DNA of 64,000 bases from Moraxella haemolytica (lineage in GTDB: Bacteria; Pseudomonadota; Gammaproteobacteria; Pseudomonadales; Moraxellaceae), in assembly GCF_030177935.1 (NCBI RefSeq), contig NZ_CP089974.1, positions 2,046,001 through 2,110,000 of the forward strand. The letters are read 5' to 3'. Every line of letters starts with the position of its first letter. Position 1 is the stretch's first letter. The notes below the pieces were generated by a model that was not told the DNA's origin, did no database searches, and saw only the letters and a program-made list of their open reading frames with translations. Shown in pieces: positions 1 through 64,000 of this stretch. Made by a program: the position numbers and the translations under genes.

Positions 1-89
1 TGTAAAATGTTTTTAAAAATTTGGCAAGCCTTTTTTGGGCGTGCTTGATTTTTTTTTGTTATTTTATTTATCACTTTTTAAGGTGTTTT

Positions 90-437
90 ATGAGCAAAAT
101 CAATGCACAAGATGAACAGCAGTACGAAATGGTGATGACAATCTCAGAATTTTTAAAAAATGAGAATCTTGTCGCCAATGATTGTGATGGTGTGGCAATG
201 CGATTGTATGAATGCTTGCAAAAGGTTTTTGGTGGCTGTAACATCTATTTTAAAAAAGGTGTTGTTGGGCAAGCGGACGAAGAAGGTCGGCAAATGCTGA
301 TAGACCAAGATAAAGGACTTAGTATTCATCAAATTGCCCAAAAATATCAAAAAACCTGTCAATCTGTCTACAAGAAGCTATCCAAAGCAAGGGCAGAAAG
401 ACGCAAGCAAAATAATGAAAACTTTGGAGATTTATAA
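90..437 (+). CDS. Mor-family phage transcription activator-like protein
   Basis: A 115-residue protein resembling the Mor/C transcriptional activators of Mu-like phages, which turn on middle or late phage genes. Visible support is the central segment with GGCNIYFKKG, followed by a C-terminal helix-turn-helix-like stretch (GLSIHQIAQKYQKTCQSVYK) of the kind found at the end of this family. The ATG at 90 is chosen because AAGGTG sits just upstream; a longer in-frame extension starting at 21 is hydrophobic and has no ribosome site. It is followed 11 bases later by a Mu gpI-like gene. In Mu the activator and the head genes are far apart, so this pairing suggests a shortened prophage. Family assignment is fairly sure; activity is unknown. 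Confidence 0.7.
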   Translation: MSKINAQDEQQYEMVMTISEFLKNENLVANDCDGVAMRLYECLQKVFGGCNIYFKKGVVGQADEEGRQMLIDQDKGLSIHQIAQKYQKTCQSVYKKLSKARAERRKQNNENFGDL

Positions 438-448
438 GGTGGCAAACA

Positions 449-1159
449 ATGAATGACTTAGAAGTAAAACGCTTTCAAATTTCAAGAACGGGCGTGCATA
501 CAGACAGTAACGGCAATGAACATACTTTTTCTGATACGCTATTTGATAAACTGGTAGCACGATTTAATCAACTGGCAAATCATGGTAATCGACAAACACC
601 CCTATATCTTGAACACCCCCAAAGCAAAGCTGACAATGACCCAACACGCCATAAAAACTATGGCTATGTGTCTAGCCTTGAACTGGATAATGGGCGATTG
701 TATGCGGTAGCGTGGGTTAATCGTGAACTTGTCAATTTGGTAAAAAGCGGACAATATCAAGCAGTATCGGCTGGCTTTATGAAAGTGGGTGATGATTTGT
801 GGTTAGACCATGTCGCTTTTGTCAAAAGACCTGCGGTAAAAGGCATGGAGGTGCTTAGTTTCTCGGAAAATTCTTTTGTGCAAAACTGCGTAACAGCCTT
901 AGTAAATACTCATGATTTCAATGCTGGCAATACCATTCACGAAAAGGCTTTATCGTGGATGAAAGCCTTTAAAACCGATTATGAGACAGCGGTTATTTCA
1001 ATCATGCGTGAGCAAGCAAGTACTGCTAATTTTTCAAAAAGAAACAGCAACAACCAATCCTATCAGCTGCACCAAAAAGCATTGGCTTACCAAGCTCAAT
1101 ACGGCGTAAGTTATGAAGTGGCGGTGCGTGAATGCTTAAAACGAGGAGCGGCTCTATGA
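449..1159 (+). CDS. Mu gpI-like phage head protease/scaffold, short form
   Basis: A 236-residue protein resembling the Mu I protein, which acts as prohead protease and scaffold. The N-terminal part has the typical segment on substituted phage residues (PLYLEHPQ, then LYAVAWVN, YQAVSAGF, LDHVAFVKRPAVKG). The C-terminal part carries the HQKALAYQAQYGVSYEVAVRE repeat-like motif also seen at the end of gpI-like proteins. It is shorter than the roughly 360 residues of Mu I, so the middle or scaffold portion appears reduced. AAGGTGG lies upstream of the ATG. The stop overlaps the next start (ATGA), indicating translational coupling. No capsid, portal or tail gene follows, so this looks like a remnant or satellite module rather than a full head operon. 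Confidence 0.65.
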   Translation: MNDLEVKRFQISRTGVHTDSNGNEHTFSDTLFDKLVARFNQLANHGNRQTPLYLEHPQSKADNDPTRHKNYGYVSSLELDNGRLYAVAWVNRELVNLVKSGQYQAVSAGFMKVGDDLWLDHVAFVKRPAVKGMEVLSFSENSFVQNCVTALVNTHDFNAGNTIHEKALSWMKAFKTDYETAVISIMREQASTANFSKRNSNNQSYQLHQKALAYQAQYGVSYEVAVRECLKRGAAL

Positions 1160-1785
1160 GTAAATCAATCATCAAAAATGACATTGCCAAAATCAAAAGT
1201 GAGATTCAAAAATGGCACGATGAATTAAAGCAATTAAATCAAGAAAAATCAAGCTATGAAATGCAAATCAAAGAGCTTGAAATGATGCCTGTAAATCGTA
1301 CGGATTTTGGTGTATTGCTGAAAGAATCCATCGCACAAGAAGCAAATAACTACACCAAAAACATTGCTCAAAGCCTATTACAACCTGAATTTTCCGACAA
1401 AGAAATGCAAGAAAAGCACAACGGATTTAAGGCGATGAATGAAAGAAGTCTTAAAGACTTTGAGTGGTGTAAGAATAATCAAAGATTTGAGTGGCTATTT
1501 AATTCTTTTCGTAGCCATCAAAATCTAATGACTCCAAGCAATAGCACAGAAACAAGACAAATGTTATGTTGGTTAATGCCTGATGTGGTGTATGAAAAAA
1601 CCATGCACATTATCAATACCGAAATAGGCGACGAATGGGGGAATGATGATTTACCAAGCATTAGTGAGAGATATAAACTAATTTTATCATTAAAGGAGAA
1701 AATTAGTTCATGCCAAAATCGGATTGATGAATTACAAGGGGTTATTGATGAGATGAGTTCAATAACAATTAAGCCCGAAATTTAA
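1156..1785 (+). CDS. Hypothetical phage-associated coiled-coil protein
   Basis: A 209-residue protein of no recognised family. The first 50 residues (lysine-, glutamate- and glutamine-rich, with KIKSEIQKWHDELKQLNQEK) and the last 40 residues (LSLKEKISSCQNRIDELQGVIDEM) look like coiled coils flanking a more globular, Trp-rich centre. The ATG at 1156 overlaps the preceding stop, and ACGAGGAG provides a ribosome site, so it is cotranslated with the gpI-like gene. An 8-codon longer start upstream is less likely. A terminator follows at once, marking the end of the phage-derived unit. Function cannot be assigned; structural or regulatory phage roles are both possible. Confidence 0.6.
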   Translation: MSKSIIKNDIAKIKSEIQKWHDELKQLNQEKSSYEMQIKELEMMPVNRTDFGVLLKESIAQEANNYTKNIAQSLLQPEFSDKEMQEKHNGFKAMNERSLKDFEWCKNNQRFEWLFNSFRSHQNLMTPSNSTETRQMLCWLMPDVVYEKTMHIINTEIGDEWGNDDLPSISERYKLILSLKEKISSCQNRIDELQGVIDEMSSITIKPEI

Positions 1786-1789
1786 GTGA

Positions 1790-1826
1790 AAAAACACCTT
1801 TAATGTAAAAAATTAAAGGTGTTTTT
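1790..1826 (+). terminator. Rho-independent terminator after the phage remnant
   Basis: AAAACACCTTTAA and TTAAAGGTGTTTT form a 13-bp perfect stem around a 9-base loop and run into a T-rich tail. It lies between two convergent genes and its A-rich left arm could let it work on both strands. Confidence 0.8.
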
Positions 1827-1857
1827 TGTTTTGTGTCATAAATAAATTGAAATGCCC

Positions 1858-2502
1858 TTACACCAAGTGAAAGAAAATTTTGTTTGTTTTATTGTAAAAA
1901 TTTGGGAGTTTTATCGTGTTGCGTAACACCATCACCTGCTGAACCTGACTATCGTAGTCGCTCATGCGGTGGTCGCCCCCATCTTGGGCGGTTACACCAA
2001 CACAATGGCTTTCAAAAAAATCTTTGGTAGCATCAGCATCTAATAGTTCATCACCCATTTTTAATAGAACTTTGATTTTATTAGGATGCTTGACTGTTAG
2101 GCGGTGGTTTTCAAACCAACCAAGATCGGCATATTTGATTTGCCAATCGCCAGTTGTGCGATAAATCACGCTATCATTGCTAAGATCTTTGGTGTCAAAA
2201 TTATCCTGCAAAAAGCGTCTGAATGACAAATCAGGGCGTATGCTTGGGTTTAGCAGAATACATGGCGTGCCTGTCATATCAGATAACAGCGTGGCAAAAT
2301 AACCCCCAAGCGATGAACCCACCAGTACGCAGTTAGGGTGGTCATTGATGAGTGCCAAGATTTTTGCTACCACCTCATCAGGTGGACAATTCAAATCAGG
2401 ACGAATAGTCTCAATGCCAACTTTCTTGGCATGGTCAGCAGTGATAATGGCTTTGTTGGCGTTAGGGTCGGCATCTAGTCCGTGTAGATAGATGATGGTC
2501 AT
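1858..2502 (-). CDS. YqiA/YcfP-family alpha/beta-hydrolase esterase
   Basis: A small cytoplasmic alpha/beta-hydrolase of the YqiA/YcfP group, esterases of undefined physiological substrate. The N-terminus IIYLHGLDADPNANKA is typical. The nucleophile elbow is GSSLGG (Ser near residue 65), and acid and base candidates are the Asp of KMGDELLDAD and the His of DGGDHRMSDY. The ATG at 2502 begins MTIIYLHG directly before the first strand; the longer form would need a TTG start. The last 20 residues (NFYNKTNKIFFHLV) look like an odd tail beyond the usual family end. It converges with the phage remnant and shares its terminator. Confidence 0.75.
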   Translation of the reverse strand: MTIIYLHGLDADPNANKAIITADHAKKVGIETIRPDLNCPPDEVVAKILALINDHPNCVLVGSSLGGYFATLLSDMTGTPCILLNPSIRPDLSFRRFLQDNFDTKDLSNDSVIYRTTGDWQIKYADLGWFENHRLTVKHPNKIKVLLKMGDELLDADATKDFFESHCVGVTAQDGGDHRMSDYDSQVQQVMVLRNTIKLPNFYNKTNKIFFHLV

Positions 2503-2589
2503 AAGTTTTTCCAAATCAACATTAAAATATTGATAAAATTAAAAAAAATTACTATAGTAATCTTTTGAATAAATTTTAGATGTGCCATT

Positions 2590-2844
2590 ATGTTACAATT
2601 TGAGCTGTTCGCCATTGATACCCCCTGTATTGGTGTCTGCACCATGAACAAAAAGGGCTACTGTATCGGTTGCCTACGCAATCGCACCGAACGCCAATCA
2701 TGGCATACACTCAGCGATGGCGACAAGCATAAGATTTTGATGCTCATCACCAAAAGACGAAAACGCCTGCTAGAAGCCAAACAACAAAAAAGACAAGGCG
2801 AGCTAGATTTTTGGGAAGCGATTCAACTTGAACTGACCGATTAG
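2590..2844 (+). CDS. DUF1289 cysteine-rich small protein
   Basis: An 84-residue protein of the DUF1289 family, small proteins of unknown function in proteobacteria. The diagnostic segment TPCIGVCTMNKKGYCIGC holds four cysteines spaced as in a metal site, followed by the conserved R-T-E-x-x-x-W and the basic stretch KRRKRLLEAKQQKRQ. Zinc or iron-sulfur binding is inferred from cysteine spacing only. The gene ends in TAG and overlaps by a few bases the end of the convergent FKBP gene. Divergent from the YqiA-like gene. Confidence 0.75.
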   Translation: MLQFELFAIDTPCIGVCTMNKKGYCIGCLRNRTERQSWHTLSDGDKHKILMLITKRRKRLLEAKQQKRQGELDFWEAIQLELTD

Positions 2845-3239
2845 TCTCTTGTCCGTACCTCAAGCAGTTCAATCTCAAAGGTTAAATCACTATTTGGCGG
2901 AATGCTCCCCACCGTTCGCTCACCATAGCCAAGATGGGCGGGCACGACAAGCTGTCTTTTGCCACCAACTTTCATCGGCTCGTATTCTGACAAATCAAAG
3001 GTCAGCCCCCATTTCTCCAGTAGCTTTTTGCCCACATCACTACCTAGCACACCCAAATCCCAGCCCTTAATGACACGCCCTGTGCCAATGACGCACTCGA
3101 AGGCTTGTCCACGCTGATGCGAGCTATCAAACACCGTGCCGTCCGACAAATAGCCTGTATAATGAGCGGTAATAAGTGCCCCTCGTTCGGCTGATTTTCC
3201 TGCACCAATGACAAGGTCGGTTATTTTAAATGCAGTCAT
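2841..3239 (-). CDS. FKBP-type peptidyl-prolyl cis-trans isomerase
   Basis: A 132-residue single-domain FKBP, catalysing cis-trans isomerisation of Xaa-Pro bonds. Recognisable motifs in order are HYTGYLSDGTVFDSS, the VIGTGRVIKGWDLGV signature, GGKRQLVVPAHLGYG and IPPNSDLTFEIELLEV. There is no signal peptide, so it is cytoplasmic. The central segment (GSDVGKKLLEKWGLTFDLSEYEPMKV) is longer than in minimal FKBPs. Its start overlaps the end of the DUF1653 gene by four bases, giving a three-gene coupled minus-strand unit with the histidine phosphatase. Confidence 0.9.
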   Translation of the reverse strand: MTAFKITDLVIGAGKSAERGALITAHYTGYLSDGTVFDSSHQRGQAFECVIGTGRVIKGWDLGVLGSDVGKKLLEKWGLTFDLSEYEPMKVGGKRQLVVPAHLGYGERTVGSIPPNSDLTFEIELLEVRTRD

Positions 3240-3457
3240 GATAACTCCCGAATAAACTCAAATCGTGGCACAGTTTGCTCACCAATTTTGATATTTTCTA
3301 TAAACATCGCCAACGGTCGTACCCACACCCCATAATCACCGTATAAGGCACGATAAACAACGAACCATTCGCCAGTTTCAGAATGACAAGCGGTGTGTAG
3401 AACCTGATAAAGATTGCCTTTATGGTGGCGGTAAATACCCAACTTTAGCTCATTCAT
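3236..3457 (-). CDS. DUF1653 domain protein
   Basis: A 73-residue protein of the DUF1653 family, whose function is not known. The match covers nearly the whole chain: GIYRHHKGNLYQVLHTACHSETGEWFVVYRALYG followed by the WVRPLAMF and VPRFEFI elements, here read as short family blocks. The ATG at 3457 is favoured because it overlaps the stop of the upstream phosphatase gene, giving translational coupling. A longer reading frame upstream would overlap the phosphatase out of frame and has no family similarity. Confidence 0.8.
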   Translation of the reverse strand: MNELKLGIYRHHKGNLYQVLHTACHSETGEWFVVYRALYGDYGVWVRPLAMFIENIKIGEQTVPRFEFIRELS

Positions 3458-4091
3458 CACGCACCCGAACCTTAGCCACCGTCTGCACGCCACACGCATC
3501 GCTCAATAAAAACACCTCACAGTTTTTTGGGCGAATGGCAAGTTCATAAGCACGAAATGCAGCCATATCCATCGTGCGAAGACCATCGTCATGGAGAATC
3601 TGCCACATGAGCATACCAATCCACATACCATGCGTAAACACCACATAAGTGCCATCAGGCAACTCATCAAACATCTGTCGAACTTGACACACACGCCCAA
3701 CAAAATGCTCAAAACTGTCGCTTGCCGTACCGTCTTGATAGGCGGTATCGCCCTGCTGCCAAAACGCCTCTGCAGTAGCAACCAAATCTTCAAAAGACAA
3801 GTCTTTAATACGCTCAAAATCTAAATAATCAAACTCGTGCAACGCTTCAATCACACTTGCCGTTTGCCCTGTCGCCATCAGGTATGGCTCAGCTGTCTGA
3901 GCAGTACGCACATAATGAGAGATAAACACCCCATCAATGTGCGATAGATGCTCACATAGCCAATCCGACAGCTCCAAAGCCTCTACCTTACCCACCTTAG
4001 TCAGATTAATCAGAGAGTTTGGGCGAATGGCGAGCCGAGCATTAGATTCGCTTTGGGCATGGCGGACTAGATAGATTTTTTTCATAAGCAT
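3450..4091 (-). CDS. Histidine phosphatase superfamily protein
   Basis: A roughly 211-213-residue phosphoglycerate-mutase-like phosphatase. The catalytic RHG-type motif is LVRHAQSESNAR near the N-terminus, with the second catalytic His in VVFTHGMWIG. Substrate cannot be told from sequence; relatives act on small phosphomonoesters. Two ATGs lie six bases apart (4091 and 4085) with no strong ribosome site, so the exact start is open. The stop overlaps the DUF1653 start, so the three genes phosphatase, DUF1653 and FKBP appear cotranscribed. Confidence 0.8.
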   Translation of the reverse strand: MLMKKIYLVRHAQSESNARLAIRPNSLINLTKVGKVEALELSDWLCEHLSHIDGVFISHYVRTAQTAEPYLMATGQTASVIEALHEFDYLDFERIKDLSFEDLVATAEAFWQQGDTAYQDGTASDSFEHFVGRVCQVRQMFDELPDGTYVVFTHGMWIGMLMWQILHDDGLRTMDMAAFRAYELAIRPKNCEVFLLSDACGVQTVAKVRVRDE

Positions 4092-4234
4092 CTTGTTGAT
4101 TTAAGGTGGTTTTAAAAACCCATTCATTATCATACTGCCTAGCAAACAACCAAAACCAAACAGCATGTATGATGACAATCAGATATTTTTTCTAGCAATT
4201 CTGCTTAACCATCTTGTAACATCATCATGCAAAA

Positions 4235-5446
4235 TTAAGCCACACTCACCCTAGCATACGCCTTTTTGCCTGCTTGTATTACAACCGTTTGCCCCACACT
4301 TAAAGCAAAAGATGCGTCCACAACTTGCCCATCGACCTTAACCGCCCCACGAGAGAGCATGTCTTTAGCTTGGGCAGAGTTTTTGGCAAGACCGGCTTGA
4401 TTTAGCACTTGAGTGATGAACAACTTATCTTGACCGTCTGCCAAGTTTAACGCCACTTCTGGCAAATCAATCGGTAACTCGCCATCTGCCAAACGATTAC
4501 CTGCCGATTTATGGGCATTCTCCGCACTTTCTTTATCATGGAATCGCTCAATCAATTCCAACGCCAAAATGCGTTTAATCTCTTGTGGGTTGCGACCGTT
4601 CGCCATTTCATCAAGTAGGGCATTTACTTCACTCATCGGCTTAAAACTTAGTAGCTCAAAATAACGAGCAATCAGCGTATCGGGCATTGACAGAATCTTT
4701 TGGTACATCACGCCAGCACTCTCATCAATGCCAATATAATTACCAAGCGATTTAGACATCTTGTTCACGCCGTCCAAGCCTTCTAATAAAGGCATGGTTA
4801 AGCAGACTTGAGTCTCTTTACCATAGCGACCTTGTAGGGTACGCCCCATCAGTAGGTTAAAGGTCTGGTCGGTGCCGCCAATCTCCACATCAGCATCCAT
4901 CGCAATGCTGTCATAGCCTTGTACAAGAGGGTATAAAAATTCGTGAATGGCGATGGGTGTTTGGTTGGCATATCGCTTTGAAAAATCATCTCGCTCAAGC
5001 ATACGAGACACCGTAACCTGACTGGCAAGACCAATCATGTCGCCTGCTGACATTTTGGAAAACCACTCAGAGTTAAAGACGATTTTGGTTTTATCTTTAT
5101 CCAGGATTTTAAAGACTTGCTCGGCATAAGTCTTGGCATTGCGTCTGACATCCTCTTCGGACAATGGCGGACGGGTGGTGTTCTTGCCTGTAGGATCACC
5201 GATACGAGCGGTATAATCACCAATCAAAAATAACACCTCATGCCCCAAATCCTGAAAATGACGCAGTTTATTTAGTACCACCGTATGCCCAAAATGCAAA
5301 TCAGGGGCGGTAGGATCCATGCCGAGCTTGATACGCAAAGGGCGACCCAATGCCAATTTTTTTAATAAATCTTCTTCTGAATAAAGCTCAACCACGCCTC
5401 GTTTTAACAGTTCAAGCTGTTCTTGGGGCGGTAAAAAGTTTGACAT
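4235..5446 (-). CDS. tyrS: Tyrosyl-tRNA synthetase
   Basis: Charges tRNA-Tyr with tyrosine in the cytoplasm. The 403-residue protein has the class I signature as [12 protein letters not shown] (HIGH variant near residue 50) and KMSKSLGN (KMSKS loop near residue 230), with a C-terminal S4 RNA-binding domain over about the last 65 residues ([17 protein letters not shown]). The HFGH form and the length place it in the TyrZ-like subgroup common in gammaproteobacteria. AGGTG precedes the ATG. It stands alone between the phosphatase and the divergent gshA. Confidence 0.97.
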
Positions 5447-5678
5447 GATACACCTATTTATAAAAATTAATTATCGCCCTAGTATAGCAAACTTTTTCTT
5501 GTGAAAAAATGCCCAAGTTGGGATTTTCTTTGCCATTGTACGCCCTTAGCTTTATAATAAGCACAGACAACTTCGCTTTTACCATTAGTGATATGCAAAA
5601 TTGGCAAAAACAAGGACCCAAAAAAGCCTTATAATATCAGCACATTTTACTCAAGCAACGATTTTTCAAGGAATTTTT

Positions 5679-7238
5679 ATGACAATCAATACTTTTCATC
5701 TACCAACATGGTTTTCGCCTAAATTGATTGCAGGTATACAGCGTGGCATTGAAAAAGAAGGACTGCGTATGCGTCCCGATGGTTTTGCCGCCAAGACCCC
5801 ACACCCCACCAAACTCGGCTCTAAACTAACCCACCCTTATATCACGACCGATTATTCAGAAAATCTGCTTGAACTCATCACCGAGCCGTTCTCATCCATT
5901 AAAGAAGCCTTGGACATGCTAAGAGAACTGCATGTGCTGGTACATCGCTCATTAGATGACGAACTGATGTGGCCTCTTTCCATGCCCTGCATGACCTCAG
6001 ATAATGATGAAGACATTCCACTAGCGGATTATGGCACAAGCAACATCGGTAAACTAAAAACCCTATACCGCTCAGGGCTTGGCGTGCGTTATGGCAGAAA
6101 AATGCAGACGATTGCAGGACTGCATTATAATCTGTCGGTAGGTGATGACTTGTTTAAGACTTGGTTTGATTGCCAAGATGAAAGCCTTGATTTTACCCAA
6201 TTTAAAAATAACAAATACCTTGCTCTTATTCGCAACTTTAAACGCCTAACACCGCTTGTACTATACCTACTGGGGGCAAGTCCTGCAGTTTGTGCATCAT
6301 TCATCAAAGGTCGCAATCATAACCTTGTTCCACTCTTTGAGGGTAGCTGTACTTATTATCAGCCTAACGGCACTAGCTTACGCATGGGCAAGCTAGGCTA
6401 CACCAACAGCGTCCAAGAGGACCTAAACATCGAATACAACGACCTAGATGAATACATCAAAGGACTGCGTGCCGCCATTGGTACGCCGTTTGCCGATTTT
6501 ACCGCCCTTGGTGTAGATGACGAACATGGCAATCCTCTACAGATCAATGACCACATTTTGCAAATTGAAAATGAATTTTATAGCCCCATTCGCCCAAAAC
6601 AAATTACCAAATCTGGCGAAACACCGACTGCAGCCCTTGATGCTCGTGGCATCGCTTATGTGGAATTTCGTGCCATTGACCTAGACCCATACAGCGACAT
6701 CGGTATTCGTATGCAGACCGCTTGTTTCTTAGAAGTACTAGCAATATACTGCCTGCTACTTGATTCGCCTGCTTTATATAAAGACGAAGAAAAACGCCTA
6801 CAAGCCAATATTGACACTGTGGTCAATCACGGTCGTAGCACAGGCGTGGTCATCAAAACCGAGTCAGGCGATATGTATCTGCACGACTGGATTGTCAAAC
6901 ACCTAACTAATATGCAAATCATCGCCGATGCCTTCGATCATCATCATGGTGGCAATGCCTACCGTGAAGCATTGGCAATGATGCAAGGCAAGGCGACCAA
7001 CCCAGAGTTTACACTCTCTGCCCAAATTGAAGCAGATAGCCGCCGCTTAGGTGGCACTTGGGAGCTGGGCAAATTGCTCGCTAAAAAACACCAAGAACAA
7101 CTACAAAAACACGCTTTAAGTCAAGAGCACGAAGAACGCTTTGCTAAGCTCGCCACTGACTCCATCGCAGAACAAACCGCCATCGAACAAAAGGACAGTG
7201 TGTCATTTTATGAGTACATTCAGACTTATCGTCTGTGA
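5679..7238 (+). CDS. gshA: Glutamate-cysteine ligase
   Basis: Catalyses ATP-dependent formation of gamma-glutamylcysteine, the first step of glutathione synthesis. The 519-residue chain matches the proteobacterial type 1 GshA: GIEKEGLRMRPDG near the N-terminus, TDYSENLLELITEP, ARGIAYVEFRAIDLDPYS and the region ending in SVSFYEYIQTYRL. The ATG at 5679 is preceded by AAGGAA; a 26-codon longer frame upstream lacks family similarity. It is followed 24 bases later by the broken dsbB homologue on the same strand. Glutathione and disulfide chemistry are related, but the pairing may be accidental. Confidence 0.95.
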   Translation: MTINTFHLPTWFSPKLIAGIQRGIEKEGLRMRPDGFAAKTPHPTKLGSKLTHPYITTDYSENLLELITEPFSSIKEALDMLRELHVLVHRSLDDELMWPLSMPCMTSDNDEDIPLADYGTSNIGKLKTLYRSGLGVRYGRKMQTIAGLHYNLSVGDDLFKTWFDCQDESLDFTQFKNNKYLALIRNFKRLTPLVLYLLGASPAVCASFIKGRNHNLVPLFEGSCTYYQPNGTSLRMGKLGYTNSVQEDLNIEYNDLDEYIKGLRAAIGTPFADFTALGVDDEHGNPLQINDHILQIENEFYSPIRPKQITKSGETPTAALDARGIAYVEFRAIDLDPYSDIGIRMQTACFLEVLAIYCLLLDSPALYKDEEKRLQANIDTVVNHGRSTGVVIKTESGDMYLHDWIVKHLTNMQIIADAFDHHHGGNAYREALAMMQGKATNPEFTLSAQIEADSRRLGGTWELGKLLAKKHQEQLQKHALSQEHEERFAKLATDSIAEQTAIEQKDSVSFYEYIQTYRL

Positions 7239-7262
7239 TTTTTAGTTCATTTAAGAAAATTT

Positions 7263-7742
7263 ATGGCTTATCGTCAATGCAACGCCTTGCTACTTGCCAT
7301 CTGTATGGTAGGTAGCGTATTTGCCATTGGCTACCTTCAACACACCCTAGGGCTTGAACCTTGCCCTTTATGCATCTTTTAGCGAATTGGGCTTTGGGTG
7401 ATGGGTAGCTTTGCTTTGCTCGGACTGATTTTTAATCCAAAAAGAAAAAGCACTCGCCTAGTGCTGTGGCTAGGCTCGCTCATCGGCACGCTATGGGGAA
7501 CAGCAGTAACAGCACGCTATGTTTGGCTACAACACTTACCACCCGACCAAGTACCTGCCTGCGGTCCAGGGCTAAACTACTGGGTGGAAACCCTGCCCAT
7601 CATGCAGGTCTTTGAGCAGGTATTAAAAGGCTCAGGGGAATGTGCCAAGATTGACTGGACTTTTTTGGGGTTATCCATTCCCATGCAGACACTGATTTTG
7701 TTGGTTCAGTTGGGCAGTATCATCAAAAAACACTCAAGCTGA
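7263..7742 (+). pseudogene. dsbB: dsbB homologue interrupted by an in-frame amber codon
   Basis: Inner-membrane protein that reoxidises DsbA by passing electrons to quinone. Reading through one TAG at 7380-7382 gives a normal-length chain of 159 positions with about four membrane segments and all four catalytic cysteines: the CPLC pair at residues 34 and 37, and a second pair in VPACGPG and GSGECAK. The stop replaces the residue after CPLCIF, where the family has Gln (CPLCIFQR), so a single CAG to TAG change explains it. As written, only a 39-residue peptide could be made, or a restart at GTG 7398 that would lack the first cysteine pair. Sequencing error and strain-specific loss are both possible. 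Confidence 0.85.
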
Positions 7743-7879
7743 TTTTTAAAATTCAAACAAATCATCATCAAAATCACAAACGCCATGCACGCCAATACCA
7801 TTTAACAAATAAAAAACCGCCCTTGATAAAAAATTTGTTATAATTTGCCAAATTACCAACATTGCTATAAGGCATCATC

Positions 7880-9259
7880 ATGCACATTCATTTTTTGGGT
7901 ATCTGTGGGACTTTCATGGGGTCTCTTGCTCTGATTGCTCGTAGTATTGGACATACCGTTACAGGCTCAGACACTGCCATTTATCCGCCCATGAGCACAC
8001 AGCTTGAGCAAGCTGGCATTGAGATTTTAGAAGGTTATGATGCCGCCCATCTTAATCCTAGCCCTGATTTGGTCGTGGTGGGCAATGTCTGCAAGCGTGG
8101 CATGGAAGCGGTTGAATATATGCTAAGCCATCATCTGCCATACACTTCAGGTCCGCAGTTTCTTTGCGAGCATGTCTTACAACATCGCCATGTTCTAGCA
8201 GTGGCAGGCACGCACGGCAAGACCACAACCACGACCATGCTGTCTTGGATTTTGCAGTACGCAGGGATTGACACAGGTTTTTTAATCGGCGGTGTGCCAC
8301 TTGTCAATACTGATGATGAGCGACTAAAATCCGCCTTTGCTCACAGTTCACATCTTGGCAAAGATTACTTTGTCATTGAAGCGGACGAATACGACTCTGC
8401 ATTTTTTGACAAACGCTCCAAATTCGTGCATTACCGTCCAACAACTGCGATTTTAAACAACTTAGAATACGATCATGCTGACATTTTCCCTGATTTAAAG
8501 GCGATTCAGACTCAGTTTCATCACATGATTCGCATGATTCCAGCAACAGGGCAAATCATCATGCCTGCCAATACCAACAGCCTAGAAGAGACGCTTAACA
8601 TGGGCGTGTGGACACCTGTATGGCGAACCAGTATTGATGGCGATTCAGATTGGCAAGCTAGCCTAATAAAAGAAGACGGCTCGCTGTTCCATGTGAAACA
8701 CGGCGATGATAAGAGCACGGTCAGTTGGAATATGAGTGGCACACACAATGTCCATAATGCCTTAGTTGCCATCGCTGCAGCCCATCATGTCGGCGTCAGT
8801 GTGAGCAAGGCGTGTGAAGCATTATCAAACTTCGGTGGCATAAAACGCCGCATGGAGCTGATTGGTGAGATAAATGGCATTCAAGTCTATGACGATTTCG
8901 CCCACCACCCTACCGCCATCACCACCACTCTAGACGGTGCCAAGAAAAAGCTAAACAGTCGCACCATCTGGGCAGTCATTGAGCCACGAAGTAACACCAT
9001 GAAGCTTGGTAGCCACCGTGAGCAACTTGCTCCTTCTGCCTTGCTTGCTGACCATGTGCTATGGTATGAGCCTGAGAATTTGACTTGGGGACTGACCCAA
9101 GCCATCGGCAACACACCCAATCAATTAGTACTAACCAGTACCGATGCCATCATCAACCATCTGGTCAAGCACGCCAAATCAGGCGATGTCATTATCATCA
9201 TGTCCAATGGTGGCTTTGAGAGCATTCATACCAGATTGCTTGATGCACTACACAAATAA
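7880..9259 (+). CDS. mpl: UDP-N-acetylmuramate:tripeptide ligase Mpl
   Basis: Cytoplasmic murein-recycling ligase that joins the recovered L-Ala-gamma-D-Glu-meso-Dap tripeptide to UDP-N-acetylmuramate. The 459-residue chain has the Mur-ligase plan: an N-terminal Rossmann segment (HFLGICGTFMGSLA), the ATP loop AGTHGKTTTT at about residues 109-117, VIEADEYDSAFFDKRSKF, and the C-terminal domain with YDDFAHHPTAI. Mpl rather than MurC is indicated by the GICGTFMG start and by KRSKFVHYRP. A terminator follows. A two-mismatch parS-like word lies inside the gene at 8685. Confidence 0.95.
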   Translation: MHIHFLGICGTFMGSLALIARSIGHTVTGSDTAIYPPMSTQLEQAGIEILEGYDAAHLNPSPDLVVVGNVCKRGMEAVEYMLSHHLPYTSGPQFLCEHVLQHRHVLAVAGTHGKTTTTTMLSWILQYAGIDTGFLIGGVPLVNTDDERLKSAFAHSSHLGKDYFVIEADEYDSAFFDKRSKFVHYRPTTAILNNLEYDHADIFPDLKAIQTQFHHMIRMIPATGQIIMPANTNSLEETLNMGVWTPVWRTSIDGDSDWQASLIKEDGSLFHVKHGDDKSTVSWNMSGTHNVHNALVAIAAAHHVGVSVSKACEALSNFGGIKRRMELIGEINGIQVYDDFAHHPTAITTTLDGAKKKLNSRTIWAVIEPRSNTMKLGSHREQLAPSALLADHVLWYEPENLTWGLTQAIGNTPNQLVLTSTDAIINHLVKHAKSGDVIIIMSNGGFESIHTRLLDALHK

Positions 9260-9281
9260 TCCACCTTTGATAAAGCCATCT

Positions 9282-9318
9282 AAAAATCCGAATGCCCAAC
9301 GAAACATTCGGATTTTTT
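9282..9318 (+). terminator. Rho-independent terminator after mpl
   Basis: AAAAATCCGAATG and CATTCGGATTTTT form a 13-bp stem around a 10-base loop and run into T residues. It sits between convergent genes and may serve both strands. Confidence 0.85.
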
Positions 9319-9335
9319 ATGAACTACGATAACAT

Positions 9336-9818
9336 TTAGGACACTAACAATGCTCGACCTTCAAACTGCTCAAAAATCGCACGCTCATCATCACCCCATG
9401 CCATTTTTTTACCATCACTATCTGCCTTAACCATCACCGACTCAGCTGTCGCTACAATGGCAGATTGAGCAATACTATAAAACACCTTTTCAAAAACAAT
9501 GCTTGTATTACCCAAACTTTTGGTACGCACACCGATAAGCAGTGTGTCAGGATAGGTAACAGGGCGTTTGTATTGGCAACTGCTTGCCGCCAAAATGGTC
9601 ATGATGTCGGTGCGTGTTTGTACCATGCCTGCCGCCCGCAGATAGCTAATGCGTGCCGATTCAGCATAACGGTAAAATGCCACATTATTGAGATGATGAA
9701 AGCCATCCATCTCCCCCCAAGCCACAGGCTGTACATGTACACTAGGGTAGTCCGCCAACTCTGATGGGCGGTCATCGCCTGTCAATATCGGCTTGAAAAT
9801 TCCTTGAGCCTCAATCAT
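9336..9818 (-). CDS. 4HBT-family acyl-CoA thioesterase
   Basis: A 160-residue single hotdog-fold thioesterase of the 4-hydroxybenzoyl-CoA thioesterase (YbgC-like) type. The diagnostic segment is WGEMDGFHHLNNVAFYRYAE, where the Asp/His region lines the active site, followed by the central helix ARISYLRAAGM. Substrate is likely an acyl-CoA but cannot be specified. Its ATG directly abuts the stop codon of the upstream YggX gene with no gap, so the two are cotranscribed on the minus strand. Confidence 0.85.
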   Translation of the reverse strand: MIEAQGIFKPILTGDDRPSELADYPSVHVQPVAWGEMDGFHHLNNVAFYRYAESARISYLRAAGMVQTRTDIMTILAASSCQYKRPVTYPDTLLIGVRTKSLGNTSIVFEKVFYSIAQSAIVATAESVMVKADSDGKKMAWGDDERAIFEQFEGRALLVS

Positions 9819-10112
9819 TTAAACATCCGCCTTTGGTTTAAAACCTGCTGGGCGTTCATAATCACCATTATCCAAAAACAACTCTCGTTGTTCAGCAAGA
9901 TATTTTTTGGCATCTTTATTCACCATACTTAGGTGCTTTTCATTGATGAGCATGGTCTGTAGCTCAATCCATTCATCCCATGCTTTTTTTGAAACGGTGT
10001 TTTGGATTTCCTCACCTTTGGTATTGGGGAATGGTGGAGCAGGTAATTTAGGCAACTCCTGCTTGTATTTACGACACATAACAAGGTTGGCTTTAGGGTT
10101 AAAGATTTCCAT
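9819..10112 (-). CDS. YggX-type Fe(II)-trafficking / oxidative damage protection protein
   Basis: A 97-residue homologue of YggX, a small cytoplasmic protein linked to iron traffic and protection of Fe-S clusters from oxidation. Family landmarks are the conserved Cys at residue 13 (VMCRKYKQE), the [10 protein letters not shown] block and [18 protein letters not shown]. The ATG at 10112 follows GGAG at good distance; the track of open frame upstream of it has no similarity. In many gammaproteobacteria the neighbour is mutY, here it is a thioesterase. The N-terminus is a little longer than usual. Confidence 0.9.
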
Positions 10113-10299
10113 GACATTCTCCAAGTGATAAAACCGCATTATAACAAATGTAAATATTTTGGCAAAACAGCACAATGCCCATCAACATACAAATCAAACA
10201 AGATGACAAAGCCTAGCAATCCAGTTTTGATACCCAAATACGCATCAAAACCTTATGACCAAGCAGTGTTCATACAAACTGTGATTTTTGATGAGTTAA

Positions 10300-11685
10300 T
10301 CATCTAATTTTATTCTTGCCACGCTCAATCGCCTGTAACACCTGCTCTGGGGCAGTGCCGCCGATATGATTACGGGCGTTTAGTGAACCCTCTAAAGTCA
10401 AGCAATCAAAGACATCATCGCCGATAAGCGGACTAAAACCTTTTAATGCATCAAGGCTAAGCTCACTTAAGTCCACGCCTTTTGATACACCCAACGCCAC
10501 CGCCGAGCCGACCACTTCATGAGCATCACGAAACGGCAAGCCTTTTTTGACGAGATAATCCGCCAAGTCAGTCGCTGTGGCATAGCCTTTCATTGTGGCG
10601 GTACGCATATTTTGTTCGTTTGGCGTAATATTTGGCAACATATCAGCAAAGGCGATGAGCGAATCTGTCAGTGTATCCACGCAGTCAAACAAAGGCTCTT
10701 TATCTTCTTGGTTATCTTTGTTGTACGCTAGGGGCTGATTTTTCATGAGCGTAAGCAAGGTGGTGAGCTGTCCGAATACACGGGCGGTCTTGCCACGCAC
10801 AAGCTCTGGTACATCGGGGTTTTTCTTTTGGGGCATGATGGATGAGCCAGTGCAAAAGCGGTCAGGAATATGAATAAAACCAAACTGTGCCGACATCCAC
10901 AAAATCAACTCTTCACTCATGCGAGATAGGTGCATCATCAAGATACTGGCGTTGGCAGTAAATTCAATGGCAAAATCACGATCAGAAACCGCATCTAGCG
11001 AGTTCTCACAAATCCCCTCAAAACCTAGCAACTGTGCGGTCAATGTGCGGTCAATCGGATAAGTCGTTCCCGCTAAAGCTGCTGAGCCTAATGGCATTTG
11101 ATTGATGCGTTTGCGAGTTTCAACAAATCGCTCGCTATCACGACTAAGCATTTCAAACCACGCCATGACATGATGAGCAAAACTGACAGGTTGGGCAGTT
11201 TGTAGATGAGTGAAACCAGGCATGATGGTATGGGTGTGGCGACTTGCCAAATCAAGCAATCCATGTTGCAATTTGCCAATCAAACCGACAATCTTATCAG
11301 TTTCATCACGCAGATATAGACGAATGTCTGTCGCCACTTGGTCGTTTCGGCTACGACCTGTGTGTAGCTTTTTGCCAACATCGCCAATCAAGGCGGTCAG
11401 ACGACTCTCCACATTCATGTGAACATCCTCTAGCTCCACACGCCATTTAAACTCACCACGCTCAATTTCGCCTTGAATTTGGGTCAAACCCTCCACAATT
11501 TGACGACTTTCATCCTTAGTGATGATACCACATTGCCCCAACATGGTAGCATGAGCAATAGAGCCTTGTATGTCCTGATGTGCCATGCGTTTGTCAAAAC
11601 TCACAGAAGCGGTAAATTCTGCCACAAATTTATCAGTAGCCTCGCTAAAGCGTCCGCCCCACATACTAGAAGTGTTATTAGTCAT
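10300..11685 (-). CDS. argH: Argininosuccinate lyase
   Basis: Splits argininosuccinate to arginine and fumarate in the last step of arginine synthesis. The 461-residue protein begins [20 protein letters not shown] after a short leader, contains [13 protein letters not shown] near residue 115, and the fumarase/aspartase superfamily signature [15 protein letters not shown] near residue 283. It is divergent from the AlgR-like gene. The order argH, regulator, hemC, hemD is the one known from Pseudomonas, there with algZ in between, which is absent here. Confidence 0.97.
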
Positions 11686-11829
11686 GGTATTGCCTTATCA
11701 TTTATTGATGGATAATAGAATTGGTCGATGATAAATTATAGCACAGCCCACATACAAATATCGGCACGAATATGGGAAAATTCATACAAAAATGCTATGA
11801 TAGCCCCAATTTATCCGCCTTAACCACCC

Positions 11830-12627
11830 ATGATTCTTCTGCTCATCAGCACACACGCCCCACTCATTCGCCATGCACGCCAATTAGCAAGTGATGACGC
11901 TCACACACTCATCACGGCTAGCACCGTAACAGGTGCCGTCAAAGCCTGCAAGCTACATCAGCCAGTCATTATTCTGCTAGACATTGACAGCGTTGATGTC
12001 TTATCTTTTGTGCAACAATTAAGTGTTCTGTACCGCCACAGCACTCAGCCTACTCTTATTATCCTAAGCCAAGTGGCACAGCCCTGTGATGGGGTGTTAG
12101 AGCTTGGCGTTGGCGGATTTGCTCGCTATGATGACACCCAGATGCCACCACTTGCATCACTCATCAGCCATGCACAAAGACCAACTTTAGCTCAGATTCC
12201 ACCCCAACAATCTACCATCATTATTCGGAGCCATCGTGGCGATGAACGCATTTTGATTGATGATATTTGGTATTGCCAAGCCGAACAAAAATACACCAAA
12301 ATACACCACAGACACGGCATCACACTCACTGACAAAACCCTAAAATCACTTGAGACCACTTATTCTAACGATTTGATTCGTATTCATCGGCACACCCTAG
12401 TTGGCATTCGCCACATTCAGCAAATCAGCTCTGCCAATGGTCACAAGTCATACAATAACAGTCGCCATGACAATAATCATGACGGCGACAAACCGCAAGA
12501 TAAACACTGGCTATTGCTCTACCCCCTTGATGAGCCATTTGCCATCTCCAGACGCTGCCTGCCCAAGCTAAGATTAAGATTGTCAGACTTGATAAACTCC
12601 CAACAAACAACCAATGTGCCACCATGA
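11830..12627 (+). CDS. AlgR-like LytTR response regulator with degenerate receiver
   Basis: A 265-residue regulator with an N-terminal receiver-like domain (about 1-120) and a C-terminal LytTR DNA-binding domain (about 130-255; RILIDDIWYCQAEQKYTKIHH, ETTYSNDLIRIHRHTLV). In position and order it matches AlgR, upstream of hemC. The receiver looks decayed: where AlgR has the paired acidic residues after the first strand, this protein has STHAP, and the conserved Lys near the end of the domain is not evident, although an Asp in ILLDID remains. A low-complexity insert rich in His, Asn and Asp (NSRHDNNHDGDKPQDKH) splits the LytTR domain. No cognate AlgZ kinase is present in the window. Confidence 0.7.
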   Translation: MILLLISTHAPLIRHARQLASDDAHTLITASTVTGAVKACKLHQPVIILLDIDSVDVLSFVQQLSVLYRHSTQPTLIILSQVAQPCDGVLELGVGGFARYDDTQMPPLASLISHAQRPTLAQIPPQQSTIIIRSHRGDERILIDDIWYCQAEQKYTKIHHRHGITLTDKTLKSLETTYSNDLIRIHRHTLVGIRHIQQISSANGHKSYNNSRHDNNHDGDKPQDKHWLLLYPLDEPFAISRRCLPKLRLRLSDLINSQQTTNVPP

Positions 12628-12785
12628 CATAACCATGATTTAATCAAAAACTGATGGGCAGGCTCCAAACCCACACCAAGCCACCAAAAGCCATTTGCCC
12701 AAATGCGATTATTATGGTTAAATATTAACAGTTTTTAAACTTTAATCTTTCAAATATCAGACCGCCCAAAGAACAGCGACTCAAT

Positions 12786-13766
12786 ATGAACACTTCAATA
12801 ACTAATCCAGAAATAACCATTCCAGACACCCTAACTATCGCCACTCGCCAATCGCCACTGGCACTATGGCAAGCTCATTTTGTCAAAACCACCCTAGAGA
12901 CACTCTATCCAACCATGAAGGTTGAGCTACTAGAAATGGTAACTAAGGGTGATAAAATCCTAGACACTCCGCTTGCCAAAATCGGTGGTAAGGGTCTGTT
13001 TGTCAAAGAACTAGAGACCGCTCTATACGAAAAGCGTGCCGACATCGCTGTGCATTCACTAAAAGATGTACCAATGGTGCTACCAGAAGGGCTGACTTTA
13101 GGAGCTTATCTCGAACGACACACGCCGACAGATGCCTTCGTGTCAAATACATATGAGTGCTTGGACAACTTACCCAATGGGGCAGTTTTAGGCACATCAA
13201 GCCTACGCCGTGAATGTCAAATTGCTCACGCCTATCCGCATCTCAACATCAAATCCCTGCGTGGTAATGTTGGCACTCGCCTAGCCAAACTTGATGCCGG
13301 CGAATACGATGCCATTATCCTAGCCACCAGTGGGCTTGAGCGATTAGAACTGCACGAACGCATCCGCCATGAGTTAGACGACAGCCTAAGCCTGCCTGCG
13401 GTCGGTCAAGGAGCATTAGCGATTGAATGTCGATCTGATGATGAGATGATTTTACAATTACTTAGCGTACTAAACCACCCATCAACTCGCCTGTGCGTTC
13501 TTGCCGAGCGTGCCATGAATCGCACCCTTGAAGGAGGCTGTCAAGTACCGATTGCAGGCTTTGCCACCATCTCTGGCGACACCCTAACGCTACGAGGGCG
13601 TGTGGGTAGTATTGATGGCAAAACTCTCCTAAAAAGCGAAGGTTGTATCACCCTTACTCACAGTAGTGATGATGAGCTTACCGCTGAAAGGTTGGGTGAA
13701 AGTCTTGCCAAAGACCTGCTTTGCCAAGGTGCAGACGCCATCTTAAAAGAAGTCTATGGTAAATAA
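12786..13766 (+). CDS. hemC: Porphobilinogen deaminase (hydroxymethylbilane synthase)
   Basis: Polymerises four porphobilinogen units to hydroxymethylbilane in haem synthesis. The 326-residue chain shows [13 protein letters not shown] near the start, [32 protein letters not shown] and the cofactor-binding cysteine in [10 protein letters not shown] at residue 252. It overlaps hemD by 11 bases, so the two are translationally coupled. The first 16 residues precede the usual family start; the next ATG is not close, so the annotated start stands. Confidence 0.97.
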
Positions 13767-14562
13767 ACCATTATTCATCAACACTCGCCCCACCCATCGA
13801 AGCCATGAGTTAAATCAGCTTGGTGATAGTTGCGTGCAAATAGTCAACCTACCCTTGCTTGCCATTAACGACTTATCGCCAAACGCTCAAGAACAAGCTA
13901 TGCTTGATGCCCTGATGAATGGGGTCTATCAAGCCTTAGTCGTTACCAGTGCTGAGGCTGCCAAGCGTGCCATCAGTCATCTAAGGACGCTAGGGCATCA
14001 GCACGCAGATGATTTGCCCAAACTTATTGCCACACCCACCATCGCTGTAGGCAAGGCGACCGCTAAGGCATTGTATGACTTTGGCTTATCTGTCGCTCTC
14101 CCCACCATCGCCAACAACGAAGGTATGCTAGCAATGCCAGTAATTGATAAATTGCAGGCAGGGGATAAAATACTCATCTGGCGTGGGGTCGGTGGTCGCA
14201 GGCTATTGCACGACACACTGGCAGGCAGGGGCGTACAAGTGGATGCAATGGCGTGGTATGAACGAGTCGCTCCCCATGATTTGGCACAAAATTATCACGC
14301 CATCGCCCCACAACTGGCTTATGCCAACACCCACAATATACCCATTTTTATGCTCATCGCCAGTCAAATGGCATTTGAGCATTGGCAAAACTTAGACAGT
14401 CCTTTTGCCAACAACATCCATTATCTGACACTTGGCGTACGACTATTTGACATTGTCAAATCCGCCAGCCCTACCACCTGCGTACATCTGATTGATGAAT
14501 TGAGCAGCAATCATCTTAAAAAGGTTATTGCAGATATTCACAAAAGTGTTTTATCATCTTAA
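13756..14562 (+). CDS. hemD: Uroporphyrinogen-III synthase
   Basis: Closes hydroxymethylbilane with inversion of ring D to give uroporphyrinogen III. The sequence is divergent as usual in this family but shows the expected two-domain pattern: an N-terminal [14 protein letters not shown], the [12 protein letters not shown] segment, [13 protein letters not shown], and [22 protein letters not shown] at the domain junction followed by YERV. Assignment rests on these motifs and on the 11-base overlap with hemC. It is 268 residues, a normal length. Confidence 0.9.
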
Positions 14563-14655
14563 AAACAAACCAAGCACAAGCCCATCTGATATCAACCAAC
14601 TATCCTTACAAGTTTTGCACCATAAATACCGCCACAAGTGGTGAGTCGGTCTGTT

Positions 14656-14681
14656 TTGCTTAAAAATCATCTTTTAAGCAA
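14656..14681. other. Inverted repeat between hemD and grpE
   Basis: TTGCTTAAAA and TTTTAAGCAA form a perfect 10-bp stem around a 6-base loop. No T-tract follows on either strand, so it is not a canonical terminator; it might still end hemD transcription or stabilise the message end. Confidence 0.35.
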
Positions 14682-14733
14682 CAACTACAAACAAAAAACC
14701 CTGCGTCATTTTAGAATAATTTAACCAATACGG

Positions 14734-14760
14734 CTTGAAATTTTACACCACAACCTTTAT
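14734..14760 (+). promoter_or_regulatory. Possible heat-shock (sigma-32-like) promoter of grpE
   Basis: CTTGAAA, the sigma-32 -35 consensus, lies at 14734-14740, with a CTTTATCA-like -10 element 14 bases later and about 35 bases before the grpE ATG. The same CTTGAAA word stands before dnaK. The -10 is poor, so confidence is limited. Confidence 0.35.
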
Positions 14761-14794
14761 CAATAAGAAAAATTTAACCCAATCGGAGGACGCC

Positions 14795-15328
14795 ATGAAC
14801 GAACAAGAACAAACCCAAGACCCAATCTTAAATGACAACCAAGAAAAGCCAGAATCAAACGAGACAGACGAGCTTGCCAAACTGACCGCAACCATTGAGA
14901 CACTAGAAAACGAAGTCAAAGAAGCTAAAGAAGCCGCCGCTCGTGCCAATGCCGAATCCTACAATGCCCAACGCCGTATGGAGCAAGAAACCGATAAGGC
15001 CAAAAAATTTGCCCTACAAAAATTCGCCAAAGAGCTACTTGATGTCGTAGATAACCTAGAGCGTGGACTTGAAGCAAGCGAAAAATCAGGTGCCGATGAG
15101 AGCGTACTAGAAGGTCTAAAACTCACTCATAAATCTTTGCTTAGCGTCCTTGAGAAAAATGGCGTGGTAGCGGTAGGTGAAGTTGGTGAGACTTTCAACC
15201 CCAACTTACACGAAGCGGTAGGCATCTTCCCTGATGCAGACAAAGACACCATTGGGCAAGTGCTACAAAAAGGCTACACCTTAAATGAACGCACATTAAG
15301 ACCTGCAATGGTACTGGTGGGAGCATAA
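14795..15328 (+). CDS. grpE: Nucleotide exchange factor GrpE
   Basis: Co-chaperone that releases ADP from DnaK. The 177-residue protein has an acidic, disordered N-terminus, a long coiled coil (residues about 30-90, [20 protein letters not shown]) and the C-terminal beta domain with the family signature around [20 protein letters not shown] and [17 protein letters not shown]. The ATG at 14795 follows CGGAGGA closely. A 20-codon longer frame upstream has no similarity. It is followed by dnaK, separated by 256 bases with its own promoter elements. Confidence 0.95.
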
Positions 15329-15494
15329 TTCCGCTGTAGATACTCGCCATTGCATCAGGCTGAGCTTATCTTATATTGAGTACTGATTGCTACAGCCAAC
15401 CATAAATGGTGTTTCTTTTATGGATTTTGTTTTAAATTTCAATGGCTTAAAACAAAATTTTTGAAAAATTTTTGAAAAATTTGTCAATTTTTCT

Positions 15495-15525
15495 CTTGAA
15501 AATAAAAATTTGACACAAATATATA
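15495..15525 (+). promoter_or_regulatory. Possible heat-shock promoter of dnaK
   Basis: CTTGAAA at 15495-15501 is followed about 14 bases on by CAAATATAT and lies some 60-90 bases before the dnaK ATG. The surrounding stretch repeats TTTTTGAAAAA twice and is extremely AT-rich. The -35 word matches sigma-32, the -10 only loosely. Confidence 0.35.
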
Positions 15526-15584
15526 AGACAAATTTGGCAAAACTCATTCACTGCCAAAATCAACTAACAAATCGGAGAAGAATC

Positions 15585-17504
15585 ATGAGTAAAGTCATCG
15601 GTATTGACTTAGGTACTACCAACTCTTGTGTGGCCGTTCTAGAAAATGGTAATGTAAAAGTCATTGAAAATGCAGAAGGTGCTAGAACCACACCATCTAT
15701 CGTTGCATTTAAAGACGGTGAAACACTGGTTGGTCAATCTGCCAAACGCCAAGCAGTTACCAACCCACAAAACACTCTATTTGCCGTAAAACGCCTAATC
15801 GGTCGTCGTTATGACGAACAAGCAGTACAAAAAGACATCAGTCTTGTACCTTACAAAATCGTTAAAGCCGACAACGGCGATGCGTGGGTAGAGGTCAATG
15901 GTAAAAAACAAGCTCCACCACAAATCTCTGCCGAAGTCTTGAAAAAAATGAAAAAGACTGCCGAAGACTATCTTGGCGAGAGTGTAACCGAAGCGGTGGT
16001 GACTGTGCCTGCTTATTTTAACGACGCTCAGCGTCAAGCCACCAAAGATGCAGGACGAATTGCAGGACTTGATGTTAAGCGAATCATCAACGAGCCGACC
16101 GCTGCCGCCCTTGCTTTCGGTCTTGACAAAAAAGGCGGAGACCGCACGATTGCTGTCTATGACTTAGGTGGTGGTACATTTGATGTGTCTATCATTGAGA
16201 TTGCCGATGTAGATGGCGAGCAACAGTTTGAGGTTTTAGCGACTAATGGCGACACCTTCTTAGGTGGTGAGGACTTTGACATTGCCTTGATTGACTACCT
16301 TGTAGAAGAGTTCAAAAAAGAACAAAATGTCAATCTAAAAGGCGATCCGCTAGCCATGCAACGCCTAAAAGAAGCTGCCGAAAAAGCCAAAATTGAACTG
16401 TCAAGCTCAACTTCTACCGAAGTGAACTTACCTTATATCACCGCCGATGCCACAGGTCCCAAGCACTTGGTAGTCACCATCAGCCGTGCCAAACTAGAAG
16501 CCCTAACCGAAGAGCTTGTGGCTCGCACCATCGCTCCTTGCAAGATTGCCCTAGAAGACGCAGGTCTATCAGCGAGCGACATTGATGATGTCATCTTGGT
16601 TGGTGGTCAAAGCCGTATGCCATTGGTTCAACAAAAAGTACAAGAATTTTTTGGCAAAGAGCCTCGTAAAGACATTAACCCTGACGAAGCGGTGGCTATC
16701 GGTGCTGCCATTCAAGGTGCGGTACTCTCTGGCGACAAAAAAGATGTCTTGCTACTTGATGTTACACCACTAACATTGGGTATTGAGACCATGGGCGGTG
16801 TGATGACAGCCGTCATTGAGAAAAACACAATGATTCCTACCAAAAAATCACAAGTGTTCTCAACCGCTGCCGACAACCAACCAGCGGTAAGCATTCAGGT
16901 GTATCAAGGCGAGCGTAAAATTGCCAACCAAAACAAACTGTTGGGCAACTTTGACCTAACCGATATTCCGCCTGCACCCCGTGGCGTACCACAGATTGAA
17001 GTTACCTTTGACATCAACGCCGATGGTATTATGAATATCTCAGCCAAAGACAAAGGCACTGGCAAATCACAATCTATCCAAATCAAAGCCGACAGCGGTT
17101 TGACGGATGAAGAGATTGAACAAATGGTGCGTGATGCTGAAGCCAATGCTGAAGCAGACAAGAAATTTGCCGAGCTTGCAGATGCACGCAATGAAGCAGA
17201 TGGTCGCATCAGTGCGGTGCAAAAAGCCCTAAAAGAAAATGGCGATAAAGCCACCGATGAAGAAAAACAAGCGGTAGAAACAGCAATCAGCGAGCTAGAA
17301 ATTGCAACCAAAGAAGATGATGTGGACGCAATCAAAGCCAAGCTAGAAGCCCTTGATAACGCATTCTTGCCAATCGGCACGAAGATTTATAGCCAAGAGC
17401 AAGGCGGTGCAGGTGCGGACGCAGGTCAAGCACAGCAACAAGCCAAACCTGCTGATGACGGCGTGGTAGATGCTGAGTTTACCGAAGTTAAAGATGATAA
17501 ATAA
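15585..17504 (+). CDS. dnaK: Molecular chaperone DnaK (Hsp70)
   Basis: ATP-dependent chaperone that folds and protects proteins with DnaJ and GrpE. The 639-residue chain has the three Hsp70 signatures: [10 protein letters not shown] near residue 6, [16 protein letters not shown] near residue 193 and [14 protein letters not shown] near residue 337. The substrate domain follows ([16 protein letters not shown]), then the helical lid and the acidic tail EFTEVKDDK. The ATG at 15585 follows CGGAGAAG. dnaJ, the usual next gene, is not here; a terminator and an IS element follow instead. Confidence 0.98.
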
Positions 17505-17526
17505 TCTTTAGTCGTTAGGCAAAAAC

Positions 17527-17563
17527 GAAACACCGCTCAATTTGATTGGGCGGTGTTTTTTCG
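17527..17563 (+). terminator. Rho-independent terminator of dnaK
   Basis: AACACCGCTCAA and TTGGGCGGTGTT form a GC-rich stem (one G-T pair) around a 5-base loop and run into a T6 tract. Confidence 0.9.
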
Positions 17564-17586
17564 TGTGGCGATATGAATTTTGAACC

Positions 17587-17623
17587 GCACCCCAAAAGTT
17601 AGACACTCTAACCTTTGGGGTGC
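17587..17623. repeat. Long hairpin at the left end of the IS
   Basis: GCACCCCAAA-GTTAGA pairs with TCTAAC-TTTGGGGTGC around a 3-base loop, leaving single mismatches only. It lies just inside the left end and is followed by CTTTTC, then the orfA ATG seven bases later. It may block read-through transcription from dnaK or sequester the orfA start. Confidence 0.7.
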
Positions 17624-17629
17624 TTTTCT

Positions 17630-18175
17630 ATGGCAAAATACACAACCAACTTTAAGTTGTCTGCAATAGCATATTATCAGGGCAGACACAGCTACAAACA
17701 AACTGATAAACAGTTTAACCTACCCACAGACAGCATTGTTAAACAATGGGTCAAACTCTACCAAGCATATGGCATTGATGGTATTAAAAGACGCAATACC
17801 AAAGCTGTCTATGATACAGATTTTAAACACAACGCTGTTTTAGAAATGATGGCTGGTAAACCCTCTCATCAATTGGCAATAGAGCTTAACATTAGCAATC
17901 ACGCACTTTTACTCAATTGGTTTTAGTCTTATCAGTCCTTTGGTATAATGGGGATTACCCCAAAACCCAAAGGCAGAAAAATAATGTCTAATTCAAGCCA
18001 CAGCACCAACAAAAACCAAGTAAGCAAACCAAAATCCCATTGGCAAACCAAACCAGACAATGAAAAAAGCGTTGATGACTTATTAGCTGAACTGGCTTAC
18101 CTTAGAGCAGAAAACGACTACCTAAAAAAGCTAGATGCCTTAATTCGTCAGAAACAACAAACAAAGAACAAATAA
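17630..18175 (+). pseudogene. IS3-family transposase OrfA, amber-interrupted
   Basis: OrfA supplies the helix-turn-helix part of the IS3 transposase. The frame from the ATG at 17630 contains two HTH-like repeats (YKQTDKQFNLPTDSIVKQW and PSHQLAIELNISNHALLLNWF) and then stops at TAG 17924-17926. The frame continues without shift through SYQSFGIMGITPKPKGRK to a C-terminal leucine-zipper-like stretch (VDDLLAELAYLRAENDYLKKLDAL, given in part) and ends at 18175. The stop stands where Lys or Gln is usual. Only one base change is needed to restore it. Confidence 0.85.
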
Positions 18176-18180
18176 CCATC

Positions 18181-19112
18181 GTGCAAGAATTAAGGCATAA
18201 GCATGCCCTAAACACCTTACTTGGTATTGCTAACTTGCCAAGAAGTGTGTTTTATTACCACATTCATCAAAACAAAAAGCCTGACAAAGATTTATCCTTA
18301 AAAGAGTACATCAAGCACATCTACGATACCCATAAAGGCAGATATGGCTATCGTAGGATTTGTGCAGAACTGAACAACCAACTTGCCAGTCAAGGTATTG
18401 TCATCAACCACAAAAAGGTACAACGCTTAATGCAAGTCATGGGTTTAAAAGCTAAAATCAGACAAAAAAGACACAAACCTTATTCATCTTATCAAGGTGA
18501 ACAACAAGGCAAGATAAAAGACAATGTGCTACAAAGAGACTTTCAAGCCACAAAGCCTAATCAAAAGTAGGCAACCGACATCACAGAGTTGAAGGTTGAA
18601 GTTGCATCAAGCAGAGGTGATGATAATGCCAATAGCAGTGGTAAAAGTAACAACAAAACTTACCACAAACTCTACCTATCCCCCGTTATAGACTTGTTTA
18701 ATGGGGAGATCATCAGCTACACCATCAAAGAACGACCCACTTATGAGTTGGTACAAGAGATGATAAGTAACGCACTTTGTAGGCTTGGTAAAGATGATAA
18801 ACTTATTATCCATTCTGATAGAGGTTGGCATTATCAGATGTTTGATTATCAACAAACCTTAAAGAACAATGGTATCATCCAAAGTATGTCAAGAAAAGGC
18901 AACTGTCTTGATAACGCAGGGATAGAAAGTTTTTTTTTGGCACACTAAAACAGGAAGTCTTTTATGAACAAACTAAGTTTACAAGTCTTGATGAACTTAA
19001 AATCACCATTGATGAGTACATACACCACTACAATCATGATAGAATAAAGAGCAAGCTAAAAGGACTAAGTCCTGTAAAGTACAAAAACTTAGTCCTTAGC
19101 GAAACCACTTAG
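18181..19112 (+). pseudogene. IS3-family transposase OrfB (DDE integrase), two defects
   Basis: OrfB is the catalytic DDE domain. It lies in the -1 frame relative to orfA. It shows the HTH_21 region (YGYRRICAELNNQL), then TAG at 18568-18570 exactly where IS3 proteins have the Trp of W-x-TDIT, so the change is TGG to TAG. The frame goes on through the DDE residues (ATDITEL, HSDRGWHYQ, NAGIESFF). At 18930-18938 a run of nine T shifts the frame after ESFF; the rest (GTLKQEVFYEQTKF to SPVKYKNLVLSETT) is intact in another frame up to 19112. Confidence 0.85.
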
Positions 19113-19194
19113 TTTTATCAACCTAGCCTTTAATCCTGTGTTTAAGATTTGGGGGTTGGTTCAGACAAGGCGGTTCATAGTAGCCGGATTGAGA

Positions 19195-19770
19195 TTATTT
19201 TATCCATTTGCCGTAGATAGGTCTACCAAAATGTGCAAGCACTGCAATCATACATACCTCAATAGAAAACGCCCAATAAATATGACCCAAAAGCTCACTA
19301 AAGTTTTCAGCAAAGTTTAAATTCCACAACCATCCTGTTTTGCCATCAGCATAAACAGGATTTCTAAAGCCAAAGGCAGGAATTACAAAACCATGAAAAA
19401 TAATGCTGATCATAATCCCATAAAATGCCCCATACCATAGACGGGTCACCTTATTCCAGCGTGTAGCAAGCATTACATAAACAAAGGCAAAGGCAAAACT
19501 AAATAACCAGTGATATAAACTTACTGCTCCTAATACGGTATTGCCTTGATAAACATAATCCAACGAATGCTGGTTAAAGCCTGTCCAACCAAGCCACGCA
19601 TCAATGTGTGCTCCTGGTGGTGATATTTCACCTTTGACTCGTGGCGGAGTATTAACCTCAGAACCCCATTTAACCAAAGAACTGATGAAACCACCAACTA
19701 AGGTTGTCCAAAGGATGATTTTTGCGTTAGTTTTTTTGTCGTATACTGATGTAGAGTGAGCCGGTTGCAT
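19195..19770 (-). CDS. YagU-family (DUF1440) inner-membrane protein
   Basis: A 191-residue membrane protein of the YagU family. E. coli YagU is implicated in acid resistance, but the biochemical role is unknown. The chain has about four hydrophobic segments (IILWTTLVGGFISSLVKW, LYHWLFSFAFAFVYVML, LWYGAFYGIMISIIFHGFVI, IYWAFSIEVCMIAVLAHF), with conserved NTPPR and the terminal FGRPIYGKW. AAGAGG precedes the ATG. Its end lies about 30 bases from the right end of the IS element. Confidence 0.8.
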   Translation of the reverse strand: MQPAHSTSVYDKKTNAKIILWTTLVGGFISSLVKWGSEVNTPPRVKGEISPPGAHIDAWLGWTGFNQHSLDYVYQGNTVLGAVSLYHWLFSFAFAFVYVMLATRWNKVTRLWYGAFYGIMISIIFHGFVIPAFGFRNPVYADGKTGWLWNLNFAENFSELLGHIYWAFSIEVCMIAVLAHFGRPIYGKWIK

Positions 19771-20125
19771 AATACCTCTTGTGACTGAATCATATAAACA
19801 GATTTAAAAATTTGACCAATATGCAATTGATTCATGATACTTTTGACAAGCGTCAATTTACCGGCCCAATTTTCTTGGAAACTTAATCGATTTTTTAGTA
19901 TTGATTAGATGTTATAATCCATCTTAACTTAATTTATCATTCATGGCATTATTTGTCAATAAATGTATTTTATTGCTGGTACTCAGCACCGTCTATCTCA
20001 CTACAACATTGGGTATATCGCTACCGTTGCCTCATAAGTTCAGACATCAAACTTATTTCTATTAAAAGAGCTGTTTAGATTGAAGATTCAACACTCAGTA
20101 CAGTCTTTGATAGAACAAGAGTGGT
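19771..20125. other. Intergenic stretch between yagU-like gene and hutI
   Basis: About 355 AT-rich bases. It holds the yagU ribosome site, a TTATAAT word near 19913 and a 40-codon open frame on the plus strand (19943-20065) whose product would be hydrophobic and signal-like, but with no ribosome site. I see no RNA gene or known regulatory element. Confidence 0.5.
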
Positions 20126-21358
20126 TTAAACCACCTTGCCACCTACCAAAAGCCCATGCACAGGACTTGCCCCAATCAAATAACACAAATCAGCAAGTCT
20201 ATCAATATCCCAAATCGCTAAATCAGCATCAAAACCAATGTCTAATTTGCCTTTACTCTCTTGTAGTCCCAATGCTTTTGCTGCGTAAAGTGTCGTCCCC
20301 GCTAACGCCTCTTCACAGGTCAACCCAAATAGCGTACACGCCATATTCATGGCAAGCAGTAAAGATGTGCTTGGCGATGTACCAGGGTTTGAATCGGTAG
20401 AAACTGCCATATTAACACCCATTTGTCGCATTTTATCAATCGGTGGCAGCTTAGTTTCTTTTAAAATATAAAAAGCAGTCGGTAAAAGCACACCAACCAC
20501 ACCATGCTCCGCCATTTTGGCGATACTTTCATCACTTAGATACTCAATATGATCAGCAGATAATCCATGAAAATCCGCCACTAATGCTCCACCACCCATA
20601 TCGCTCATCTGCTCAGCGTGCAGTTTGACAGGTAAGCCTAACGACCTTGCCACATCAAAGACCTGTGCCACCTCATCACGATTAAACGCAATGGATTCAC
20701 AAAAGGCATCAACAGCATCAACCAGCCCTTCATCATGCAAGATTTTTAGCCACTCACAGGCATTTTTAACATATTTTTCTCGGTTATCTTTGAATTCTGG
20801 TGGTATGGCATGTAGAGCAAGGTAAGTTTTTTTAATTGTGATGCCAAAATCATCGCCTAATTTTTTGGCAACAGTCAACATTTTGCGTTCAGAATCTAAA
20901 TCAAGTCCATAACCCGATTTGATTTCAACAGTACCAACTCCTTGATTGATAAGCGTTTTTAGGCGTTTTGCAGAAAGTTTGTACAGATCATCAAAACCTA
21001 GGTCTCTTGTGGCATTGACCGTTGCCATAATGCCACCACCTGAGCTGGCAATATCTTGATAACTAACCCCATTTAGTCGCATTTCAAATTCATTACTGCG
21101 ATTGCCACCGTACACCAAATGTGTATGGCAATCAATTAAGGCAGGTGTTATCCATTTATCGCCAAAATCCAGACTGTTATCCGCAGTTAATTGAAGCGTT
21201 TTGGTATCTTGTTTTGTGCCAATCCACGCAATTTCACCACCGACAATACCCATCGCCCCTTGGTGAATTGCTCCATAATGGGTATTGTGTGTAAAGCCGA
21301 ATTCTTCATTGAATGTAGCTAGATTGGCAAAAAGTAGCATATCAAAATGTGTTGTCAT
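20126..21358 (-). CDS. hutI: Imidazolonepropionase
   Basis: Third step of histidine degradation: hydrolyses 4-imidazolone-5-propanoate to N-formimidoyl-L-glutamate. The 410-residue chain belongs to the amidohydrolase superfamily, with the metal motif PALIDCHTHLVYGG (His 78 and 80), LHAEQMSDMGG, the SADHIEYLSD block and STDSNPGTSP. The start lies 16 bases after the hutG stop, so the two are cotranscribed. It is the last gene of the hut unit on this strand. Confidence 0.96.
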   Translation of the reverse strand: MTTHFDMLLFANLATFNEEFGFTHNTHYGAIHQGAMGIVGGEIAWIGTKQDTKTLQLTADNSLDFGDKWITPALIDCHTHLVYGGNRSNEFEMRLNGVSYQDIASSGGGIMATVNATRDLGFDDLYKLSAKRLKTLINQGVGTVEIKSGYGLDLDSERKMLTVAKKLGDDFGITIKKTYLALHAIPPEFKDNREKYVKNACEWLKILHDEGLVDAVDAFCESIAFNRDEVAQVFDVARSLGLPVKLHAEQMSDMGGGALVADFHGLSADHIEYLSDESIAKMAEHGVVGVLLPTAFYILKETKLPPIDKMRQMGVNMAVSTDSNPGTSPSTSLLLAMNMACTLFGLTCEEALAGTTLYAAKALGLQESKGKLDIGFDADLAIWDIDRLADLCYLIGASPVHGLLVGGKVV

Positions 21359-21374
21359 GATTTTTTCCTTACTC

Positions 21375-22394
21375 TCACTTTATCTTATTTACTAAAATTT
21401 GTTCAATCATCATACCAAGCAGTCTTGCCACCACCTTTATACCACGACCATCAATATCGTATTTCGGGCAGGTTTCGGCAATATCAATGACCTTGACTTT
21501 ACCACTGTTAATAATATGCTTAACACACCGTTCCAAAAATGGCAAATCAAGCCCAAACGCTGCCACCGCACTGACACACGGCATAATCGCTCCCGCTAGG
21601 CAGTCCATATCAAGTGTTAAATAAACAATGTCTTTATCAATCAAAAAATCATCGATTTTTTTGATAATATCTTTAAAATCAATCTCATAGCATTCATCAT
21701 CACTGATAACTTGCACGCCCAATGTTTGAGCTTTATCAAATAGTGCCTTGGTATTACCAAATCGGCTAATACCAATCGCCATATAATTAAAATCGGTGTT
21801 TTGGGCGTGTAAAAATTCACTAATCTGTAAAAATGGTGTGCCAGATGTGGCGTATTTATCAGATCGTAAATCAAAATGTGCGTCAAAATTAATAATACCA
21901 ATATTAGAGCTTAATTTTTGGTTTTGCAAATGTTGCCACAGCCCCAAAAATGAACCCCAAGCAATCTCATGTCCACCACCAAGCCCAATGGCAACAGAGT
22001 TTGCATCCAGTATGTGCTGAATATTGTCCGCATATTTTTTTTGGGCGACTTCCAAACTATCATGAGCAATAGCATCATTATCATCGCAAATGACATTGCC
22101 ACAATCACCCACAAGCATGGACAACTTATCACCATCAATAAAGCCCTGAACACCTGTCATGGGTAATTTGCCAAAGGCGGATTTGATAACATCAGGGGCG
22201 TATTTTGCCCCAATACGACCTTGATTGCGATTAACCCCTTGGTCGGATGCAAACCCAAGAAGTCCAATGCTCTGGACATTAGGGTGTTCATTAAAGGCAT
22301 GAACATGCTGATACCAGTATTGGGCGGCATCAAGCTCGAAAGGTTCAGCCCTACCTGTATAAAGTTTTGGATTATAGGAGGTAGTTTTTATCAT
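21375..22394 (-). CDS. hutG: Formimidoylglutamase
   Basis: Fourth step of histidine degradation: converts formimidoylglutamate to glutamate and formamide. A 339-residue ureohydrolase (arginase fold) with all manganese ligands visible: GGGHEIAWG (His 142), NFDAHFDLR (Asp 171, His 173, Asp 175) and LDMDCL (Asp 262, Asp 264). Within the hut locus this makes it HutG of the one-step route rather than an arginase or agmatinase. Between it and hutH lies a hairpin with T-tract, so expression of hutG and hutI may be lowered relative to hutH or driven from elsewhere. Confidence 0.94.
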   Translation of the reverse strand: MIKTTSYNPKLYTGRAEPFELDAAQYWYQHVHAFNEHPNVQSIGLLGFASDQGVNRNQGRIGAKYAPDVIKSAFGKLPMTGVQGFIDGDKLSMLVGDCGNVICDDNDAIAHDSLEVAQKKYADNIQHILDANSVAIGLGGGHEIAWGSFLGLWQHLQNQKLSSNIGIINFDAHFDLRSDKYATSGTPFLQISEFLHAQNTDFNYMAIGISRFGNTKALFDKAQTLGVQVISDDECYEIDFKDIIKKIDDFLIDKDIVYLTLDMDCLAGAIMPCVSAVAAFGLDLPFLERCVKHIINSGKVKVIDIAETCPKYDIDGRGIKVVARLLGMMIEQILVNKIK

Positions 22395-22424
22395 TGGATT
22401 ATTTAATCAAATTGGTTTGTAATG

Positions 22425-22463
22425 AGTTAAAAAAACAAAACCCAAAAAGTATTTTGAGTTTTG
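22425..22463 (-). terminator. AT-rich hairpin with T-tract between hutH and hutG
   Basis: On the minus strand CAAAACTCAAAA and TTTTGGGTTTTG form a 12-bp stem (one mismatch) and are followed by T7. It lies after the hutH stop. With few GC pairs it is probably a leaky terminator or attenuator inside the hut unit. Confidence 0.45.
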
Positions 22464-22471
22464 CTTAAAAA

Positions 22472-24034
22472 TCAGGCACTTAAATACCACTCATCACGCA
22501 GATCTGCCCATTCTTGTGACAGCTTGCCTGATAGCACCAAGTTTTTGGCGTTTTCAATATCAGGGGCAAAATAGCGGTCTTGATCATAATAAGCGACCGT
22601 TTCACGAAGAGCTTTGTGAATATAATCAAGTAGATTAGATGTCTGATAGCCAAAATCATCACGCACTATGTCCACGCCTTGAGCCGCCGCCAAAAATTCA
22701 ATACCTACAACACAAGCGGTATTCTGTGCCATATCAAACAGGCGGCGTGCAGCAAAGGTTGCCATAGATACATGATCTTCTTGATTAGCAGATGTTGGAA
22801 TGCTATCTACACTAGCTGGGTGAGCAAGCGATTTGTTTTCGCTGGCTAAAGCAGCAGCGGTAACATGGGCAATCATAAAGCCTGAATTCACGCCCGCATT
22901 GCGAACCAAAAATGCAGGTAAACCTGAAAGACTTGCATCAATAAGCAGGGCAACACGGCGTTCACTCATCGAACCAATCTCACTAATGGCAAGAGCAAGC
23001 GTGTCAGCAGCAAAAGCAACAGGCTCTGCATGAAAGTTGCCGCCAGAGACTGCTATAGGGTCATTATTATCATTAAAAATCAATGGGTTATCAGTTACTG
23101 CATTGGCTTCAATGAGCAGTGTCTTACCCGCTTGGTTAATCAAATCCAAACACGCCCCCATAACTTGTGGCTGACAGCGTAGGCAATACGGGTCTTGCAC
23201 ACGCAAAGGTTCTTTGCCATGAATTTCGTGGCGAAAACCGCTATTATCAAGCAGTACCTTATAAGTTGCCCCAAGTGCCATTTGCCCATGATGACCACGC
23301 ACCGCATGAATGCGTGCATCAAATGGCGAAATATTGCCACGAGCAGCCTCAACCGATAATGCTCCAATAACGGTAGCAGATTGCAATAAATCCTGTGCCA
23401 AAAAATAACCTTGAATAGCAAGAGCGGTGGATGCTTGTGTGCCGTTAATGAGTGCTAAACCTTCTTTGGCGGCAAGAGTGATGGGGCTAAGCTTGGCATT
23501 TTTTAGGGCGGTTTTGGCGTCTATTCTTTGACCATTGACCAGTACATCACCCACACCCAATAAAGCCAAGGTCATGTGCGATAGCGGTGCCAAGTCGCCA
23601 GATGCCCCAACTGATCCTTTAGCAGGAATGGCAGGAATGATGTCATGATTTATCAAGTCGATAATACCATCAACCACACAAGCCCGAACGCCAGAGTATC
23701 CTTGGGCAAGGCTAGATAACTTCATCACCATAATTAAGCGAACCACCTTGTCAGACAACAGCTCACCTGTGCCAACCGAATGACTTAAGATAAGATTTTT
23801 TTGGAGCAATTCAAGTTCATCATCATTGATGCGAGTCTTGGCAAGTAGCCCAAACCCTGTGTTAATACCATAAGCAGGCTCATCTTTGGCAATAATATCT
23901 TGCACCGCTTGGTGTGATTTGTTAATGGCATCATAAGCACTACCATCAAGACTAATGGTTACAGGCTCATCATAAATTTGACGAAGCTGTTTAAAGGTTA
24001 ATTGGCGAGGGGTAAGCGTTAAAGTGGGTTTCAT
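22472..24034 (-). CDS. hutH: Histidine ammonia-lyase
   Basis: First step of histidine degradation: releases ammonia from L-histidine to give urocanate. The 520-residue protein contains the Ala-Ser-Gly triad that forms the MIO electrophile ([14 protein letters not shown], residues 144-146), [10 protein letters not shown] near residue 57, [15 protein letters not shown] and the C-terminal [16 protein letters not shown] block. Length is normal. It follows the YjiH-like membrane gene by about 65 bases on the same strand. Confidence 0.97.
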
Positions 24035-24100
24035 AGTATACTTCCGTTTAGAGTCAAAAAGTTTATAAAATTTAGTATGAATGAATGTTGTCTAAAAAAA

Positions 24101-25435
24101 TTAAGCCAACCAGCCCATAGTCATTGCCAAATGCCCAACCAAACAGGCAAGCACAATGCCCAAAGCTGTGCGAATTAGCCAAATTACAACCATTTTACCA
24201 ACAGTTACAGGTAGTTTGGTTGCCAAGACACAAGGAATCATCGCCGAAAAAAAGATAATGCTACTCACCGATACAATAGCAGTAACAAAACGCGTCAAAA
24301 TATCACTATCTTTTAATACAAGTGCTGGCAAAAACATCTCCGCAAGCCCCGTAGATATACCTTTGGCAGCAACCAATGGCTCACTCATACCACCGAGAAA
24401 TGTAAATGGTGCAAGCAGCAAACCAAGCACATCAAAAATTGGTGTATATTTTTCAAGCAGCAAACCAAGTAGCCCAATAGCAATAATGGACGGTACAATC
24501 GCCGCTGCCATATTGATGCCATCTTTAAAATTATCCCATAAAACCTTAGCCACAGGGTCGCTATGTTTTGCAACATCAACCCCTTTATCAATAGCAAGAC
24601 TTAATCGTGACCGACCGTTAAGATTGGCTGTTTTAGCTTGGCTTGTGTTATCCATACCACGAATGGGTGGCAAGTGTACCGTAATGGCGGTAATTACAAA
24701 GGTAATAATAAGACAGCTCCAAAAATACAGCGACCAATACGCCATTAGGTCTAGGGTTTTTGCGATAATGACCATAAAAGCGGTAGAAACGGTTGAAAAG
24801 CCTGTGGCGATAATGATGGCTTCTTTGGCAGAATATTGCCCTGATAGATACACACGGTTAGTGATAAGCAGTGCTACTGAATAGCTACCCACAAAACTTG
24901 CCACCGCATCAATGGCGGACTCACCAGGTGTTTTAAATAGTGGACGCATAACAGGTTGCATCAGCACACCAACCAATTCAAGCAGACCAAAACCCAATAA
25001 AAAAGCCAAAATTAACGCCCCAATCGGCACAATCATGCCAACATTTAATGCCAATTTATCAAATAAAAATGGCAACATATCTTTGGTCATGATAGCATCA
25101 GGGGCTGTGTTGGTGATATACATCACTGCTAAAATCAGTCCAATGATTTTAAATAGACTTAAAATTTTATTGGTGGTATTTTTATGCCAATCATTCATCC
25201 CATTTATTCTGACAAAAGGCCTAATAACGCCATAAATCATCATCAAAAAAAGCAAACCCACCGCCAAAGGCTTTAAATCACTGACCAAAAAACTGGCCAA
25301 ATGGTCAAAAGCAATCGTTTCTTTACCACGCCAATCAAACGGCACAAAAAACATAACAATACCGATAGCACTAAACACGGCCATTTGAGTAATGGCAAGT
25401 GATTTAGACTTCAATTTTTTAGGTGATTCATTCAT
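24101..25435 (-). CDS. YjiH-like membrane protein (nucleoside-recognition/GATE domain)
   Basis: A 444-residue polytopic membrane protein of the YjiH group, carrying the nucleoside-recognition (GATE) domain. I count about ten hydrophobic segments, starting SLAITQMAVFSAIGIVMFFV, with conserved KTPGESAIDAVASFVGSYSV and GGMSEPLVAAKGISTGLAEMF blocks. The ATG at 25435 follows AAGGAAC. E. coli YjiH function is not established. Its place between hutU and hutH suggests uptake of histidine, urocanate or a related compound, or a supporting role in it; this is inference only. No other transporter is present in the locus. Confidence 0.75.
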   Translation of the reverse strand: MNESPKKLKSKSLAITQMAVFSAIGIVMFFVPFDWRGKETIAFDHLASFLVSDLKPLAVGLLFLMMIYGVIRPFVRINGMNDWHKNTTNKILSLFKIIGLILAVMYITNTAPDAIMTKDMLPFLFDKLALNVGMIVPIGALILAFLLGFGLLELVGVLMQPVMRPLFKTPGESAIDAVASFVGSYSVALLITNRVYLSGQYSAKEAIIIATGFSTVSTAFMVIIAKTLDLMAYWSLYFWSCLIITFVITAITVHLPPIRGMDNTSQAKTANLNGRSRLSLAIDKGVDVAKHSDPVAKVLWDNFKDGINMAAAIVPSIIAIGLLGLLLEKYTPIFDVLGLLLAPFTFLGGMSEPLVAAKGISTGLAEMFLPALVLKDSDILTRFVTAIVSVSSIIFFSAMIPCVLATKLPVTVGKMVVIWLIRTALGIVLACLVGHLAMTMGWLA

Positions 25436-25502
25436 GACTTGTTCCTTAAGTTTTTGATGAAATAACACAATAAATGGTTTTTGAATGGCTTTTAATTTAA
25501 CA

Positions 25503-25533
25503 ATGCTAAGATGGTAAAAAACAATCTTAGCAT
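25503..25533 (-). terminator. Perfect hairpin between hutU and the YjiH-like gene
   Basis: ATGCTAAGAT and ATCTTAGCAT form a perfect 10-bp stem around an 11-base loop, just after the hutU stop. The loop is T-rich on the minus strand but the tail is only mildly so, which suggests a partial terminator or an mRNA-processing or stability element inside the operon. Confidence 0.5.
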
Positions 25534-25549
25534 GTCATTTTATGTCAAT

Positions 25550-27253
25550 TTACTTAACCATTGGCAAGTTAAGCCCATAGTCTTTAGCGGTTTTAATGGC
25601 AAGCTCATAACCTGCATCGGCATGACGCATGACACCACTACCGCAGTCATTCACCAAAACATTAGCAAGGCGTTTGGCAGCTTCATCTGTGCCATCTGCC
25701 ACAATGACCATGCCAGAATGCTGACTGTAACCCATACCTACGCCACCGCCGTGATGTAAGCTAACCCAAGTTGCACCGCCTGCCACATTGAGCATGCCAT
25801 TTAACAATGCCCAATCAGACACAGCATCCGTACCATCTTTCATGCTTTCGGTTTCACGGTTAGGACTTGCCACAGAGCCTGTATCTAGATGATCTCGCCC
25901 AATGACAATCGGGCCTTTTAGCTCGCCATTTTTGACCATCTCATTAAAGGCAAGCCCTGCTTTATCACGCTCACCCAATCCCAACCAGCAAATGCGTGCA
26001 GGTAAGCCTTGAAAATGAATGCGTTCTTTTGCCATATCAAGCCAATGATGCACATGCGTGTTATTAGGGAATAATTCTTTGATTTTTTGATCGGTTTTGT
26101 AGATGTCTTCTGGGTCGCCAGATAGAGCAACCCAACGAAACGGCCCTTTTCCTTGGCAAAACAACGGACGAATGTAGGCAGGAACAAAGCCTGGAAAATC
26201 AAAGGCATTTTTTACCCCTTCATCAAAAGCCACTTGACGAATGTTGTTGCCATAATCAGTTACAGGTATGTCCATGGATTGAAAATCCAACATTGCTTGC
26301 ACATGAACAGCACAGGATTTAGCAGCAGCAGCTTTTAGCTCGGCGTGGCGTGCGTGGTCGGAGGCGACATTTTTCCACTCTTCAACCGTCCAACCAATTG
26401 GCAGATAACCATTAATTAAATCGTGAGCAGAGGTTTGGTCAGTAACCAAATCTGGTTTTATCTCGCCATTTTTGGCACGCTTGACCATTTCTGGTAAAAT
26501 CTCGGCAGCATTGCCAAGCAGAGCAATCGATATCGCATCACCATTTTTAGTGTGTTCTTTAATCAAGCGATAAGCATCGTCCAAATCACGGGCTTGTTTA
26601 TCTACATAACCTGTCCGCAAGCGAAAATCAATGCTTGACTGCTGACATTCAATATTTAAAGACACAGCCCCAGCAAAAGTTGCCGCCAGAGGCTGAGCAC
26701 CACCCATACCGCCAAGTCCTGCGGTCAAAATCCAACGACCTTGCCAGTTTTTGCCATCATCGCTTGGATAATGTTGACGACCTGCTTCGGCAAAAGTCTC
26801 ATATGTCCCTTGCACAATGCCCTGCGTACCAATATAAATCCAGCTACCAGCGGTCATTTGCCCGTACATACACAAATCTTTTTTATCAAGTTCATTAAAG
26901 TGCTCCCAAGTCGCCCAGCGTGGCACCAGATTTGAGTTGGCAATCAATACTCGTGGGGCATTTTCATGAGTATTAAACACACCCACAGGCTTGCCTGATT
27001 GAATGAGTAGCGTCTGATTATCTTCAAGCTCTTTTAGGCTCGCTAAAATCTGGTCATAGCATTCCCAGTTACGAGCCGCCCGCCCAATACCGCCATACAC
27101 CACAAGACTTTGGGGGTTCTCTGCCACATCAGGGTGTAAGTTATTTTGAATCATACGGTATGGGGCTTCGGTTAGCCAACTTTTACAGGTTAAGCGAGTG
27201 CCTGTGGGAGCTTTAATGACACGGCTTGTGTCGGTACGGACAGATTGACTCAT
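25550..27253 (-). CDS. hutU: Urocanate hydratase
   Basis: Second step of histidine degradation: adds water to urocanate to give 4-imidazolone-5-propanoate using tightly bound NAD. The 567-residue chain shows the NAD-binding [16 protein letters not shown] segment near residue 172, the active-site region [14 protein letters not shown], and [19 protein letters not shown]. It is the first gene of the minus-strand hut unit, behind a promoter and a palindrome at 27288-27343. AAGGAAAAATC precedes the ATG. Confidence 0.97.
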
Positions 27254-27287
27254 GATTTTTCCTTAAAAAAGTTAAATTGATGCAGAT

Positions 27288-27307
27288 AAATTTGTCTATA
27301 CAAATTT
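27288..27307. promoter_or_regulatory. Probable HutC operator
   Basis: A 20-bp palindrome AAATTTGT-CTAT-ACAAATTT, symmetrical except for its central pair of positions. The TTTGT-N-TA-N-ACAAA core resembles operators of HutC-like GntR regulators. It lies between divergent hutU and hutC, directly downstream of the predicted hutU -10, where a bound repressor would block initiation or early elongation. I found no second copy elsewhere in the locus. Confidence 0.65.
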
Positions 27308-27314
27308 AAGGCTT

Positions 27315-27343
27315 AATGTAGCAAAAATTTTGGTATCTGACAA
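27315..27343 (-). promoter_or_regulatory. Predicted sigma-70 promoter of hutU
   Basis: On the minus strand TTGTCA (complement of 27338-27343) and TACATT (complement of 27315-27320) are separated by 17 bases. The start of transcription would fall at the edge of the operator palindrome, about 55 bases before the hutU ATG. Confidence 0.5.
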
Positions 27344-27412
27344 TGGTTTTTAAAAAAAATTTTAAATTAACTGTTATAATATTATTTGCACAATCATTTT
27401 TTTAGTCTTGCC

Positions 27413-28108
27413 ATGAAAACACCCGCCTACCAAACCATCAAAAATACCATCTTAGCAAATATTCATGCAGGAGTTTGGCAGGCAGGGCAAGCTATTCCAA
27501 CCGAACACGCTTTATGTGATAGCTTTGGCGTATCTCGCATGACAGTCAATCGTGCCCTAAAAGAATTGGCTGATGAGTATGTTTTAGAACGCCGTCAAGG
27601 TTCAGGGACATTCGTTGCCCAAAAGCAGTTTCATCACACCTTTGTGGAAGTTAGGAATATTGCTTATGACATTATCGCAAATGGTCAGGCTTATCATGCA
27701 ACAGTACTGGACAAAAAAATTATCAACCATCAAGACTTGGGTAAGTTAAAGACGGTGTTTGACATACCAACGGATGTGTACTTTGTAGCAATTGTACATT
27801 ATGCTGATAATGTACCACTACAGCTAGAAGAGCGTTGGGTATCAGCAAAGCTTGTGCCTGACTTTATTCACCAAGATTTTGAGAATATCAATACAAGCCA
27901 ATATCTCATTGATACCGTACCGTTGGAGCGTGGACATTATCGGATTTTTGCAAGCAACGCCGATAAGCATGTCGCAGCAGCACTTGATATTAAGCCAAAA
28001 GATGCTATTTTGGTTTTAGAACGCACAACGCTATCAAAAGGATGTGTAGTAACCTTAGTCAAAATGAGTCATGTAGGTGGGCGTTATGAGTTTAGTGGCA
28101 CATTATAA
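27413..28108 (+). CDS. hutC: Histidine utilisation repressor HutC (GntR family)
   Basis: A 231-residue transcription repressor with an N-terminal GntR winged helix (PTEHALCDSFGVSRMTVNRALKEL, given in parts, residues about 25-65; the RRQGSGTFVA wing follows) and a C-terminal UTRA effector domain (about 85-230). In known hut systems urocanate relieves HutC repression; the same is inferred here. It is divergent from hutU with the candidate operator between them. ATG 27413 is chosen over a TTG nine codons upstream because it aligns with the family start. Confidence 0.93.
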   Translation: MKTPAYQTIKNTILANIHAGVWQAGQAIPTEHALCDSFGVSRMTVNRALKELADEYVLERRQGSGTFVAQKQFHHTFVEVRNIAYDIIANGQAYHATVLDKKIINHQDLGKLKTVFDIPTDVYFVAIVHYADNVPLQLEERWVSAKLVPDFIHQDFENINTSQYLIDTVPLERGHYRIFASNADKHVAAALDIKPKDAILVLERTTLSKGCVVTLVKMSHVGGRYEFSGTL

Positions 28109-28136
28109 ACTTAGCATTTGCACTCACCACATTGAC

Positions 28137-28161
28137 CACCCAAATTGGGTGATTTTGTTTT
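28137..28161 (+). terminator. Rho-independent terminator after hutC
   Basis: CACCCAA and TTGGGTG form a short perfect stem around one base (the whole 15-mer is a palindrome) followed by ATTTTGTTTT. Confidence 0.6.
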
Positions 28162-28309
28162 AAGGCAATTAAGGCGTATTAAACTTGATTAACAAAACAA
28201 AAACGATTTTGATATCATGACAGTCCAAACCAAATCACCAAAATCATTCTGTCTTGCATTCTGCTTACAGATTTGCAACAAGTGCAATATTAGACCAACC
28301 ATAGACTGA

Positions 28310-28339
28310 TTGAATGGGGCAACATTTTTCTGTTATAAT
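28310..28339 (+). promoter_or_regulatory. Predicted sigma-70 promoter of the DUF302 lipoprotein gene
   Basis: TTGAAT and TATAAT are separated by 18 bases and lie about 36 bases before the ATG. Confidence 0.5.
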
Positions 28340-28375
28340 CAGTCATTTATTATTTTTAGCCCCAAAGGAGATTTT

Positions 28376-28879
28376 ATGAAACTTATCGCTGCCGTCTGTG
28401 CTACTGTCATGATGACTGCGTGTAGCCATTTTACACCAAACAACAAACCAATCATCAATCAAATCAGCCCAACATCCAAAAACGATACATCAGCCATGAC
28501 AGCCAAAACCATCACCATCAAGAGTGCCTACAATTTTGACACCACCACTGCCAAACTTAGCCAAGCCATCACATCAAAAGGCATGACAATTTTTGCTACC
28601 ATCGACCATCAAAAAGCGGCCGCCGATGTCAATTTATCCATGCAGCCTGCCACTGTTATTGTCTTTGGCACACCAAAAGCCGGCACACCACTGATGATAA
28701 AAGATCCAAATTTTGCCCTACAACTACCTTTAAAGGTCTTAATCACTGAGGTAAATGGCGATGTTTTGGTGAGTTTTAATGACACCAAAGCCTTGATTAA
28801 CGGTAGCGACATCAGCTTTGATGATGTTAAAAATACCTTAGCGGCAGCAGAAAATCTAATCAAAACAACCGTACAATAA
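28376..28879 (+). CDS. DUF302-domain lipoprotein
   Basis: A 167-residue predicted lipoprotein. The first 16 residues form a signal peptide ending in the lipobox MTAC, so the mature protein should be anchored by Cys 16. The remainder matches the DUF302 fold pattern: an N-terminal SAYNFDTTTAKLSQAITSKG helix and the FGTPKAGTPLM block. DUF302 proteins are of unknown biochemical role, sometimes found beside redox or sulfur genes. The ATG follows AAAGGAG. The RclA-like reductase gene starts 14 bases later, so the two are probably cotranscribed. Confidence 0.75.
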   Translation: MKLIAAVCATVMMTACSHFTPNNKPIINQISPTSKNDTSAMTAKTITIKSAYNFDTTTAKLSQAITSKGMTIFATIDHQKAAADVNLSMQPATVIVFGTPKAGTPLMIKDPNFALQLPLKVLITEVNGDVLVSFNDTKALINGSDISFDDVKNTLAAAENLIKTTVQ

Positions 28880-28893
28880 CACCATAGGATAAA

Positions 28894-30207
28894 ATGATGA
28901 CCACAACCAAACATTTAATCATCGGCTTTGGTAAAGCCGGTAAGACGCTTGCCAAAACCTTGGCAAGTCAAGGGCAAGATGTCATTTTGGTGGAGCAATC
29001 ACAAGCAATGTATGGCGGTACATGCATTAATGTCGGCTGTATCCCCAGCAAAAAACTAAAATTTTTGGCAGAAAATGGCAGCGAATTTCATCAAGCAGTC
29101 CTACAAAAAAATGAATTGATAAAAAAACTAAACCAAGCCAATTTTGAAATGGTTGATAAAGTAGCAAAAGTCATTACAGGCAAAGCCGAATTTATTGACC
29201 AAAACACCGTGCAAGTTACAACCGATGCAGAGGTTCTGACCATCCGTGCTGATCACATCTATATCAACACAGGAGCAATCAATCGTGTTCCGAACATTGA
29301 TGGCATTGATACTGCTCACAACATCTATGACAGCACAGGTATTATGCAGATGAGCCAGTTGCCAAATACACTGGCAATTATTGGCGGTGGTTATATTGGA
29401 CTAGAATTTGCCAGTATGTTTGCAAAATTTGGCTCAAAGGTCATCGTGCTAGACAGCAGTGACAAATTCGCTCCAAGAGAAGATGCAGAAATTGCCCAAA
29501 CACTGCAAACAATCATGCAAAATCAGGGAATTGAGTTTAGACTTAACACACAAATAACACGCCTTGAAAATGCAGATGACCAAACCAAAATCATCACAAC
29601 AGACGGAGAGATTATCGCTGATGCGGTACTGATTGCTGCAGGGCGTGTGCCAAATACTGATTTACAGTTACAAAAAGCGGGGGTGGAATTAACCGAGCGT
29701 GGGCATATTCATGTCAATGAACATCTACAAACCACTCAGCCACACATTTATGCGATGGGCGATGTGGCAGGCTCACCGCAGTTTACTTACATGTCGCTTG
29801 ATGATTTTCGGATAGTCAAAAGCCATCTTATCGGCGATGGCAGTTATACCACCGTTGGGCGAACTTTTGCCTATTCAGTATTTACCAACCCGCCACTGTC
29901 TGTGGTTGGCATGACCGAACAAAGTGCCAAAGAGCAAGGCTATCATGTCAAAACAGCAACGCTCAGTGCCAACAGCATACCAAAAGCCAAAATCCTAAAC
30001 CAAACGGACGGCTTATTAAAAGCCGTTGTTAATGCCGATAATGATGAGATTTTGGGCGTACAATTATTGTGCGAAGCATCACATGAAATGATTAATTTTG
30101 TGGATTTAGCGATTCGCCAAGGCTTAACCGCTCACGACATCGCCAATCACATTTTTACCCATCCAACCATGTCAGAGAGCTTAAATGACTTGTTCGGGCA
30201 ATTCTAA
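28894..30207 (+). CDS. RclA-like FAD/NAD(P) disulfide oxidoreductase
   Basis: A 437-residue flavoprotein of the pyridine nucleotide-disulfide oxidoreductase family. It has the N-terminal FAD site (HLIIGFGKAGKTLAK), the redox-active CxxxxC in GGTCINVGCIPSKK (Cys 44 and 49), the NAD site (AIIGGGYIGLEFASMF) and the C-terminal dimerisation domain with SHEMINFVDLA and THPTMSESLNDLF. These blocks closely resemble E. coli RclA, a copper(II) reductase involved in resistance to reactive chlorine; that role here is inference. Flanked by a DUF302 lipoprotein and a rhodanese lipoprotein with short gaps, suggesting one operon. Confidence 0.85.
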   Translation: MMTTTKHLIIGFGKAGKTLAKTLASQGQDVILVEQSQAMYGGTCINVGCIPSKKLKFLAENGSEFHQAVLQKNELIKKLNQANFEMVDKVAKVITGKAEFIDQNTVQVTTDAEVLTIRADHIYINTGAINRVPNIDGIDTAHNIYDSTGIMQMSQLPNTLAIIGGGYIGLEFASMFAKFGSKVIVLDSSDKFAPREDAEIAQTLQTIMQNQGIEFRLNTQITRLENADDQTKIITTDGEIIADAVLIAAGRVPNTDLQLQKAGVELTERGHIHVNEHLQTTQPHIYAMGDVAGSPQFTYMSLDDFRIVKSHLIGDGSYTTVGRTFAYSVFTNPPLSVVGMTEQSAKEQGYHVKTATLSANSIPKAKILNQTDGLLKAVVNADNDEILGVQLLCEASHEMINFVDLAIRQGLTAHDIANHIFTHPTMSESLNDLFGQF

Positions 30208-30218
30208 AAGGAAGTATC

Positions 30219-30608
30219 ATGAAAATTAAATACTTGGCAATAATAGCAACAGCGATTGCGTTGTCAGCTTGTGGCGATAAAACCGCAGAATCCAGACCGA
30301 CCACCATAGCCAATCAAAGTGATGATATGGTCGTGCAGACGCCCAAAAAAGCCGATGGCATTTGGATTGATGTGCGTTCAGCCGAAGAATACAATCAAGG
30401 TCATCTACAAGATGCCGTGAATGTTACGCCTAATGAAATCGCCCAAAAAATTGCCAGTCTAGAGCCCAACAAAGACGCACCGATTAATCTGTACTGTCGC
30501 AGTGGTCGCCGTGCAGAAGCTGCTCGCACGATTTTGATCGAGCTTGGCTACACCAATGTCACCAACCACGGCGGTTATGACGACTTAGTTGAGCAGGGGC
30601 TTAAATAA
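30219..30608 (+). CDS. Rhodanese-domain lipoprotein
   Basis: A 129-residue single-domain rhodanese carried as a predicted lipoprotein. The signal peptide ends in LSAC (Cys 18). The rhodanese domain shows WIDVRSAEEYNQGHLQDAVNV and the catalytic loop LYCRSGRRAEAA with Cys 93, as in PspE and GlpE-type sulfurtransferases. It could move sulfane sulfur or reduce cyanide or thiol stress in the periplasm; substrate unknown. AAGGAAG lies before the ATG, 11 bases after the rclA-like stop. A strong terminator follows. Confidence 0.85.
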   Translation: MKIKYLAIIATAIALSACGDKTAESRPTTIANQSDDMVVQTPKKADGIWIDVRSAEEYNQGHLQDAVNVTPNEIAQKIASLEPNKDAPINLYCRSGRRAEAARTILIELGYTNVTNHGGYDDLVEQGLK

Positions 30609-30618
30609 ATCCATAACA

Positions 30619-30656
30619 TTAGCCTTATTAGCATCATGTAATAAGGCTAATTTTTT
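30619..30656 (+). terminator. Rho-independent terminator after the rhodanese gene
   Basis: TTAGCCTTATTA and TAATAAGGCTAA form a perfect 12-bp stem around an 8-base loop, followed by T6. Confidence 0.9.
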
Positions 30657-30846
30657 ATAACCCTAAAACAAGAATAAACAGCGACTTTTAAAATCATAAA
30701 AGTTCATTTATCTAGCCTGATGACGATAATCCTTGATTAAAAAGGCGTGTTCATTGATAGATAAAATCTTGCAATCATACCCATAGGTGTGTTTTATCTT
30801 TATGTTTTGCCATCTTTAGCCCATCTACTATCATTACAAAAACAGA

Positions 30847-30875
30847 CTGACTTTTTTGGTAAAATTTTTTATAAT
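30847..30875 (+). promoter_or_regulatory. Predicted sigma-70 promoter of nqrM
   Basis: CTGACT and a consensus TATAAT are separated by 17 bases, about 30 bases before the ATG. Confidence 0.45.
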
Positions 30876-30904
30876 ACTTATTGGTTACACATCAGGAGAA
30901 CGCC

Positions 30905-31171
30905 ATGACCGACCTTTTTTCCCAATTCATTCCCATGTTTTTTATAACACTTGGCATATTTGTTTTATTTTTCCTGTTTATGGGCATAGGCTATATCATC
31001 AAAAAACAACCTCTAAAAGGATCTTGCGGTGGCGTGGCGACATTGATGGGTGATGAGTTTTGCCAGTTTTGTGGCAACGACCCTAACAAATGCGAAAGCC
31101 TAACCGATGCCGACAAAAAAGCCATGCTCACTAATAAGACGACATTGGATAAAATCGCCAAAAAAGCATAA
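30905..31171 (+). CDS. nqrM: Na+-NQR maturation protein NqrM
   Basis: An 88-residue membrane-anchored protein needed in other species to insert the Fe centre of the sodium-pumping NADH:quinone reductase. It has one N-terminal membrane helix (MFFITLGIFVLFFLFMGIGY), then KGSCGGVATL and three further cysteines (Cys 41, 53, 56 and 63), the pattern of the family. It is usually placed at the end of the nqr operon. Here it stands alone with its own promoter and terminator and no nqrA-F in sight. AGGAG precedes the ATG. Confidence 0.85.
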   Translation: MTDLFSQFIPMFFITLGIFVLFFLFMGIGYIIKKQPLKGSCGGVATLMGDEFCQFCGNDPNKCESLTDADKKAMLTNKTTLDKIAKKA

Positions 31172-31189
31172 TACCAACAAAAAACAAAA

Positions 31190-31214
31190 GGGTGAATGAT
31201 TCACCTTTTTTATT
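31190..31214 (+). terminator. Rho-independent terminator after nqrM
   Basis: GGTGAAT and ATTCACC flank a single base and run into T6. Short but GC-containing stem, directly after nqrM. Confidence 0.7.
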
Positions 31215-31234
31215 ATCCTTTTATTGATTCTTGA

Positions 31235-31250
31235 TGTTTCACATGAAACA
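31235..31250. promoter_or_regulatory. parS-like site (one mismatch)
   Basis: TGTTTCACATGAAACA differs from the bacterial parS consensus TGTTTCACGTGAAACA at one position. It is intergenic, between the nqrM terminator and the end of rlmB. ParB binding is plausible but weaker than at the perfect site near 57973. Confidence 0.55.
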
Positions 31251-31283
31251 CGATATCAAAATCATCAACCTGCGAATAAATAA

Positions 31284-32156
31284 TCAGCCCCTGCCCGCCC
31301 GCTGTCTTGCCACTTCATATAGTGCCATGCCTGTAGCAACGCTAACATTTAAGCTCTGCGGACGATCGGGATTATCCGCCATTGGGATATACACCAAAGT
31401 ATCGCAATGCTCTTGGGTCAGCCGTCTCATGCCATCACCCTCCGATCCCATGATGATGGCAACTTTGCCACTAAAATCGCAGTCGTATAAAGGTTTGGCG
31501 GCGTCATCAAGTGCCGTACCAAATACGAATACACCTGCTTTTTTTAGAAGCTCAAGACTGCGAGCCAAATTTGTTACCGCAATCACAGGCACTACTTCTG
31601 CTGCCCCAACCGAGACCTTAGCAACAGTTGGGGTGATAGAGACGCTTTGATGCTTAGGAATAATGACCGCATCCACACCCATCGCACTGGCAGAACGCAA
31701 GCACGCCCCTAAATTGTGGGCATCAGTGATTTGGTCAAGCACCAAAAACAACACATCGCCTTGATCTGTCATGCTTGCTAGATGATGCTCATCGTACAGC
31801 TGCGGTAATCTGGCAGCAGCGACTACCCCTTGATGTTGGTGGCTATCGCACAGCTCAGCTAGCCTATCTTTGTGCGTCATCTGCACGCTCACACCCGCAT
31901 TTTTTGCAAACTCTATCAGCTCATCATGCGTCTGACTCACCCCACCATCATCTCGCAACTGCACAAAAAGCGTCAGCACATCATGCGAACGGTGCTTTAA
32001 TAAAGCTCTCACAGCGTGTATGCCATAAAAATGCGGAATGCGTCCTTGCTTATTTGTTTTGGTGGTAGATTTGATATTGGATTTAGAGAGTTTGTGGGGT
32101 TTGACATCTTTTTTTTCAAAAGATTTTTGGGAGAAATTTTTGCGTAACTTTGACAT
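31284..32156 (-). CDS. rlmB: 23S rRNA (guanosine-2'-O-)-methyltransferase RlmB-type (SpoU/TrmH)
   Basis: Methylates the 2'-O of G2251 in the peptidyl-transferase loop in E. coli. The 290-residue protein has a 45-residue basic extension (KKDVKPHKLSKSNIKSTTKT), the substrate-binding domain beginning HFYGIHAVRALLKHR, and the SPOUT knot: DQITDAHNLGACLRSA, MGSEGDGMRRL and NPDRPQSLNVSVATGMALYE. The basic N-terminus is longer than in E. coli RlmB and likely aids RNA binding. It is divergent from recN. Confidence 0.9.
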   Translation of the reverse strand: MSKLRKNFSQKSFEKKDVKPHKLSKSNIKSTTKTNKQGRIPHFYGIHAVRALLKHRSHDVLTLFVQLRDDGGVSQTHDELIEFAKNAGVSVQMTHKDRLAELCDSHQHQGVVAAARLPQLYDEHHLASMTDQGDVLFLVLDQITDAHNLGACLRSASAMGVDAVIIPKHQSVSITPTVAKVSVGAAEVVPVIAVTNLARSLELLKKAGVFVFGTALDDAAKPLYDCDFSGKVAIIMGSEGDGMRRLTQEHCDTLVYIPMADNPDRPQSLNVSVATGMALYEVARQRAGRG

Positions 32157-32513
32157 AAATAAACCAGTAATAATCGTAAGATAGTAATGAGTAGTATGGA
32201 AGATAAAAGGAATGGTAAAATGGATGATAAACTTGTAAAGACTGATTATATTGTGGCAAATTTATACTTGATTGTCAAAACATCTGCCACACCTAGCGAG
32301 AAATTTTTATCGCACTACTTTTGATATGGTATTTTGCCCCCATATCAAATCAAAAGTCGTACTCATCTTGTGCAAAGCCTTAAAAAGACTATTCTTATCA
32401 TCAATAAAACTTGCAAGCACCATAAGAAGGTCGCAAAATAACATTTTGCAAATTGCCAAAACTGTCCAAATTGATTATCATAAGCCACCGATTTTTTAGG
32501 AATCCATATCGCC
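32157..32513. other. Intergenic stretch between rlmB and recN
   Basis: 357 AT-rich bases with the divergent start regions of rlmB and recN. I looked for a LexA box (CTG-N10-CAG), expected before recN in many gammaproteobacteria, and saw none, in line with the absence of LexA in Moraxellaceae. An AGGA ribosome site precedes the recN ATG. No RNA gene is recognised. Confidence 0.5.
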
Positions 32514-34271
32514 ATGCTGGTATCTTTAAGTCTTAACAATTTTGCCCTAATTGATGAAAAAGAAATCGCCTTTGATGAGAGATTTAATGTCATTACAGGT
32601 GAAACTGGTGCAGGCAAGTCATTGATTTTAGACGCATTATCTTTGTGTACTGGTGAACGAGCTGACAGCACCATGGTAAGACATGGCTGTGATGAAGCAA
32701 CGGTTTTTGGGGAATTTGACATCACGGGCAATGACGAGATTGTGGCATGGTTTGCCGAGCATGAACGAGAACTAGAAGATAATACCCTGCTCATTCGCCG
32801 AAAAATCAGTGCTCAAGGACGCTCAAAATCATGGATAAATGGCGTGCCTGCCAGCATCGGTGAATTAAAATCACTGGGGCAAATTTTGGTCAATATCCAC
32901 TCACAGCACGCAGGGCTTGAACTATTAAAACCGCAGTTCGTCATCGATTGGCTAGATAAAGTGGGTGAGTTAACCCCCCTAAAAAACAACGCCAAAGAAA
33001 CTTATCATGCATGGCAACGCATCAAAAAACAAGCCGATGAAGCAAAAAGTCAGTTGGCTCAACGAGTTGACCGTATGGCTCTATTGTCCGCCAAACTATC
33101 AGACATCAATCCTTTATTATCAGTGAACTTTGATGAGATAGAAAGCGAATATGACGAGCTGTCAAACCTAGAAGCACTCATGACACAAGCGATGACAGCA
33201 GCCAATTTTTTAGATAATAGTCATGACGAGCCTAGCGTAGCAAGCCTACTTGGGCGAGCGATGCGTATCTGCGACCAAAGTGCCGATAAAAGCAAAATCT
33301 TTGGCGAATGTAGTCAGTTACTTACCCTTGCCCAAGAAAGCATCATGGACGCATCAGCAAAGTTATCTGACTATGCTGAGCAGTCATTACCTGATGAAGA
33401 ACGCCTGCACGAACTCAACACACTGCTGTCGCTTGCCCATCGCCTATCTGGTAAATACCACACTCCAACCAAAGAACTCATCAGCGATGCTAAAAATTGG
33501 CAAAAAGAGCTAGACAAACTAAACTTATTGCCCGATAACGACACACTAGATGCCAAGGTTAATGAAGCTTATGAGCAGTATCTACAAGCAGCAACTGCAC
33601 TTGATGACGCACGCATCAAGATCGCCCCAGACATCTGTGAACGCCTAGAGGCACGCCTATTGCCGCTTGCCTTGCCTAATGCTCGCTGTGAATTCACCTT
33701 TAATACCAAAGACGAAAGCGCCTATAATGCCCATGGCAGATACGACATTGCTTTATTGTTTAGTGCCAATGTTGGTATGCCACTTCAACCCCTGCACAAG
33801 GTTGCATCAGGAGGTGAGTTATCTCGCATCGCCCTTGTCATGCAAGTCATGGCGGCAAATGATGGCAAAGGCTGCCGACCAACTTTGGTATTTGACGAGG
33901 TGGATGTGGGTATCAGCGGTGCTACAGCACAGGTGGTAGGTGAGTTGTTGCGTAGTCTTGGCAAATATCAGCAGCTACTTGCCATCACTCATCAAGCCCA
34001 AGTAGCAGCGGCGGCTCATCGTCATATTCTTGTGCATAAAGACCATGGTGAGCATACCACAAGCGACATCGCCATCATCACAGACGAGCATCAAGTTGAT
34101 GAGTTGGCACGCATGTCAGGTGGCGTGAACATCACCGAAGCCACTCGTGCCCATGTCAAGAGTCTGCTAGCAGATATCGCCTTAGCAGACCAAATCGGTG
34201 CCAACGCCGAATTCATCGAGACGCTACCTAATCAGACCAAACCCACAAAACGCACCAAAACACCACAATAG
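32514..34271 (+). CDS. recN: DNA repair protein RecN
   Basis: SMC-like ATPase acting in double-strand-break repair. The 585-residue chain has the N-terminal Walker A (GETGAGKSLILDAL, residues 29-42), a long central coiled coil, the ABC signature ASGGELSRIALVMQV and Walker B LVFDEVDVGISG, followed by the HQAQVAA H-loop. Slightly longer than E. coli RecN through a lysine-rich tail (KPTKRTKTPQ). The yqgE gene begins 7 bases after its stop, so recN, yqgE and ruvX form an operon. Confidence 0.97.
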   Translation: MLVSLSLNNFALIDEKEIAFDERFNVITGETGAGKSLILDALSLCTGERADSTMVRHGCDEATVFGEFDITGNDEIVAWFAEHERELEDNTLLIRRKISAQGRSKSWINGVPASIGELKSLGQILVNIHSQHAGLELLKPQFVIDWLDKVGELTPLKNNAKETYHAWQRIKKQADEAKSQLAQRVDRMALLSAKLSDINPLLSVNFDEIESEYDELSNLEALMTQAMTAANFLDNSHDEPSVASLLGRAMRICDQSADKSKIFGECSQLLTLAQESIMDASAKLSDYAEQSLPDEERLHELNTLLSLAHRLSGKYHTPTKELISDAKNWQKELDKLNLLPDNDTLDAKVNEAYEQYLQAATALDDARIKIAPDICERLEARLLPLALPNARCEFTFNTKDESAYNAHGRYDIALLFSANVGMPLQPLHKVASGGELSRIALVMQVMAANDGKGCRPTLVFDEVDVGISGATAQVVGELLRSLGKYQQLLAITHQAQVAAAAHRHILVHKDHGEHTTSDIAIITDEHQVDELARMSGGVNITEATRAHVKSLLADIALADQIGANAEFIETLPNQTKPTKRTKTPQ

Positions 34272-34278
34272 ATAACTC

Positions 34279-34845
34279 ATGAATACAACTACCCACACCA
34301 AAAATCTGGCTCATCATTTTTTATTGGCAAGTCCATACATGAATGATGAGCGATTTGAACAGACGCTCATTTATGTCTGTCGGCATACTGCTGATGGTGC
34401 ATGGGGATTTGTCATCAATCAGCCACTGCCAACTTCGGTAGGTGGGATTTTGACCGAGCTGGATTTACCAAGCTCTCAGCTTGCCATGAATACGCCTGCC
34501 ATCGCTGGCGGTCCGATGCGACCTGAAGCCGGTTTTGTGCTACATACCGGCTTGCCTAATTTTAATTCATCTTTTGCCATTGGTGAGAATGTTTGCTTGA
34601 CCACCAGTAAAGACATCTTAGATAGACTGTCTGAAGACAGCTTGGCACATTATTTGATGTGCATGGGTTTTTGTAGTTGGGGTACAGGACAGTTAGAAGC
34701 GGAGATTAACACAGGTGATTGGTTTATCTGCCCTGCTGATTTACAGATTTTATTTCGAGTACCGTTTGATGAGCGACTGATGCAAGCTTATGATAAAATT
34801 GGCATCAACCCTGACAATTTTGTAACGACCGCAGGATATGCCTAA
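34279..34845 (+). CDS. YqgE/AlgH family protein
   Basis: A 188-residue protein of the YqgE/AlgH (UPF0301) family, of unknown biochemical function, linked by name to alginate regulation in Pseudomonas. Landmarks are HHFLLASPYMNDERFEQTLIY, GAWGFVINQPL, AGGPMRPEAGFVLH and the CSWGTGQLEAEI block, the typical near-complete family match. It sits in the very common pairing with ruvX, whose ATG overlaps its stop codon (TAATG), which supports both calls. Confidence 0.92.
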   Translation: MNTTTHTKNLAHHFLLASPYMNDERFEQTLIYVCRHTADGAWGFVINQPLPTSVGGILTELDLPSSQLAMNTPAIAGGPMRPEAGFVLHTGLPNFNSSFAIGENVCLTTSKDILDRLSEDSLAHYLMCMGFCSWGTGQLEAEINTGDWFICPADLQILFRVPFDERLMQAYDKIGINPDNFVTTAGYA

Positions 34846-35339
34846 TGACCACCAATAATCAACCCGCTCTCATTCTCGCCCTAGACTTTGGCATCAAAAA
34901 AATGGGCATGGCACTGGGCAATACGCTAAGCTGTGATGCCAGACCCTTTGATATCTTAGCCATGAATAATGGTCAGCCTGATTGGGATAATTTGCTCGGT
35001 ATTATTGATACTTGGAAAATCAGCACGGTCGTGGTTGGTCTGCCACTCAACATCGATGGCACTGACTCCATGCTATCTAAGCGAGCACACAAGTTCGCTC
35101 GTCGCTTGGCACATCGCTTGGGTGAACGCCATTCTCCTACCAAAGTTTTTTTGCATGATGAACGCTTATCTTCCAAAGAAGCACGAGCGTTGGCATGGGA
35201 ACATGGCTGGATTGATGATGAAAAAGACCCCATTGACGACATCGCTGCTTGTATCGTACTTAACGGATATTTTTATGAGCCAAGTCTTGCCCAGTATGTC
35301 GGCAGTTATCATGATAATGAGCATAAGGGCAAAGACTGA
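34845..35339 (+). CDS. ruvX: RuvX/YqgF-type Holliday-junction resolvase / pre-16S rRNA nuclease
   Basis: A 164-residue RNase H-like nuclease, involved in E. coli in processing the 5' end of 16S rRNA. The catalytic motif begins ILALDFGIKKMGMALGN, followed by VVVGLPLNIDGTDSMLSKRA, the acidic LHDERLSSKEA and the final DDIAACIVLNGYF with its conserved Asp. The length is slightly above the usual 140. It overlaps yqgE by a base pair of stop and start. Confidence 0.92.
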   Translation: MTTNNQPALILALDFGIKKMGMALGNTLSCDARPFDILAMNNGQPDWDNLLGIIDTWKISTVVVGLPLNIDGTDSMLSKRAHKFARRLAHRLGERHSPTKVFLHDERLSSKEARALAWEHGWIDDEKDPIDDIAACIVLNGYFYEPSLAQYVGSYHDNEHKGKD

Positions 35340-35421
35340 TTAACGCATCTTTGGGCACACCTAAGTTTTTATATCCGCTATTTTTTCAATCAATTCTTAT
35401 CAAGGCAATGCCAAAATTACA

Positions 35422-35883
35422 ATGAGCCAAACTACCACACTCATCACTCGCACCACTGAAGCACTTCGTCTGGCGAATATCAGCATCTATCTGGGATTGA
35501 TTGCCATCGCCTGCTTTGTCGTGTTCGGCACACTAGCTAGCATGACAAACTTTAAGGACAGTACACTAATTTATTATTCATTTCATTACTTGCCTTATGT
35601 ACTGATTGGGTTTAGCATTCCCATCAGCCTGTTTCATGTGCTGTTTTTAAGGCGTTATCACATCGTGCAAGGCGGTATTTTATTTGTCATACTCATCACC
35701 GCTATTAGCCTTGTGCTATTCGCTTTGGGAGTGTATGCGGTCGCTGGCATGACAACAAATTTCTTTATGGCGGTGTTTTTGGCAATGATGGCTTGGTTTG
35801 CCATGCCTTATGTGTTTCGAGTAAACCTAAACAAATTCCTAAATTTCTTACAAGACAAACAAAAGGATAACCCTCATGAGTAA
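35422..35883 (+). CDS. Hypothetical four-helix membrane protein
   Basis: A 153-residue protein with four predicted membrane helices (ISIYLGLIAIACFVVFGTL, YLPYVLIGFSIPISLFHVLF, GILFVILITAISLVLFALGV, FFMAVFLAMMAWFAMPYVF) and a lysine-rich cytoplasmic tail. I do not recognise the family. Its stop overlaps the tusA start by 8 bases, so the two are cotranslated; a link to sulfur transfer is only suggested by this. Confidence 0.7.
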   Translation: MSQTTTLITRTTEALRLANISIYLGLIAIACFVVFGTLASMTNFKDSTLIYYSFHYLPYVLIGFSIPISLFHVLFLRRYHIVQGGILFVILITAISLVLFALGVYAVAGMTTNFFMAVFLAMMAWFAMPYVFRVNLNKFLNFLQDKQKDNPHE

Positions 35884-36112
35884 TTACCTACTAGACACCA
35901 AAGGGCTTATCTGCCCAGAACCCATCATGTTGCTACACAAGACCATCAGACAGGCACAAGATGGCGATGTCATCGAAATTCTTGCCACTGACCCTGCAAC
36001 CACCCGAGACATTCCAAATTTTTGTCGCCATCTGGGGCATACTCTTAACACTCAAGAAACGCTCGATGATGGCAGCTATCGTTACTTGGTCATCAAAAAG
36101 ATTCCATCATGA
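35876..36112 (+). CDS. tusA: Sulfurtransferase TusA family protein
   Basis: A 78-residue sulfur carrier. It shows the TusA signature LDTKGLICPEPIMLLHKTIR with the active Cys 13 in CPEP, followed by GDVIEILATDPATTRDIPNFCRHLGH. In E. coli TusA accepts sulfur from IscS for tRNA thiolation. The gene overlaps both neighbours (8 bases upstream, 4 bases into xerD), so the three are translated in series. Confidence 0.93.
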   Translation: MSNYLLDTKGLICPEPIMLLHKTIRQAQDGDVIEILATDPATTRDIPNFCRHLGHTLNTQETLDDGSYRYLVIKKIPS

Positions 36113-37035
36113 GCAAAACTCGTGCCAAAAATCCTCGAACACCCACCATCACCCATGTTGATGGCGACCCCGCCTACCTAACTGAGTTTCGCTCAGCAAT
36201 GCTGGCTCGTGGGCTGTCTGTGCGTACTCGTAACGCCTATGTTCAGGATTTGCGTGCTTGCCTTATGCACCTAGACAAACCCTTAACCCTATGGGATAAA
36301 AAAGATGTGCTAGCGTGCCTAAAACTTGCCCAAACACAGGGCAAAAATCCACGCACCATCGCAAGACTACTCGCCAGTTTGCGTCAGTTTTTTTTGTGGC
36401 AAATCGGCAACGAGGGCAGGCAAGACAACCCTTGCGAGGACATCAAATCCCCAAAAACCATCCAATCTCTACCAAAAACACTCTCAGAAAGCGACATCAA
36501 TCGCCTACTAGACACCCCAGACAGCAGTCTGCTTGGTCTGCGTGATAAAGCCATGTTAGAAATCATGTATGCCTGCGGATTGCGAGTAAGCGAGCTGGTC
36601 AATCTATCGCTTGAACAACTCAACATGAATGCAGGCTGGTTACAAATCACTGGTAAAGGCAACAAAACTCGTCTCATTCCCATGGGTGAATACGCCCAAC
36701 AAGCCCTACAAAGCTACCTAAACCACCGAGCTGAACTGCTCATCGGCAAATCCGACTGCCAAGCGGTTTTTTTAACCGAGCAAGGTGGCTACATGACACG
36801 GCACAACTTTTGGCATATGATCAAAAAATACGCCCTAAAAGCAGACATCAGAACCGATATTAGTCCACACACCCTTCGCCACGCATTCGCCACGCATCTG
36901 GTCAATCATGGGGCGGACTTGCGTAGTGTGCAACTATTGCTTGGGCATAGCGACCTATCCACCACGCAGATTTATACCCATGTTGCCACCGCTCGCCTGC
37001 AGACACTACATAAAGAACATCACCCTAGGGGGTAG
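36109..37035 (+). CDS. xerD: Tyrosine recombinase XerD
   Basis: Site-specific recombinase acting with XerC at dif to resolve chromosome dimers. The 308-residue chain has an N-terminal SAM-like domain (about 25-115) and a catalytic domain with ACGLRVSELVNL (first Arg), TGKGNKTRLIPM (Lys), HTLRHAFATHLVNHGADLR, LLGHSDLSTTQIYTH (His and the Tyr nucleophile). The sequence DLSTTQIYTHVATARL and the ending KEHHPRG are typical of XerD rather than XerC. Its last 11 bases overlap the end of the convergent helicase gene. Confidence 0.93.
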   Translation: MSKTRAKNPRTPTITHVDGDPAYLTEFRSAMLARGLSVRTRNAYVQDLRACLMHLDKPLTLWDKKDVLACLKLAQTQGKNPRTIARLLASLRQFFLWQIGNEGRQDNPCEDIKSPKTIQSLPKTLSESDINRLLDTPDSSLLGLRDKAMLEIMYACGLRVSELVNLSLEQLNMNAGWLQITGKGNKTRLIPMGEYAQQALQSYLNHRAELLIGKSDCQAVFLTEQGGYMTRHNFWHMIKKYALKADIRTDISPHTLRHAFATHLVNHGADLRSVQLLLGHSDLSTTQIYTHVATARLQTLHKEHHPRG

Positions 37036-39508
37036 TAAATTGTCTTTTGATGACGGTGTTAAACAGCCCTACATATTCATCTTTTTTATCAATCCCTGTG
37101 TATTCAAGGCTGGCATCCTCATAGCGTTTAAATTTATATACCGCATCATTCATCACACTTTCATCAAAGACATTTAATGACACCAACAAGGCAAAGTCCG
37201 CTTGGCTTAGACCTGTTACTTTGGTAAACAATTCAGGCTCCAACACCGAAATCACATCGATGAGCGTATGCTCACGATAATCACTCAAATACATAAAAAT
37301 CGGAATGCGAGTGGCAAATTTGATGAGTTTATCTTGAATTTGTTTTCGCAAAGATTTTTCTTTTTTCTCTTCTTCGGTCAAGGTCTTTTTGTCTTCTTTT
37401 GACAATTCGCCATCATTTTCTTTGGCTTTTTGTTTTAAACCTTTGATTTTTTCAGAGCGGTTAATTACCACCTCAATATCATCGTTGATACTTCTAAACT
37501 CTTCAATTTTCATCAAAGCGTTCATTGCATCAGCATTTGCCATCAAATTTTTTAAGGTCAAATCGTCCACATTGACAAGCAAAGCCGACTGCCACCGCCT
37601 TGCCAGTAGCGTGGCTGTCGTGCCAGACATCGCCATATCAAGGAGCAATCTTGCATCCACCTGTTGCATCGCACTACCATCATAAGCAAGTACTGGCAAA
37701 AACTGGATAAATTCAGCAACTTTTCTCTCAGGACTGCCCTCTGCTGGGTTTAGTTTATGGGCATAATCAGCGATTTGGCGTAAAGCACGATTGGGGGCAA
37801 AATCAAATATATAGCATTGGGTTTTAATAATAGTTATCTCATCATCACCCTTGATAGTCCAAGGGGTCTGTACCCGAAATCCCGCCTGAAAATAAGTCTC
37901 AGGACTGGCACAATTTCTAAGCATAAAAATCCCCGTCCAAGGAGATACAGATACGCCTGTCATCAATTTACCACACGATAGCGTAATAGACTTTGTGGAC
38001 AAAGGATTATCACCCATCGCTTTTTTGACAGGCTCTAGGGCTTTATCACCCATACCTGCCTGATTACCTGCTGAGATGATAACCTGATAATCGTGATAAA
38101 ATTTATTATTGGGAGCTTTTAATAAATTTGCCATTGCATAACAACTCGCCACACTAGGCAAAAACCAAAGCGTATGCAATAAGCTATTTAATAAATTCAC
38201 ATCACTAAACGGCATTGGCGGTTTGGCATTGCCTTGTTTTAAATTGCTAACAATCATCTCATCAAGATTATCACGAATTAAATCCAGCCATTTTTGCACA
38301 TAATTTTCGTGTTTAAATTTAGCCGTTTCGCCATTGCCGTCCGCTTTAAAAAATTCGCCCAAATCAAATTCATTAAATTCGCCTTGTGTGGCAATATGGC
38401 GAATATTTTCTGGTAATTGATAAGTTAATAACATCATTTGCGGCAATGACAAATAAGGATTATCGCCTTTTGTCTTATCCCATTCTAATTTGGCTTTTTG
38501 TTCATCACCATAAGTCCAGTTAAAAATCTGCTCTTCAATAAATTCACCACTGGCAATCGCTCGAAATGGCGTACCTGATAAATACAAATAATGCTCTGTG
38601 GTAATAGGCAATTCATTTTCATCAAAACTTTCTACCCCAATTTCCATTTCTTGATATTCATTTTGCATTTTTGTCAATTCATCATCTTTGGCAAAAAGCG
38701 ATTTGGCACTATCACGCCACGCTCCAAAATGATATTCATCAAATACCACACAATCCCAATTTAGCGTATGTAGCCATTCATTTTTAGCTTTGATATTGCC
38801 AAATTTGTCTCTACCCAAAACATCTTGAAAAGACGCAAAATACACCATCGGACGAGTTTTATCATAGTTTTCTAGCTTTAATTCACTATCACGGCTGATA
38901 AATTGCCAACCATTAAAATCGCTGTGGGTGGTTAAATCTTCCTGCCACGCATTTTTGACCGCAGGTTTAAAGGTTAAAATAAGCACTCTTTGCCAATTCA
39001 TCTTTTTGGCTAATTGATAGGTAGCAAACGTTTTACCAAATCGCATTTTGGCATTCCATAAAAAATGCGGTGTCCGCCCATTATTTTTATCTTGTTTAAT
39101 AGAATTAAAATAATAAGCGGTTTTATTCACAGCGTCTAATTGCTCTGGACGCATTTTAAAATCTTGTGTGCGTTGCCGTTCAAAAGTTTTGGCTTTCTTA
39201 ATATTTAAAATGGCGTTTTTGACAGTCTCAATATCGCAATCAAACCATTCGCCTGCAATGCGGTTAATGCCCATTGTTTCTAGCATTTTATGCACAGCAA
39301 AATCTTTAAAATAACTGCCGTCATCTTTAATCGCCAACGATTCAAATTCTAGTTTCCAACTTTGGCTTGGCGTAACGGTTGGATAATGCTGTTTCATTCG
39401 CTGGCTTACCGTTTCTTGGGCGGTGTAGCCGACTTTTAAGCAATTTGGATAACGGCTATCAGAATAAACATAAATCTTTGGGGCGTGAATGGGGGCAAAT
39501 TGGGTCAT
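37025..39508 (-). CDS. SF2 helicase with N-terminal GIY-YIG (T5orf172-like) nuclease domain
   Basis: An 827-residue protein, last gene of the minus-strand defence operon. The first 100 residues look like a GIY-YIG nuclease of the T5orf172 type: KIYVYSDSRYPNCLKVGYT (residues 11-29), a conserved Arg in SQRMKQH, His 73 and the catalytic-type Glu of GEWFDCD (residue 87). A superfamily 2 helicase follows: motif I KMRFGKT (Lys 159), motif II VFDEYHFG (257-260), motif III LSGTPFRA (311-314) and a motif VI-like QAGFRVQTPW. The last 200 residues are lysine/glutamate-rich and then globular; I see no PD-(D/E)xK site. I infer an ATP-dependent restriction-like subunit in which the GIY-YIG domain cuts. ATGA overlaps the FRG gene stop. 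Confidence 0.75.
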   Translation of the reverse strand: MTQFAPIHAPKIYVYSDSRYPNCLKVGYTAQETVSQRMKQHYPTVTPSQSWKLEFESLAIKDDGSYFKDFAVHKMLETMGINRIAGEWFDCDIETVKNAILNIKKAKTFERQRTQDFKMRPEQLDAVNKTAYYFNSIKQDKNNGRTPHFLWNAKMRFGKTFATYQLAKKMNWQRVLILTFKPAVKNAWQEDLTTHSDFNGWQFISRDSELKLENYDKTRPMVYFASFQDVLGRDKFGNIKAKNEWLHTLNWDCVVFDEYHFGAWRDSAKSLFAKDDELTKMQNEYQEMEIGVESFDENELPITTEHYLYLSGTPFRAIASGEFIEEQIFNWTYGDEQKAKLEWDKTKGDNPYLSLPQMMLLTYQLPENIRHIATQGEFNEFDLGEFFKADGNGETAKFKHENYVQKWLDLIRDNLDEMIVSNLKQGNAKPPMPFSDVNLLNSLLHTLWFLPSVASCYAMANLLKAPNNKFYHDYQVIISAGNQAGMGDKALEPVKKAMGDNPLSTKSITLSCGKLMTGVSVSPWTGIFMLRNCASPETYFQAGFRVQTPWTIKGDDEITIIKTQCYIFDFAPNRALRQIADYAHKLNPAEGSPERKVAEFIQFLPVLAYDGSAMQQVDARLLLDMAMSGTTATLLARRWQSALLVNVDDLTLKNLMANADAMNALMKIEEFRSINDDIEVVINRSEKIKGLKQKAKENDGELSKEDKKTLTEEEKKEKSLRKQIQDKLIKFATRIPIFMYLSDYREHTLIDVISVLEPELFTKVTGLSQADFALLVSLNVFDESVMNDAVYKFKRYEDASLEYTGIDKKDEYVGLFNTVIKRQFTTP

Positions 39509-40563
39509 TTTAGTTGTTCCTTATAACGGCTAATGATATGGGTTGCTTGACTATCTAATTCAGGAAATAGGGTTTGGCGACTAATGCCAACTCTTTCTAA
39601 ATTTTTTAAGATTTCTTTTTTTGAGTTTTTATCAATAATCAATTTATGAATAGACCAATCTTTTTGAGCTTCTACTTTTGAAAATCTGGATTTAACCTCA
39701 TCAATACCAAAAATCAAAAACGCCCCCTGTTGCCTTTCTATTCTGCGATTGTTGGCTTTTGACTTTACACAGATAACTTGATTAACATCACGGTAATCCA
39801 TATGTGGCAGAAAATACGGCTTATCTTTACGAACATCGTTAAGCAGGGTAATAATTTCTGCAATTCCATTTAACTCATTATTGATAGAATTAAAATAGCT
39901 CTCATTATACTCCCCGCAATTCCTATTGAATATATCTTCATCAATACTTTCAAGCCTTTCTGAACTTAAAGTTAAATTAGATAATAGACTTGGATTGTTT
40001 TTAAATTTTTTTCTAGCAATATCCAGATTATTCAAAAAATTATCTTCTGCAATTTTTTTGTAAAAACCAATATCAAAATCTATTTTTTGCAAAGAAAGTG
40101 CTGACAATATAGCAACTGTATCGCTGTCTTGGTATTTAATTTTATTAGTAGGAATATCTAAGATGATAACTTCGCCATCTTTTAAATCATCACCAAAGAT
40201 ATTTTCTTGATGACATTTTTGACTGTTCATAGTCCCGTCATTTTTATTGACAGCAAAATATAAACCAACCAAAGCATTATAAGAAATATCCAACAATCTT
40301 GTTGGGCAATCATAGTGTTGCATTCTTACCAATTTATCAAAGAGCATTTCGTGTGGCGGAAAATATTCGGCACATTCAGTCAAAACATCTTTTACAATTC
40401 TATCCTCATTATTTATTAAGCTGTTATCTCTATATATACTGGGTATCATCTTATATTCACTATCGGAATGACCACGAAAAAATCTTGTGTGATTTTCTTT
40501 TAATCCTAGTATTGCAACCTGCTCAACAAATTGTTGAATACTCGTAATTTTAATTTCACTCAT
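39505..40563 (-). CDS. FRG-domain protein of the defence operon
   Basis: A 352-residue protein with an N-terminal FRG domain. The name-giving motif is RFFRGHSDSEYKMIPSIYR near residue 30, and the second conserved block is MQHYDCPTRLLDISYNALVGLYFAV in parts (about residues 82-106). FRG domains are found in phage- and defence-associated proteins but their biochemical activity is not settled. The C-terminal 200 residues show no domain I recognise. Three overlapping starts (GTG, ATG, ATG) exist; the ATG at 40563 has the best distance from GGAGG. It overlaps the methyltransferase gene upstream and the helicase gene downstream, so stoichiometric coexpression is likely. Confidence 0.75.
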   Translation of the reverse strand: MSEIKITSIQQFVEQVAILGLKENHTRFFRGHSDSEYKMIPSIYRDNSLINNEDRIVKDVLTECAEYFPPHEMLFDKLVRMQHYDCPTRLLDISYNALVGLYFAVNKNDGTMNSQKCHQENIFGDDLKDGEVIILDIPTNKIKYQDSDTVAILSALSLQKIDFDIGFYKKIAEDNFLNNLDIARKKFKNNPSLLSNLTLSSERLESIDEDIFNRNCGEYNESYFNSINNELNGIAEIITLLNDVRKDKPYFLPHMDYRDVNQVICVKSKANNRRIERQQGAFLIFGIDEVKSRFSKVEAQKDWSIHKLIIDKNSKKEILKNLERVGISRQTLFPELDSQATHIISRYKEQLK

Positions 40564-42217
40564 CATCACCCTCCAATAAATCCGCTTGTTTTGCTTTTTT
40601 GGTACGTGATTTTTTAGGTTTGTCGCTGTCGTTATCCATTGGGCGTATCATACTTTCAATAAAGTTAATTTCATCTTTGGATAAGCCATATTTGGCATAA
40701 AGCTGTTCATCTGCCCACGAACGATTAAAATCCTGCATTGGTACCAACGCATAAGTTGATTTTGTCGTGTTTTGCGTATTTTTAACCAAAGTAACCATGA
40801 AATGAAAAAATTTTGTGCTAATATAACTTATTACATTATTACAAATTTCTTCACTTTCAAAAGTTCCAATAACCAAATAAGTTTCGGTGCAAGCACTATT
40901 TACTCCTGCACAAATAGGTTTAATTAAGTCAGTTTGACTTTCGCCAGTTCCAAATTCTTTTGGAATTAGAATCTTATGCCTTAAAATTAAATCTCTATTA
41001 TGGGATATATCTTCAAGTTTGATATAAGAAGTTTTATTAAGGCTATATAGTTTTACATTGTCAGTTCTATTTTTATAAGGCAGGTTGTTTCCTGTAAACC
41101 TACTTGCTAAACGAAATGGATTTCTTGAACTAACAAAATCCCCAAAAGACTTTTCTTGTTTTTCATTAACTTTTCTCAAAATAGAAATGGCTTTGTTATA
41201 TCTAATAAGAATATCTATCCCATTTTCCTTTAATGGTCTTTTTAATCGAGAAATACAATGTCCATTTTCATAAGTAAAAAACTCACAATCATCATTGTGA
41301 GTTTTATCCCATAAAAAATAGCTTACACCACCTTTAATTTCCACATTGTCAAAACAATCTTTTGAATTGGGAAAATCGTGAATTTCTTTAATGCGTTTAT
41401 CATTGAGCATATTATCCCGAAATTCATCAAGACCTTTACCGCCTGTAAACCAACGGCTAGGGGTAATCATAATCAAATAATTGGGATTTATTTTTTTAGC
41501 TTGTTCTACAAATTTATGATATAACGGAATAGCACTACTTCCAACACCACCGCCATCACTTAATTGATAAGGCGGATTGCCAATAATCACATCAAATTTC
41601 ATTTTTAAAATCTCTTTAAATTCATTGTCTTTATCGCTATGAATAAACGCATAAGCGTGGTTTTCCAACCCCTGCCGATTACCAAAAACATCTTGGCTTG
41701 CCCCACATTCTGTGCATTTGCCACTTTGAAAGCTGTGATTGACATCGCCAAATATAATATTGCCCATATCATTATCAAACTCATCACAAATAGAGATGGA
41801 CGAATTAGCATATTTAGCACAATATACGCTGCGGCGTGATAACAGAGCGGTTAGCTGAGTGATGGCTATGCCATAGACTTGATTTTTTAGAATATGGTTA
41901 ATGCGAGTTTGTTTATCTGGGATTTGACTTTCTAAGCCTTTGTCTAATCGCTTAACAATTTCTCTTAAAAATACACCAGATTTACACACAGGGTCCAAAA
42001 ATTTGGCATTGGGATTTGTCCATAATTCATTGGGCAATAAATCAAGCATTTGATTGGCTAATTTTGGTGAAGTAAATACCTCGTCATTAGATAGGCTTGA
42101 CAAACAATCAAGCACATCAGGATTGTAAGCCAATTCAAATAAATTTAATTGACCTTTGCCAATATTATCCAAATCCTTGGTAATATTACTGTCTATCTGA
42201 ATATTGAGATTGTTCAT
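40556..42217 (-). CDS. Eco57I-type DNA adenine N6-methyltransferase
   Basis: A 553-residue DNA methyltransferase expected to transfer methyl from SAM to adenine. Motif I is KFLDPVCKSGVFLREI (residues about 72-87) and the catalytic motif IV is DVIIGNPPYQL (NPPY at 214-217). A small CxxC (GKCTECGASQ) between them may bind a metal. The region after residue 240 (ITPSRWFTGGKGLDEFRD, KEIHDFP) is typical of Eco57I-like enzymes, and the C-terminal half (LPYKNRTDNVKLYSL onward) probably recognises the target sequence. A lysine-rich tail ends the protein. It starts 3 bases after the stop of the short methyltransferase-like gene. Confidence 0.85.
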   Translation of the reverse strand: MNNLNIQIDSNITKDLDNIGKGQLNLFELAYNPDVLDCLSSLSNDEVFTSPKLANQMLDLLPNELWTNPNAKFLDPVCKSGVFLREIVKRLDKGLESQIPDKQTRINHILKNQVYGIAITQLTALLSRRSVYCAKYANSSISICDEFDNDMGNIIFGDVNHSFQSGKCTECGASQDVFGNRQGLENHAYAFIHSDKDNEFKEILKMKFDVIIGNPPYQLSDGGGVGSSAIPLYHKFVEQAKKINPNYLIMITPSRWFTGGKGLDEFRDNMLNDKRIKEIHDFPNSKDCFDNVEIKGGVSYFLWDKTHNDDCEFFTYENGHCISRLKRPLKENGIDILIRYNKAISILRKVNEKQEKSFGDFVSSRNPFRLASRFTGNNLPYKNRTDNVKLYSLNKTSYIKLEDISHNRDLILRHKILIPKEFGTGESQTDLIKPICAGVNSACTETYLVIGTFESEEICNNVISYISTKFFHFMVTLVKNTQNTTKSTYALVPMQDFNRSWADEQLYAKYGLSKDEINFIESMIRPMDNDSDKPKKSRTKKAKQADLLEGDDE

Positions 42218-42220
42218 GGG

Positions 42221-42904
42221 CTAGTCCAGTTGAGTTAGGTTTAAATAATGAATGGGTGCATATTCTTTGATGGGTGTGGGGATATAAGCCTTTTCGCCCA
42301 AATCAGAAAACAATGGTAATTCTCGTTCGCTGACTTTATTGACCAAATCACGGTAAATATAATCACGGCGATTGATTTGAGTGTCGCTGATGAACTTCCA
42401 TTCACAAAAAACTATCGGTTGTTTATCTTTATCCAGCAATGTCAAGGCATCGCCATTGATGATATTTTTGTGCAATAAGAAAGTTGCAATTTCAATGATG
42501 ACTGGGTTGGTATTGTTAAAATATTTGGCATAATGCTCGCTAAATATCGCCAGCAATCGGCTGCGGCACTCGGTGCAGTTATCCTGCAACAACTCAAGAC
42601 CATAAATGGACGATATCGCCAATATGGCATTACGCTCATAAATGCCTTGGGCGTATTTTGGCGATTTTTTGCTTTTGTTGATTTGAGCAGATGATAAGAC
42701 GGTAGCAAGTTTTCGCTGTAAAATCTGAGCCAAAAAGTTGCCATTACCACAGGCAGGCTCCAAAAAGGTACTGGCAATTTGCTCAGATTGGAATTTGACC
42801 AAATCAAGCATTGCGTTTACCTCACGCTCAGCGGTAAATACCTCACCAAAATTGGCAATACGGGCTTTGGATTTGACTTGTTTTGAAGTGGCGGTATCAT
42901 TCAT
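42221..42904 (-). CDS. Short methyltransferase-like protein lacking motif IV
   Basis: A 227-residue protein, first gene of the defence operon. It begins with a typical adenine-methyltransferase N-terminus: RIANFGEVFTAEREVNAML and the SAM-binding motif I TFLEPACGNGNFLAQIL (residues about 46-61). No NPPY or DPPY is present, and the chain ends where that motif would come, so it may be an accessory or SAM-binding partner of the next gene rather than an active enzyme. The end, LGEKAYIPTPIKEY, does not match a domain I know. A TAA stop lies six codons upstream in frame, so the octamer tract is not part of the coding sequence. Confidence 0.7.
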   Translation of the reverse strand: MNDTATSKQVKSKARIANFGEVFTAEREVNAMLDLVKFQSEQIASTFLEPACGNGNFLAQILQRKLATVLSSAQINKSKKSPKYAQGIYERNAILAISSIYGLELLQDNCTECRSRLLAIFSEHYAKYFNNTNPVIIEIATFLLHKNIINGDALTLLDKDKQPIVFCEWKFISDTQINRRDYIYRDLVNKVSERELPLFSDLGEKAYIPTPIKEYAPIHYLNLTQLD

Positions 42905-43312
42905 TTTGCACCGCCTACCTTAAATTTTTGACAACAAAAAAGCTCACCCCCAATGGAGATGAACTTTAAGGCACGAACAAAAAGTCCGCCAAACCAAAAT
43001 AGTTTAACAGAAAATAGGCACAGCTTTAGTAGGTGTGCAGGTGTGCAGGTGTGCAGGTGTGCAGGTGTGCAGGTGTGCAGGTGTGCAGGTGTGCAGGTGT
43101 GCAGGTGTGCAGGTGTGCAGGTGTGCAGGTGTGCAGGTGTGCATTATAGCGCTTTTAATCAAGACATCAATCATAATTTCACAAAACAACTCTTGTTTTA
43201 ATAAATTTTATCACATAATCAATGCTTTTCAATCAAAAAATACCTTTAATCAATGTTTTATCCGCCTTATCTTTTGTTATAATATCCCCAACCTAGCCAT
43301 AACGAGAATCAC
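42905..43312. other. Intergenic region holding the tract and two divergent promoters
   Basis: Besides the octamer tract, the left part (42905-43030) contains the start region of the defence operon with an AGG ribosome site and TATTTT words near 43010 on the minus strand that would place the -35 at the tract edge. The right part has TATAAT at 43278-43283, the likely -10 of the RsmC-like gene. Confidence 0.5.
43031..43142. repeat. 14 perfect tandem copies of the octamer AGGTGTGC
   Basis: The tract is 112 bp, 14 exact copies of an 8-bp unit with no interruptions. Such perfect octamer tracts change length by slipped-strand mispairing. It lies 126 bp upstream of the first gene of the defence operon (minus strand) and 170 bp upstream of the divergent RsmC-like gene, with no open frame running through it into either gene. 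It would therefore act on transcription or on an untranslated leader. Confidence 0.97.
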
Positions 43313-43921
43313 ATGAGCACCACCCTAGCCGAACTACAACAAAAAGCCAAACTCTGGCGACAAGACATCAGCTTTAGTCAAGAAGTGCTTGGCAAGAGCT
43401 TTGACTTTCGTAGCACTTGGGGCATCTTTAGTCCCGAACGGCTTGATGATGGCAGTCTGATGCTGCTTGATTATATTGATTTTAAAGCCGATGACAGCTC
43501 CATCGACTTAGGCTGTGGCTATGGCGTCTTGGGCATGACAGCGGCTCGTGAATGCCCAGAAGGTCAGCACTTACTCATTGATAAAGATTTTGTGGCGGTA
43601 GAATACGCTCGCCTAAACTGCCAAAAAAATGGTCTAAAAAACACCGAAGTTATGCTCTCAAATGGCTTCGCCCATGTACCAAAAGAGCGTAAATTCTCCC
43701 TTGTGATGAGTAATCTGCCTGCCAAAGCAAGCAAAGAACAACACTACCTTTACCTACTAGACGCTTATGAGCGAATGGAAATGGATGGACGCTTTTATGT
43801 TGTTACCATCAATGGACTAAGAGACTTTATGAAGCGTTCATTTACAGAAGTGTTTGGCAACTCAGACAAAATCAAACAAGGCAAGACCTACACCATCACC
43901 ATGGCGGTCAAAGACAGCTAA
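43313..43921 (+). CDS. RsmC/RlmG-like class I SAM methyltransferase
   Basis: A 202-residue methyltransferase with a single MTS-type domain. The SAM motif is SIDLGCGYGVLGMTAA (near residue 63), preceded by GIFSPERLDDGSLMLLDYI. The catalytic motif IV position reads SNLPAKASKEQHY rather than the NPPFH of RsmC. That form is found in short relatives that act on guanine N2 of rRNA; substrate here is not certain. It has its own TATAAT promoter beyond the octamer tract and is followed 15 bases later by the dGTPase gene. Confidence 0.75.
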   Translation: MSTTLAELQQKAKLWRQDISFSQEVLGKSFDFRSTWGIFSPERLDDGSLMLLDYIDFKADDSSIDLGCGYGVLGMTAARECPEGQHLLIDKDFVAVEYARLNCQKNGLKNTEVMLSNGFAHVPKERKFSLVMSNLPAKASKEQHYLYLLDAYERMEMDGRFYVVTINGLRDFMKRSFTEVFGNSDKIKQGKTYTITMAVKDS

Positions 43922-43936
43922 ACCAAAAGGACGCAC

Positions 43937-45262
43937 ATGAACTGGGCAGACCTACTCTCCACCGACCGCCCAAGGCCAGATGACGGTAGCATTATCCTAA
44001 CTCCAAGCCATACGCCAAACGATGGCGTACGCAGCGATTTTCATGCCGACTATGACCGAGTGGTATTCTCGTCAAGCTTTCGTAAATTAGGGCGTAAAAC
44101 CCAAGTTCACCCTTTCGCCAAGTCTGATCATACGCACAACCGCCTAACGCATAGCGTTGAGGTGGCAAGTGTTGGGCGTAGTCTGGGCAATAGTGTTGGA
44201 CTAGGACTTCACCAACGAAAGCTATTACCCGACCACATCTCACCTAGCGACATTGGCACGCTCGTACAGGTGGCGTGTCTGGCACATGACTTGGGCAATC
44301 CACCATTTGGGCATACAGGCGAGGACGCACTCCGAGAATGGTTCTGCCAAAATGATGAATATTTACAATCACTTAGCCCACCACAAAAAACCGACCTAAC
44401 CACCTATGAGGGCAATGCTCACAGCCTACGCATCGTAGCACGCACAGAAATGTATGCCCATGCAGGCGGTATGCGTCTGACCTGTGCCAGCTTAGGTACA
44501 CTATTAAAATACCCTTGGGGTAGTGAGTATGGCGATGGCAAATTTAATATTTATCAAAGCGAGTTGCCACTCATGCGTATGACTGCCGAGCGACTTGGAC
44601 TACCCCCTTTGGGTGTGGATAGATGGGCAAGACACCCCCTATCCTATCTGATGGAAGCGGCCGATGACATCTGTTATGCCTTATTAGACCTTGAGGATGC
44701 CGTAGAGCTTGAGCTGATTAGCTTTGATGAATTTTCCAATGTCATGCGACCAATTTTGGGGGCAGATTTTGAAAATTACAAAAACATCAACGACAAAAGA
44801 CAACGCATTGGTGTCATGCGTGGGCGTGCCATCGGCAATGCCACACATGAGGTCGCCAAGCAGTTCTTTGAGCATCACGATGCACTACTCGCAGGAGAGT
44901 TTGACCAAAAAGACTTGCTTGCCGTCTGTGATGATTCGGTTAAGCAAACCCTACAAAACGCCAAAAACCTTGCCAAAAATCAAATCTTTAATCATCATAG
45001 CAAACTTGTTACCGAAATAGCCAGTTTCGGCTGTTTAGGGCAGATACTAGATTTGCTTGTCCCTGCAGTTCATGCCAAACTAACAGGTAAAACAACCACC
45101 ACCAAACATCGCCTTGCCCTAGAACTATTAAAAGACACCCCCATCAAAGATACCGACACACTGTATGATGGCTACATGAAGGTGCTAGATTTTATGGGTG
45201 GGCTAACTGATAACTCAGCAGGGCGACTGGCACGAGAGTTGTCAGGTGTGGGGCTTGGCTGA
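43937..45262 (+). CDS. dgt: Deoxyguanosinetriphosphate triphosphohydrolase-like protein
   Basis: Hydrolyses dGTP or other dNTPs to the nucleoside and triphosphate. The 441-residue protein carries the HD-domain metal residues: THNRLTHSVEVASVGRSLG (His), CLAHDLGNPPFGHTGEDAL (HD pair near residue 116) and YLMEAADDICYALLDLED (Asp). The N-terminus SSSFRKLGRKTQVHPF is family-typical. Whether it is a strict dGTPase is unknown. An AAAAGGACG ribosome site precedes the ATG. Confidence 0.92.
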   Translation: MNWADLLSTDRPRPDDGSIILTPSHTPNDGVRSDFHADYDRVVFSSSFRKLGRKTQVHPFAKSDHTHNRLTHSVEVASVGRSLGNSVGLGLHQRKLLPDHISPSDIGTLVQVACLAHDLGNPPFGHTGEDALREWFCQNDEYLQSLSPPQKTDLTTYEGNAHSLRIVARTEMYAHAGGMRLTCASLGTLLKYPWGSEYGDGKFNIYQSELPLMRMTAERLGLPPLGVDRWARHPLSYLMEAADDICYALLDLEDAVELELISFDEFSNVMRPILGADFENYKNINDKRQRIGVMRGRAIGNATHEVAKQFFEHHDALLAGEFDQKDLLAVCDDSVKQTLQNAKNLAKNQIFNHHSKLVTEIASFGCLGQILDLLVPAVHAKLTGKTTTTKHRLALELLKDTPIKDTDTLYDGYMKVLDFMGGLTDNSAGRLARELSGVGLG

Positions 45263-45284
45263 TAGATAGACTTGGCTACTACTC

Positions 45285-45773
45285 ATGAAATTTCGCATAC
45301 CTTATCATTTCATCAAACATAAAAAAGATCGCATTGTCATGCGTCATTTAACAACAGGAGAAATTACGCTGGCTCAATCCGTGTTCGGCGATTTGATTGA
45401 TTATGATAAGGTCAAAATCATCAAATACCCTTATATTCCTTGGCAGTCTGATGAAGTATTTATTGCCCCCAATGGCTTTATTTTTGTGCCTGATAAGCAT
45501 TATAAGGCGGACTTTTCAGTAGCAGATAAACCATATCAACAAATTTTTATCCACGAAATGACCCATGTCTTACAACATCAGTATGGCTATCATGTGCTAC
45601 TGCGTGGAGCGTGGTTACAAAGTCTGTATTATCTTTCGTTTAAAAAATACAACCCCTATCACTATGTCTTTGATGAATCCAAGAGCTTTTGGGATTATAA
45701 TATCGAGCAACAAGGCAAAATCGCTGAGCATATTTATCTAGGAAAATGTGAAAATATCATCCATAAAGCCTAA
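45285..45773 (+). CDS. Hypothetical HExxH (zincin-like) protein
   Basis: A 162-residue protein with the zinc-protease-like motif FIHEMTHVLQHQYGYHVL (HExxH near residue 95). Around it lie APNGFIFVPDKHYK and FWDYNIEQQGKIAEHIY; the late Glu could be a third metal ligand. Similar proteins are sometimes annotated as Vgr- or Rhs-associated, and the fold resembles short metallopeptidase domains. No signal peptide. It lies 22 bases after the dGTPase gene. Function is unknown; a toxin or processing enzyme is conceivable. Confidence 0.6.
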   Translation: MKFRIPYHFIKHKKDRIVMRHLTTGEITLAQSVFGDLIDYDKVKIIKYPYIPWQSDEVFIAPNGFIFVPDKHYKADFSVADKPYQQIFIHEMTHVLQHQYGYHVLLRGAWLQSLYYLSFKKYNPYHYVFDESKSFWDYNIEQQGKIAEHIYLGKCENIIHKA

Positions 45774-45813
45774 TTTATCTACTCTTTATCATTTTGCAAC
45801 ACCCATTAGACAC

Positions 45814-45846
45814 AAAAAAAGGCAAGCTCATCGCCTGCCTTTTTGT
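45814..45846. terminator. Bidirectional terminator between convergent genes
   Basis: AAAAAGGCA-AGC and GC-CTGCCTTTTT form a stem with one mismatch, with A- and T-tracts on the outer sides, suiting termination from both directions. Confidence 0.8.
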
Positions 45847-45865
45847 TTACATATCAGCCCTCTAA

Positions 45866-47557
45866 TCACTCAAAAATATTGCCCGTCAGATTAAATTCCA
45901 CTCGCATCAGCTCTTGGAGTTTAAACTTCTGGGGCTTGCCAGAAGCGGTCATCGGAAACTCATTGACAAAGCTGACATAGCGAGGTACTTTGTGATGTGA
46001 GACTTGGGTGCGACAGAATTCTCGAATGTCATCTTCACAACAAGCCGCCCCGTCATTCAAAATGATACAAGCACACAGCTCCTCACCATAGCGTTTATCA
46101 GGCAAGCCGACAACCTGCACACTCAGCACGGCAGGATGCTGAAATATCAAATCTTCAATCTCTTTAGGGAACAGATTCTCTCCACCACGAATCACCACAT
46201 CTTTGATACGACCTTTGATTTTGACAAAGCCGTCTTCGTCCATCTCGGCGATGTCTCCTGTATGCATCCAACCATGCTTATCGACCACTTCTTTGGTTTT
46301 ATCAGGCTCACCCCAGTAGCCTGCCATCACCGAATAGCCTCGAGTACATAGCTCGCCAGACACACCCACGGGGGTAATTTTACCGTCCTCATCAACAATT
46401 TTTACTTCCAAATGTGGGTGGATTTGACCAACTGTGCTGACTCGCTTATCAATCGGGTCATCAACATGGCTTTGCATGGAGACGGGTGAGGTTTCTGTCA
46501 TACCGTAGCAAATGGTAATCTCGCTCATGTGCATACGGTCGATGACCCTTTGCATGATTTCACGAGGGCAAGGAGAACCCGCCATGATGCCCGTCCGTAA
46601 ACTTGATAAATCAAATTCATCAAACCGCTTATCTTCTAGCATGGTAATGAACATCGATGGCACACCATATAATGCTGTACAACGCTCATTATGCACCGCT
46701 TGTAAGGTTTGGGTTGGGTTGTAGGCAAAATCAGGATAAATGACTGTCGCCCCATGCGTCATGGCAGCAAGATTACCCATGACCATGCCAAAGCAGTGAA
46801 ATAGTGGCACAGCCACACAGATTCTGTCATCTTCGGTAAGTTTGATGCCCTCACCAACAAAATAGCCATTATTTAGGATATTATGATGGGTGAGCATCGT
46901 GCCTTTTGGGTTGCCTGTGGTGCCTGAGGTGAATTGGATATTGACCACATCATCAAACTGTAGCCTTTGGGCGATATATTCGATGTGCTGCTTTTGGGCG
47001 AGTGTTGGCGGTGTTAATAAATCATTAAAACGATAAACACCATCATGCTCTTCGTCGCTGGCTTTAATCACGACTTTTAGGTGTGGTAGGTTATGAGAGA
47101 CAAGCAGTTTACTATGGTTGCTTTCAAGCTCAGGGGCAATGCTGGCAAGCATGGCATGATAGTCTGAGGTCTTAAAGGAATCTGCAATAACAATACCACG
47201 ACATTCAACTTTATTGAGTACATATTCCAATTCTTTGGCTTTGTAGGCGGGGTTTAGATTGACCAAAATTACCCCGATCTTAAAGCACGCATACTGCGTA
47301 ATGACCCACTCGATGCTATTTAACGCCCAAATACCCAAGCGATCACCTGTATCAAAACCCAACTCAAGCAGCGATGCTGCAAAAGCATTTACCTGCTCGG
47401 ATAGCTGTTGATAAGTGAGCCGGCAGTCTTGATGAATGCTGACTACCGCTTCTTTATCAGCGTACTTGATGCAAGCACGGTCGAACATCTCGCCAATCGT
47501 CAAACCAATCAGCGGCTTGTCGCTGATGCCTGAAAGATAGCTTAATTTTTGGTACAT
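45866..47557 (-). CDS. Acyl-CoA synthetase (AMP-binding) of the leucine/isovalerate cluster
   Basis: A 563-residue ANL-superfamily enzyme that activates a carboxylate to its CoA ester through an acyl-AMP. Motifs: the P-loop-like IQFTSGTTGNPKGTMLTHHN, CYGMTETSPVSMQ, the MHTGDIAEMDEDG core and the terminal ASGKPQKFKLQEL with the catalytic Lys. It resembles short- to medium-chain acyl-CoA ligases found beside leucine catabolic genes, so isovalerate or a branched acid is a plausible substrate. It is followed on the same strand, upstream, by the TetR regulator gene. Confidence 0.85.
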   Translation of the reverse strand: MYQKLSYLSGISDKPLIGLTIGEMFDRACIKYADKEAVVSIHQDCRLTYQQLSEQVNAFAASLLELGFDTGDRLGIWALNSIEWVITQYACFKIGVILVNLNPAYKAKELEYVLNKVECRGIVIADSFKTSDYHAMLASIAPELESNHSKLLVSHNLPHLKVVIKASDEEHDGVYRFNDLLTPPTLAQKQHIEYIAQRLQFDDVVNIQFTSGTTGNPKGTMLTHHNILNNGYFVGEGIKLTEDDRICVAVPLFHCFGMVMGNLAAMTHGATVIYPDFAYNPTQTLQAVHNERCTALYGVPSMFITMLEDKRFDEFDLSSLRTGIMAGSPCPREIMQRVIDRMHMSEITICYGMTETSPVSMQSHVDDPIDKRVSTVGQIHPHLEVKIVDEDGKITPVGVSGELCTRGYSVMAGYWGEPDKTKEVVDKHGWMHTGDIAEMDEDGFVKIKGRIKDVVIRGGENLFPKEIEDLIFQHPAVLSVQVVGLPDKRYGEELCACIILNDGAACCEDDIREFCRTQVSHHKVPRYVSFVNEFPMTASGKPQKFKLQELMRVEFNLTGNIFE

Positions 47558-47644
47558 GATACTCTCCTTGAATCATGATAAATCCGCCTTGACGACAAGA
47601 TAAGCAACTTCATGTCGCTTCTAAGCTAAACAAGCAAGACCTGC

Positions 47645-48247
47645 TTAACTTTGTACCGCTTTTAAACAAAAATCAGCGACCGCTTTGGCAAACTCATCCT
47701 TGTTCATCGCTTGCGGATTTAGGCTTAAAGGTTCAATCACCGCAAATGTCATCGCACCAACGATACATTGGGCGGTCGTGCCGATATCCATAGCAGCAAA
47801 TACGCCTTGGTTTTTGCCTTCTTGTAGGATACCTTCTACGACCTCTTTGACGATTTGCTTACTTTTAAAGCGTGCCTCTTCTACTGGTGCATCAGCAGGC
47901 TCAAGCATCAAAGAATAGGCAAGTTTTGGGCTGTTTAATGCACGCTTGACGAAAGTTCTCATCGCTCGCTGTAACTTATCGGAAGCTGGCGAGTCTTGTT
48001 TGGCAATCTGCATTAAAATCGCAATTTCTGCTTGTATGGCAGCTGACAGAACCTCGATGATAATGTGATTTTTATTATCAAAATATCGATACACCAGCCC
48101 ATTAGATACCCCTGCCATCTCAGCAATGGTCTGAATTTGGGCTTCTTTGATACCGCCTTGGGTAATCAGTTGCTTAGCCGCCTGCAAGATGGCTTCACGG
48201 TTTTGGCGAAGTCGCTCTTGCATCAAAACAGAACGCTTATAACTCAT
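47645..48247 (-). CDS. TetR-family regulator of the leucine catabolic cluster
   Basis: A roughly 200-residue TetR-type repressor. The N-terminal helix-turn-helix is in REAILQAAKQLITQGGIKEAQ and IAEMAGVSNGLVYRYFDNKN (residues about 15-60); the C-terminal effector domain is all helical. It lies divergently from liuA and next to the acyl-CoA ligase gene, and palindromes occur in the shared upstream region. I infer that it controls the cluster in response to an acyl-CoA. The start is either ATG 48247 or ATG 48265; GAGAG before the former favours it. Confidence 0.8.
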   Translation of the reverse strand: MSYKRSVLMQERLRQNREAILQAAKQLITQGGIKEAQIQTIAEMAGVSNGLVYRYFDNKNHIIIEVLSAAIQAEIAILMQIAKQDSPASDKLQRAMRTFVKRALNSPKLAYSLMLEPADAPVEEARFKSKQIVKEVVEGILQEGKNQGVFAAMDIGTTAQCIVGAMTFAVIEPLSLNPQAMNKDEFAKAVADFCLKAVQS

Positions 48248-48267
48248 GCTTTTATTCTCTCTCATTT

Positions 48268-48318
48268 AAAAATGAATTGTCAATCATTTTTTTAATAAAA
48301 TTCACTTTTTTTATTAAA
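48268..48318. promoter_or_regulatory. Candidate TetR operator region upstream of liuA
   Basis: Two inverted repeats sit next to each other: AAAAATGA-N8-TCATTTTT (48268-48291) and TTTAATAAA-N10-TTTATTAAA (48291-48318). They lie between the divergent regulator and liuA genes, where a TetR-type repressor usually binds. The AT-rich composition makes chance similarity possible. Confidence 0.35.
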
Positions 48319-48454
48319 AATATTATGCTACATTATTCCCAACCACCAAAACCAACCTCATAAGGGTCGATTTACCTTGTTTGGTTTTTGCTGGCAAGTC
48401 AAATATTTTAACACAAGCCATTCTTTGTTTGGGCATTTACACAAGGACGACACC

Positions 48455-49627
48455 ATGAATCTAAGCAATCTAACTTTCGGCATCGATGAAACTTTATTGG
48501 CAGTACAAGATGAGGTACGCAAATTCTGCCAAAAAGAGGTTGCTCCACTCGCTGAACAGACGGACAAGAACAATCAATTTCCCAACCATCTTTGGAAAAA
48601 GTTTGGCGAGATGGGGCTACTTGGCATGACCGTCTCCGAAGAATTTGGCGGTGCCAACTTGGGATACCTAGCCCACATTCTGGTCATGCAAGAAATCTCT
48701 CGTGCTTCTGCTTCTATCGGGCTATCCTATGGAGCTCACTCCAATCTATGTGTCAATCAAATCAACCTAAACGGCAATCAAACACAAAAAGAGCGTTTTT
48801 TACCCAAGCTCATCAGCGGTGATTTTATCGGTGCATTGGCAATGAGTGAGCCGAATGCTGGCTCTGATGTGGTCAGCATGAGACTAAAAGCCGAACAAAA
48901 AGGCGATCGATTTATTCTAAACGGTTCAAAGATGTGGATTACCAATGGTGGCGATGCTGATGTGATGGTCGTCTATGCCAAGACCGACCCAAGTGCAGGT
49001 GCTAAGGGCATCACGGCATTTTTGGTAGAAAAAGGCATGAAAGGTTTTAGTCATGGCACACACCTTGATAAGCTGGGTATGCGTGGCTCAAACACTTATC
49101 CCATCTTCTTTGATGATGTTGAAATCCCAGAGGAAAATGTGCTTGGCGGTATGGGCAATGGTGTAAAAGTACTGATGAGCGGATTGGACTACGAGCGAGC
49201 TGTACTTAGTGGCGGTCCTTTGGGCATCATGGATGCTTGTATGGATTTGGCGATGCCTTATGTGCATGAACGCACGCAGTTTGGGCAAGCGATTGGCGAG
49301 TTTCAACTCATGCAAGGCAAAATCGCTGACATGTACTCTACCATGCTCGCCTGCAAAGCTTTAGTCTATGCAGTCGGTAGTGCTTGTGATAAATCAAATC
49401 ACGACAGAAGTCTAAGAAAAGACTGTGCCAGTGCAATACTGTATGCCGCCGAAAAAGCCACATGGCTGGCAGGCGAAACCATTCAGACGCTAGGTGGCAA
49501 CGGTTATATCAATGAGTTTCCCGCAGGCAGACTGTGGCGAGATGCCAAACTGTACGAAATCGGTGCAGGCACATCAGAGATTCGCCGTATGCTGATTGGT
49601 CGTGAACTATTCAACGAAACCAAATAA
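48455..49627 (+). CDS. liuA: Isovaleryl-CoA dehydrogenase
   Basis: Oxidises isovaleryl-CoA to 3-methylcrotonyl-CoA in leucine degradation, passing electrons to ETF. The 390-residue acyl-CoA dehydrogenase shows [50 protein letters not shown] with the catalytic-type Glu of this subfamily, and the flavin-site [20 protein letters not shown] region in parts. The position upstream of the carboxylase genes supports the substrate. ATG 48455 follows AAGGACGAC; a longer upstream frame has no similarity. Confidence 0.93.
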
Positions 49628-49689
49628 GCATCAAGCGGACAATTCAATACAGGCAAAATCCCAACCAAAAACTAAAACAAGGACAGATT

Positions 49690-51303
49690 ATGACCGCCGA
49701 TTTTAATACATTGACCAGTAAAATCAATATCCGTAGCAATGCGTTTCAAACCAATCAAGCCGCCATGCTGTCGCTCGTAGAAGACTTAAACCAACAAGCG
49801 ACTCGCATCTGTCTTGGGGGGCATGAACAAGCCCGAGCCAAACACACCGCCAGAGGCAAGCTACTTGCTCGTGAACGCATCAACACTCTTCTTGATACAG
49901 GTTCTGCATTTTTGGAGATTGGGCAATTTGCTGCCTTAGGGGTCTATGAAGACGACATTCCTTGTGCTGGTGTGGTGGCAGGGGTCGGCATGGTCAGTGG
50001 TGTCATGTGTATGATTGTCGCCAATGATGCGACGGTCAAGGGTGGTACTTATTATCCTTTGACTGTCAAAAAACACTTAAGAGCCCAAGAAATTGCCAAA
50101 GAAAATCGCCTGCCTTGTATTTATTTGGTGGATTCTGGCGGTGCTTTTTTGCCATTACAAGACCAAGTTTTTCCCGATAAAGAGCATTTTGGGCGGATTT
50201 TTTATAATCAAGCACAGATGTCAAAAGCAGGCATTCCACAAATTGCGGTGGTGATGGGTAGCTGTACTGCAGGAGGTGCTTATGTGCCTGCCATGAGCGA
50301 TGAAACCATCATCGTACGCAATCAAGGTACTATCTTTTTGGGTGGGCCGCCATTGGTCAAGGCAGCCACAGGCGAGGTGGTGTCCAGCGAAGATTTGGGT
50401 GGTGGTGATGTACATACTCGACTATCAGGCGTGGCAGACCATTTGGCAGAAAATGATGAACATGCCCTCATGATTGCTCGTAGCATCGTAAGCAATCTGA
50501 ATCAGCCAAAACAAACCCTTAAGAATGAGTTTGAGGAGCCGAATTTTTCTCAAGATGAGCTGTATGGCATCGTTCCTGCCGATGCCAAAACCCCTTTTGA
50601 CATCAGAGAGGTTATTGCAAGATTGGTCGATGGCTCACGCTTTGATGAATTTAAGGCAAGATTTGGCACAACTTTGGTTACGGGATTTGCCCAAATTTAT
50701 GGTCAAAAAATCGGCATCATCGCCAACAATGGCATCTTGTTTTCAGAATCTGCCCAAAAAGGTGCTCACTTTATTGAACTGTGTTGCCAACGCAAAGTCC
50801 CATTATTATTTCTACAAAACATCACAGGCTTTATGGTGGGGCAAAAATACGAAAACGAAGGCATCGCCAAACATGGAGCCAAACTTGTCATGGCGGTGGC
50901 TACTGCCAATGTACCCAAAATCACCCTAGTGATTGGCGGTTCATTTGGGGCAGGCAACTACGGTATGTGTGGTCGTGCGTACTCACCACGATTTATGTGG
51001 ACCTGGCCAAACTCTCGCATTTCTGTCATGGGTGGTGAACAGGCAGCAAGTGTGCTATCGACCATCAAGCGTGAACAAATTGAAAAAGCTGGTCAGTCTT
51101 GGTCTATTGATGAAGAAAACAACTTTAAAGCACCCATTCGTGAACAATATGAAAGACAAGGGCATCCCTACTACGCTTCGGCACGCCTATGGGACGATGG
51201 TGTCATCGATCCTGCTCAAAGTCGCCATATTCTCGGTCTTAGCTTTGCCATCGCCATGAATGCACCGATTGATGATATGGGCTTTGGGGTATTTAGAATG
51301 TAA
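49690..51303 (+). CDS. liuB: Methylcrotonyl-CoA carboxylase, carboxyltransferase (beta) subunit
   Basis: Transfers the carboxyl from biotin to 3-methylcrotonyl-CoA. The 537-residue protein has the two crotonase-like carboxyltransferase halves: [35 protein letters not shown] in the first, and [33 protein letters not shown] in the second. [31 protein letters not shown], seen here in parts, is typical of MCC rather than propionyl-CoA carboxylase. AAGGAC-like site upstream. Confidence 0.94.
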
Positions 51304-51351
51304 TTTGGTATGCAATGCAACATTTAGACGACAGATAAAAAGGACAATACC

Positions 51352-52140
51352 ATGAATTTTGATACCTTAGAATGCACCATTCACGACCAAATCGCCCATG
51401 TTTGGCTAAACCGACCTGATGTGCATAACGCCTTTAATGCGACCGTCATCGCCGAACTGCACGCCTGCTTTGATGAGCTTGATGGGCGTGATGATGTGCG
51501 TGTCGTTGTGCTGGGTGGGCGTGGCAAAAGTTTTTCAGCAGGGGCGGATTTAACTTGGATGAAGCAAATGGGTGAAGCGGATTTTAATACCAACAGCCAA
51601 GATGCTCTAAAACTTGCCAAGATGCTTCATCGTATCGCCACCTTGACTAAGCCAACCATCGCCCGTGTTCATGGGGCGGCATTGGGCGGTGGTATGGGGC
51701 TTGCGTCAGCGTGTGATATTTGTGTTGCCAGTAGTGCTGCCAAATTTGCCACCTCAGAGGTTCGCTTAGGGCTGTCTCCAAGCACCATCAGTCCTTATGT
51801 CATCAAAGCCATCGGTGCAAGACAAGCTGGTCGTTATTTTTTAACCGCCGAACGCATCGATGCTAAGCAAGCCCATGCCATAGGACTGGTGCATGAAGTT
51901 ACTGATGACGAGATGGGTTTGGATGCTTTGATTGATGATCTTATCGATAACATTTTAAAGGGTGCTCCAAAAGCACAGCACGCCTCCAAAGAACTCATCG
52001 ACATGGTCGCTCATGCCGACATTGATGATGAACTACTACAAAAGACCGCCAATCACATCGCCAAGATTCGCACAGGCGATGAAGCCAAATCAGGCTTAGG
52101 TGCTTTTTTGAGCAAACAAACACCCACTTGGATAAAATAA
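51352..52140 (+). CDS. liuC: 3-Methylglutaconyl-CoA hydratase
   Basis: Hydrates 3-methylglutaconyl-CoA to HMG-CoA. A 262-residue enoyl-CoA hydratase/isomerase family member with the oxyanion-hole segments GGRGKSFSAGADLTWMKQM and RVHGAALGGGMGLASACDI, and the catalytic region SEVRLGLSPSTISPYVIKAIG. The function is assigned from its place between the two MCC subunit genes. Its last bases overlap an alternative frame of liuD but the chosen liuD start is 24 bases downstream. Confidence 0.9.
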   Translation: MNFDTLECTIHDQIAHVWLNRPDVHNAFNATVIAELHACFDELDGRDDVRVVVLGGRGKSFSAGADLTWMKQMGEADFNTNSQDALKLAKMLHRIATLTKPTIARVHGAALGGGMGLASACDICVASSAAKFATSEVRLGLSPSTISPYVIKAIGARQAGRYFLTAERIDAKQAHAIGLVHEVTDDEMGLDALIDDLIDNILKGAPKAQHASKELIDMVAHADIDDELLQKTANHIAKIRTGDEAKSGLGAFLSKQTPTWIK

Positions 52141-52163
52141 CAACTCTACAAAAGGACCATATC

Positions 52164-54137
52164 ATGTTTCATAAAATACTCATTGCCAATCGTGGTGAAA
52201 TTGCCTGTCGAGTCATCAAAACTTGTCGAAAGCTGGGGGTTGCCACTGTCGCTGTCTATTCGGACGCAGATTCGGACGCTGAGCACACACTACTTGCGGA
52301 TGAAGCGGTTCATATCGGTGCCTCGCCTGCTACCCAAAGCTACCTGCAAATCGACAAAATCATCAATGCCGCCAAGCAAACAGGTGCTAGTGCCATTCAT
52401 CCTGGTTATGGGTTTTTGTCCGAGAATGACCAATTTGCCAAAGCCTGTCATGATAACGGCATTGTATTTATCGGACCACCTGTTGAAGCCATTCTTGCCA
52501 TGGGATTAAAAGCAACCTCAAAGGCTCTCATGGAAAAAGCTGGCGTGCCTTTAACCCCTGGTTATCATGGCAATAATCAAGACCCTGATTTTTTAAAGGC
52601 ACAAGCTGACAAAATCGGCTACCCTGTTCTCATTAAGGCAAGTGCTGGTGGTGGGGGTAAGGGCATGAGCTTGGTAGAGCATGAAGCCAATTTTCTTACC
52701 CAGTTAAAATCCTGTAAACAAGAGGCACTGTCAAGCTTTGGTAATGATGATGTGCTCATCGAACGCTACATCGTCAATCCTCGTCATGTTGAAGTGCAGA
52801 TTTTTGGCGATACTTTTGGCAATGTCGTACATCTGTTTGAGCGAGACTGCTCGGTGCAAAGAAGACATCAAAAAGTCATCGAAGAGGCTCCCGCTCCAAA
52901 CATCAGCGAAGACAAGCTACAACAGATGCGTACTGCCGCCATCAATGCCGCCAAAGCGGTCGGCTATGTGGGTGCTGGTACGGTTGAGTTTATTGTTGAA
53001 CAAGATGGCACTGCTTATTTTATGGAGATGAACACTCGGCTACAGGTAGAACATCCTGTTACCGAGATGATTACTGGGGTTGATTTGGTTGAGTGGCAGC
53101 TAAGAATTGCCGATGGGGAAGCACTACCAAAAACTCAAGATGAGCTAATGGCACAAGGTCATGCCATCGAGGCTCGCATCTATGCTGAAATTCCAGAGCA
53201 AGGCTATCTGCCCGCCACTGGTAAAATTACCCATCTAACCTACCCAAGCAGTAGCGATGGCATTCGCATTGATAGCGGCATCACCTTGGGTGATGAAATC
53301 ACCACTTTTTATGACCCCATGATTGCCAAGTTGATTGTTTGGGGGAAAAATCGTGATGAGGCGATTGGAAAGCTGTATCATGCACTTAGTCAGACGCATA
53401 TTGACGGACTGGGGAACAACATCGCCTTTTTAGGACGCATCTTACAATCTGAACGCTTTAAAAACATACAGTTAGACACCAATCTTATCAACAAAGAAGA
53501 AGATTTTCTACTCAATCCTGTCATTAACATCACTGATGAGCTGGTGATTAAAGCATCATTCATTAAGCTGATGAAGCAGATTGGTCAAGGCAATATATGG
53601 CAGATGCACCCATTGTGGCGACCAAATACCACCACCTGTCATCGCATTCATCTAAAATATCAAGACCAGGAGTATGTCGTCTCATGGCATAATGATGGCA
53701 AGCGGTGGCTGGCGAATCATCATCAACGCACCTTTGTCGTGAATGGTGAATTATTGGATGCCAATACCGCCAGCATCACCTTAGACGGTCATCATCAAAA
53801 AGTATCTTTTAATCACAGTAAAGATACTCTTACTCTGTATGACAATACATATGGGATTAATGCCGTACCGTTCGCTCTACCCAAGATTGGCTGTGGTCAA
53901 AACGATAGTGAAGCACAAGGCGGACTAACCGCCCCCATGCCAGGTATCATCGTTGATGTCTGCGTTCAAGCAGGGCAAGCGGTCGCCAAAGATGAGGTAC
54001 TGCTCACGATGGAAGCGATGAAAATTATTTATACCATCAAAGCCCCCGATGACGGCATCGTACAAGAGTGCTATTATAAAACTGGCGACCAAGTCAAAGC
54101 AGGCGATGAGCTGGTATCTTTTGAGGCAAAACAATAA
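52164..54137 (+). CDS. liuD: Methylcrotonyl-CoA carboxylase, biotin carboxylase (alpha) subunit
   Basis: Carboxylates biotin with ATP and bicarbonate. The 657-residue chain begins MFHKILIANRGEIACRV and contains the ATP-grasp part (LIKASAGGGGKGMSLVE, VHLFERDCSVQRRHQKVIE, YFMEMNTRLQVEHPVTE) and a C-terminal biotinyl domain with LLTMEAMKIIY, where the Lys carries biotin. A PMPGIIVDV block precedes it. The ATG at 52164 is preceded by AAAAGGACC. The liuE gene follows after a hairpin. Confidence 0.95.
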   Translation: MFHKILIANRGEIACRVIKTCRKLGVATVAVYSDADSDAEHTLLADEAVHIGASPATQSYLQIDKIINAAKQTGASAIHPGYGFLSENDQFAKACHDNGIVFIGPPVEAILAMGLKATSKALMEKAGVPLTPGYHGNNQDPDFLKAQADKIGYPVLIKASAGGGGKGMSLVEHEANFLTQLKSCKQEALSSFGNDDVLIERYIVNPRHVEVQIFGDTFGNVVHLFERDCSVQRRHQKVIEEAPAPNISEDKLQQMRTAAINAAKAVGYVGAGTVEFIVEQDGTAYFMEMNTRLQVEHPVTEMITGVDLVEWQLRIADGEALPKTQDELMAQGHAIEARIYAEIPEQGYLPATGKITHLTYPSSSDGIRIDSGITLGDEITTFYDPMIAKLIVWGKNRDEAIGKLYHALSQTHIDGLGNNIAFLGRILQSERFKNIQLDTNLINKEEDFLLNPVINITDELVIKASFIKLMKQIGQGNIWQMHPLWRPNTTTCHRIHLKYQDQEYVVSWHNDGKRWLANHHQRTFVVNGELLDANTASITLDGHHQKVSFNHSKDTLTLYDNTYGINAVPFALPKIGCGQNDSEAQGGLTAPMPGIIVDVCVQAGQAVAKDEVLLTMEAMKIIYTIKAPDDGIVQECYYKTGDQVKAGDELVSFEAKQ

Positions 54138-54144
54138 TGACTAA

Positions 54145-54171
54145 GCGTGCTGTGTTTAAGATACAGCACGC
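54145..54171 (+). other. Intra-operon stem-loop between liuD and liuE
   Basis: GCGTGCTGT and ACAGCACGC form a perfect 9-bp GC-rich stem around a 9-base loop. It is not followed by T residues, so it is more likely an mRNA stability or processing element than a terminator. Confidence 0.5.
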
Positions 54172-54201
54172 ACATCAACCCAATGTATCAAGGATGGCAT
54201 T

Positions 54202-55098
54202 ATGACCCACATAAAAATCGTTGAAGTCGGTGCAAGAGATGGATTACAAAACGAAAAAACCCCACTTAGCGTTGATGATAAGCTGACGCTTATTCATGAC
54301 CTAATGGCGGCAAATTTAAAATTCATTGAGGCAGGCTCGTGTGTATCGCCAAAATGGGTTCCTCAAATGGCATCAAGCACCGAAGTATATCGTCAGCTAC
54401 CCAAAGATACAGACATCAGTTTTTCTCTTTTAACTCCCAATACTCAGGGCATCAAAGATGCGTTAGAGGTGGGCTGCCAAGAGGTTGCTGTCTTTACCGC
54501 TGCCAGTGAGTCTTTTACTAAAAAAAATACTAATTGCACGATTGATGAGAGTTTTGAGCGAATCTTAGACATCATATCCTTAGCCCAAGAACATGATGTT
54601 AAGGTGCGAGGCTATGTCTCTTGTGTGGTGGATTGTCCTTATGAAGGAGCGATTGACCCCACTAAAGTCGCCAGCATCGCACGCCGTCTGTATGATATGG
54701 GGTGCTACGAGATTTCTTTGGGAGAGACCATCGGCACAGCCACGCCCAATCAGGTAAGACGACTTTGGCAAGCGTGCCGTGATGAGCTTGATATTAGCAT
54801 ATTAGCAGGGCATTTTCATGACACCTATGGTATGGCGATTGCCAATATTTATGAATCGCTTGAACAAGGCATTGCCATCTTTGATGCCTCTGTTGGTGGT
54901 TTGGGTGGTTGCCCTTATGCCAAGGGAGCATCTGGTAATGTCGCTACCGAAGATGTACACTATCTGATGACAGGCTTGGGGCTATCTACAGGCATTGACA
55001 TTGATAAACTGGTACAAGCCAGTCATGCCATATGTCAAAAATTAGCTCGCCCCAATGGCTCAAAATTTACCAACGCCTATCTGGCAAATTGCCACTAG
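54202..55098 (+). CDS. liuE: Hydroxymethylglutaryl-CoA lyase
   Basis: Splits HMG-CoA into acetoacetate and acetyl-CoA, the end of the leucine pathway. The 298-residue TIM-barrel protein has EVGARDGLQNEK near the start, the metal-binding GHFHDTYGMAIAN and the active-site Cys loop VGGLGGCPYAKGASGN. It ends in TAG and is followed by the thioesterase gene 15 bases later. Confidence 0.95.
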   Translation: MTHIKIVEVGARDGLQNEKTPLSVDDKLTLIHDLMAANLKFIEAGSCVSPKWVPQMASSTEVYRQLPKDTDISFSLLTPNTQGIKDALEVGCQEVAVFTAASESFTKKNTNCTIDESFERILDIISLAQEHDVKVRGYVSCVVDCPYEGAIDPTKVASIARRLYDMGCYEISLGETIGTATPNQVRRLWQACRDELDISILAGHFHDTYGMAIANIYESLEQGIAIFDASVGGLGGCPYAKGASGNVATEDVHYLMTGLGLSTGIDIDKLVQASHAICQKLARPNGSKFTNAYLANCH

Positions 55099-55113
55099 TT
55101 AAAAGAGGTCATC

Positions 55114-55917
55114 ATGAACGCCTACTACACTCGCCTCAGTCGTCACCATGACAATGATACGACCATCAGCCATTATCAATCCACCAAGCACGCACAAGGG
55201 GCTTGGAATGACTTTGAGCAGCACATGGCAGTTGCCACAGGGCTTTTGGCACATGAGCTTGAGCAGTTTTGCCCAAGAGATGATTTGATGATTGCTCGTC
55301 TTAGTCTGGATATTTTGGGTGTGATTTATTTGGGGGAGACCATCATACGCACTCACTTTATCCGCACAGGACGCACCATTGAGCTGATTGAAAGCACCTT
55401 ATCTACCATTGATGGCGATGGGCGTGAGCGAGTAAGCCTCATCATGCGTGCATGGCGACTTGCCAAAAGCGACACCCGCAGCATCGCAGGGCTTGAAGAC
55501 GCCATCCAAGACCCAAGCAACCTGCCCACTTGGCAAGGTCTACAAATATGGGGCGGCGGCTACATTCAAAGCCTACAAGCAAAGTCAGCACAGCATAGAG
55601 CAGGTAAAAGTGTGGTATGGCTAGACACCGATATTCAGATGGTCTTAGGCGAGGCAACATCGGATTTTGTGCATTTGATTGGCATGGTGGATACCGCCAA
55701 TGGGATTGCTGCCAGAACCCAAGATAAGTCGTGGATTTTCCCCAGCATTGACCTACAAATTCACCTGCATCGCACCCCTGTTGGGCGATGGCTTGGGCTT
55801 GAGACCGTTCAGCAGATTGGGGAGAGTGGCGTAGGGTTGACCAGCAGTATTTTGCATGACGAGCTTGGTCCATTTGGTCGTGCTCTACAGATTTTGACCG
55901 TGCGGCAACTGAACTGA
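55114..55917 (+). CDS. TesB-like double-hotdog thioesterase family protein
   Basis: A 267-residue protein of the acyl-CoA thioesterase family. The C-terminal half shows the characteristic hotdog ending RWLGLETVQQIGESGVGLTSS, then LHDELGPFGRALQILTVR. The N-terminal half (FEQHMAVATGLLAHELEQFC, YLGETIIRTHFIRTGRTIEL) fits a first hotdog domain. As last gene of the leucine cluster it may hydrolyse branched or stray acyl-CoA intermediates; substrate not shown by sequence. Ends in TGA with no clear terminator. Confidence 0.75.
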   Translation: MNAYYTRLSRHHDNDTTISHYQSTKHAQGAWNDFEQHMAVATGLLAHELEQFCPRDDLMIARLSLDILGVIYLGETIIRTHFIRTGRTIELIESTLSTIDGDGRERVSLIMRAWRLAKSDTRSIAGLEDAIQDPSNLPTWQGLQIWGGGYIQSLQAKSAQHRAGKSVVWLDTDIQMVLGEATSDFVHLIGMVDTANGIAARTQDKSWIFPSIDLQIHLHRTPVGRWLGLETVQQIGESGVGLTSSILHDELGPFGRALQILTVRQLN

Positions 55918-55949
55918 TTGCTTGACAATCATGGGTTGCTTTGGTGAGT

Positions 55950-55977
55950 TTGCAAAAATAGTATTCTGTGCTATTAT
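55950..55977 (+). promoter_or_regulatory. Possible promoter of the small lipoprotein gene
   Basis: TTGCAA and TATTAT are separated by 16 bases and lie about 32 bases before the ATG at 56009. Fair but not strong sigma-70 similarity. Confidence 0.35.
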
Positions 55978-56008
55978 TTTTTAAGCTCAACTATAATTAT
56001 CAAAAACC

Positions 56009-56494
56009 ATGAAAATCCATGCCGCCCTAGCCCTGCTATTGGCTTTAACCGCCTGCCAATCGCCAACCAATACCCCAAAAACCACCATCAGCGACATCAT
56101 GCCGTCAGTGCAAGTTCAACCCGCCACATCACCCAGCCATGTTACCGCTCGCTCTTTGCCCAATCAGACACTCCAACTCATCATCTTTGCCGACCAAGAA
56201 CCCCTAAACATTCGCAGCTGCAAAGATTCTATCGGCATCACCTTAATCAACGACGACAACCCAAAAGAAACCCATATTCGCCCCCAGTTAACCTGCCTTG
56301 ATAACGGTATTCATCTTCTTAAAGGCTCAAAACTCTCCTTGCTCATTCCTCTAGATTACGGCTTTATCCCACCTTTGGACATGGATAAGACTTATCGTGC
56401 CCACATTAGCCTATATGGTAATAAAACCATCTATGACGGCACCCCCTTACCAAAAGAAAAAACCACCAGCAACCCCTTTGCCATCTTCCCCTAA
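56009..56494 (+). CDS. Hypothetical lipoprotein
   Basis: A 161-residue protein with a signal peptide (MKIHAALALLLALTAC) whose lipobox LTAC puts the lipid anchor at Cys 16. A proline- and threonine-rich linker follows (QSPTNTPKTTISD), then a compact domain with two Cys (IRSCKDSIGIT and QLTCLDNG) that could form a disulfide. I do not recognise the family. It is followed 15 bases later by rarA, possibly cotranscribed. Confidence 0.7.
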   Translation: MKIHAALALLLALTACQSPTNTPKTTISDIMPSVQVQPATSPSHVTARSLPNQTLQLIIFADQEPLNIRSCKDSIGITLINDDNPKETHIRPQLTCLDNGIHLLKGSKLSLLIPLDYGFIPPLDMDKTYRAHISLYGNKTIYDGTPLPKEKTTSNPFAIFP

Positions 56495-56509
56495 AATAAG
56501 ACAAATTTC

Positions 56510-57784
56510 ATGACAAGCACCCCCACCACCCCCCTTGCCGAGCGAGTTCGCCCACGCACGCTCGCCGACATTGTCGGTCAAACGCACCTACTGGGCGAGA
56601 ATGCCCCCATTGCCCAAATGGTCAAAAACCGCCATCTACCAAGCTTGATTTTGTATGGTGAAGCAGGCATTGGTAAGACAACCTTAGCAAGAATGCTTGC
56701 CAATGCGATTGGGCGTGAATTTCATTTACTATCCGCTCTTGACTTGACCGTCAAAGAACTTCGTGAACTGATAGACAGTGATAAAAGTACAGTTGGCGGT
56801 CTAGATTTTGGCTCACCTGTGCTTTTTATTGACGAAATTCATCGCTTTAACAAATCCCAACAAGACGCCCTGCTTGGAGCGGTAGAGTCTGGCAAAATCA
56901 CACTCATCGGTGCAACCACTGAAAACCCGTCTTTTAGTATCAATAATGCCCTGCTGTCTCGTTGTCAGGTTTATCATTTAGAGCCACTGACAGCAGACGA
57001 ACTGGTCAAAGTGCTACAAAGAGCGTTGGCGATTGATAAGGTGCTAAAACACTTCACGGTGCAAGGCAACCTTGCAGACATCGCATATCTTGCTAATGGA
57101 GATGCTCGTAAGGTATTAAATTTATTAGAAATCGCTTGTCAAAACTCGGACAACAACCAACTAATCATAGACGATACCCTACTACAAAATATCGCCCAAA
57201 CCGTGCTACCTCGCTATGACAGAGCAGGCGATATGCACTATGATATCATCTCCGCCTTCATCAAATCGGTGCGTGGTTCGGATGCGGATGCTAGTATCTA
57301 TTGGCTTGCTCGGATGCTAAGTGCTGGCGAAGACCCTGCATTTATTGCTCGCCGTTTGGTCATTTTAGCTTCTGAAGACATCGGGCTTGCCAATCCCAAT
57401 GCCTTACTGCTTGCTGATACCGCCTTGCGTTCAGTGCGGTCTATTGGTATGCCAGAGTCAAGAATCATTCTTGCCCAAGTAGCCGTTTATCTTGCCACCT
57501 CGCCTAAGTCCAACAGCACCTATAAAGCAATGAATGAAGCCCTTGCCTTCGTCAAAAACGACAGTTCGCCTGTACCACTTCACCTTAGAAATGGCGTAAC
57601 CGAACTGATGAAAAAAGCAGGTTACGGCATTGACTATGTTTATCCGCATGATTATACCAATCATTATTATCCACAGCAGTATCTACCCGATCACCTTATG
57701 GGTAAATGCTTTTATCAATTTGCGGATAACCAAAAAGAGCAGGCAAGTTTTGCTTTTATCAAGTGGCTAAAAGGGCAAGCGTAA
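56510..57784 (+). CDS. rarA: Replication-associated recombination protein RarA (MgsA)
   Basis: AAA+ ATPase acting at stalled replication forks together with SSB. The 424-residue chain has [22 protein letters not shown], the Walker [15 protein letters not shown] (the usual GPPG is GEAG here), Walker [39 protein letters not shown] (sensor 1 and the arginine finger), and the C-terminal domain with [15 protein letters not shown]. The altered first bases of the P-loop keep the GKT core, so activity is expected. Confidence 0.94.
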
Positions 57785-57972
57785 AGACCCAATAAGACAA
57801 TTTAGTCATTTGGGTGTTTGGCTTACAATCACAACCTCCCAACACCAGCACGCTCAATATGTGATAGAATAATACCAACCCAACAAATAACACCCATACA
57901 ACTAAATATGTACCAGATACTTTATCGCCAAACACGCATATAAAGTTCGTTTTATTCAGCAGCCACAAGGAT

Positions 57973-57988
57973 TGTTTCACGTGAAACA
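57973..57988. promoter_or_regulatory. Perfect parS site
   Basis: TGTTTCACGTGAAACA is identical to the 16-bp bacterial chromosomal parS consensus bound by ParB. It overlaps the start codon (GTG 57981) of the transporter gene. Such sites cluster near the origin of replication, so it indicates that this part of the chromosome is origin-proximal. Confidence 0.85.
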
Positions 57989-59192
57989 ACAGCCAAAGCC
58001 ATCATCAGCCAAAGCCATTCCCATCGCCTTTCTTGCCATAGCATTGGTACTGCTCGCCATCAATATGCGAGCACCCATCGTGATGCTAGGCTCGGTTGCA
58101 CCCATCTTAAAAGATGCTTTAGGGCTTAATGACGACATGATTGGTTGGCTTGGAGCTTTACCAATGCCTGCATTTGCCTTAGGATCACTGCTATCACCTT
58201 ATATCGCCAAGCGATTTGGTCTTGAGATGACACTAGTATCAATGATTGGGCTGATTACCCTAAGCCTGCTTGTGCGTGTGCTTGATGAGTCATCGCTATT
58301 TTTCATGGGAACGGCGATGATGGCGATTGCCATTGGTTTTGTTAATACACTTGGTGCTCCCATCATCAAAAAACACGCCCCAAATCACATCGCCTTAATG
58401 ACAGGGCTACTTAGCCTATGTATGTCAGTGTTTGCGGGGATTATCGCATGGGCGGTACTGCCCATCACACACGCTGTTGGTTGGCGGATTGGCATGGGTC
58501 TATGGGCGTTCGTTGGTATGGCAACGCTCATCGTATGGCTCATCATTGCTCGCTACTCATCATTAAGGTCGGCATTATTACCACCTAACACCTTAGCTAC
58601 CAATCAAGACAAATTAAGATTTAACGCATGGAAGGATATCAACGCATGGGTTTTGGCGGTATTTATGGGCATTCAGTCAATGTTGTTTTACGGTTTGGCG
58701 ACTTTTTTGCCAATGATTGGCGTTGCCAAAGGGCTTATCCTTGAAGATGCCACTCAGCTTGCTTTGACCTTTCAAATAGCCGCCCCTTTTACCATCATCG
58801 GATTAACTTGGTTGGTTAATCGTGGTGTACCTGTGCGTATGGTGGCAATGATAGCAGCGGTATTGAACACGATTGGCGTAGCAGGTCTAATTTGGCTACC
58901 TAGATACTTGCATCTGTGGTCGCTATCAATGGGACTAGGAGCGGCATCTATTTTTACACTATCACTCATGATGTTCTCACTTCGCACATACGACAGCGAT
59001 ACCGCACGAGATGTCTCTGGCATGGTGCAGGCAGTCGGTTATTCCATTGCATTTTTTGGACCGCTCATGCTTGGTAAGCTATTTAATTATTATCAAGATT
59101 GGCAAATGCCACTTACTGCCTTGCTAGCACTCATGGTGGTAAATGTTGGTGTTGCATGGTTTGCCACCCGACCCTATATTTTTGGTAAATAA
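57981..59192 (+). CDS. MFS transporter of the CynX/NimT type
   Basis: A 403-residue major facilitator with about 12 membrane helices. NMRAPIVMLGSVAPILKDAL, then MPAFALGSLLSPYIAKRFG in the first repeat, are typical of the CynX/NimT (cyanate/nitroimidazole) subgroup; the substrate is not known. GTG 57981 is chosen because AAGGA lies nine bases before it. The alternative TTG at 57972 directly abuts AAGGA. The start region is part of the parS palindrome, so ParB binding could affect expression. Confidence 0.82.
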   Translation: MKQQPKPSSAKAIPIAFLAIALVLLAINMRAPIVMLGSVAPILKDALGLNDDMIGWLGALPMPAFALGSLLSPYIAKRFGLEMTLVSMIGLITLSLLVRVLDESSLFFMGTAMMAIAIGFVNTLGAPIIKKHAPNHIALMTGLLSLCMSVFAGIIAWAVLPITHAVGWRIGMGLWAFVGMATLIVWLIIARYSSLRSALLPPNTLATNQDKLRFNAWKDINAWVLAVFMGIQSMLFYGLATFLPMIGVAKGLILEDATQLALTFQIAAPFTIIGLTWLVNRGVPVRMVAMIAAVLNTIGVAGLIWLPRYLHLWSLSMGLGAASIFTLSLMMFSLRTYDSDTARDVSGMVQAVGYSIAFFGPLMLGKLFNYYQDWQMPLTALLALMVVNVGVAWFATRPYIFGK

Positions 59193-59283
59193 AAACCAAA
59201 ATACAAAAATCTACAAATCACTCTTTATAAAACCCAGATCACCCCCATATTTAATAAATCATCAGTAAATCAGGCAGATTCTC

Positions 59284-60384
59284 ATGACTCTAAATACCGC
59301 CCAAGAAATCATCGAAGACATCAAAGCAGGCAAAATGGTCATCTTAATGGATGATAAAGACCGTGAAAACGAAGGCGATCTTGTCATCGCATCAAGCCAC
59401 ATCACACCTGAAGCCATCAACTTCATGATCAAGCACGCACGAGGCTTGGTATGCCTAACCATCACCGAAGAGCGAGCCAACCAACTCAATCTTGGGCTGA
59501 TGAGCGGTAAAAACGGTGCCAAATTTAGCACCAACTTTACTGTATCCATTGAGGCTGCCACAGGGGTTACTACAGGCATTTCAGCAGCCGACCGTGCTTT
59601 GACAATCCAAAAAGCCATTGCACCTTATGCCAAGCCAACCGACATCGTCAGTCCGGGACATATTTTCCCTATCGTTGCCAAAAAAGGTGGTGTATTGCAC
59701 AGAGCAGGACATACCGAAGCAGGTTGCGATTTGGCTCGCCTAGCAGGGCTTGAGCCATCTGCGGTCATCTGCGAAATCATCAAAGAGGACGGTGAGATGG
59801 CTCGTCGTGCCGACCTTGAAGTCTTTGCGGTAGAGCATGGATTAAAGATTGGCACGATTGCTGACTTGATTCACTATCGCATGACGAATGAGCAGACAGT
59901 TGAGCTTATTGATTCACAGGATTTTGATAGCGAATTTGGACAATTCACCTTGCATCGCTTCCAAGAATATGGTGCTAACGAAATTCACCTTGCTCTCACC
60001 AAAGGCGACCCATCAAGCGGTGTTAGTACCGTAAGAGTACACAGTCTAAACCCACTACGAGACCTATTGGGTGCAAGTGATGACACCACAGGTAAGACAG
60101 GTTGGACAATCCGTGAAGCCCTACAAGAAATCGGAAACAGCGAGCGAGGCGTGTTTGTATGGATTGACGATGGCAGTCCACTAAACCTAAGTGATGCTTT
60201 GGATAAATGCAAAGTCAATAGTAGCATACATCAATCCCAAGAGCCTTACCGCAGTATTGGTGTGGGTGCTCAGATTTTAAAACTCTTGGGTGTTCAAGAT
60301 ATGCGACTGCTATCAAGCCCTGCCAAATTTAATGTCTCAGGCTTTGATTTAAATATTGTTGAGTCGGTCTCTGCCCCTAGATGA
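59284..60384 (+). CDS. ribB: 3,4-Dihydroxy-2-butanone 4-phosphate synthase with degenerate GTP-cyclohydrolase II domain
   Basis: Riboflavin synthesis enzyme. Residues 1-205 form the DHBP synthase: MDDKDRENEGDLVIAS (acidic metal loop), ISAADRALTIQKAI, GHIFPIVAKKGGVLHRAGHTEA and ICEIIKEDGEMARRAD. The remainder aligns with GTP cyclohydrolase II (FTLHRFQEYG, VRVHSLNPLRDLLGA), but the three zinc-binding cysteines expected after RxHS are absent, and the later DLRxxG-type core is altered. So only the RibB activity is expected, as in many proteobacterial RibBA-like proteins. A separate RibA must be encoded elsewhere. I see no FMN riboswitch in the 91-base gap upstream. Confidence 0.9.
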   Translation: MTLNTAQEIIEDIKAGKMVILMDDKDRENEGDLVIASSHITPEAINFMIKHARGLVCLTITEERANQLNLGLMSGKNGAKFSTNFTVSIEAATGVTTGISAADRALTIQKAIAPYAKPTDIVSPGHIFPIVAKKGGVLHRAGHTEAGCDLARLAGLEPSAVICEIIKEDGEMARRADLEVFAVEHGLKIGTIADLIHYRMTNEQTVELIDSQDFDSEFGQFTLHRFQEYGANEIHLALTKGDPSSGVSTVRVHSLNPLRDLLGASDDTTGKTGWTIREALQEIGNSERGVFVWIDDGSPLNLSDALDKCKVNSSIHQSQEPYRSIGVGAQILKLLGVQDMRLLSSPAKFNVSGFDLNIVESVSAPR

Positions 60385-60595
60385 TACGGGTGGTGAATGA
60401 TTCACATAAAATAACTGTTTGGTTGCTCTATGGATAAAGATGGTTTTTTAAGCCACAAACTCTATACAAATCCATCTTATAGATCACAGCACAAGCTCAC
60501 ATAATCTTGTATAATAAATCTCAAGGTTGTAAAAAATTTTTTAAAAATCTTAAAGGTTTTGCAAAATCTTAAAACACAAAATTGAGGAGAAAAAG

Positions 60596-60838
60596 ATGAT
60601 TGGGTCAATTATTGCTGGACTTGTGGTAGGTTTATTAGCTCGTGCAATCAAGCCAGGTGCTGATAGCATGGGTTGGATTTTAACCATTATTTTAGGTATT
60701 GTTGGTGCAGCTGTCGGTGGCTTTATTGCCAGTGCATTTGGCATCCAAGCGAACGGTGGATTTGGCGGTTTGGTGCTGTCGGTGATTGGTGCAATCATCG
60801 TATTGTTCATTTATGAGTTTTTTACCAAACGCACTTAA
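60596..60838 (+). CDS. GlsB/YeaQ/YmgE-family stress-response membrane protein
   Basis: An 80-residue hydrophobic protein of the transglycosylase-associated (GlsB/YeaQ/YmgE) family. It has three membrane segments (IGSIIAGLVVGLLARAI, MGWILTIILGIVGAAVGGFIA, GGLVLSVIGAIIVLFIYEFF) with the conserved KPG and glycine-rich motifs. Homologues respond to general stress; the mechanism is not known. GAGGAG precedes the ATG. It is monocistronic, with a strong terminator. Confidence 0.88.
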   Translation: MIGSIIAGLVVGLLARAIKPGADSMGWILTIILGIVGAAVGGFIASAFGIQANGGFGGLVLSVIGAIIVLFIYEFFTKRT

Positions 60839-60878
60839 TAACAAAACCAATCTGTAGATTAATTAAGCTGTTTTTTAA

Positions 60879-60913
60879 AATAAAAAGATGGGTATCACAC
60901 CCATCTTTTTATT
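60879..60913. terminator. Bidirectional terminator between glsB-like gene and znuD
   Basis: AATAAAAAGATGGGT and ACCCATCTTTTTATT form a perfect 15-bp stem around a 5-base loop, with A/T tracts on each side. It lies between convergent genes. Confidence 0.9.
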
Positions 60914-60941
60914 CATGCTAATTAACTTATTAACCACAACC

Positions 60942-63533
60942 TTAGAACTTAAAGATCGCCCCAATGCTAAAATTACGACCCATCTGTGGAATGTTTGGCA
61001 AAAAAGTCTCGTGAGCATAGATTTTTTGATTCAGTAGGTTATTTGCTTTAAAGAATACCGAATAATCCACATCGCCTTGATTGCCTTGATAATTTAGCCC
61101 TAAATTTAGCAAATGATGCCCTTTTGTAGCATTTTCAAAACCTGAAGTCTTGGTCTGCTTAAAGGTTCGTACATATTCAACACCCCCCGACCAGCTTTCA
61201 TTAAATTCGGCCTCAACTTTTGCCCCTACTCGCATCGGTGGCAGGCGTGGCGTGTAGCGGTCGTTGGGTTTGGTATATTCTTTGATTTCTTTGCCAAAAA
61301 ATCCTGCTGGCTCATAGCGACTGACAATCGGTGCTAAATCATGCAGCCTACCATGCACATAATCCCCAAAAATCGAGCCATAATAATTCGGTGAGAATCG
61401 ATAGCCAACTTTCGCTTCCACGCCATAAAATCTGGCTGGCGACTGATCATAGCGGTTGATGCGTAGGTGTAGCGGATGATTAACTTTGGCCGTACCTAGA
61501 TATTCGTTAATGGTGTGCAGGTAGATATAATTATCAAAGTCATACAGATATCCTGATACTTGATAATCAAACTTCTCGCCCTTAAAATCAAGGCTTAATT
61601 CATAACTTTTTGACTGCTCTTTGGTTAAGTTGCGATTACCAATCTCAAAAGAATTTGTCGCCAGATGCATACCATGCGTGTATAACTCCTGAGCATTTGG
61701 TAATCGCTCTTGGTAAGAAGCGTTAAAAGACAGACGATAATTTGGCAAAAATCTCCAATGCACACCCACGCCATACGAATTGGCATGGCTTTCATGCGGT
61801 TTGGTTGTATCAATCGCATCATTGATGGCTTTGTCCAACGCCTCGCCTTTTAGAGCCACGAGACGATGATTCTTGATTCTATCTTTGATATAGTCAATGT
61901 CATAGTCCATCGCTACTGTCTGTTTTTCGGTACGCCCGCCCAATTCTAGCTCAACATTACCCAGTTTATATTGTCCCACGCCAAACAAACTTTGATTGGT
62001 TAAAGTGTTGTGCGTAAGTAGTGGCAATTTTCGCCACTCTGTCTGCGGTGATAGTCCGCTGTTATCCTGTTTGATGTATTGCACACCCCAAAAAGCACTA
62101 AAGCGGTCTGTTGGGCGATGCGTCAACTCAAGCCGTGCAGTCTTGCCTTTATTCTTAAAAGAAGTATTGATGACGCCACCTTCTTTTTCATCATGCTGAT
62201 AGTCCACCACGCCTGCATTGATGCGAACTTTATTAATGAGTGGCGTTGGGTTCTGCCATTCGCCACGCACATCATAACGGCGAGTGGTTAAGTCAATATA
62301 TGGGTTGCCAACCTTTTCGTGTTCCGCAACCACACCATGCGAGCCATGCTGAGAACCGCTATGATTATGAATGTGCTTGCCACAGTCAGGGCGTGGATTG
62401 ATATAGTTAATATCATCAGCATTGATGAGCTGTGGGTATCTTGCCAAGTAAGGCTTGGTGCGAATGGCATCAAAGGTAGAAATCACACCACAACCTTCGT
62501 ACAGGTGGTTATGTGCAGGCAAGCCATACTTATCCTTTCGCTCACTAACTGACGCCCCCAAAAATCCAGTCTCACCCACCCAAGATATGCCAACGCTGCC
62601 CGACTTTGAGTCTGCCCAGCTGTGTGGCAGATGATCAAGGCGAGTTTCTTTAACGGCATTTAGATGCGATTCATACTGCTCTTTTTGTTCTAGATAATCC
62701 CGATCGGAGCGAATGTAGTGATTCTCATCACGCCAGTGTAGTTTTTTACCCTGTTTGAATACCTCATATTCAGCATTCAAGCTAGCAAGGCGATTGGGAG
62801 CGGCTACATAATTATCCAAATCCTTCAAAGAATCAAAGCTCTGATGAATATAGTCAGGCGTGGCGTAGTCGCTCGAAGTCTTATGTAGCCCCTCAACATG
62901 TAAGGCAAAATTACTGCCAAGCTGGGTAGTCAATCCACCCGTTACTAGCTTTTCGTTATTGCCTGTGTTAAAGCGAACGCTCGCTTCGGCATCAATGGGC
63001 TTGGCAGGTAGAGTGCGTGGAATTTTATTATCCACAACATTTACCACACCTGCCGAATTGCCAGACTTATATAACAAAGTACTAACCCCACGCACCACCT
63101 CAGCACGCCGTGCTAAAGTTGTATCCACCATCACTGCATGGTCAGGTGATAGGTGTGCCATATCAATGACATCAGCGTTATTTTGCAAGATGGTAATGCG
63201 TTTTCCTTCTTGTCCACGAATGATGGGGGCAGATGCACCGCCACCAAACTGGTTGGAATGAATACCAAGCTCCCCATCTAAAGCATCGCCTAGCGTGGTG
63301 GGTTTGGTTTGCAGTGTTTCTTTGTTAACAACCACATCACTTATCTTTTTGGCACCACCAAAAGGGGTGGCATCCACCCTTGCTGTAGGCAATTCAACCA
63401 CCAGCGTATCTAATAGCACCTCAGGCAGTGCAGATGGTATGGACGGTATAGGCAACACCTCATCAGCGAACGCACTCATACTACAGCCAAACAAAACCGC
63501 CCCCACTGACAGATGCAACGCATTTTTTACCAT
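60942..63533 (-). CDS. znuD: TonB-dependent zinc receptor ZnuD
   Basis: Outer-membrane receptor that imports zinc with energy from TonB. The 863-residue precursor starts with a signal peptide (VKNALHLSVGAVLFGCSMSAFA). The plug domain includes GDALDGELGIHSNQFGGGAS and IIRGQEGKRITILQNN; the 22-strand barrel ends in the aromatic pattern MGRNFSIGAIFKF. A histidine-rich extracellular loop (CGKHIHNHSGSQHGSHG) flanked by cysteines is the hallmark of ZnuD and fits zinc capture. The ATG at 63533 has GGAG seven bases upstream. Homologues are surface antigens in Neisseria and Moraxella. Confidence 0.92.
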   Translation of the reverse strand: MVKNALHLSVGAVLFGCSMSAFADEVLPIPSIPSALPEVLLDTLVVELPTARVDATPFGGAKKISDVVVNKETLQTKPTTLGDALDGELGIHSNQFGGGASAPIIRGQEGKRITILQNNADVIDMAHLSPDHAVMVDTTLARRAEVVRGVSTLLYKSGNSAGVVNVVDNKIPRTLPAKPIDAEASVRFNTGNNEKLVTGGLTTQLGSNFALHVEGLHKTSSDYATPDYIHQSFDSLKDLDNYVAAPNRLASLNAEYEVFKQGKKLHWRDENHYIRSDRDYLEQKEQYESHLNAVKETRLDHLPHSWADSKSGSVGISWVGETGFLGASVSERKDKYGLPAHNHLYEGCGVISTFDAIRTKPYLARYPQLINADDINYINPRPDCGKHIHNHSGSQHGSHGVVAEHEKVGNPYIDLTTRRYDVRGEWQNPTPLINKVRINAGVVDYQHDEKEGGVINTSFKNKGKTARLELTHRPTDRFSAFWGVQYIKQDNSGLSPQTEWRKLPLLTHNTLTNQSLFGVGQYKLGNVELELGGRTEKQTVAMDYDIDYIKDRIKNHRLVALKGEALDKAINDAIDTTKPHESHANSYGVGVHWRFLPNYRLSFNASYQERLPNAQELYTHGMHLATNSFEIGNRNLTKEQSKSYELSLDFKGEKFDYQVSGYLYDFDNYIYLHTINEYLGTAKVNHPLHLRINRYDQSPARFYGVEAKVGYRFSPNYYGSIFGDYVHGRLHDLAPIVSRYEPAGFFGKEIKEYTKPNDRYTPRLPPMRVGAKVEAEFNESWSGGVEYVRTFKQTKTSGFENATKGHHLLNLGLNYQGNQGDVDYSVFFKANNLLNQKIYAHETFLPNIPQMGRNFSIGAIFKF

Positions 63534-63560
63534 CAAAAACTCCATATCAGAAAAATAGAA

Positions 63561-63578
63561 ATATTATATCATTAATAT
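63561..63578. promoter_or_regulatory. Possible Zur-type operator before znuD
   Basis: ATATTA-N6-TAATAT is an AT-rich inverted repeat just upstream of the znuD start, resembling but not matching the Zur box. Weak evidence; expected from the role of the gene. Confidence 0.3.
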
Positions 63579-63618
63579 CATAGAAGTGTAATAACACAAC
63601 ACCATAAATGATTTAACA

Positions 63619-63640
63619 AATCCATCAATAATGATGGATT
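63619..63640 (-). terminator. Hairpin between znuD and the tsaC-like gene
   Basis: AATCCATCA and TGATGGATT form a perfect 9-bp stem with a 4-base loop, following the stop of the minus-strand TsaC/YrdC gene. The T-tract is poor, so termination is uncertain. Confidence 0.4.
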
Positions 63641-63670
63641 ATATGTTTGATAAATGGAGTGACGGTTAAA

Positions 63671-64000
63671 TCATCGCAAAATTTTACCTGTCTTAATATC
63701 AACGATCTGACTAGGACTACCAAAACCCAAACTCTTTGCGTTTAAATAACCCACCTGATGCCCAAAATACGCCATCGCCTCCTGTAGTGTGGTGGCAGAT
63801 GGTTGACCGCTTAAGTTACAGCTGGTTGATACCAAAAAACCATAAGGATTATTCACATCAGTCAACGCTTGGCAAATCCCTGCTAGTACAGGGTGATGCG
63901 TTACCCTCACCGCCAAAGTATCAAAACCACCCGTCAGTACGCAGGGCAAGCCAGCCGATGTTGCCACAGGCATTAGCCAAGTCTGAGCTTGCGTGGCAGT
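63671..64000 (-). CDS. tsaC: TsaC/YrdC-family protein, cut by the window end
   Basis: The C-terminal 109 residues of a threonylcarbamoyl-AMP synthase, which with TsaB, TsaD and TsaE makes the t6A modification of tRNA. The open frame continues to the window edge: TWLMPVA is followed by VAVRVTHHP-type strands, LVSTSCNLSGQPSATT and PSQIVDIKTGKILR, all typical of the family. The N-terminal half lies beyond 64000, so the starting ATG at 63973 is internal. TsaC is more likely than Sua5 because no extra domain follows. Confidence 0.85.
   Translation of the reverse strand, partial: TATQAQTWLMPVATSAGLPCVLTGGFDTLAVRVTHHPVLAGICQALTDVNNPYGFLVSTSCNLSGQPSATTLQEAMAYFGHQVGYLNAKSLGFGSPSQIVDIKTGKILR

Follow-up and report, generated by a model that had tools for sequence, protein, structure and literature searches.

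A DrdVI-like split restriction operon of Moraxella haemolytica with an FRG gene between M2 and R and a tandem-repeat array in its leader

In this work, we have used sequence comparisons to analyse a four-gene operon in a 64,000-nucleotide stretch of Moraxella haemolytica DNA (contig NZ_CP089974.1; hereafter the window). We regard it as probable that this is a DrdVI-like split restriction-modification (RM) operon, in which an FRG gene coding for an effector occupies a slot between the M2 and R genes, and whose leader is likely to be phase-variable. At the level of sequence, the identities of the genes, the division of methylase motifs between two of them, the slot and the layout of the leader are established. 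The features are, in the order of transcription:

43143..43170, minus strand: promoter-like site TTGATG-16-TATAAT (10/12; consensus match only)
43031..43143, minus strand: perfect array of the 8-bp unit TGCACACC in the leader of M1, 14.1 tandem copies, abutting the -10 box
42985..43011, minus strand: terminator-like hairpin 1 in the leader, from the sequence
42939..42967, minus strand: terminator-like hairpin 2 in the leader, from the sequence
42221..42904, minus strand: M1-like gene (gene 1), 227 aa
42740..42760, minus strand: SAM motif I of M1, E49-G55, placed by alignment
40556..42217, minus strand: M2-like gene (gene 2), 553 aa
41567..41578, minus strand: NPPY motif of M2, N214-Y217, placed by alignment
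39505..40569, minus strand: FRG gene (gene 3), 354 aa, GTG start, between M2 and R
40237..40482, minus strand: FRG domain, residues 30-111 (Pfam)
37025..39508, minus strand: R gene (gene 4), 827 aa, GIY-YIG-type domain and SF2 helicase/translocase
39203..39475, minus strand: T5orf172 (GIY-YIG) domain of R, residues 12-102 (Pfam 8.7e-9, above cut-off)
38696..39160, minus strand: ResIII (SF2 helicase) match of R, residues 117-271 (Pfam 1.1e-5, above cut-off)

The four minus-strand ORFs at 37025..42904 are intact, and their positions and Pfam matches confirm them as real genes. A gap of 3 bp separates genes 1 and 2, genes 2 and 3 overlap by 14 bp, and genes 3 and 4 by 4 bp. In 500-base windows the G+C content of the operon is 28-44%, against mostly 42-51% in its flanks. 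Both the tight packing and the AT-richness had been noted in a preliminary description of this DNA, which saw in the four genes a possible undescribed restriction-defence system.

Three of these genes match a named restriction family, and for these three the outcome that the preliminary description had set against its own proposal is thus obtained. In tblastn comparisons with plasmid pDrdVI, gene 1 shares 39.7% identity over 219 aa with the M1 gene, gene 2 shares 44.4% over 529 aa with the M2 gene, and gene 4 shares 51.2% over 841 columns with the R gene. The plasmid belongs to Deinococcus wulumuqiensis NEB 479, and the proteins are called M1.DrdVI, M2.DrdVI and DrdVI; M1-2.DrdVI are split type IIG methylases that produce m6A at GCAGCC (PMC6430315). 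The order M1-M2-R on one strand is the same in the window and was kept in all 75 loci compared, but pDrdVI has nothing between M2 and R, where the window has FRG. We therefore place the M1-M2-R set of the window, by homology, among the DrdVI-like split type IIG RM systems.

The two methylase genes appear to code for complementary halves. Gene 1 gives a weak Pfam match to MmeI_Mtase (20.7 bits, under the family cut-off of 27), and resembles the N-terminal half of a methylase, with motifs recognised by eye that we take to be X, I, II and III; the earlier view of it as a motif-I-only methyltransferase was right in that NPPY is missing, although more than motif I is present. Gene 2, as had been proposed, codes for an Eco57I-family adenine methylase (Pfam Eco57I, 9.1e-37) with NPPY and a variable C-terminal part, presumed to serve in target recognition. 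In the alignments, the GxG SAM motif is found in 75 of 76 M1 relatives and NPPY in none of them, while NPPY is found in all 75 M2 relatives and GxG in none. This reciprocal split, a new finding for DrdVI-like systems as read from the alignments, suggests that M1 and M2 form an obligate pair, in which M1 would be the SAM-binding half and M2, with NPPY and target recognition, the other, both jointly methylating adenine in a short asymmetric site.

The R protein joins T5orf172 and ResIII in one chain, as expected from Pfam of a DrdVI-like R and as the preliminary description had recognised. The ResIII match includes K159 and the DEYH box at 257-260. Across 91 aligned rows (the window and 90 relatives), K25, G27, R37, E87, K159 and the DEYH box are identical in every row, which bears out the preliminary naming of E87 and K159, and Y13 is conserved in 90. 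We infer that the GIY-YIG-type domain is the cutter; R would then carry a GIY-YIG nuclease at the N-terminus of an SF2 translocase and cut DNA that lacks the methyl mark.

Other known systems resemble this one in part. The published description of M1/M2.MaeIV of Methanococcus aeolicus, with m6A at GCACY (PMC10113651), likens this split pair to DrdVI, and its likeness to the window is taken from that description. A fused GIY-YIG-helicase-Eco57I protein (PADLOC PDLC03626, REase_MTase_IIG) agrees with the window in its domains and in their order along the chain, and the M2 and R of the window each match this model; the fused form, however, is a single chain of 1427 aa in L037, sharing 33% identity with R and 27% with M2 in the corresponding parts, with a divergent M1-like gene upstream. 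One copy of such a fused protein is present in the genome of the window. Type ISP enzymes (LlaGI, LlaBIII) likewise join an SF2 translocase to a nuclease and work with an adenine methylase, but are described as single-chain enzymes whose nuclease is of the Mrr family (PMC4666363). Membership in type ISP, which would require such a nuclease at the N-terminus of a single chain, was rejected, the window having three chains and an N-terminal match to T5orf172, a GIY-YIG-type domain.

The gap between M2 and R proved to be a variable site. It measures 20 bp or less in 39 of the 75 loci, where M1-M2-R alone is the rule, and exceeds 450 bp in 26; the long gaps often contain toxin-like, nuclease or other restriction-associated genes, and the cassette junctions are exact. 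From these comparisons we recognise the M2-R gap, newly here, as a cargo slot. Gene 3, as previously annotated, codes for an FRG-domain protein (PF08867, 9.5e-17, 62.1 bits against a curated cut-off of 25), and is also matched by PADLOC PDC-S15. It is missing beside R relatives that are 86-93% identical (L006, L032, L033 and L145, the last with 93%). Since close relatives either lack FRG or have a different gene in its place, it is, on comparative grounds, an exchangeable cargo of this gap.

What does the FRG protein do? Its predicted model shows a weak resemblance to ADP-ribosyltransferases (ARTs), which make up 8 of 10 rows of the fold comparison, and an ART-like fold is tentatively predicted; in a published account, FRG is placed in the ART superfamily as a possible NADase. 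Toxin-type genes embedded in type I loci have been described, such as PrrC in EcoprrI and DarTG2, an ADP-ribosyltransferase, between hsdS and hsdR in EPEC (PMC12707154, PMC12255303); the loci treated in these accounts have type I hosts and other toxins, whereas the present case has FRG as the cargo of a DrdVI-like host. Our best reading is that FRG is an embedded abortive effector, which may stop the cell via NAD loss or ADP-ribosylation when infection evades or blocks restriction. Alternatively, FRG could be an independent defence gene parked for co-expression, neither sensing nor guarding the restriction enzyme; we lean against this, while granting it a substantial chance. FRG relatives are found on their own in L149 and L151, flanked by housekeeping genes, and at 44 viral loci that have no DrdVI-like genes; the close R relative in L145 would work, if at all, without FRG; and Vibrio tgvAB, inside a type I operon, are described as protecting on their own (PMC11411939). 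Against it, the four FRG matches in the genus all lie directly before R in restriction operons, one of which is a type I operon, and these matches are of at least two unlike kinds (the window FRG and that of L154 share 25% identity). This placement favours some link, although co-expression alone could account for it.

The leader of M1 carries its own signature. The TGCACACC repeat occurs nowhere else in the genome; four relatives have 7-8-bp arrays at the same leader position, and the arrays differ between species (one genome per species). A tandem tract at the gene start or promoter, as expected of a phase-variable (SSR) RM locus, is present. The perfect array against the -10 box, together with those in the four relatives, suggests phase variation, and the leader, with its terminator-like hairpins, would probably render expression switchable. 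Type III toxin-antitoxin loci combine repeats of ~34-44 nt, a terminator and an endoRNase gene; such a leader was rejected here, the repeat units being 8 bp with a methylase gene downstream. The same hairpins might instead shut the operon off, as a silenced or decaying restriction system with FRG as passenger. A collapsed FRG-R remnant in G010, and a related system described as fragmented and inactive in Bibersteinia (PMC4996451), agree with this; we nevertheless find it unlikely, all four ORFs of the window being intact and the R active-site residues invariant. That FRG is a fixed working part of a new four-gene system, as its tight operon and the identical gene order in G009 and G015 (tblastn) might suggest, is highly improbable, given its absence beside close R relatives and the many loci with M1-M2-R alone. 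The restriction reading of the preliminary description, with a GIY-YIG-type/SF2 R and FRG as a likely additional effector, is retained; its claim of an undescribed four-gene system is not supported, M1-M2-R being of the DrdVI kind and FRG exchangeable.

Searches of open-licence papers turned up no mention of cargo genes within operons of the DrdVI type, nor of repeats in the leaders of such operons. A broader proposal, which we consider doubtful, would make DrdVI-like operons a general platform for guarded restriction. Their M2-R swap site would tie exchangeable suicide effectors to how the restriction enzyme is faring, the effectors firing upon its inhibition, and the Moraxella bundle would be switched by a repeat-controlled, attenuated leader. 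Effector kinds named for the swap site are FRG/ART, DarT-Macro, HEPN, AbiEii-type ATPases and Schlafen-type.

The candidate operon now sits in a named, hardly studied restriction family, and the DrdVI family gains a model, open to testing, in which two half-methylases divide the work. Its M2-R junction accepts exchangeable toxin-type genes, much as type I loci accept PrrC or DarTG2. The guarding of restriction enzymes by embedded effectors then becomes a question testable beyond type I, in an operon that may also be phase-variable.

The xerD/rsmC-like interval holds four intact ORFs on the minus strand, spaced by +3, -14 and -4 bp, and this operon is AT-richer than its flanks. Pfam, NCBIfam and PADLOC describe gene 1 (M1) as a weak match to the N-terminal half of a methylase, gene 2 (M2) as an Eco57I methylase, gene 3 as an FRG protein (PADLOC label PDC-S15) and gene 4 (R) as a T5orf172-ResIII protein.

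36109-37035, xerD, operon flank
37025-42904, minus strand, M1-M2-FRG-R operon
43031-43143, perfect 8-bp repeat TGCACACC, 14.1 copies, between promoter and M1
43313-43921, rsmC-like gene, operon flank

Our results show that the window operon is a DrdVI-like system with an embedded FRG gene. A tblastn search of plasmids with gene 4 matched 79 records. Twelve cover at least 80% of the query, and these include the Deinococcus wulumuqiensis NEB 479 plasmid pDrdVI (51.2% over 99%), in which two methylase genes precede the gene 4 homologue; they share 39.7% and 44.4% identity with genes 1 and 2, respectively. The type IIG methylase M1-2.DrdVI (GCAGCC, 6mA) has been cloned and expressed in E. coli (PMC6430315), and a second report describes M1/M2.MaeIV as split, DrdVI-similar genes with m6A at GCACY (PMC10113651). 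Because of the pDrdVI homology and these published methylases, genes 1, 2 and 4 can be placed in a named kind, and sequence comparison firmly indicates that M1, M2 and R belong to the DrdVI kind. Since the match of the T5orf172 model to the pDrdVI R protein does not reach 0.01, the nuclease assignment of that protein rests on alignment.

The methylase motifs are divided between the M1 and M2 proteins. After length filters, and with the window proteins excluded, 76 M1 and 75 M2 proteins from genome-contig, plasmid and genus loci were compared: GxG is present in 75/76 M1 and NPPY in none, while NPP[YF] is present in all 75 M2 and GxG in none, Lys-Ser-Gly replacing it in 64. This suggests a two-subunit methylase in which SAM would be bound by M1, and M2 would be responsible for both catalysis and recognition. 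In R, residues K25, G27, R37, E87, K159, T160 and the DEYH motif are kept in 91/91 aligned rows, and Y13 in 90/91. In the window's own genome, L037 4477-9677 (G000:C1 about 1634476-1639676) holds a distant cousin of the split system: GIY-YIG, helicase and Eco57I parts are fused in one 1427-aa protein, with a divergent M1-like gene (306 aa) upstream.

Scanning genome contigs with the R alignment yielded at least 581 confirmed relatives, and the best 80 loci were analysed. M2 lies alongside R in 75 of these 80, always in the order M1-M2-R, and M1 was seen in 65 of the 75; in 8 of the 10 loci where it was not seen, M2 starts less than 200 bp from a contig end. Of the five loci that lack M2, four have less than 1.8 kb of sequence ahead of R. 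R-like matches were found in 11/22 genomes of the genus (one of them, G001, with the fused type only), in 13/149 of a family draw and, at E 1e-100, in 9/369 of a class draw.

The M2-R gap, which we call the slot, shows two size peaks in the 75 loci: at most 20 bp in 39, 21-200 bp in 6, 201-450 bp in 4 and more than 450 bp in 26. The M1-M2 gap exceeds 200 bp in 6/65. Slot ORFs of at least 100 aa numbered 47, being mechanical picks of which some are perhaps not genes, and 25 were scanned with Pfam. A Pfam-matched ORF among these 25 occurs in 13 of the 26 large-gap loci (L041, L043, L044, L045, L059, L064, L066, L078, L080, L088, L090, L102, L105). BLAST kinship to a scanned ORF is the sole basis of assignment in seven (L048, L060, L063, L077, L082, L084, L085), L114 has a HEPN_AbiU2 match below the family cut-off, and five are unassigned: L056, whose ORF gave no match in the Pfam scan, and L049, L050, L052 and L109, whose ORFs lie outside the 25 scanned. 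Cargo of the M2-R or M1-M2 gap comprises YhcG/DUF1016 nucleases, Bro-N, RhuM, ORF6N, PDDEXK_3, AbiEii-type AAA_21 (accompanied in L044 by DUF4276), HEPN_AbiV, HEPN_ApeA, Schlafen AlbA_2 and FRG. In an Anaerolineales MAG, a DarT-Macro protein lies in the M1-M2 gap of the DrdVI-like operon (L069 3087-4265). On the Corynebacterium plasmid pCRULAC2 (L024 1-9469), the segment between DrdVI-like M2 and R carries a transposase of the Tn3 family, an IS and a pair of genes annotated as aminoglycoside phosphotransferases.

Among Moraxellaceae loci with R 77-93% identical to that of the window, the slot holds FRG in L031 and L034, a 220-aa protein in L006, L030 and L145, and nothing in L032 and L033; the 220-aa protein also fills the slot of L029 (R 63%). 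It resembles DUF3223 at most, below the cut-off.

L029 9024-9686, 220-aa slot protein
L030 2438-3103, 220-aa slot protein
L006 195-860, 220-aa slot protein
L145 6893-7558, 220-aa slot protein

L145, from another genus, has the closest R found (93%), and its 220-aa gene stands where the window has FRG. In 7 of the 8 slot-bearing loci compared, L029 being the exception, the slot gene starts inside a common M2 tail that ends in TGATGAGT, and only a few bases separate the slot gene from R. This shared tail with tight R spacing is the pattern expected from cassette exchange. In the R tree, most of whose forks are without support, slot labels do not cluster.

At the limits set, xerD was found in 20/22 genus genomes and the rsmC-like gene in 21/22. 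By coordinates, the xerD/rsmC-like interval holds a DrdVI-like operon in G000 (the window's genome) and G009; in G013 and G002, R is next to xerD. The interval of G001, G008, G014 and G019 is nearly empty (61-135 bp). In G004, G005 and G011 it contains a methylase bearing an HSDR_N_2 domain (of these three, only G004 had a Methylase_S gene scanned). It measures 1.0-1.8 kb in G012, G016 and G020 (with an aminotransferase-like gene in G016), and in G015 it holds a type I operon with FRG. In the other genomes the two flanking genes are split between contigs, or only one of them was detected.

L154 3631-10495, hsdM-hsdS-FRG-hsdR type I operon of G015, FRG just before hsdR

The interval (window 36109-43921) is a restriction-system hotspot in the genus, with DrdVI-like, BcgI-like, type I and nearly empty states.

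The leader upstream of M1 carries the repeat array, which starts at the -10 of a promoter match (10/12) and is followed by two terminator-like hairpins before M1; the window repeat has no other site in the whole genome. Arrays occupy the same spot in four relatives.

L145, CGTTCAGC, 16.1 copies
L031, TGCGTACC, 12.4 copies
L029, ACCTGCGT, 12.5 copies
L033, AGCGTCA, 7.7 copies

The array is absent from L034 and L036, where about one copy of the CGTTCAGC unit is seen by eye, and the L030 leader is cut off. L029, L031 and L033 each have an 11/12 promoter match whose end lies 0-9 bp away from the array; L145 has no match ending this close. The search for terminator-like hairpins gave calls for the window, L033 and L029 and none for L031 or L145, although the L145 fold includes an 11-bp stem ahead of a T run. 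Moraxellaceae sequence totalling 284,607 bases, picked around these loci and those with FRG rather than at random, contains just five arrays of 7-9-bp units with at least five exact copies: the window array and its four counterparts. Among the other M1 loci with at least 250 bp upstream, only 1/65 has an array (L041, ACGC x8).

This arrangement is consistent with phase variation of an attenuated leader, and we hypothesize that the operon may undergo phase switching. The embedded FRG protein is likely an ADP-ribosyltransferase-type effector, and our current hypothesis is that it could guard restriction.
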